Positions 1 to 34,213 of a DNA stretch of 34,213 nucleotides are shown here, piece by piece. Numbering within the stretch: the stretch's first letter is position 1; every line of letters begins with the position of its first letter. Both the position numbers and the translations under genes were made by a program. A model generated the notes under the pieces. It saw only the letters and a program-made list of their open reading frames with translations, did not search any database and had not been told where the DNA came from. This stretch comes from an uncultured Planctomycetota bacterium (GTDB taxonomy: Bacteria; Planctomycetota; Phycisphaerae; Sedimentisphaerales; UBA12454), in the NCBI GenBank assembly GCA_903847315.1, contig CAINDG010000006.1, positions 1 to 34,213 on the forward strand, written 5' to 3'.

Positions 1-154
1 CTATGACCTCGACTGCAATGGCTATATTGGTTGGGGCGATGTTGCGATAATGGGCCAGAACTGGCTTGCGAACGGTCCGGGCCTGTTAGGCGATTTCGAC
101 AAGAATAACACTGTAAACTTCCTCGACTTCGCAGATTTCGCAGCGATTTGGTGA
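1..154 (+). CDS. C-terminal fragment of a dockerin-like repeat protein (5' end outside window)
   Basis: An open frame enters from the left edge (first full codon at base 2) and ends at TGA 152-154, giving 51 residues. Two repeats are visible. The first has the Ca-binding loop DLDCNGYIGWGD followed by MGQNWL. The second has GDFDKNNTVNFLDFADF and ends in AIW. This D-x-D-x-N-G-x-hydrophobic-x5-D pattern matches type I dockerin / EF-hand-like repeats, which in Phycisphaerae close many large secreted proteins. The rest of the protein is outside the window, so its catalytic or binding function is unknown. It is the only plus-strand coding sequence found and converges on the ribosomal cluster. Confidence 0.8.
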   Translation, partial: YDLDCNGYIGWGDVAIMGQNWLANGPGLLGDFDKNNTVNFLDFADFAAIW

Positions 155-165
155 GTTTACAAAAA

Positions 166-191
166 AAGGCCGGTTGTAACTAACCGGCCTT
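166..191 (-). terminator. Rho-independent terminator at the end of the cluster
   Basis: A perfect 10-bp stem (166-175 with 182-191, AAGGCCGGTT/AACCGGCCTT) has a 6-base loop. On the minus strand it is followed at once by seven T (plus-strand A 161-167), the classic form. It lies 15 bases beyond the 3' end of tRNA-Met and so closes the minus-strand transcript. The same hairpin may also stop the converging plus-strand dockerin gene, although no T run follows on that strand. Confidence 0.85.
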
Positions 192-206
192 AATGCACTT
201 ACAAAA

Positions 207-280
<74 letters not shown>

Positions 281-320
281 ATCATTTTATAAATCTACCA
301 AACCTCCTCAATAAAATCAA

Positions 321-734
321 TTACAGTTTGGCACGAATTTTTTCAGCAATTTCCTCCGCTTTTCCCTGCGGATATTTAGACGCCGGCCAACGGCTGAAAA
401 CGCCATCGCCTGTTTTTCTCGGTATTATATGAAAATGCAGATGTTCCACAAGCTGCCCTGCCGCCCTGCCGTTATTGCACAAAATATTATAGCCATCCGC
501 TGCCGAAGCGGCAAAAACCGCAGCGGCAACCTTCGGCAAAACCGACATGATAGATGCCAGAACCTGCGGCGGACACTCATGCACTTTTGTATAATGCTGT
601 TTGGGTATTACAAGGGTATGGCCTTCGCTGATTGGACCGATATCGAGAAACGCTAGGATTTCTTTATCCTCGTAAATCTTCAGAGAAGGTATTTGGCCGG
701 CGGCAATTTTGCAAAATATACAATTTTCAGCCAA
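321..734 (-). CDS. HIT (histidine triad) family nucleotide-binding protein
   Basis: The 137-residue protein is a standard HINT/HIT size. The active-site triad is at residues 98-102 (HLHFH, followed by IIPR), where the middle histidine acts as nucleophile on nucleoside phosphoramidates or adenylylated substrates in this family. C5-x-x-C8 near the N-terminus fits the zinc-binding HIT subgroup. The chosen start is TTG at 734-732, with AGGA six bases upstream; no closer ATG matches the family N-terminus. It follows rplQ by 44 bases and is probably its last protein-coding cotranscript. The exact substrate cannot be told from sequence. Confidence 0.9.
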   Translation of the reverse strand: MAENCIFCKIAAGQIPSLKIYEDKEILAFLDIGPISEGHTLVIPKQHYTKVHECPPQVLASIMSVLPKVAAAVFAASAADGYNILCNNGRAAGQLVEHLHFHIIPRKTGDGVFSRWPASKYPQGKAEEIAEKIRAKL

Positions 735-778
735 TTCTCTTCCTCTCGGAATTAATCTAAACTATTTTATTCGCTCTT

Positions 779-1288
779 CTATTCTTTCGGGAGTTCCTTT
801 TCCGCTTCTGCTGCTTTTTCAGCTTTTGTTTTTTTCTTTTTTGCGGCTTTCTTTTTGCCCTTGCCTTCGGACTCTGTCTGTTGTTTTTCCTGGCCTACCA
901 GTTGCAGCAGAACAAGCGGGCTGTTATCGCCCATCCGAGTCTTCGCAAGTCTTATAATTCTCGTATATCCGCCTGCCCTGTCAAGATATCTGGGGCCGAT
1001 TTCACTGAACAATTTGCCGATAATCGTGCCTTTTCTCTCTATCTCGCCGTCAACTTCTTTGACAATATCGTGATTACCGAGTATCGCTATCGCGCGGCGT
1101 CTCGAGGCAAGGTCGCCTTTCTTGGCAAGAGTTATAAGTTTTTCAACAAAACTTTTGACATGCTTTGCCTTGGGCATTGTTGTGCTTATGGTTTCATGCT
1201 CAAAAAGAGCAGCGGCAAGATTTCTCCGCAATGCTACTCTATGAGCGCTGGTTCGGTTAAGTTGTCCGCCTGCAATTCTATGACGCAT
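779..1288 (-). CDS. rplQ: 50S ribosomal protein L17
   Basis: The N-terminus MRHRIAGGQLNRTSAHR is the L17 signature, and the core runs to about residue 130 (LDRAGGYTRIIRLAKTRMGD, then LVLLQLVG). L17 lies near the peptide exit tunnel of the large subunit. At 169 residues it is about 40 longer than the E. coli protein (127). The extra part is a Lys/Ala/Glu-rich, probably disordered C-terminal tail (about 133-169). It is the last ribosomal gene of the alpha block, 24 bases after rpoA. Confidence 0.97.
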   Translation of the reverse strand: MRHRIAGGQLNRTSAHRVALRRNLAAALFEHETISTTMPKAKHVKSFVEKLITLAKKGDLASRRRAIAILGNHDIVKEVDGEIERKGTIIGKLFSEIGPRYLDRAGGYTRIIRLAKTRMGDNSPLVLLQLVGQEKQQTESEGKGKKKAAKKKKTKAEKAAEAEKELPKE

Positions 1289-1312
1289 ATTTGTTTATAC
1301 CTCAAAAATCAA

Positions 1313-2320
1313 TTAATTTTCAACGTCGGTCATTCCGAGCGTCATTCCGATATCGGCAAGTTTACGAATAATCTCACGAAGGCTCGTTTTGCCAAAACTG
1401 CGGAGCTTCAGCAAATCCGCTTCGGTCATCTTAACCAGTTGTCCTACAGTCTCAATATGACTTGCCTCAAGACAGTTGCTCGCACGAACAGACAAATCAA
1501 GTTCCTGTATCGGCATCTTAAACTTTTCCGTAAGCTGCTCGTCAACTTTCTTTTCTTCTCCTTCTGCTTCGCCGCTCTTGGCCTCTTCGACTGTCTCGGC
1601 GCCGATTTCAAAATACTGTACGAACGGATTAACGTGTTTTCGGAGTATTTTGCCGGCTTCGACAAGAGCCATCTCAGGCGTAACTGAGCCGTCGGTCCAT
1701 ATTTCAAGAATCAGCCGGTCGAAGTTAGTTTTTTGTCCTACGCGCGTATCTTCGGTTTTATATCTGACGCGGACAATAGGCGAATAAACCGCATCGATTT
1801 CAACTTTGCCGGCTTCCTGTTCAAATCTGTCCGCCGCGGCAAGTCTCTCGATAGCGGGCGAATAACCGCGGCCGGTTTCCACCGTCATTTCCATCGAGAA
1901 TTTTACATTTTCCGTCAACGTCACAAGCACGTGGTCTTTGTTTACAATCTCGACGACAGGTTCGCACTGAATCTGTCCTGCGGTGATAACACCTGCCTTG
2001 TCGGCAACCAATTTGATAATCTTCGGCTCAGAACAGGTCTTCCTGATAACAAGTCTTTTAATATTAAGGATAATCTCGGTTGCATCTTCCTTAACACCTC
2101 GCAGCGACGCAAATTCATGGTCTGCGCCCGCGATTTTTACGCTGGTAACTGCCGCGCCTTCCAGCGAGGAAAGCAAAACACGCCTGAGACTGTTTCCGAC
2201 TGTCGTACCGAATCCATGTTCAAACGGTTCGACGCGGAAAAGACCGTATCTGTCTGTTGAAATCTGCTTGTCCAGCTCAACACGTGTCGGAAGTTCCATT
2301 CCTCTCCAGGTTATTCTCAT
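1313..2320 (-). CDS. rpoA: DNA-directed RNA polymerase subunit alpha
   Basis: The 335-residue alpha subunit (E. coli 329) dimerises to scaffold beta and beta'. The N-terminal assembly domain spans about 20-235 and contains EPFEHGFGTTVGNSLRRVLL. An acidic, Lys/Glu-rich linker lies around 245-262. The C-terminal domain (about 268-330) keeps the helix-hairpin-helix LLKLRSFGKTSLREI that binds UP-element DNA and activators. The start is supported by AGGAGG eight bases upstream of the ATG. A 105-base spacer separates it from rpsD, longer than most gaps here. No clear promoter was recognised in that spacer. Confidence 0.98.
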   Translation of the reverse strand: MRITWRGMELPTRVELDKQISTDRYGLFRVEPFEHGFGTTVGNSLRRVLLSSLEGAAVTSVKIAGADHEFASLRGVKEDATEIILNIKRLVIRKTCSEPKIIKLVADKAGVITAGQIQCEPVVEIVNKDHVLVTLTENVKFSMEMTVETGRGYSPAIERLAAADRFEQEAGKVEIDAVYSPIVRVRYKTEDTRVGQKTNFDRLILEIWTDGSVTPEMALVEAGKILRKHVNPFVQYFEIGAETVEEAKSGEAEGEEKKVDEQLTEKFKMPIQELDLSVRASNCLEASHIETVGQLVKMTEADLLKLRSFGKTSLREIIRKLADIGMTLGMTDVEN

Positions 2321-2425
2321 TTTTGGCCTCCTAAAAAAGGGCAGATGTTCTCAGCGATTTTGACAGGGGCCTATGCCTTTAAAAAACGCTATCTGCGACC
2401 CGCCCGGTTATTATTTCATCTAAAA

Positions 2426-3058
2426 CTATCTCGAACAGAACTCCACAACAAGCTGCTCCTCTATCGGGAGCTGCACATCCTGCCTTGAAGGCAGCGCGAC
2501 AATTACGGCTGAAGGGTCTTTAATATCGAGCTGCAGCCAGCTTTGTGCGGTAAAGTTCGGGTTTGTATCCAATTGCATTCTTATTCTTTTTTTGCTCTTT
2601 TCACTGGGCTTTACTGTTATCTTGTCGCCGATAGTTACCACATAGTCGGCGATATCAACTTTTTTCGCGTTAATATATATATGTCCATGCGCAATCAGTT
2701 GTCTTGCGGTCTTTCTTGAAGGCGCAAAATTCAGTTTATAAACAACATTGTCAAGCCGTCTTTCAAGCATACTAAGCAAAACTTCGCCGGTATTGCCCTT
2801 GGTATGTTCGGCCTCTTCGAAGTACCGCATAAATTGCGTCTCGCCAAGACCGTAATACCGTTTAACTTTCTGCTTCTCGCGAAGACGAATGCCGTAATCG
2901 CTGCCTCTGCCTCGGCGCCAGCCGTGCATACCGGGAGCGACATTTCGCTGACGTTTTTCAATCGGGCATTTGCCCGTTTCGCAGCGAATGCCCTTGAGCA
3001 TCAGCTTCATACCTTCGCGACGGCACAACTTACAGGATGAATCAAGATAACGACCCAT
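2426..3058 (-). CDS. rpsD: 30S ribosomal protein S4, zinc-binding form
   Basis: The 210-residue protein begins MGRYLDSSCKLCRREG. Four cysteines (C9, C12, C26, C31) form the CxxC...CxxxxC zinc site of C+ type S4 proteins; E. coli S4 has lost it. The S4 RNA-binding domain covers about 95-160 (RRLDNVVYKLNFAPSRKTAR). S4 binds 16S rRNA first during small-subunit assembly and in some bacteria represses the alpha operon. It lies between rpsK (30-base gap) and rpoA, the standard alpha-operon order. Confidence 0.98.
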   Translation of the reverse strand: MGRYLDSSCKLCRREGMKLMLKGIRCETGKCPIEKRQRNVAPGMHGWRRGRGSDYGIRLREKQKVKRYYGLGETQFMRYFEEAEHTKGNTGEVLLSMLERRLDNVVYKLNFAPSRKTARQLIAHGHIYINAKKVDIADYVVTIGDKITVKPSEKSKKRIRMQLDTNPNFTAQSWLQLDIKDPSAVIVALPSRQDVQLPIEEQLVVEFCSR

Positions 3059-3088
3059 ATTTTTATCTGCTCCAAAATCTATTCAGCA

Positions 3089-3460
3089 TTAAACTCTTCT
3101 TCTTTTCGGCGGACGACAGCCGTTATGAGGGATAGGAGTAACGTCTTCAATCGAAGAAATTCTCAAACCGGCGGACTGCAGGGCTGATATCGCTGATTCT
3201 CTGCCGGAACCGGGTCCCTTAACTCTTACTTCAACTTCACGAACACCCGACCGCTTTGCTGCGTTGGCACACTTCTCTGCCGCTCTTTGCGCCGCAAATG
3301 GTGTGCTTTTACGCGAACCTTTAAAGCCTACCGTACCTGCCGAATCCCGGCAGATTGTATCGCCCTCGACATCGGTTATTGTTATCAGCGTGTTATTAAA
3401 GGTCGATTTAATATGAACAATCGCCTTTGCAACATTCCTTCTTATTTTTCCCTTAGCCAT
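3089..3460 (-). CDS. rpsK: 30S ribosomal protein S11
   Basis: The 123-residue protein has the family hallmarks [15 protein letters not shown] near the N-terminus, [11 protein letters not shown] in the middle, and the conserved C-terminus [17 protein letters not shown]11 sits on the platform of the small subunit, close to the E-site and the Shine-Dalgarno helix. It lies in the alpha-operon order rpsM-rpsK-rpsD-rpoA-rplQ with a 21-base gap to rpsM. Length and composition are ordinary. Confidence 0.98.
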
Positions 3461-3481
3461 TTAGTATAAATACCTCAAATA

Positions 3482-3868
3482 TTATGTACGTATTTCTTTT
3501 ACGCCCTTCTTGCCGGCAACGGTCTTTCTTTTGCCCTTTCTCGTACGGGCATTACTCTGCGTCTGCTGCCCCCTGACAGGCAGTCCTTTGCGGTGCCTGA
3601 TTCCGCGGTAGCAGGCGATATCCTTGAGCCTGGCAATATCCTGAGCGACTTGTCTTCTGAGCTGGCCTTCAACCGCATAATCACGGTCGATTATCTGGGC
3701 GATTTTGCTTACCTCGTCTTCTGTAAGCTTGCCCGCGCGAACATCAGGCTTTACGCCGATTTCATTGAGTATCTTTCCAGCAATGAATCTTCCTATACCA
3801 TGAATATAAGTCAGAGCGATAACTATCGCTTTGTCGTTCGGTATATCAACACCAACTATACGCGGCAT
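3482..3868 (-). CDS. rpsM: 30S ribosomal protein S13
   Basis: The 128-residue protein starts [19 protein letters not shown] and has the helix-two-turn-helix with YIHGIG. Its basic tail contains [15 protein letters not shown] and NARTRKG, the part that reaches toward the P-site tRNA. S13 is in the small-subunit head, contacts L5 of the large subunit (bridge B1b), and is partnered here by the rplE gene in the spc block. It is the first of the alpha genes after rpmJ (18-base gap). Confidence 0.98.
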
Positions 3869-3886
3869 ATTTAACTCTCCGAAAAA

Positions 3887-4003
3887 TTAGCCTTGTCTCT
3901 GTTTGTGGCGCGGGTCCACAGGGCAGATTACCCGCACAACACCTTTGCGACGAATCACTTTACAATTCTCGCATATCCGTTTTACTGAAGTTCTTACTTT
4001 CAT
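3887..4003 (-). CDS. rpmJ: 50S ribosomal protein L36, zinc-binding form
   Basis: A short ORF from ATG 4003-4001 to TAA 3889-3887 encodes 38 residues: [20 protein letters not shown], then [18 protein letters not shown]. The zinc ligands C11, C14, C27 and H33 are all present, making it the C+ form. Length equals that of E. coli L36. L36 is the last-added small protein of the large subunit. It occupies its usual place between infA and rpsM. Confidence 0.97.
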
Positions 4004-4019
4004 AAACCACCTTATTCCG

Positions 4020-4235
4020 CTAATGTCGCAGAATTATCCTTCCTTTTGTCAAATCATAAGGCGACATTTCTATCGTAACCTTATCGCCTGCAAGTATCCT
4101 TATAAAATGCATTCTCATTTTTCCGGAAACATGCGCTATAATCACATGTCCGTTCTGCAGTTCAACCCTGAACATTGCATTCGGCAGGGCTTCAAGAATA
4201 TTGCCCTCAACTATTATTGCATCCTTTTTTGGCAT
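4020..4235 (-). CDS. infA: Translation initiation factor IF-1
   Basis: The 71-residue protein is a single S1-like OB fold: [20 protein letters not shown], then [20 protein letters not shown] and the end [14 protein letters not shown]-1 occupies the A site of the small subunit during initiation and modulates IF-2 and IF-3. The size matches the family (71-72). It lies 17 bases after map and 16 before rpmJ, the order map-infA-rpmJ seen in many spc/alpha junctions. Confidence 0.98.
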
Positions 4236-4252
4236 ATAACCACAAGTGCTGT

Positions 4253-5032
4253 TTATTTTACTGTCAGCACCTCACAGCCGTTTTTCGTTACCGCTATCGT
4301 ATGCTCAAAGTGAGCCGATGGTTTGCCGTCTCGTGTAGCAACCGTCCAGCCGTCCTTTAAGGTTACCACCTGACTGGTGCCCATATTAACCATAGGCTCA
4401 ACAGCAAGAATCATTCCTTCCTGCAGGACGATATCGTCTTTCAAAAGTTCCTTACTCACATAATTCGGAACTTTCGGTTCTTCATGCATCTGGGTGCCTA
4501 TTCCGTGACCGACGAAATCGGTAACAACAGAAAAACCTGCCGACTCCGCCAAATCCTGCATCTGTTTCGCTATTCGGCTCCATTTTTCGCCCGGCCTGCC
4601 GCACTTAATTGCTATATCGAGCATCCCGGCGGTAATGTCCATCAACTGCTGCTTGCGGCGGTCAATTGTTCCTATCGCCACTGTAAGGGCGGCGTCGCCG
4701 CAATAACCTGCCAGCCTTGTACCGAAATCGATACTGAGAATATCACCTTCCCGCAGTTTTACTTTGTCCGACGGTATTCCGTGCACTACCTGCTCGTTGA
4801 TTGACGTACATATCGCTGCCGGAAAAGGCTTATAACCGTAAGGATTTTCCACGCCCTTAAAAAGAGCTTCGGCACCGGCGCTTCTGGTCATATCTTCAGC
4901 TATACGGTTCAACTCGGCAGTGCTTATTCCTACAACCGCGGACTGCTTCAATTTTAAAAGAACATCGGCGACAACCTCGCCGGCTTTTTTCATAAGCTCT
5001 ATTTCTCTGCGACTTCTTAACTTTATCGCCAT
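4253..5032 (-). CDS. map: Methionine aminopeptidase, type I
   Basis: The 259-residue enzyme removes the N-terminal Met from new proteins. The five metal ligands of the family are visible: D102 (SIDFG), D113 (CGDAA), H176 (FVGHGIG), E212 (AVEPM) and E243 (FEHT). The substrate-site histidine H84 (VVHGIPS) and H183 are also present. The length fits type Ia, without the N-terminal zinc-finger extension of other classes. Its ATG lies 3 bases after the adk stop, implying tight cotranslation, and infA follows 17 bases later. Confidence 0.98.
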
Positions 5033-5035
5033 TTT

Positions 5036-5692
5036 CTATCGAACAGCCGCCAGACTATCGAGCTTTTTAAATACTAATGCCGTTACTTCATCAATTGATT
5101 TGGCGGCATCAATATCAAAAATTTGGCGGCCTTTATCGCCGTAAAAACCAACCACCGCAGCGGTCTGCTGGTGATAAGTTTCCAGTCTTTGCTTTACAAC
5201 CTTCGGTTTATCGTCTGTTCGCTGAACAAGCTTCTGGCTGCATTTATCGCACAAACCATCAACTTTAGGTTTTAACGTATCCACATGATAAACAGCGCCG
5301 CAGGCAGGACAACTTCGCCTGCCGGTTATGCGTTTTTCGAGGATGCTGTCGTCAATGACTAAATTTATAATAGCATCAATTTTTTTCTTTTTTCGCGACA
5401 GCTCATTATCGAGCTCAGCGGCCTGTACAACTGTGCGGGGAAAACCATCCAGTACACAATTGCCCGCTGCCGACTCTATCGCGATAACCATCATTTCTAT
5501 TATCAGATGGTCTGGCACAAGCCTGCCTGAATCCATAAACTCAGCCGCTTTTTTGCCCAGTTCCGTCCCAGATGCCCGCTGACTTCTTAAAATATCGCCG
5601 CTGGATAAATGCACCAGCTTATATTTTTCCACAATCCGTTTGCACTGCGTACCTTTTCCGGCTCCCGGCGGACCAAGAAGTACGATTACCAT
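5036..5692 (-). CDS. adk: Adenylate kinase with zinc-binding LID
   Basis: The 218-residue kinase interconverts ATP + AMP and 2 ADP. The P-loop is GPPGAGKGTQ (7-16), the AMP-binding segment has SSGDILR, and LDGFPRT (81-87) is the adenylate-kinase signature. A four-cysteine LID zinc site is formed by C128, C131, C148 and C151, as in Gram-positive and many other long-form enzymes. Its ATG (5692) lies inside the end of secY, giving a 7-base overlap and suggesting translational coupling, as in the common secY-adk-map order. Confidence 0.98.
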   Translation of the reverse strand: MVIVLLGPPGAGKGTQCKRIVEKYKLVHLSSGDILRSQRASGTELGKKAAEFMDSGRLVPDHLIIEMMVIAIESAAGNCVLDGFPRTVVQAAELDNELSRKKKKIDAIINLVIDDSILEKRITGRRSCPACGAVYHVDTLKPKVDGLCDKCSQKLVQRTDDKPKVVKQRLETYHQQTAAVVGFYGDKGRQIFDIDAAKSIDEVTALVFKKLDSLAAVR

Positions 5693-7056
5693 CCGCGAGC
5701 TCCCTTTATCCTGCCGCTCGAGCTGAAGCCTTCATAGTTACGCATTATCAGGTTGGCTTCTACTCTTTGTACCAAATCCAGCGATACACTAACCACAATC
5801 AGCAAACCCGTACCGCCAAAGAAAGACGCTACCTGCCAGTCAATATCCAGTCCCGGCATCTGAGAAATTACAGTCGGCACAACCGCTATAATCGCCAGAA
5901 AAGCCGCTCCGTAAAACGTAATTCTCGCCATCACGGTCTCAAGATACTCGGCCGTCCTGTGTCCGGGACGAAGACCGGGTATAAAACTGCCGGAGTTGCG
6001 GAGATTCTTGGCCATTTCCTTGGGCTGAAACTGCACTGTTGTCCAAAAATACGAAAATAGAATTATAAGAATAATATAGAAAACATTATATACATATGCG
6101 CCAGAGTGCAGCGACATAGCTATATTTCCAAGAAGCGTCGAGTTGCTTAATGCCGGAATACTCAAAAGCTGGGCGAAAAGTATCGGCGGAAACTGCATAA
6201 GGCTCGAAGCAAAAATTATAGGCATAACGCCGCCGTGATTTATCCGCAACGGAAGATAATGCCTTTGTCCGCCATACATCCGCATACCCCGCATCTGCTT
6301 GGCCTGCTGTACTGGTATTCGCCTTTGTCCCTGTGTTATCAATATCGCTCCTGCGACAACAAATACAAAGGCTACTATCAGAAATACTATTTTGCCTGGG
6401 CCGTATGTTCCTGCCGACGAGCCGGCACCTACGACAAGCGTAGTATTTTGCCATACCCTGGCCATTGTGCCGGGCATCCTGGCTATGATGCCTGCCATAA
6501 TCAAAAGGCTTATTCCGTTTCCAATGCCGTATTCATCAATCTGTTCTCCGAGCCACATCATAAATATCGTACCGGCAGTCATTCCAATAACGCCCAGAAT
6601 AACTGTCGCCCCCTCAAGGCCGGGATACGAATAAGGCTGCATAAATTTCACAAACATCATCGACTGAATCAAACATATCGGTACTGTAAGATACCGCGTA
6701 TATTCCTGTATTTTTTTATATCCGGTCTGTCCTTCTTCCTTGAGCTTTTTAAGCGAAGGCATAACTTCGCCAAGCAGCATCAGAATAATTGAACTGGTTA
6801 TATAAGGCATAATGCCCAGACCGAACAGACTGCTTTTTCTCAATTCGCCGCCGCTGAGCATTTGCAGATGTTCCAATGCTCTGCCGATTGGGCTATTTTC
6901 GTCCTGCTGCTTGGAGGCGCCTAATACCTTCTGCACATCTATGCCAGGTATGGAAATATGAAACCCAATGCGGTAAATTATCAGCAGCGCTATCGTAAAC
7001 AGCACCTTGTTCCGCAAATCAGGAATCTTAAATATATTTACAGCAGCATTAAACAT
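5686..7056 (-). CDS. secY: Protein translocase subunit SecY
   Basis: The 456-residue inner-membrane channel protein has ten predicted hydrophobic segments. The first is at about 18-35 (LFTIALLIIYRIGFHISIPG, where RIG and IPGID are family signatures). The cytosolic loop has QRRIPVQQAKQ (about 240-255) and the late loop has LRNSGSFIPGLRPG. SecY forms the translocon with SecE, encoded at 31701-32102. The gene follows rplO by 20 bases and overlaps adk by 7, the usual spc-operon tail. Confidence 0.98.
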   Translation of the reverse strand: MFNAAVNIFKIPDLRNKVLFTIALLIIYRIGFHISIPGIDVQKVLGASKQQDENSPIGRALEHLQMLSGGELRKSSLFGLGIMPYITSSIILMLLGEVMPSLKKLKEEGQTGYKKIQEYTRYLTVPICLIQSMMFVKFMQPYSYPGLEGATVILGVIGMTAGTIFMMWLGEQIDEYGIGNGISLLIMAGIIARMPGTMARVWQNTTLVVGAGSSAGTYGPGKIVFLIVAFVFVVAGAILITQGQRRIPVQQAKQMRGMRMYGGQRHYLPLRINHGGVMPIIFASSLMQFPPILFAQLLSIPALSNSTLLGNIAMSLHSGAYVYNVFYIILIILFSYFWTTVQFQPKEMAKNLRNSGSFIPGLRPGHRTAEYLETVMARITFYGAAFLAIIAVVPTVISQMPGLDIDWQVASFFGGTGLLIVVSVSLDLVQRVEANLIMRNYEGFSSSGRIKGARGW

Positions 7057-7076
7057 TTGTCTTCCCTGTCAATTTA

Positions 7077-7523
7077 TTACGCCACAATTTTGGCTTCTCC
7101 GCCGCAGCTTAATATCTTGTCGTGAGCGCTCTTGCTGTATTTATGAGCGCTTACCTGCAGTTTTTTTGTAAGTTCGCCGTCTCCGAGTACTTTTATTCTG
7201 CTTCTGATGCTATTAACAAGTCCGGCGTTGAAAAGCGTTTTGGCATCGATGACAGCGCCATCGTCAAACTTATCGAGTTGTGAGACATTTATTATTTCAT
7301 ATCTGCAGGCAAAGCTATAATTGCTGAAACCGCGCTTCGGAAGCCTCCTGAACAAAGGCATTGAGCCGCCTTCATATCCGAGTTTGCCGCCGGCACCGGC
7401 TCGGCTTAGACTGCCTTTGTGGCCTCTGCCGCTGGTCTTGCCGTGGCCAGACCCAGTGCCTCGTGCGATTCTTTTTCGCCGCTTTTTTCCGCCTGCTATT
7501 GAAGTTATTTCATGACTTAGCAT
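7077..7523 (-). CDS. rplO: 50S ribosomal protein L15
   Basis: The 148-residue protein has the glycine- and basic-rich N-terminal extension of L15 (KKRRKRIARGTGSGHGKTSG, then RGHKGSLSRAG) and the globular domain with FRRLPKRGFSN. L15 is a late-assembly large-subunit protein reaching deep into 23S rRNA. It starts only 7 bases after the rpsE stop. In most bacteria rpmD (L30) lies between these two genes, and there is no room for it here. Confidence 0.98.
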   Translation of the reverse strand: MLSHEITSIAGGKKRRKRIARGTGSGHGKTSGRGHKGSLSRAGAGGKLGYEGGSMPLFRRLPKRGFSNYSFACRYEIINVSQLDKFDDGAVIDAKTLFNAGLVNSIRSRIKVLGDGELTKKLQVSAHKYSKSAHDKILSCGGEAKIVA

Positions 7524-7530
7524 AACTTCA

Positions 7531-8046
7531 TCACCACCTTTTCACCGGTTCCACTGTTACTCCGCGAAGCTGCCCTATTGACTGCGGGCTGCGAAGTTTT
7601 AATAAACCGTCCATTGTCGCTTTAACAACATTTTTCGTAGTTGTACTGCCGTAAACTTTCGTCAGCACATCATGAACACCTGCAAGCTCCAATACCGCTC
7701 GCGCTCCGGCGCCGGCTATAACTCCCGTTCCGGGGCTTGCCGGTATTAACGTTATCTTCGTTGCGCCGAATTTGCCCATAGCCTGATGCGGTATCGTCTG
7801 ACCGTTCAGCAAAACATAGTGCAAACTCTTGCGCGCATCTTTTACCGCTTTGTTAACAGCCATAGGCACTTCTTTTGCCTTGCCGTATCCGATTCCGACT
7901 CTTCCGGTACGGTCGCCGACCGCTACCATCGCTCCGAAACTGAACCGTCTGCCGCCCTTAACCACCTTGGCGCAGCGGAAAACCTTTATTACAGTCTCTT
8001 CAAGAGGGCTGTCCGAACCGCTTGTCATTCTTAACTCTTCTGCCAA
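7531..8046 (-). CDS. rpsE: 30S ribosomal protein S5
   Basis: The 171-residue protein has the S5 double-stranded-RNA-binding domain (ETVIKVFRCAKVVKGGRRFS, then FGAMVAVGDRTGRVGIGYGK) and the C-terminal domain with PASPGTGVIAGAGARAVLE. S5 acts in decoding fidelity with S4 and S12. The first codon appears to be TTG (8046-8044), with GGAG eight bases upstream. An ATG seven codons in (8028) is an alternative with a weaker upstream motif. It lies 24 bases after rplR. Confidence 0.97.
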   Translation of the reverse strand: MAEELRMTSGSDSPLEETVIKVFRCAKVVKGGRRFSFGAMVAVGDRTGRVGIGYGKAKEVPMAVNKAVKDARKSLHYVLLNGQTIPHQAMGKFGATKITLIPASPGTGVIAGAGARAVLELAGVHDVLTKVYGSTTTKNVVKATMDGLLKLRSPQSIGQLRGVTVEPVKRW

Positions 8047-8070
8047 TTCGATATCTCCAAATTCTGCCCG

Positions 8071-8436
8071 CTAAAAAACAAGCCCTGCTTCTCTGGCCGC
8101 ATCAGCAAGCGCCTTGATTCTGCCATGATAACGATACCGATTTCTGTCGAACTTTACACATTTGATTCCGACCTGTATTGCCTGCTTCGCAATTTCAGTG
8201 CCGACAATCTTTGCTGCCGCGATATTGCCTGTCTTCTTCAGGCCGTCCCGAACCGAGCCGCTCCTTGTTCCCGCTGATGCAAGCGTAACTGCCGCTACGT
8301 CATCTATAATCTGAGCGTAAATATGCCGATTCGAGCGAAAGACACTTAGCCGAGGTCTGTCCTGCGTTCCAAGTACTTTCTTGTGAACCCGAAGTTTTCT
8401 TCTAACTCTTGCTTTTTTTATTCTGTCAATCTGCAT
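8071..8436 (-). CDS. rplR: 50S ribosomal protein L18
   Basis: The 121-residue protein has the family order of a basic N-terminus ([20 protein letters not shown]), then [20 protein letters not shown], and finally [20 protein letters not shown] plus AREAGLVF. L18 binds 5S rRNA together with L5 and anchors the central protuberance. Length is near the E. coli protein (117). It follows rplF by 38 bases in spc order. Confidence 0.98.
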
Positions 8437-8474
8437 AAATATTTCTCTGAAAAATCAAAATCGGCCATGTAAAC

Positions 8475-9058
8475 TTATGCCGTTGCGCCGCTGGCAAATG
8501 CCTTTCCGGCTTTTCTGCGAACATGTTCGCCGGCATAACGTATCCCTTTGCCCTGATAAGGTTCGGGAGGCCGCGACTTCCTGATATTGGCCGCAAACTG
8601 TCCGATTTCATGCTTGTCATAGCTTGTCAGCGTAAATTTCGCAGGCGTATCATTGCCTTTCGTTGCCGGTATTTCTATCGAAACTTTAACACTTTTTGGG
8701 ATTTGCATTTCCACGGGATGAGCAAAACCAACCTGAATAACCAGCTTGCCGCCCTGCTCTTTTACATTATATCCCGTTCCGTATATTTCCATTTTTTTCT
8801 CGAAGCCCTTGCTGACGCCTATTACCATATTATTCAGCAGAGCCCTTGTTGTCCCATGAATAGCTTTTTCAATCCGACTATCAGGACTGATATTTTCCAC
8901 TATAATTTTTTTCCGTCACTATCGAGCGTTACATTTATTTTCGGATGACGCTTTATCTCAAGACTGCCCTTGGGGCCGCTAACCTTAACGGTTTGGCCGG
9001 TCAATTCAATCTTCACGCCGGACGGTACAATAACTGGTTTTTTGCCTATTCTACTCAT
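8475..9058 (-). CDS. rplF: 50S ribosomal protein L6, broken by a one-base shift (possible recoding or sequence error)
   Basis: From ATG 9058-9056 the frame encodes 52 residues of the L6 N-terminus ([19 protein letters not shown], then [12 protein letters not shown]) and then stops at TAG 8902-8900. The rest of L6 ([20 protein letters not shown] onward, ending [14 protein letters not shown]) continues without a gap in the frame one base back, down to 8475. The shift falls at a run of seven A (minus strand, 8912-8906) followed by TTATAG. Joined by a -1 slip after the two Lys codons, the product is 194 residues, near normal for L6 (E. coli 177). The start overlaps the rpsH stop as TAATG. A GTG at 8900 could only give a truncated 141-residue protein lacking the N-terminal domain. 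Confidence 0.9.
8906..8912 (-). other. A7 run at the rplF frame break; candidate -1 slippery heptamer
   Basis: On the minus strand the zero frame reads GGA AAA AAA TTA TAG, so the seven A fall as A_AAA_AAA, the X_XXY_YYZ form of a -1 slippery site, with a stop two codons later. A -1 slip here gives ...[10 protein letters not shown], which restores L6 exactly. An eight-A original (polymerase or sequencing loss of one A), or transcriptional slippage adding one A, gives the same protein. The sequence alone does not separate these explanations. Confidence 0.6.
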
Positions 9059-9456
9059 TAGTACACCGTACAAAGTATTTCGCCGCTGACGTTGTCCTTA
9101 CGGCACTGTCCGTCAGTCAGAATTCCCTTATTCGTCGATATAATTGCTATACCCATACCATTCAAAACACAAGGCAGCTTTTCAACCGGACTGTAAACTC
9201 TTCTGCCGCTCTTGCTTATTCTTTTGATTTCTGTTATCGCAGGCGAGCCGTCCATCGCGTATTTAAGCTCTACCCGTAAAAGGCCCTGCCCGCAGGCATC
9301 CTCAACCTTGTCAAAGCTCGTTATATACCCTTCGTTCCGCAGAACCTGGGCAATGCCTTCGCATATCTTGGACATCTTAATTGGAACCTGACTCTGGCCT
9401 GCTTTCGCGGCGTTTCGTATTCTCGTAAGCATGTCCGCTATCGGATCATTATGCAT
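9058..9456 (-). CDS. rpsH: 30S ribosomal protein S8
   Basis: The 132-residue protein starts [20 protein letters not shown] and ends with the family C-terminus [20 protein letters not shown] plus [12 protein letters not shown]8 binds helix 21 of 16S rRNA early in assembly and is the translational repressor of the spc operon in E. coli. Its TAA overlaps the rplF ATG by one base (TAATG), so the two are probably translationally coupled. It follows rpsN by 40 bases. Confidence 0.98.
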
Positions 9457-9496
9457 TTGACAAATCCTGTATCAAACCTGAATTTCGTTTATTCGA

Positions 9497-9682
9497 CTAC
9501 CAACTTGCCTTTTTAAGGCCCGGTATCTTGCCTTCAGAGGCAAGTTTTCTAAGACACAATCTGCAAATCTTGAACTTTTTATAAACCGCTTTTGATCTGC
9601 CGCAAATTTGGCAGCGGGTATAAGCCCTTACGTGAAATTTCGGCTTCTTATTACATTTATTTACAAGAGCTTTTGTCGTCAT
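9497..9682 (-). CDS. rpsN: 30S ribosomal protein S14, zinc-binding (type Z)
   Basis: The short 61-residue form of S14 carries a zinc ribbon: CQIC in the middle and CRLC toward the C-terminus, with the ending [11 protein letters not shown] typical of type Z proteins. The longer E. coli form lacks these cysteines. The start is set at ATG 9682, with GGAG six bases upstream; an in-frame TTG one codon earlier is less likely. The GGAG lies in the last codons of rplE, so translation may be coupled. S14 sits in the small-subunit head. Confidence 0.97.
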
Positions 9683-9685
9683 CAA

Positions 9686-10225
9686 TTACTCCCTGAACGG
9701 CATACCAAACAGTTTCAGCATTTCTTTTGCTTCATCATTCGTTTTGGCTGTCGTTACAAACGTTATATCCATACCCTGAACATTTTCCATTTTCGCCGAG
9801 TCAATTTCCGGAAACACGGTCTGTTCGCTCATACCCATCGAATAATTACCGCGTCCGTCAAAACTCTTCGGATTAAGCCCGCGAAAGTCTTTTACTCGCG
9901 GTATCGCAAGGTTAATCAGCCTGTCCATAAATTCATACATCCGCAGGCCGCGAAGCGTAACCTTTAATCCTGTCGATTCGCCTTCTCTTACCTTAAAATT
10001 CGAAACACTCTTTTTGGCTTTGCAAATAAGCGGCTTTTGGCCGGCAATCAGCGTCAAATCCTGCAGGGCGCTTTCGATAAATTTCTTATCCTGAGTCGCC
10101 TTGCCTACGCCCATCGCGATAACAATCTTTGTCATCCTCGGCACCGCCATAGGACTTTTATACTTGTACTTGTCCTTCAGTGTCGGAACTATTTTCGATT
10201 TATATAAATCTCTCAGCCTTGCCAT
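9686..10225 (-). CDS. rplE: 50S ribosomal protein L5
   Basis: The 179-residue protein (E. coli 179) has MARLRDLYKSKIVPTLKDKY at the start, PRMTKIVIAMGVGKATQDKK, the loop REGESTGLKVTLRG, and the C-terminal GMDITFVTTAKTNDEAKEML. L5 binds 5S rRNA in the central protuberance and contacts P-site tRNA and S13. It follows rplX with a 36-base gap and runs directly into rpsN. Confidence 0.98.
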   Translation of the reverse strand: MARLRDLYKSKIVPTLKDKYKYKSPMAVPRMTKIVIAMGVGKATQDKKFIESALQDLTLIAGQKPLICKAKKSVSNFKVREGESTGLKVTLRGLRMYEFMDRLINLAIPRVKDFRGLNPKSFDGRGNYSMGMSEQTVFPEIDSAKMENVQGMDITFVTTAKTNDEAKEMLKLFGMPFRE

Positions 10226-10261
10226 AGATAAAACCTTCTAATTTCGCAGACGTTTGTCTGG

Positions 10262-10591
10262 TCAAGCCTTTCTTAAAATACCAATTTCAGAACCATCAAT
10301 GGCAACTCTTCTTTTGATGCCTTTGCTGTCCGTCGTAAATCTAACTCTTGTTCCTTTCGAAGTTTTTGGATTCAGCGGAAGAACATTGCTCATATGCACC
10401 GCCTGTTCCACCTGAATTCTGCCTCCCTGCGGATATTTTCGGGAAGGCTTTACATGTTTGAACCGTCTGTTAACGCCTTCAACGATTACTTTATCCTTGG
10501 CAGTTATAACCCGCATAATCTTGCCGGTCGTTCCTTTACTTGCTCCGGTAATTACTTCAACCATATCACCTTTTTTAATATGTCTTGCCAT
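10262..10591 (-). CDS. rplX: 50S ribosomal protein L24
   Basis: The 109-residue protein begins MARHIKKGDMVEVITGASKG, a KOW motif (about 5-32), followed by IVEGVNRRFKHVKPSRKYPQ. L24 is an assembly-initiator protein of the large subunit near the exit tunnel. The start lies 2 bases after the rplN stop. Length and motif order are normal for bacterial L24 (about 104 residues). Confidence 0.98.
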   Translation of the reverse strand: MARHIKKGDMVEVITGASKGTTGKIMRVITAKDKVIVEGVNRRFKHVKPSRKYPQGGRIQVEQAVHMSNVLPLNPKTSKGTRVRFTTDSKGIKRRVAIDGSEIGILRKA

Positions 10592-10593
10592 CG

Positions 10594-10983
10594 TTAGACA
10601 ACCTCACTGGCCAGGGAGATAATTTTCATAAAATTCTTTTCCCTAAGCTCTCTTGCCACGGCGCCGAATATTCTTGTGCCTATCGGATTGCCTTCGGCGT
10701 CTATAATCACGGCTGCATTCCTGTCAAATCTTACATAACTGCCGTCAGGTCTGCGGATAGGTTTTGTTGTGCGTATTATCACGCATCTGTGAACCTTTTT
10801 CCTGTCGAGCTGACAGGTGGGCAGCTGCTTCTTTATCGCTATGCTTATGACATCTCCTATTGACGCGGCGCAGCGGGTACATTTGCCCAGACTATAAGCC
10901 CTTCGCCCGGGCACCATTACGCACTGAGCCCGTTTGGCGCCGGAATTATCGGCGATGTCCACCATTGTTCTTTGTTGAATCAA
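10594..10983 (-). CDS. rplN: 50S ribosomal protein L14
   Basis: The 129-residue protein starts MIQQRTMVDIADNSGAKRAQ, and its second half has VRFDRNAAVIIDAEGNPIGT, then RIFGAVARELREKNFMKIIS. All of these are strongly conserved in L14. L14 lies at the subunit interface beside L19 and binds the silencing factor RsfS in other bacteria. It lies in the standard S17-L14-L24 order, 26 bases after rpsQ. Slightly longer than the E. coli protein (123), with an extra few residues around CTRCAASIG. Confidence 0.98.
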   Translation of the reverse strand: MIQQRTMVDIADNSGAKRAQCVMVPGRRAYSLGKCTRCAASIGDVISIAIKKQLPTCQLDRKKVHRCVIIRTTKPIRRPDGSYVRFDRNAAVIIDAEGNPIGTRIFGAVARELREKNFMKIISLASEVV

Positions 10984-11009
10984 TGCTTTATCCTTTAATA
11001 CCTAAAAAC

Positions 11010-11279
11010 TTAAATTTGTTCCGGTGCTTTTTGCACTATCTGTATCAGGCGCCAGGTTTTACTTTTGCTTATCGGTCTGCACTCGGTAACTTCTACCAGG
11101 TCGCCTACGCCGGCCTCGTTCTTTTCGTCATGAACGCCGAGTTTGGTGCTTCTCTTGATAAGCTTTCCATATACAGGATGTCTTATCCTGTATTTCAGCT
11201 CTATCTTGATACTTTTATCGCCGCTGCGGCTGACTACTACGCCGCGAACTGTTCTTCTTTGTTTTCTTTGGCCTTCCAT
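11010..11279 (-). CDS. rpsQ: 30S ribosomal protein S17
   Basis: The 89-residue OB-fold protein shows RTVRGVVVSRSGDKSIKIEL, then RIRHPVYGKLIKRSTKLGVH and the family stretch GDLVEVTECRPISKSKTWRL. S17 is a primary 16S rRNA binder in the small-subunit body. It begins 5 bases after the rpmC stop, in the usual L16-L29-S17 order. Length is normal (E. coli 84). Confidence 0.98.
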   Translation of the reverse strand: MEGQRKQRRTVRGVVVSRSGDKSIKIELKYRIRHPVYGKLIKRSTKLGVHDEKNEAGVGDLVEVTECRPISKSKTWRLIQIVQKAPEQI

Positions 11280-11284
11280 TTATA

Positions 11285-11500
11285 TCAGCCCTTTTTTAAC
11301 TGGCTTTCCTTTTTTAACCGGCTTTCATTGATAATTGTTTTGAACCTGGCAATATCGCGTTTCATATTTTTAAGCAGATGCGTATTCTCGAGCTTTTCTG
11401 TTTCAGCTCTTGTGCGGAGATTAAACAATTCCTTCTCAAGCTTTTCCAGCTCGCCTTGTCTTTCATCCGCTCTCATTTCTCGTATCTCTGATATCTTCAT
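11285..11500 (-). CDS. rpmC: 50S ribosomal protein L29
   Basis: The 71-residue helical hairpin protein begins MKISEIREMRADERQGELEK and contains ELFNLRTRAETEKLENTHLL and the conserved IARFKTIINE. L29 borders the peptide exit and helps dock trigger factor and SRP. The last residues repeat (ESRLKK, then ESQLKK), reflecting an 18-base tandem duplication in the DNA. Flanking spacers are short (9 bases to rplP, 5 to rpsQ). Confidence 0.97.
   Translation of the reverse strand: MKISEIREMRADERQGELEKLEKELFNLRTRAETEKLENTHLLKNMKRDIARFKTIINESRLKKESQLKKG
11291..11326 (-). repeat. 18-base tandem duplication at the 3' end of rpmC
   Basis: Bases 11291-11308 and 11309-11326 are the same 18-mer except for one base (T versus C at the eleventh position). 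Because the unit is a multiple of three, it only adds six residues (ESRLKK / ESQLKK) to the C-terminus of L29. It looks like a recent slippage or unequal-pairing event. Confidence 0.85.
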
Positions 11501-11509
11501 CGTTATACC

Positions 11510-11929
11510 TTAACCCGAATGCCTTCTGCTGATTAATCTGCACGCTACCGGCATTTTGTGCGCCACTCGTGCCATCGCCCGTTTGGCAATGTCTTCGCTG
11601 ACACCGCCGATTTCAAATATCACCATACCGGGTTTTACACAGGCAACCCATTGTTCAACTTCCGCTTTGCCTTTTCCCATTCTTGTTTCCAGCGGCTTTT
11701 TGGTTATGGATTTATTCGGAAATATTCGGATATAAAGTTTCCCTGACCTGTGCAAATAGTGCGTCGCAGCCACTCTGCCCGCTTCTATCTGCCTTGCGGT
11801 TACCCAGCTCATGTCCAGCGACTGCAGTCCGTATTCGCCAAAAGCCACGTAATTCAACCTTGTTGCGTTGCCTTTCATTCGGCCTCGCTGGCTTTTACGA
11901 TACTTAACTCTTTTTGGCATAAGTGCCAT
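11510..11929 (-). CDS. rplP: 50S ribosomal protein L16
   Basis: The 139-residue protein has PKRVKYRKSQRGRMKGNATR, the conserved EAGRVAATHYLHRSGKLYIR and KSITKKPLETRMGKGKAEVE. L16 organises the A-site tRNA region of the large subunit. The start is ATG 11929, supported by AAGGA seven bases upstream; a second ATG at residue 4 is also possible. It follows rpsC by 25 bases. Length is close to E. coli (136). Confidence 0.98.
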   Translation of the reverse strand: MALMPKRVKYRKSQRGRMKGNATRLNYVAFGEYGLQSLDMSWVTARQIEAGRVAATHYLHRSGKLYIRIFPNKSITKKPLETRMGKGKAEVEQWVACVKPGMVIFEIGGVSEDIAKRAMARVAHKMPVACRLISRRHSG

Positions 11930-11954
11930 TGATATTTCCTTACTCTATTATTTC

Positions 11955-12779
11955 TTATGCTTCAGTTTTTTTACTCTCAGGTTTCGGCGGAGCGGACTCT
12001 TTTGCCGGAGCCTGCTGCGGCTTCGCGCCTGCTTCATCGCTCGATGGAGCCGCCGTATGTTTCGACATCCTTCTCGATGACCGCGGTCGGTGAAGCGTCT
12101 TTTTTTCACCCTGCTGTTCTTGCGGCCCTTCCTGCTGAACGCTGCCGTATTTACCTTTATAAATCCATACCTTAATTCCGATAATTCCGTATGTCGTCTC
12201 CGCACCAACCGCAGCGTAATCGACATCCGCGTCTATCGTATGCAGCGGAATACTGCCTACCATCTGGGTTTCCTTGCGGGCCATTTCAGCGCCGCCCAAT
12301 CTGCCCGAGCAGATTACCTTTACTCCCTTTGCGCCGGCCTGCATCGCAAGCTCGCACTGCTGTTTCATCGCTTTACGGAAAGAAACTCGCTTTTTCATCT
12401 GCTCCGCTACTGCTTCGCCCGCCAGTCTTGCATCGAGAGCAGGCTCTTTTATCTCCATAACATTAACCGTAACCTGTCTATCAATCAGGTTCTCCAGGTC
12501 CTGCCTGAGTTTGTCAACTTCTGCTCCGCGGGGTCCTATCACCATTCCGGGCCGGGCAGTATGAAGAATAACTTTTACTTCATTACGCGTTCTTGCTATC
12601 TCAATTTTCGATACAGCTGCGAAAGGCGGCTGCTTGTTGAGCTTCTTATCGATATATTTACGAATACGGTAGTCTTCGACAAGCATCTGACCATAGCTAG
12701 CCTTAGGTGCAAACCAGGTGCTTTGCCACGGCAGTCTTATGCCGGTCCTGAAACCTATCGGCTGTACTTTTTGACCCAT
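11955..12779 (-). CDS. rpsC: 30S ribosomal protein S3 with a long C-terminal tail
   Basis: The protein begins MGQKVQPIGFRTGIRLPWQS. It has a KH type-2 domain (about 40-110, with ARPGMVIGPRGAEVDKLRQD) and the C-terminal S3 domain with QAGAKGVKVICSGRLGGAEM and DYAAVGAETTYGIIGIKVWI. S3 forms part of the mRNA entry tunnel and its helicase activity. At 274 residues it exceeds E. coli S3 (233). The excess is a Pro/Ala/Lys/Glu/Gln-rich, probably disordered tail from about residue 213. The rplV gene lies 44 bases upstream. Confidence 0.98.
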   Translation of the reverse strand: MGQKVQPIGFRTGIRLPWQSTWFAPKASYGQMLVEDYRIRKYIDKKLNKQPPFAAVSKIEIARTRNEVKVILHTARPGMVIGPRGAEVDKLRQDLENLIDRQVTVNVMEIKEPALDARLAGEAVAEQMKKRVSFRKAMKQQCELAMQAGAKGVKVICSGRLGGAEMARKETQMVGSIPLHTIDADVDYAAVGAETTYGIIGIKVWIYKGKYGSVQQEGPQEQQGEKKTLHRPRSSRRMSKHTAAPSSDEAGAKPQQAPAKESAPPKPESKKTEA

Positions 12780-12823
12780 ATCAAGTCCTTAATTGCTATC
12801 CGCAAAAAATTCTCTGACTATTT

Positions 12824-13375
12824 TTATGCTTCAGTCACAGTAACATGAATGTGACTGGCCATTTTCCTGATTCTATGCGCCCTGCCTCTGTCCTTGGCTA
12901 TCCATCTCTTGGTGCCGACTCTCAAACCTGCTCCGTCAACACGGGCCTGGCAGATATATAAATTTTCAACATCCGCTGAGTCTTCATCTGCGCTTGCCAC
13001 TGCGCTTTTCAGCGCCTTTTCAATCATATATGCCGCCCGCTTATGAGTAAACTTGAGCAAATCAATCGCTTCCTGTGCGCCTCTGCCCGCTATAAGCTGC
13101 GTAACAAGCCCCGCCTTTCGCGGCGAGGTGGGTGCATACATTACCGATGAACGCCATTCGGATATCTTTGGCACTTCGACGCCGAAAGCGCCTGCCAAAG
13201 TTTCGATATCCGCCGACCTTGGAATCGGGCTGACCAACCCTTTGCGCCAGTTCTTTAATGCCTTCAGCGCCTGTTCTTTGGTCATTCCCGGCCGTACCAT
13301 CTTCTCGGCAAGTTCTATTACGCTTATGCCTATCGTTTTAATAATATTATCAAGCTTTTTTGCGCTTAACATCAT
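12824..13375 (-). CDS. rplV: 50S ribosomal protein L22 with an N-terminal XRE-like helix-turn-helix extension
   Basis: Residues about 75-183 are a complete L22: SSVMYAPTSPRKAGLVTQLI, HKRAAYMIEKALKSAVASA, then GLRVGTKRWIAKDRGRAHRI, RKMASHIHVTV. The long beta hairpin of this family lines the exit tunnel. Residues 1-74 are extra compared with E. coli L22 (110 residues in total). They read like a Cro/XRE fold: LDNIIKTIGISVIELAEKM, ALKALKNWRKG (recognition-helix-like with W-x-x-G), and IETLAGAFGVEV. The frame is continuous from the start, which has AAGGTG upstream of paired ATG codons (13375 and 13372). Whether the domain binds rRNA or DNA, or is structural, is unknown. Confidence 0.93.
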   Translation of the reverse strand: MMLSAKKLDNIIKTIGISVIELAEKMVRPGMTKEQALKALKNWRKGLVSPIPRSADIETLAGAFGVEVPKISEWRSSVMYAPTSPRKAGLVTQLIAGRGAQEAIDLLKFTHKRAAYMIEKALKSAVASADEDSADVENLYICQARVDGAGLRVGTKRWIAKDRGRAHRIRKMASHIHVTVTEA

Positions 13376-13381
13376 TTCACC

Positions 13382-13678
13382 TTATTCCGTAGCCTCAGCA
13401 GCAGCGGCGGCAGCACTCTTAACGCCGGAATGCCCTCTGAACGTACGGGTCATTGAAAATTCGCCCAGTTTGTGTCCGACCATTTCTTCGGAAACAAAAA
13501 CTTTGTTGAATACCTTACCGTTATGTACAAGAAAGGTATATCCAACAAATTCCGGAACAATTGTGCTCCGCCGTGACCATGTTTTTACAGGCTCTTTGCT
13601 GCCCATCTGAACCTGCTTCAAAACTTTCTGTAAAAGTTTCGAGTCAACATACGGTCCTTTTTTAAGCGATCTTCCCAT
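13382..13678 (-). CDS. rpsS: 30S ribosomal protein S19
   Basis: The 98-residue protein starts [20 protein letters not shown] and contains [20 protein letters not shown] and [21 protein letters not shown]19 pairs with S13 in the small-subunit head. The C-terminus ends in an alanine run ([11 protein letters not shown]) beyond the usual family end. It lies 25 bases after rplB and 6 before rplV, in S10-operon order. Confidence 0.98.
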
Positions 13679-13703
13679 ATTGCCTCAAATCACTTCCATT
13701 TAT

Positions 13704-14555
13704 TTACAATACCAATTGCGTGCCGCGACCAGTTTTTCTTCTGCGCACGATTCTTCTATTACTTGTCTTTCGCGGATTTCTTGTCTTGCCGCCCTTGGCA
13801 AGAACGCCTGTCGGCGAACACGGATGTCTTCCGCCATTGCTTCTGCCTTCGCCGCCGCCCATCGGATGCGCTACAGGGTTCTGTGCTTTTCCGCGAACGT
13901 GAGGCCGCCAGCCCTGATGACGCCATCTGCCGGCTTTGCCGATTTTTATATTTTGATACTCCGGATTGCTTAAAGTTCCGATTGTCGCCCGGCACTCCAT
14001 CCGCAGCGTTCTCATTTCGCCGCTGGGCAAAATTACCGTGGCCCAGTCGCCTTCTTTCGCCATTAATCTGGCGGCTAATCCTGCACCTCTTACGAGTTTG
14101 CCGCCCTGGCCGGATATCATCTCTATATTATGTATTTCCACGCCGACCGGAACCGATGAAAGAGGCATTGCGTTGCCTACTCGCGGCTCGACTCCTTTAC
14201 CGCTTTCTATTTTCTGACCGACTGCCAACCCCTGCGGAGCAAGTATATATCGCTTCTCACCGTCATCGTAACGCACAAGAGAAATAAAACAGTTTCTGTT
14301 GGGATCGTATTCTATTGTCTCTACTATCGCAGCCATATTGTCTTTGTTGCGTTTGAAATCGATAATCCTGTAAAGTTTTCTTGCGCCGCCGCCGCGAAAT
14401 CGGCAGGTCGTTACGCCGTGATTATTCTTGCCGCCGGCTTTCTTTATCCTTACGCACAGACTTTTCTGCGGATGCTCAGCAGTCAGTTCGGCGTAATCGT
14501 TCACCGATGCGTTTCGTCGTCCGTTTGACGTAGGTCTATATATTCTTATGCCCAT
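13704..14555 (-). CDS. rplB: 50S ribosomal protein L2
   Basis: The 283-residue protein begins MGIRIYRPTSNGRRNASVND and has the OB and SH3-like domains in order. The conserved C-terminal HPMGGGEGRSNGGRHPCSP contains the histidine (H in VAHPMGG) close to the peptidyl-transferase centre. Motifs RKLYRIIDFKRNKDN and PRVGNAMPLSSVPVG are also typical. L2 is essential for subunit association. It lies 18 bases after rplW. Length is close to E. coli (273). Confidence 0.98.
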   Translation of the reverse strand: MGIRIYRPTSNGRRNASVNDYAELTAEHPQKSLCVRIKKAGGKNNHGVTTCRFRGGGARKLYRIIDFKRNKDNMAAIVETIEYDPNRNCFISLVRYDDGEKRYILAPQGLAVGQKIESGKGVEPRVGNAMPLSSVPVGVEIHNIEMISGQGGKLVRGAGLAARLMAKEGDWATVILPSGEMRTLRMECRATIGTLSNPEYQNIKIGKAGRWRHQGWRPHVRGKAQNPVAHPMGGGEGRSNGGRHPCSPTGVLAKGGKTRNPRKTSNRRIVRRRKTGRGTQLVL

Positions 14556-14573
14556 AATTACCTGTCCTGTCCG

Positions 14574-14852
14574 TTAGAACAAATCTATATGATACTGCTC
14601 GTCCAGCACAACAATCGCTTTCTTCCAGTTGGACTTCTGTCCGAAAAATCTGCCTCTGCGGCGTTTCTTGCCTTTGCGATTGGCTGTACGAACATCTTTT
14701 ACCTTTACGTTGTATAATCGCTCTATAGCGCCTTTTATCTGAATCTTATTAGCCTTTGGGTTCACTTCGAAAGCGTAGGCATTTTTCACATTAGCAAAAT
14801 GCGTACTCTGTTCGGTTATTATCGGCTTTACTACTATTTCATGATCGTCCAT
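14574..14852 (-). CDS. rplW: 50S ribosomal protein L23
   Basis: The 92-residue protein has IVVKPIITEQSTHFANVKNA, the beta strand FEVNPKANKIQIKGAIERLY and the loop KGKKRRRGRFFGQKSNWKKA. L23 lies at the exit of the peptide tunnel and is the docking site of trigger factor and SRP. It follows rplD by 20 bases. Length is normal. Confidence 0.98.
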   Translation of the reverse strand: MDDHEIVVKPIITEQSTHFANVKNAYAFEVNPKANKIQIKGAIERLYNVKVKDVRTANRKGKKRRRGRFFGQKSNWKKAIVVLDEQYHIDLF

Positions 14853-14872
14853 ATTATTATCCGCTAAAAGCT

Positions 14873-15505
14873 TTAGTTGCTTTTCTTGTCCTTATCTATC
14901 AGCGACAGAAACGCTTCTTTCGTAAACAGCATTTTCTGCCTGCTGCATATATCGCCTGCGTTAAGGTCTGTTAGCTTTATAACTGCTATCCCAGGCACAT
15001 TTCTCGCCGATTTATAAAGATTTACATCCGGCTGGTCTATTGTCACCAGACAGCTTCTGTCAATTTTAAGATTGCCAAGTATCTGCACAAAATCTTTTGT
15101 CTTTGGCTGTTCGAATTTCAGTTCGTCAATAATAACCACGTTTCCAACCTGAAGTTTGGAAAGTACAGCGGAATTTCTCGCCAGCTTTTTCTGCTTCTTG
15201 GGCATATCTTTCCCGAAATCCCTGGCAACTTTGGCAAATGCCACGCCGCCGCCTCTGCGGATATTTTGTCGCACCGTACCTGCACGGGCGTTTCCGGTAC
15301 CTTTTTGACGATAAAGCTTCCGTGTCGAACCCGCGACCATACCTCTGCTTTTTGTCGCTGCTGTTCCAACTCGTTTGTTGTCTTGATACATCACAATCGC
15401 CTGTTTGAGCAGCACGTGTCTGACGCGTCCGCCGAAAATCGCTTCATCAACCTGCAGGTTTTCAATTTCCTGACCTTTTCTATTATGTATGGCAACAGTA
15501 ATCAT
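14873..15505 (-). CDS. rplD: 50S ribosomal protein L4
   Basis: The 210-residue protein has the extended loop GSTRKLYRQKGTGNARAGTV, then RRGGGVAFAKVARDF, which enters the exit tunnel, and the globular domain ending KEAFLSLIDK. In E. coli L4 also represses the S10 operon by attenuation and translational control. It begins 16 bases after rplC. Length is near E. coli (201). Confidence 0.98.
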   Translation of the reverse strand: MITVAIHNRKGQEIENLQVDEAIFGGRVRHVLLKQAIVMYQDNKRVGTAATKSRGMVAGSTRKLYRQKGTGNARAGTVRQNIRRGGGVAFAKVARDFGKDMPKKQKKLARNSAVLSKLQVGNVVIIDELKFEQPKTKDFVQILGNLKIDRSCLVTIDQPDVNLYKSARNVPGIAVIKLTDLNAGDICSRQKMLFTKEAFLSLIDKDKKSN

Positions 15506-15521
15506 AGATATAATTTAACGC

Positions 15522-16166
15522 CTATTTCTTTATCTTGCTTTGTTTTACTATTACATATCCGCCGGCCGCTCCCGCTACGGAACCTTTTACGACAAGTAAA
15601 TTTCTCTCTACGTCAATACTTACAAGTACGTGATTTTTGCCTGTTATTCTTCTGTTTCCCATATGCCCGCCCATTCGTTTGCCTTTTGCCGGCTTTCCGC
15701 CGTGGCCTCTGTTGCTGGCATGACTTGCGATTGAGCCTGGAGCCCGGTGCTTTCTTTCTGTACCGTGGCTTGCGGGAAAACCGCCGAAACCATACCTCTT
15801 CATAACGCCGGCAAACCCCTTGCCCTTGCTTGTGCCGACAACATCGACAAACTTCACGCCGGAGAACGCTTCGACTGTAACCGTATCTCCGATTTTATAC
15901 GGAGCTTCTTTCCCGTCGAATTTCGATTCCCTGACAAATCTTTTGGAGGCAGCATTGGCCTTTTTAGCGTGACCCTCGGCAGGTTTTCTCAATCGGCTGG
16001 CCTTGACATCATCGAAGCCCAGCTGAACGGCGTTATAGCCGTCGGTTTCAACAGTTTTTACCTGCATAACCGTACACGGTCCTGCCTGTATGACGGTCAC
16101 AGGCAGCATTTTGCCTGCATCGTCATAAATCTGCGTCATTCCAACTTTTTTTCCAACAAGCATCAT
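15522..16166 (-). CDS. rplC: 50S ribosomal protein L3
   Basis: The 214-residue protein starts MMLVGKKVGMTQIYDDAGKM and has the family signature FAGVMKRYGFGGFPASHGT, then RAPGSIASHASNRGHGGKPA and KGKRMGGHMGNRRIT. L3 is one of the two assembly-initiator proteins of the large subunit. Two ATG codons in tandem (16166 and 16163) are possible starts. It is the first gene after a strong hairpin that separates it from rpsJ, so it may depend on read-through or its own start signal. Confidence 0.97.
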   Translation of the reverse strand: MMLVGKKVGMTQIYDDAGKMLPVTVIQAGPCTVMQVKTVETDGYNAVQLGFDDVKASRLRKPAEGHAKKANAASKRFVRESKFDGKEAPYKIGDTVTVEAFSGVKFVDVVGTSKGKGFAGVMKRYGFGGFPASHGTERKHRAPGSIASHASNRGHGGKPAKGKRMGGHMGNRRITGKNHVLVSIDVERNLLVVKGSVAGAAGGYVIVKQSKIKK

Positions 16167-16201
16167 AGTTTTTAAAAGCCTTTTTGTTGTTGCTTAAAAA
16201 C

Positions 16202-16236
16202 AAAAACGTAAAGTACACTCTGCACTTTACGTTTTT
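16202..16236 (-). terminator. Strong terminator-like hairpin between rpsJ and rplC
   Basis: A perfect 13-bp stem (16202-16214 with 16224-16236, AAAAACGTAAAGT/ACTTTACGTTTTT) has a 9-base loop. On the minus strand the right arm ends in TTTTT, followed by G and TTTTT, the form of an intrinsic terminator. It lies 12 bases after the rpsJ stop and 35 before the rplC start. Function may be partial termination, attenuation or mRNA processing. Because the stem is symmetric, it is also a hairpin on the plus strand. Confidence 0.75.
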
Positions 16237-16248
16237 CATCTTATTTAT

Positions 16249-16563
16249 TTATGCCTTAATCTTAACAAACACACCAGCCGGTACTACAAGGCGATTCAAG
16301 GCTTCCACTGTTCTGGCGTTTGCCTCATAGATGTCTATCAGCCGCTTATGCGTGCGCATCTCGAACTGCTCTCGGCTTTTTTTGTCAACGTGTGGACTCC
16401 TGAGAACAGTGTATCTTTCTATTCGTGTCGGAAGCGGAATCGGACCGCTTACGCGGGCGTTGGTCCTGCGGGCCTGCTCTACTATTTCGCGAGCAGATGT
16501 ATCCAGCGCTCGCGGGTCATACGCTTCCATTCTGATACGAATTTTTTCTGTTTCAACTGCCAT
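16249..16563 (-). CDS. rpsJ: 30S ribosomal protein S10
   Basis: The 104-residue protein has [20 protein letters not shown], the conserved loop [20 protein letters not shown], then [20 protein letters not shown]10 is a head protein of the small subunit and, as NusE, links NusG to transcription antitermination. The gene is preceded by a 344-base AT-rich gap holding a good promoter candidate, and is followed by a strong hairpin before rplC, so it may form a nearly separate unit between the str and S10 blocks. Confidence 0.98.
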
Positions 16564-16907
16564 GCCACTTCTCTAACGAAAAGCCTAATTTACAATTCTT
16601 ACAAAACGCCACTGACTCTGCCAGAGGCGAAAACATAGAAGAATACTCTTAAATATTTTAAAAATCAACGATAATAATACTGAAAATACGTATTTTTTAT
16701 CAAAATATGCACTTTCAGCATATATTTTATATATCATAGAAGACAAATAAAGTCTTTTTATCGTTTTTGCGACTAAACCGCTATTAGCCATTCAATCATC
16801 AGCTGTTTCTTCTGATATGTATCTGCCCAACTCGAAACGCATCCATATAACTTCGGACGCTCGCTGCGGCTAAGGAGAAAGACTTATACCAGATATGAAT
16901 TAACAGG
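16564..16907 (-). other. 344-base AT-rich intergenic region between fusA and rpsJ
   Basis: This is the only gap above 300 bases in the cluster. A short open frame inside it (16585-16791) has no recognisable protein features. The central part (about 16640-16760) is strongly AT-rich. It holds a perfect palindrome AAAATACGTATTTT (16684-16697) and a small hairpin with AAGAC/GTCTT arms. A sigma-70-like promoter pointing at rpsJ is listed separately. No clear intrinsic terminator for fusA was seen. Confidence 0.6.
16640..16668 (-). promoter_or_regulatory. Candidate sigma-70-type promoter for rpsJ
   Basis: On the minus strand a -35 box TTGATT (plus coordinates 16663-16668) and a -10 box TATTCT (16640-16645) are separated by exactly 17 bases of AT-rich spacer. 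The start of transcription would lie near 16633, giving a leader of about 70 bases before the rpsJ ATG at 16563. Three bases match each end of the consensus well, and the location, in the longest gap of the cluster, is where a promoter would be expected. Sequence match only. Confidence 0.5.
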
Positions 16908-18989
16908 TCAATAGCCTGCTAAGATTTTTTCTGAAATTTGTTCTGGAACTTTTTCGTAAGTCAAAGGCTCCATTACAAAACTGCCTCTTCCGCTGGTTAT
17001 ACCACGCAATTCAGTGGAATATCCGAACATCTCGGCAAGCGGAACTTTGGCGTCAATAGTCCTCATCTTCCCATGAATACGCGAATCCGTTATCATTCCT
17101 CTCTTACTTATAATGTTTCCCTGAACGGCACCATAATCAGAATCAGGTATAATAACCTCCAGTTTCATAATCGGCTCTAATAAAATACTTCCGGCATTTT
17201 TAAGCGCATCCCTGACAGCTATAACCGCAGCCTGCTCAAAAGCAAGCTCAGAAGAATCAACCGTATGAAAAGAACCATCTATTAACGTAACCTTAGCTCC
17301 AACAACAGGATAGCCAGCAAGATAACCGCTGGTAAAAGCCTCTTTTGTGCCGCTTTCAACCGCAGGAATATACTCCCTCGGAATAGACCCACCAATTATT
17401 TTGTTTACAAACTCTATCTGTTTTTGGTAATTTCCAGTCTCGTCTAGCAAAGGCTCAACAGTAATAACGACATGGCCATATTGACCATGTCCGCCGGTCT
17501 GACGAACAAATTTACCCTCCTGCTCAACCTTCCGCGTAATAGCCTCTCTGTAAGCGACCTTCGGTTTGCCAACTTTGACGTTAATCTTCATATCCCTGGT
17601 AAGCCGATGCTGCAAAATCTCCAGATGCAATTCGCCCATTCCGCTGATAAGCGTTTGTCCGGTTTCGGCATCATATTTACATTTAAAAGTAGGGTCTTCC
17701 TTCCTAAGAGCGGCAAGTCCGCCGGCCAATTTGTCCCTGTCTGCGGCAGAGTGCGGCTCAATCGACATACTAATAACGGCTTCAGGAAATTTAATACCTT
17801 CAAGTACTACCGGATTCTTTGTATCACAAACGGTATCGCCTGTAATAGTCTCTCTCAGTCCGACACAGGCGATGATGTCTCCTGCGCGGACAGAGTCAAC
17901 TATCTCCCTGCTGCTGGCATGCATTTTGAAAAGACGGGTTATATTTTCCTTGCAGTTTCGAGTAGTATTGAGAACCCTCGTTCCGCTTTTGAGAGTTCCC
18001 TGATAGATTCTGAGAAAATAGAGGTCGCCGTGCTTGTCGTTGATAATTTTAAATGCGAGCGCGACAAAACTTTTGCGCGGATCACATTTGACTTTTATTT
18101 TTTGTTCGATATCGCCTGGCTTGTTGCCAATAATCTCAGGCCTGTCAAGAGGCGAAGGAAAATACCTGCCGATGCCGTCAAGAAGTTTTTGTACGCCGAT
18201 ATATCTTAGAGCCGAGCCGACATAAACAGGATGCACCTTTCCGGCCATAGTCCCTTTTCTTGCGGCTTTGTGTATCAATTCCTCATCAACAGGTTTGTTG
18301 TGCACATATTTATCCATAAGCTGTTCGTCGAATTCAGCGAGGCTTTCAAGCATATCGTGGCGCCATTTTTCGGCCTGCGGTTTTAACTCGTCCGGAATTG
18401 GACGTTCATCGAAATTTGCGCCGAGCTTTTCGGCGATATAATAAACGGCCTTCATTTCGACAAGGTCGATAAGTCCTTCGAAAGTTGATTCTGCGCCGAT
18501 TGGAATCTGCAGACAGACCGGATGAGCGGCAAGCTTGTCTCTGATGGAATTGACGGACATTTCGAAGTCCGCGCCGACTTTGTCCATTTTATTGATGAAG
18601 CAGATAGATGGCAGATGATATTTCTGCCCCTGCCGCCAGACGGTTTCGGATTGAGCCTGAACGCCTTCGGAAGCGTCGAAGACTGCGATAGAGCCGTCGA
18701 GGACGCGGAGTGAGCGTTCGACTTCGGCGGTAAAATCGACGTGGCCCGGCGTATCAATGAGATTAAAAATCCAATTCTGCCATGGGCAGGTCGTCGCGGC
18801 GGAAGTGATGGTAATGCCGCGCTCCTGTTCTTCTTCGAGATAGTCCATAACAGCGGTGCCGTCGTGCACTTCGCCCATTTTATAGGTTTTGCCGGTATAG
18901 TAGAGAACACGTTCGGACAAAGTGGTCTTGCCGGCATCAATGTGCGCCATAATACCGATGTTGCGAATATTTTTTAATGACTCTGGCAT
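16908..18989 (-). CDS. fusA: Elongation factor G
   Basis: The 693-residue GTPase drives translocation. The P-loop is AHIDAGKT (15-22), switch I has [12 protein letters not shown], switch [10 protein letters not shown], and the specificity motif is NKMD. Domains II-V follow in order, and domain IV carries [10 protein letters not shown]. Length fits classical EF-G (E. coli 704) rather than the EF-G2 paralogue. It lies 105 bases after rpsG, a gap that contains a hairpin, and precedes the long AT-rich gap. No tuf copy follows it, unlike many str operons; tuf is at 32579-33805 instead. Confidence 0.98.
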
Positions 18990-19042
18990 ATATAAATCTT
19001 GTTTTTCAAATAAAATCAGGTTTAAAAATTTTCTGTACGTAA

Positions 19043-19082
19043 AAATGCCACGGTTAAATATTCGAATTCAATCGTGGCATTT
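19043..19082 (-). terminator. Hairpin between rpsG and fusA, possible attenuator or terminator
   Basis: The arms AAATGCCACG (19043-19052) and CGTGGCATTT (19073-19082) form a perfect 10-bp stem with a 20-base loop. On the minus strand the stem is followed by a short T-rich stretch (ATTTTTAC overlapping the arm). It lies 12 bases after the rpsG stop and 53 before the fusA start. The long loop makes a strong terminator less certain; partial attenuation or an mRNA-processing site is also possible. Confidence 0.5.
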
Positions 19083-19094
19083 AATTTTTGTAAC

Positions 19095-19568
19095 TTACCA
19101 GGCGAAGTGAGCAAATGCTTTGTTGGCTTCGGCCATTTTATGGATATTGTCACGGGTTGTCATAGCGCCGCCCTGTTTGTTGTAGGCGTCGACGAGTTCC
19201 CCGGCGAGTCTTTCGCTCATAGCCCTTCCTTTTTTGCCGCGAGCGGCAGCAATAATCCACCTAAAGGCCAGCGACTGCTGCCGTTTGGCGTTTACGGGCA
19301 TAGGAACCTGATAGCTTGCACCGCCGACACGTTTGGAGCGGACTTCAAGATGAGGTTTGACGTTGTTTATTGCCGTTTCAAAAATTTCAATAGGGCTGAC
19401 GTCTTTTATTTTTTGGCAGACTATTTCCATTGCATCGTAGAAAATCTGCTGAGCTGTGCTTTTCTTGCCCTGCCACATCATTGAGTTGATGAACTTCTGA
19501 GCCAGTTTGCTGTTGAATTTCGAGTCTGGTTTCAACTGTTTCACAGAAGCTGTAAACTTTTTTGCCAT
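19095..19568 (-). CDS. rpsG: 30S ribosomal protein S7
   Basis: The 157-residue protein has [20 protein letters not shown], then the conserved [20 protein letters not shown] and [21 protein letters not shown]7 nucleates assembly of the small-subunit head and lies at the E site. In E. coli it represses the str operon by binding the rpsL-rpsG spacer; that spacer is only 34 bases here. Length equals the family norm (156-179). Confidence 0.98.
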
Positions 19569-19602
19569 AATTTTACCTTTTTACCTTTTATCTTTTAATT
19601 TT

Positions 19603-19968
19603 TTACGTTTTTTTAGCGCCGTATTTGCTTCTGCTGCGTTTTCTGTTTGCCACGCCTGCGGAATCGAGTGTTCCGCGGACTATATGATAACGAACGCCCG
19701 GCAGGTCTCTGACTCTTCCGCCCCTGATAAGAACGGTGCTGTGTTCCTGCAGGTTATGGTCGATGCCGGGAATATAGGCGGTTATTTCTTTTCCGTTAGT
19801 AAGCCGAACACGCGCTATTTTACGCAGAGCGGAGTTAGGCTTCTTGGGTGTTTGAGTCCTGACTATCAGACAGACGCCTCTCTTTTGCGGCGAACCTGAT
19901 ATATCGGATACGCGCTTTTTGCCTTTTCGGCCTCTTCCTTTTCTAACTAACTGATTTATCGTTGGCAT
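19603..19968 (-). CDS. rpsL: 30S ribosomal protein S12
   Basis: The 121-residue protein begins [20 protein letters not shown]. It has [20 protein letters not shown] (the lysines at which streptomycin resistance arises are unchanged) and [21 protein letters not shown]12 monitors codon-anticodon pairing in the decoding centre. It is the first str gene after rpoC, with a 62-base spacer that contains a perfect hairpin. Length is normal (E. coli 124). Confidence 0.98.
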
Positions 19969-19988
19969 TATTTACCTTTCAAAAGTCC

Positions 19989-20014
19989 ACAGTTTACTGT
20001 TTACAGTAAACTGT
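19989..20014 (-). terminator. Perfect hairpin between rpoC and rpsL
   Basis: The arms ACAGTTTACTG (19989-19999) and CAGTAAACTGT (20004-20014) form an 11-bp stem around a 4-base loop. On the minus strand GGACTTTTG follows, a weak T tract. It lies 17 bases after the rpoC stop and 21 before the rpsL start. It could reduce read-through from rpoBC into the str genes or mark an RNA-processing site. Confidence 0.5.
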
Positions 20015-20030
20015 TTGCTATTCACTTTAG

Positions 20031-24302
<4,272 letters not shown>

Positions 24303-24321
24303 TTAAGCTTACTCCTGACTT

Positions 24322-27300
24322 CTAAAGGCTTTTTGTACCTACTTGTTTCTTTTCAAGCTGGATATTCAATCCAAGTCCGCGAATTTCACTGCACAGCACA
24401 TCGAATGATATTGGCGTACCGGCTTCAAGCGTATTTTTACCTTTGACCATAGACTCGTAAATTTTTGTCCTGCCCTCGATGTCGTCGCTTTTTACCGTAA
24501 GCAGTTCCTGCAGTGTATATGCGGCGCCATAGGCTTCAAGAGCCCAGACTTCCATTTCGCCGAATCTCTGGCCGCCAGTCCTGGCCTTGCCGCCGAGCGG
24601 CTGCTGCGTGATAAGACTGTACGGTCCTGTCGAGCGGGCGTGAATCTTGTCGTCAACGAGATGATGAAGTTTCATCATATATATATATCCGATTGTTATT
24701 GTCTGCTCAAAAGGCTCTCCGGTTCTGCCGTCATAAAGCCTTGCCTTCATATCATCGCCTATCGGAGCAAACAACTCATCAACCGGCGGCGCCTTTTTGC
24801 CGTCCTTAAGTTCCTTGCCGCGCTTTTGCATATGCTCGTTTGCTTCGCCGAGAAGCTTTCTGATTTCATCTTCGGTAGCACCCGCAAAAACCGGCGTTAC
24901 GGCGTCAAAGCCCAGTACTTTTGCCGCCCAGCCAAGATGCGTCTCAAGAATCTGTCCGACGTTCATTCTGCTCGGCACACCGAGAGGATTGAGGCAAATA
25001 TCTATTGGCGTTCCGTCTTCCATATAAGGCATATCTTCTACCGGCATTATCCTGGCGATAACGCCTTTATTGCCGTGACGGCCGGCCATTTTGTCGCCGA
25101 TACTCAGTGTTCTCTTGGTGGCGACATAAATTTTCACCATCTCAAGCACACCGCTGGGCAATTCATCGCCGTGTTTCATCCGTTCAAGTTTTGCCTTCGC
25201 TTCTTCCGCAAGTTCCTTAATCCGCGGCATATATTTATCGATGAACTGCTGCGCCTGCGGCCGGACATTGGCGGGCTTAACCCAGGCAATATCAAAATTC
25301 TGTATCTGTTCATATATAACTTCGATATCTTCGCTGGCTCCGACTTTCTGACGCGTTGTCGGGTCGATTACCGTAACGCCATCAGTTTTCTCCGTAATCT
25401 CGCCAACCATTTGTTTGAAAAGCGTGCACTGGCGTTGTTTCATCCCGGCTTCGTATTCCTTCATTTTCTGTTTCTGCACCTTTTTGAGGTCTTCGCTGCC
25501 GGCGCCTTTGCGGGTAAATCGGCTTGTCTTAATGACGATGCCGTTATATCCGCTCGGAATCTCAAGGGAATCATTTTTAACATCTTCGCCCGCTCTGCCG
25601 AAAATTGCATGAAGCAGTTTTTCTTCCGGCGTAAGTTCCGTTTTGCTCTTTGGCGAAACCTTGCCGACAAGAACATCGCCGGCGTCCACTCGTGTGCCTT
25701 CGCGAACTATGCCGTTTTCGTCAAGATTTCTCAGCGCTTTTTCGCCGACGTTCGGAATATCGCGGGTAAACTCTTCGCGCCCCAGTTTTGTTTCACGAAC
25801 TTCAATAGTAAATTCATCTATATGTATGCTTGTAAAAACGTCATCGCGTACAAGGGTTTCGCTTATAAGAATGGCATCCTCAAAATTAAATCCATCAAAC
25901 GGAATAAAGGCAGCAAGCACATTCTTCCCGAGCGACAGCACGCCGTTTGCGGTTCCGCCGCCGTCGGCGATTATTTCGTTCTTCTTTATTTTCTGCCCTA
26001 CAGAAACTATCGGCATCTGATTAAGACAGGTTCTTTCATTAAGACCGACGAATTTCTCGAGGTCATAAATATCCGTATCGTTAATAACTATCCTTTGGGC
26101 GTCAACTGCGGTTACTGCGCCGGAACTGCTTGCCCGTACTACCATGCTCGAATTTTGTGCAACATGTTCTTCGATGCCGGTAAACACCAATGGCGGCTCA
26201 GTCTTCAGCAGAGGCACCGCCTGACGCATCATGTTTGAACCCATCAATGCTCTGTTGGCGTCGTCATGTTCAAGAAATGGTATCAATGCAGCAGATATAC
26301 CGATAATCTGCTTGCTGGATATATCAACATAATCCACATCTTTGCTGTCAACCTGTGAAAGTTCGCCATGCCGTCTCGCAAGTACAACGCCGTCCTGCAG
26401 CTTGTCTGTCCCCGGCCGCACCGCGCTGGGTGGCGCAAAAGTTACTTCCATTTCCTCATCGGCTCTCAGGTAAACGACTTCTCCGGTAATTTTGCCCTTG
26501 TCCGCTTTTCGATACGGTGTCAGAAGGAATCCGTATTCGTCAATCTTTGAGAAAATCGCCAGCGATGCGATAAGTCCGATGTTTGTGCCTTCTGGCGTTT
26601 CAATCGGACATATTCTGCCGTAATGGCTTATATGAACGTCGCGGACTTCAAAACCTGCGCGTTTGCGGTTAAGTCCGCCCGGGCCTAACGCCGACAGTCT
26701 TCTTTCATGTGTAAGCTGACTTAGCGAATTTGTCTGGTCAACAACCTGGCTCAGCTCGCCCCTGCCGAAAAAGTATTCGATACTGCTCGAGACGCTTTTG
26801 GAGTTGACAAGGTCGGCTATTCGCTCTATCTGGGCAGGTTCTTTCATACTCATTCGTTCCTGTACCGTTCTGCGGAGTTTCAAAAGACCCTTGCGTATTT
26901 CATCCGATGCAAGTTCGTCTATTGTCCGAAGTCTTCTGTTGCCCAAATGGTCGATATCGTCAACAACACCCTGACTGTTTCGCAATCCGATGATATATTT
27001 CATCGTATTGATAAAATCTTCCGGCCGAAGCGTCATTTCGTTTTCTTCTACCTTCTGTTTGAACTTCCGGTTAAGTCTGAATCTGCCCACCCTGCCGAGC
27101 CGATAACGGGCACAGTCGTAGAATTTCTCGTTAAACAGTGTCTTTGCCTTTTCTACATTGGGCGGATTTCCCGGACGCAGTCTGGAGTAAAGTTTAAGCA
27201 GCGCCTCATCGTGGCTTTCGCAATCATCCTCTGCCAGCGTATTTAGAATCAGCGGGTCTACCGCCTTTACTATTACTTCGATACTCTGAACTCCACCTCC

Positions 27301-28656
27301 GCCTTTTCTTTTTCCACGACTAGATTCTAGCCACTCCCGTATGGCTTTTCTGAGGCTGTCTGTTTTGTGCGACTCAAGATAATGACTTTTACTCATTCTT
27401 CCGCCGAGACAGCCCTCCTTGTCTTTTCTTTCGCCAGCGATACCAACATATCCATGCTCAATTAATTTAGTTTTTTTATTCCTAAAGAAATAGAGGCCTG
27501 GCTCTTTGAAATCATCGTCTTTGATTTCTTTAGGATCAGAATACCACGGTGTTTTATCATCAATTTTTTTAAGGCACGCATTAAAAATACTTTTCAGTTC
27601 ATCTGACGCTTCCCTGTCCCATCTTGCTTCAAATTCTTTTTTATCTTTAGTGTCATTTTTAGTATTGAATCGAGGTAAATGGGCTTTCTCGCTATTATCC
27701 TTTTTATCATCTGGATAAAGTAGCATCAATCGATTTTCAATAAATTCAAGAGATGACTTTAATATCTTTTCATTATCGCGAGACAAGCTAGGAGTTGGGA
27801 CATACTTAAACTCCAGTTCATTCTTTAGATATGCAAGTGCCTCCTCATCAGTAACATCGGGTTTCTTTATCGAGCTTCTTTCAATTTGTCCGATACGGTC
27901 GCCGATTTGAGTTCCTGCCTCGACTATAATTTCGCCCGATTCGGTATCAACGACCGGCCCGACAGCCCACATCAGCGGGTCGAGCTTATCGACGGAAACT
28001 GTTTTTGTCTCATAGAACAACCGTATAATAGCATCTATCTTGCCGTATTGTTCGCTCATCGCCCGCAGAAACAGCGTCGCAGGAATCTTGCTCGACTGGT
28101 CTATCCGGACAATCAAAACGTCTTTTCGCGTAACGGAAATTTCGATCCAGCTTCCTCGTTCGGGTATTATCCTGCCGCCGTGCAGAACACGGTCGCCTTC
28201 TTTGCTTTCGATTAGAAAATCAACGCCCGGAGAACGGTGAAGCTGATTGACAATAACTCTCTCGGCTCCGTTAATAATAAATTCCCCGCCGCCAATCATT
28301 ATCGGTATTTCAGCCAGGTAAACCACCTGCTCGGCGATGTCGGCTGCATCTTTGCGTTTCATCCGGCAGCGTATCTTCAGCGGAAAACCGTAGGTAAGAC
28401 GCAGCTCTCTGCATTCGTTGGGCGTGTAGCGGGGCTTGTCCAGCTCATAACCCATATATTCCAGGCTCATTGCCTTATCATAGCTTTCTATCGGGAAAAT
28501 TTCCTGAAAGAGAGCTTCCAGACCGATACTCTTTCTTCGCTGGAATGCTGCGCTTTCCTGGAGAAATCTCTCATAGCTCGCCCGCTGAACCTCGATAAGA
28601 TTCGGAATTTCTATCGCATCCGAGACCTTTCCGAAATCGCGAATTGTCTTGCCCAT
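24322..28656 (-). CDS. rpoB: DNA-directed RNA polymerase subunit beta with a large internal insertion
   Basis: The 1444-residue subunit (E. coli 1342) shows the usual conserved blocks: [13 protein letters not shown] (133-145), the rifampicin-pocket segment with [36 protein letters not shown], and the catalytic [14 protein letters not shown], ending in [19 protein letters not shown]. Rifampicin-pocket residues look like the sensitive form, except that N follows T in QTNSLSQ, where E. coli has QNNPLSE. Between SSIKK (261-265) and [12 protein letters not shown] (458 on) about 190 extra residues are inserted; these are listed separately. The gene follows rplL by 131 bases, with a hairpin in the gap. 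Confidence 0.98.
27286..27861 (-). other. In-frame insertion in rpoB ending in a GIY-YIG-like domain (residues about 266-457)
   Basis: The insert splits the beta-lobe region between SSIKK and SIEVIVKAV. Residues about 266-380 are charged and mainly helical ([17 protein letters not shown], many Lys/Asp/Glu). Residues about 386-446 resemble a GIY-YIG nuclease core: PGLYFF (387-389 = GLY), [10 protein letters not shown] (403-405 = YVG), GGRMSKSH with R420, then helical [14 protein letters not shown]. It ends in a basic, glycine-rich linker, GKRKGGGG. Hand counts of three 60-base lines inside give 28-38% GC, against 52-57% in two flanking lines, which suggests recent origin elsewhere. The C-terminal part of the usual nuclease fold, with its metal-binding Glu, seems missing, so activity is doubtful. 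It has no intein or intron signatures. Confidence 0.7.
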
Positions 28657-28747
28657 TACAGACTCCCTGAATTTTTGCGTTAATCTTTCGGTCTGCCGTC
28701 AGAAGATTTATAAATAAAACTATTACAATGTATAAATAGCGATTTCA

Positions 28748-28778
28748 GGCGCCCGGTTTGAAATTAGAGCCGGGCGCC
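28748..28778 (-). terminator. GC-rich hairpin between rplL and rpoB, possible attenuator or processing site
   Basis: GGCGCCCGG (28748-28756) pairs with CCGGGCGCC (28770-28778), a 9-bp stem of only G:C pairs, with a 13-base loop. No T run follows on the minus strand, so it is not a full intrinsic terminator. In E. coli the same rplL-rpoB gap carries a partial attenuator and an RNase III site that lower rpoBC expression relative to the ribosomal genes. A similar role here is an inference from position. Confidence 0.55.
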
Positions 28779-28787
28779 CGTAATGTT

Positions 28788-29195
28788 TTATTTAATCTCA
28801 ACAGCAGCGCCTGCCGACTCAAGCTGCTTCTTTGCAGCCTCGGCTTCGTCTTTGCTGATACCTTCCTTCACAGCCTTTGGTGCTCCTTCGACAAGGTCCT
28901 TTGCCTCTTTCAGGCCAAGTCCCGTCAGTGCACGAACTTCCTTGATAACCTGTATTTTCTTCTCGCCGGCCGCTTTGAGAATAACATCAAATGCTGTCTT
29001 TTCCACCGCTGCTGCTGCTTCGCCGCCGGCTGCCGGACCTGCCATCATAACTGCTCCGCCGGCTGCCGGTTCAATACCGTGAACTTCTTTAAGGTAATCG
29101 CCCAGTTCTTTTGCCTGCATCAGAGTCAGTTTGACAATCTGGTCGCCAAGCTGTTTGATTTCAGGATTCCACTGCTTTGTTGTTTCATCTGCCAT
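28788..29195 (-). CDS. rplL: 50S ribosomal protein L7/L12
   Basis: The 135-residue stalk protein has the N-terminal dimerisation helices ([20 protein letters not shown]), an Ala/Gly/Pro-rich hinge (about 44-63) and the globular C-terminal domain with [20 protein letters not shown], then [20 protein letters not shown]. The domain recruits EF-Tu, EF-G and IF-2 to the ribosome. It follows rplJ, which encodes the base of the stalk, by 100 bases. A slightly extended N-terminus ([12 protein letters not shown]) precedes the usual start. Confidence 0.98.
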
Positions 29196-29295
29196 TTTTA
29201 TTACTCCTATTTCTTCGCTTCGCGGCAGCCGGGACTACGCGTCCTGTTTAACTCTTTCGAGGCAACCACAAAAGCAGGTTTCATTTCTTTCTAAA

Positions 29296-29823
29296 TTACG
29301 CCGCCTGTTTTTCTTCCTTTTCAGCAAGCGTCTTTATGCAGCCCGCGATAATACCGGCAGGAGCGCCAATCGCTGATGCCAGTCTTCTTCCCGGTGAATT
29401 GGCCAGCATAACAATATCGCCCTGAAGCTCGGCTCTGTTTTTCATCTTCGAAAGGCTCTTTGCATTAGCGGCATCCAGAGTTGCGCCTTCAACATACGCG
29501 CCTTTGATTTTTACTGAGATTTTCTTCGGGATAGCGTCGATTTCCTTCGCTACATCGACGATGCTGGCGCCGCCGTAAGCAACCGTACACGACCCTGTTA
29601 AAAACAGGTCCATCGCCGCGGTCATTCCCAGAGATTTCATCGCCTGCCGCATTATTGCATTCCTGACCATCGTAAGTTTTATACCCTTATCGCGGAACTT
29701 GCCTCGTAATGAATTATTGGTAATTCCATCGACGCCGGTCATATCAACAACCAGAAATTCGTTAACGCCTTTGAACTTATCGCTAAGTTCGTTTGTCAAA
29801 AGTTGTTTTACGCTTTTACTCAT
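29296..29823 (-). CDS. rplJ: 50S ribosomal protein L10
   Basis: The 175-residue protein has LLTNELSDKFKGVNEFLVVD, then LRGKFRDKGIKLTMVRNAIM and the C-terminal helix that binds L7/L12 dimers (SAIGAPAGIIAGCIKTLAEK). L10 forms the base of the stalk and is the autoregulator of rplJL in E. coli. It lies 24 bases after rplA, so any L10 leader must be very short or shared. Length is normal (E. coli 165). Confidence 0.98.
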   Translation of the reverse strand: MSKSVKQLLTNELSDKFKGVNEFLVVDMTGVDGITNNSLRGKFRDKGIKLTMVRNAIMRQAMKSLGMTAAMDLFLTGSCTVAYGGASIVDVAKEIDAIPKKISVKIKGAYVEGATLDAANAKSLSKMKNRAELQGDIVMLANSPGRRLASAIGAPAGIIAGCIKTLAEKEEKQAA

Positions 29824-29847
29824 ATTTTCACCTGTGAAAAATTCAGA

Positions 29848-30537
29848 TTAAAATTCAGAAATATCTACCATAACGCCCGGACTCATCGTCGCACTTATTG
29901 ACACTTTCTTGATATAAGTGCCTTTGGAGCTCGCCGGTTTTATTTTCTTTATTGTTTCCATAAACGCCCGGATATTTTCGACTAATTTAGTCTCATCGAA
30001 GCTGAATTTGCCGACAACTGTATGAACGTTTCCGCCGGTATCTGCTTTGAACTCTGACTTGCCGGCCGCAAATTCTCTCACTGCGGTAATTACATCGGGT
30101 GTTACCGTACCATTTTTAGGAGATGGCATTTTGCCTTGAGGCCCCAGAACCTTGCCGAGCCTGCCTGCTTTGCCCATTACTTTGGGCGAAGCTACCGCCA
30201 CATCGAAATCCATCCAGCCGCCGATAATTTTCTTTACCAGTTCATCGCTGCCGGCTTCGATGGCTCCTGCCTGTTTGGCTGCTTCGATGTCTGAATCTTC
30301 GCAGAACGCTATCACTTTTTTGCTTTTCCCGATACCGTGTGGAAGTGAAATAGCTCCGCGAATAATCTGGTCGGCCTGCTTAATATCGATTCCCAGCCAA
30401 ACTACACAATCGATACTCTGGTCGAACTTGGTCGGACTAAAAGATTTAACTTTTTTGACCGCATCGACCAGCTTAAGCGGCGTCTCCGGCAAATCCTTCG
30501 CCGATGCCTTATACCGTTTACTTCTTCTTATTTTCAT
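29848..30537 (-). CDS. rplA: 50S ribosomal protein L1
   Basis: The chosen start is ATG 30537, giving 229 residues beginning MKIRRSKRYKASAKDL; GGAG lies a few bases upstream. A longer open frame reaches 30693, but it would overlap rplK and its extra 52 residues match nothing in L1. Motifs seen are the L1 signature GPQGKMPSPKNGTVT, FAAGKSEFKADTGGNVHTVV and the ending ISATMSPGVMVDISEF. L1 forms the mobile stalk at the E site and in E. coli represses rplKA. Length fits the family (E. coli 234). Confidence 0.97.
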   Translation of the reverse strand: MKIRRSKRYKASAKDLPETPLKLVDAVKKVKSFSPTKFDQSIDCVVWLGIDIKQADQIIRGAISLPHGIGKSKKVIAFCEDSDIEAAKQAGAIEAGSDELVKKIIGGWMDFDVAVASPKVMGKAGRLGKVLGPQGKMPSPKNGTVTPDVITAVREFAAGKSEFKADTGGNVHTVVGKFSFDETKLVENIRAFMETIKKIKPASSKGTYIKKVSISATMSPGVMVDISEF

Positions 30538-30612
30538 TTTTTGTTCTCCGCAAAAAGTAATCTTTTCGCTCCCACTGTTTTTTGCCGTGGTAAGCACATT
30601 TATTTGTTTAGC

Positions 30613-30631
30613 CGTCGCCGGTACGGCGACG
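30613..30631. repeat. Small GC-rich inverted repeat between rplK and rplA
   Basis: CGTCGCCG (30613-30620) and CGGCGACG (30624-30631) form an 8-bp stem with a 3-base loop. On the plus strand it is followed by CGTTTTTTT, so it has terminator form only on the strand with no gene. On the minus strand it is a hairpin just after the rplK stop, perhaps an mRNA stabiliser or a spacer fold. No known regulator site was recognised. Confidence 0.5.
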
Positions 30632-30638
30632 CGTTTTT

Positions 30639-31064
30639 TTACTTTTCTACTTCTATGCCCATGCTTCTTGCCGTGCCTTCGACAATTTTGCACGCATGGT
30701 CTATATCGAAAGCGTTAAGGTCTTTCATTTTTCTTTCGGCGATTTTTTTAACCTGTTCTTTTGTTACCTTGCCGACTTTTTCCTTATTCGGCACGCCGCT
30801 GCCCTTTGCGACCTGTGCGGCTTCTCTCAGCAGAATCGCGGCAGGCGGGCTTTTCACGATAAATTCAAACGTCCTGTCGGCATAAACTGTTATTTCCACA
30901 GGAACAATCATTCCGTTCAGTTCTTTGGTTTTCGCATTGAACTGCTGAACGAACTGACCAATGTTAACACCGTGCTGACCTAATGCAGGTCCTATCGGCG
31001 GAGCAGGTGTCGCCTGACCGCCGGGAGCCTGTAATTTTATTTTGCCTGTTATCTCTTTTGCCAT
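30639..31064 (-). CDS. rplK: 50S ribosomal protein L11
   Basis: The 141-residue protein begins [20 protein letters not shown], then [20 protein letters not shown], the N-terminal domain with the proline-rich factor- and thiostrepton-binding region. The C-terminal rRNA-binding domain ends [17 protein letters not shown]11 lies at the GTPase-associated centre. It precedes rplA by 101 bases and follows nusG by 26. Length is normal (E. coli 142). Confidence 0.98.
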
Positions 31065-31090
31065 TTATAAACCTTTGTAAAATTGCGCGA

Positions 31091-31639
31091 TTAAATTTTT
31101 TCTATCTGCCAATACTCGATATCCAGCGGAGTACTCCTGCCGAATATCGTAACTATAACTCTTACTACGCCGCGCTCAGAATCGATGGAATCAACAGCTC
31201 CTTCGAAATTCTCGAATGCTCCTTCGCGTATCTTGACTACATCGCCCTTGGCGAAATCGACCTTAATATTCGCCGTGGTCTGTTCGCCGACTTTTTCCAC
31301 TTCGCTAAGCATCTTGGCGACATCTGTATCGCTCATCGACACAGGCATTCCTTCGGTGCCGACAAAATCGCCTACTCCAACCGTCTCTTTTATAAGAAAC
31401 CACGCCTTTTCACTTATCTTGCCATTGGCATCAGGCTCGATTTCCATAAAAACGTAACCGGGATAGAGCTTGCGCTTATGCACTTTCTGTTTGCCGCCGC
31501 GAATCCGCTTGACCTGCTCGACAGGCACAACTACTCTGCCGATAACGCTTTCAAGCCCTTCGAGCGTAACTTTACGCACAAGCGTCTCTTTTACCTGCTC
31601 CTCCCTGTTGGAGGCTACTCTTAATACATACCACCGCAT
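31091..31639 (-). CDS. nusG: Transcription termination/antitermination protein NusG
   Basis: The 182-residue protein has the NGN domain (RWYVLRVASNREEQVKETL at the start, LYPGYVFMEIEPD at about 58-70, TVGVGDFVG) and a C-terminal KOW domain (about 127-160, FAKGDVVKIREGAFENFEGA). NusG binds the RNA polymerase clamp and links to Rho or S10. It is encoded between secE and rplK, the standard order. Length is near E. coli (181). Confidence 0.98.
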   Translation of the reverse strand: MRWYVLRVASNREEQVKETLVRKVTLEGLESVIGRVVVPVEQVKRIRGGKQKVHKRKLYPGYVFMEIEPDANGKISEKAWFLIKETVGVGDFVGTEGMPVSMSDTDVAKMLSEVEKVGEQTTANIKVDFAKGDVVKIREGAFENFEGAVDSIDSERGVVRVIVTIFGRSTPLDIEYWQIEKI

Positions 31640-31648
31640 AAATTATCG

Positions 31649-31692
31649 CTTATCCCAACCCCTGCTTATCGGGGGCATCCTGCCTCAGGCAG
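31649..31692. repeat. Short inverted-repeat cluster between nusG and secE
   Basis: The 61-base spacer holds two small hairpins: CCCC/GGGG around TGCTTATC (31659-31662 with 31671-31674), and CTGCC/GGCAG around TCA (31680-31684 with 31688-31692). The base composition differs from the other, AT-rich spacers of the cluster. It may be a remnant of a small dispersed repeat. No T tract follows in either direction, so termination is unlikely. Confidence 0.35.
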
Positions 31693-31700
31693 TAAAAAAT

Positions 31701-32102
31701 TTAAATCCCTATTACGTTCGTGAAAAACATATCGAAGCAGAAATCTGCCGCGCCAAGCATAAACGCCATCGCAAACACAACAATAATTACTACAAATGTC
31801 GATACCGCTATCTCGCGTTTTGAGCTGAAGCTTACTTTTTTCAGTTCGCCTTCGGCTGATATCATAAAGTCTGCTACTGTAGGCCGGTTTACCAGCCAGT
31901 AAAGAAACGCTGCGATTACCGCAATAAGTCCCAGCGGAACTGTAACACTTATCCAAAGCCCCATTGTCTGGGTTGTATCCAGCGATGCCTGAAGCTTGTC
32001 ATAAAGCCTCCAGCAACCAATGGCCGCTATGAGTGCCAGTGACACAGCGCTCCACAGCCGGGTATCTTTGCCCTGACCCCATTTATATTTTTCTATCAGC
32101 AT
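31701..32102 (-). CDS. secE: Preprotein translocase subunit SecE (three membrane segments)
   Basis: The start is set at ATG 32102, with AAGGA six bases upstream (a GTG one codon earlier is possible), giving 133 residues. The conserved cytosolic amphipathic helix is RPTVADFMISAEGELKKVSF, then SSKREIAVST, and the last membrane helix follows at about 98-124. Two extra hydrophobic helices come first (about 16-32 and 47-71), as in the longer E. coli-like SecE; short SecE proteins have one. SecE clamps SecY (5686-7056) in the inner membrane. It lies between tRNA-Trp and nusG. Confidence 0.95.
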   Translation of the reverse strand: MLIEKYKWGQGKDTRLWSAVSLALIAAIGCWRLYDKLQASLDTTQTMGLWISVTVPLGLIAVIAAFLYWLVNRPTVADFMISAEGELKKVSFSSKREIAVSTFVVIIVVFAMAFMLGAADFCFDMFFTNVIGI

Positions 32103-32214
32103 CACAAATCCTTAAATTTCAAACAACTTTACCGTCGTTTCTCATATCCCTTAAATTCTTGGCTTCCCTTCTGTCTTCTATCTCACTTTTTCCGCCCGAC
32201 CGGCTTTAAACAAC

Positions 32215-32287
32215 CAGGCCAGGGAGGAATCGAACCCCCAACCTTCGGTTTTGGAGACCGACGCTCTGCCAATTGAGCTACTGGCCT
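32215..32287 (-). tRNA. tRNA-Trp (anticodon CCA)
   Basis: The cloverleaf reads from 32287 to 32215 (73 nt): acceptor AGGCCAG/CTGGCCT, D arm GTAGCTCAATTGGCAGAGC, anticodon stem TCGGT/ACCGA with loop CTCCAAA (anticodon CCA), and T arm GGGGGTTCGATTCC. The discriminator base is G73, as expected for tryptophan. CCA is not encoded. It lies between rpmG and secE, a position conserved across many bacterial tuf-secE-nusG clusters. Confidence 0.96.
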
Positions 32288-32339
32288 ATTTCTATTCTCA
32301 CAAGCGTCTCTCATCGCTTTATTCTAATCTAATCGACGG

Positions 32340-32507
32340 CTATTTACGTCTTAACTTGTGAACAGTCCGCTTCCGCTGGCGTTTGCAGAACTTCTTCAGT
32401 TCAAGTTTTGGCGTTCCCTGCGCAACATTTATTTCTGTCCGGTAATTCCGCTGACCGCATTCTTTGCACTCAAGCCATGCATCTTCTCTTTTTTTCGCCT
32501 TGGCCAT
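32340..32507 (-). CDS. rpmG: 50S ribosomal protein L33
   Basis: ATG 32507 to TAG 32342-32340 encodes 55 residues, beginning MAKAKKREDAWLECKECGQR. The family core LECKECGQRNYRTE and LELKKFCKRQRKRTVHK is clear. Of the four cysteines of the zinc ribbon, C14, C17 and C41 remain but the fourth position is Q44 (CKRQ instead of CxxC), so zinc binding is probably weakened. The gene lies between tuf and tRNA-Trp, as in many bacteria. Confidence 0.96.
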   Translation of the reverse strand: MAKAKKREDAWLECKECGQRNYRTEINVAQGTPKLELKKFCKRQRKRTVHKLRRK

Positions 32508-32532
32508 TTTTATCCTGTCTAAACGTTTTCAA

Positions 32533-32563
32533 ACGGCAGTATCACCCTCGGCGATACTGCCGT
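32533..32563 (-). terminator. Hairpin after tuf, possible terminator or attenuator
   Basis: ACGGCAGTATC (32533-32543) pairs with GATACTGCCGT (32553-32563), a perfect 11-bp stem with a 9-base loop. On the minus strand TTTGAAAACGTTT follows, a broken T tract. It lies 15 bases after the tuf stop and 25 before rpmG. It probably reduces read-through, so that tuf is made in excess of the downstream genes. Confidence 0.6.
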
Positions 32564-32578
32564 ATTGTTTCAAAATTT

Positions 32579-33805
<1,227 letters not shown>

Positions 33806-33877
33806 ATTGTACTAACCTCCAACTTGTTTTATGTTTTTATATTGTTTCCAAAAACTTTTATTACTTTCTATTTCGAC

Positions 33878-33938
33878 AAGCCGTACTCGGCTTTTTATAC
33901 ATTCATGACCGCGCCCTTCGACTTCGCTCAGGACAAGC
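33878..33938. repeat. Hairpin and possible dispersed repeat in the tRNA-Thr to tuf spacer
   Basis: AAGCCG/CGGCTT (33878-33883 with 33888-33893) make a 6-bp hairpin with TTT after it on the plus strand. Further along, 33914-33938 reads CCCTTCGACTTCGCTCAGGA, then CAAGC, which is more GC-rich than the surrounding spacer and resembles short dispersed repeats known from many bacterial genomes. This second identification rests on memory of the motif and was not checked against other copies. Confidence 0.35.
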
Positions 33939-33951
33939 CATAGTTAAATTC

Positions 33952-34024
<73 letters not shown>

Positions 34025-34199
34025 AAGTACTTACTATCGTGTCTCGTTATTCGTGAAGCGAAAAACAAAACATACCTCACGAACCACAGCTGAACGCTTA
34101 TATCAATACTGAAAACGATAGAATCTTTTAGCCCATTGCAAAAAATGCAAAGGGACTCTCTATTAAAATTTCGCTAAAACCGAATTCAACAGTATAAAG

Positions 34200-34205
34200 A
34201 AGGAG
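34200..34205 (+). promoter_or_regulatory. Ribosome binding site of a divergent gene beyond the window
   Basis: AAGGAG is followed by eight A up to the last base of the window. This is a strong Shine-Dalgarno sequence at a spacing that puts a start codon just past the edge. The 175 bases between tRNA-Thr and this site would then hold divergent promoters. TTGCAA (34136-34141) with TATTAAAAT downstream is a weak candidate for the plus strand. No convincing minus-strand promoter was picked out. Confidence 0.55.
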
Positions 34206-34213
34206 AAAAAAAA

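Follow-up and report, generated by a model that had tools for sequence, protein, structure and literature searches.

The rplV locus and its reading frame

The window, that is, the whole stretch of 34,213 nucleotides that was analysed, contains a part of the S10 operon with the gene order L2-S19-L22-S3-L16, in which rplV is placed between rpsS and rpsC. The rplV gene (12824..13375, minus strand) is a single continuous frame of 183 amino acids that encodes ribosomal protein L22 with an N-terminal domain of predicted XRE/Cro fold, and it is a single-copy gene with one match per genome in the genomes searched. The frame opens with two ATG codons in a row, of which the second (MLS.., 13372) represents the conserved start and is used for the residue numbers of the domain and of the structural alignment. 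A Shine-Dalgarno-like AAGGTG (13378..13383, minus strand) overlaps the rpsS stop codon and precedes the rplV start.

The extension and L22 proper are read as one protein. In all of 40 related genomes, taken from the genus, family, and order of the window, the alignment begins at residue 1 or 2 and contains no stop codon, and the start codon is placed identically just behind rpsS, as ATG in the order of the window (Sedimentisphaerales) and in another family of the class, here called f12, and as GTG at the equivalent position in most sequences checked from a further family, f8. In 22 close pairs, the extension has a dN/dS ratio of 0.05-0.29 and is thus under purifying selection, although in most pairs the L22 core is more constrained and the extension evolves faster. 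Codons 65-84 lack ATG, GTG, and TTG altogether in 27 of 59 distinct sequences, and a start codon preceded by a purine-rich site is found in this segment in just five of the 59, so that a conserved internal start for L22 is not supported. The alignment from residue 1-2, the conserved start site, the dN/dS ratios, and the lack of a conserved internal start together rule out a mis-annotated start. An earlier note on this DNA had described 74 extra residues in continuous frame at the N-terminus of L22 and had named a start near residue 73 as the finding that would speak against their translation. The open frame, the 40 relatives, and the purifying selection bear out the extension, the 59 sequences share no such start near the junction with L22, and only the length needs correction, to about 70 residues, since L22 proper begins at residue 71 in the structural alignment.

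Fold of the N-terminal domain

The domain comprises residues 1-70 (13163..13372, minus strand) and is identified by an AlphaFold (AF2) model, by matches in the PDB, and by the HTH_31, HTH_3, and HTH_19 families in its relatives. The model of the domain alone contains five helices, with a mean pLDDT of 85 and a pTM of 0.69. Helices 1 (residues 4-14) and 2 (residues 18-25) are encoded at 13298..13363 and are followed by helix 3 (residues 32-43; 13244..13279), which occupies the position of the recognition helix, a loop (residues 44-52; 13217..13243), helix 4 (residues 53-63; 13184..13216), and the short helix 5 (residues 67-70), all on the minus strand. The helices that the earlier note had named from the letters coincide with those predicted at residues 4-14, 18-25, 32-43, 53-63, and 67-70.

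A Foldseek search with the model shows that all 50 listed PDB matches have an XRE/CI/Cro-type domain, including CapH, DdrO, SinR, lambda CI, C.Csp231I, and P22 c2, as well as the XRE-like domain of HppE/HEPD. The matches have probabilities of 0.89-1.0 and TM-scores to the query of 0.56-0.72, while the small size of the domain limits the E-values to 0.05-0.35. Consistently, VIA-align of the predicted domain against structures of the XRE fold gives Z-scores of up to 10. At the sequence level, the extension of the window alone has no match in Pfam or NCBIfam, and the domain is revealed by its relatives: HTH_31 is matched by 18 of 28 diverse members and HTH_3 and HTH_19 by 11 of 28 (best E-value 4.2e-6), each member being scanned singly and without the curated cut-offs, and transcriptional regulators in PHROGs are matched in 19-21 members. 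In a profile search against PDB sequences, TniQ was also matched, at 0.001-0.002. The independent profile and structure searches agree, which rules out a chance resemblance of folds.

Five residues, A38, N41, W42, P49, and A60, are invariant in 59 sequences from two separated clades, the first three of them in helix 3 and A60 in helix 4. The loop between helices 3 and 4 contains the conserved motif G45-L46-x-K48-P49-x-P51, with a serine at position 48 in the window. Basic residues occupy positions K6 and K40 in 92% of these sequences and K44/K48 in 73-75%, and R27 is an arginine in 76%. The net charge of the extension is mostly positive, typically +3 to +7, and ranges from -3 to +1 in a few neutral or acidic extensions. 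In the W-x-x-G-x-x-x-P register, N41 falls at a position that we take to be that of the base-contacting Gln33 of the 434 repressor.

The five-helix fold, here as predicted, is common to the extension and to the helix-turn-helix (HTH) domains of the XRE/Cro-CI type (HTH_3, HTH_19, HTH_31; SinR, DdrO, CylR2, lambda CI), and so are the W-x-x-G-x-x-x-P and LA.aLgv signatures. The extension differs from these in being fused to a universal ribosomal protein, with DNA binding and dimerisation only putative, in a turn between helices 2 and 3 that, in our own alignment, exceeds that of the canonical repressor register by several residues, and in a recognition-helix face that is variable except for N41 and K40. 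Structure prediction, fold search, family profiles, and deep conservation all support the proposal, made from the sequence, that L22 is fused to an XRE/Cro-like HTH domain, and by the model the extension is an XRE fold. A helical domain of this fold is likewise found inside the phosphonate enzymes HppE/HEPD/MPnS, which are not transcription factors; their function is unrelated and they are a precedent for reuse of the fold only.

The L22 core and the junction

L22 proper (residues 71-182; 12827..13162, minus strand) is a member of the uL22 family by profile, fold, and locus. PF00237 is matched at residues 79-180 with an E-value of 1.4e-25 (89.9 bits, where the cut-off is 28), and VIA-align of this part against bacterial uL22 gives a Z-score of 19.3 and an rmsd of 1.4 over 109 residues, with residues 71-182 superposed on residues 1-110 of Thermus L22. 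The extra domain joins strand 1 of a normal uL22 without a linker.

Two sites in the core are unusual. The tunnel hairpin contains a three-residue insertion, R151-G153 (12914..12922, minus strand), directly before the equivalent of the MKR residues in the alignment, where it should alter the tunnel constriction. The insertion is present in the order of the window and absent from the other aligned members of the class, including f8 and f12, while one outgroup sequence is similar. The near-universal A-R-[IM]-S before helix 1 of L22 is replaced by A-P-[MST]-S in the order of the window and by [HV]-R-[GS]-S in f8 (L139, L141-L143), whereas f12, which also carries the extension, retains A-R-I-S. 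On comparison of the sequences, the changed residues, AP instead of AR in the order and HRG instead of ARI in f8, would fit a rebuilt junction.

Distribution and history of the fusion

Looking for the extension in other planctomycete L22 proteins, as the earlier note had suggested, did reveal it elsewhere: strong matches to the extension profile were obtained in 61 of 248 genomes of the class, of which 44 belong to the order of the window, 15 to f8, and two to f12, and all 61 fall in frames of the size of rplV. The phylum sample contained no strong match outside these three groups, and a free-standing homolog of the domain was not found at a convincing score in the class genomes, the phylum sample, or a search of 23 genomes. 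A peptide-pattern scan of genome contigs, the sole search that reached into other phyla, gave matches in Planctomycetota only. The domain is absent from the sister families f9, f10, and f11. Two genomes of the order, G389 and G470, have no detectable L22 at all, which in G389 is likely an assembly gap because the S10 leader lies near a contig end.

With a profile built solely on sequences of the order, the f8 and f12 copies score 1e-10 to 5e-18, while the best other place in the 23 genomes scores 0.04. This separation shows that the copies represent one homologous domain rather than independent fusions of XRE domains. A tree based on 14 ribosomal proteins encoded nearby places the order (100/100) apart from f8 and f12, and the unextended f11 beside f12. 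A constrained tree that united all carriers was strongly rejected, in a quick constrained search with too few resamplings, and parsimony explains the distribution by three changes, or by one gain and eight losses. In the weakly supported tree of the L22 cores, those from the order form a clade of their own (97) with f8 and f12 outside. This placement and the absence of the hairpin insertion from f8 and f12 disfavour a transfer of the whole rplV gene from the order to these lineages. Two histories would account for this pattern: a fusion as old as much of the class, followed by repeated losses, or movement of the domain by itself.

A candidate leader RNA of the S10 operon

A conserved structured RNA (16794-16891, minus strand) is located between fusA and rpsJ, where the S10 operon begins. 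Its motif is (C)AGCCGNAGCGAGC-hairpin-GCGUWYCGAGUUGGGCUG, and TGGTATAA, a sequence similar to an extended -10 promoter, lies upstream of it. The pairing is supported by strong covariation: 78 double-change cells were counted, whereas shuffles gave 25 and slid controls no more than 36. No Rfam match was obtained around the S10 operon. We consider the RNA a candidate ribosomal protein leader. It is present in the order of the window and was not detected in f8, in f12, or in the unextended families, and thus does not accompany the domain in all of its carriers. The 5' sequence of the leader, AGCCGUAGCGA, recurs in the 23S rRNA of three genomes of the order (G018, G037, and G033), where the segment AGCCGTAGCGA (L220, L221, and L218) matches the 5' half of the leader. 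This likeness hints that the leader may mimic rRNA, in the manner of ordinary ribosomal protein mimicry.

Possible functions of the domain

As L22 is an essential ribosomal protein and the domain forms its N-terminus, the domain would be made 1:1 with L22 and would be part of the large subunit, so that it can be expected on every ribosome. The globular part of L22 is located at the tunnel exit, and the domain should thus sit near the L22 N-terminus, on the outer surface around the exit, where it would most likely work as a clamp on RNA or on a neighbouring protein. With the HTH face (N41, K40/K44/K48, R27, K6, and the GLxKPxP loop), which in other members of the family binds DNA, it might grip the 23S rRNA and thereby stabilise or reshape the exit side. 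By analogy with the Cro domain of EDF1/Mbf1, we put the chances at about even that the domain stays on the ribosome and grips rRNA in this way. The reading is favoured because EDF1/Mbf1 provides the best precedent: its Cro-type HTH lies between h33 and h16 of the 18S rRNA (PMC7486125), and archaeal MBF1 binds the 30S and 70S particles through its HTH (as cited in PMC7486125). The Cro/C1-type HTH on the ribosome, with rRNA contacts in EDF1/Mbf1 (PMC7486125), is what these proteins would share with the L22 domain. However, EDF1 is a separate collision factor recruited to the small subunit, whereas the domain described here is permanently built into a bacterial large-subunit protein. EDF1 also has an N-terminal MBF1 domain, a zinc ribbon in archaea, while the protein described here begins directly with the HTH and continues as L22; without these N-terminal parts, the fusion is not an MBF1. 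Chloroplast, mitochondrial, and mycoplasma uL22 proteins likewise have lineage-specific extensions near the tunnel exit. Extensions in the chloroplast ribosome mostly adopt an extended conformation (PMC5071890), in contrast to the globular L22 domain with its known DNA-binding fold.

No change that goes along with the domain was found in the 23S rRNAs and exit-site protein lengths compared. We compared 23S rRNAs, fetched by DNA similarity, from 13 extended and nine unextended genomes, and no column or indel tracks the extension. Compensation for a lost 23S rRNA helix is rejected since no indel or single column separates the two groups. The 23S locus of G313 (L227) contains about 310 extra bases at E. 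coli positions 541-570, and that of G014 (L216) about 290 extra bases at E. coli positions 1861-1890, both possible intervening sequences or introns. The lengths of L23, L24, L29, and L4 have overlapping ranges in extended and unextended genomes, with no co-change. The sister families f9, f10, and f11 do without the domain, which must therefore be dispensable in principle.

The earlier note had offered three functions, an extra rRNA contact, the docking of a factor, and autoregulation by free L22, and of these the rRNA contact, unproven as it is, fits best. A docking platform for a factor that acts on the nascent chain, such as deformylase, methionine aminopeptidase, trigger factor, SRP, or a lineage-specific factor, is a tentative and rather doubtful alternative. 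It would make use of the capacity of XRE domains to mediate protein contacts besides DNA binding. L22 has been described as the major docking site of peptide deformylase, with the site in the L22/L32 groove (PMC3130931), and lineage-specific extensions of chloroplast exit-site proteins have been proposed to change factor recruitment (PMC5071890). Against docking, no partner was found. The one candidate that was looked at, deformylase, has C-terminal tails that are alike in extended and unextended genomes among those readable by a simple motif (several were not parsed), with no change that correlates with the extension.

Ribosomal protein operons are commonly autoregulated, and the domain has the fold of a repressor, so that free L22 might repress its own operon by binding of the domain to leader RNA or operator DNA. 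The covarying leader in the order of the window is in line with this. Yet it was not detected in f8 or f12, which both carry the domain, its likeness to 23S rRNA in three genomes suggests an ordinary rRNA-binding ribosomal protein as the regulator, and no conserved palindrome stands out upstream of S10 in the family alignment. As the leader does not track the extension, it argues only weakly for autoregulation by L22, which we regard as possible and at the same time unlikely. We are equally sceptical of the broader idea that L22 would be a ribosome-borne regulator whose Cro-type domain contacts the S10 leader RNA, other mRNAs, or DNA, instead of its own rRNA. We think it very improbable that the domain is a relic or neutral appendage, derived from an XRE gene that was captured and fused to rplV long ago and then kept for the folding of L22 with no role in binding. 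Sister families without the domain, the faster evolution of the extension compared to the core in most pairs, and the rebuilt N-terminal residues of L22 in the order and in f8 would agree with a relic, but the invariant, surface-type N41 and the basic positions conserved across two separated clades exceed what folding needs.

Implications for the ribosome

Few ribosomal proteins are as conserved as uL22, which shapes the exit tunnel. The literature searched contained nothing relevant on an HTH domain fused to L22 or to other ribosomal proteins. The extension of L22 is best called a lineage-specific ribosomal protein extension built from a known HTH fold. It provides a defined and conserved bacterial case in which the fold of transcription factors has become ribosomal hardware, parallels EDF1/Mbf1 on eukaryotic ribosomes, and comes with natural controls in close relatives without the domain. 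The ribosomes of these bacteria probably bear a repurposed nucleic-acid-binding domain on their surface.
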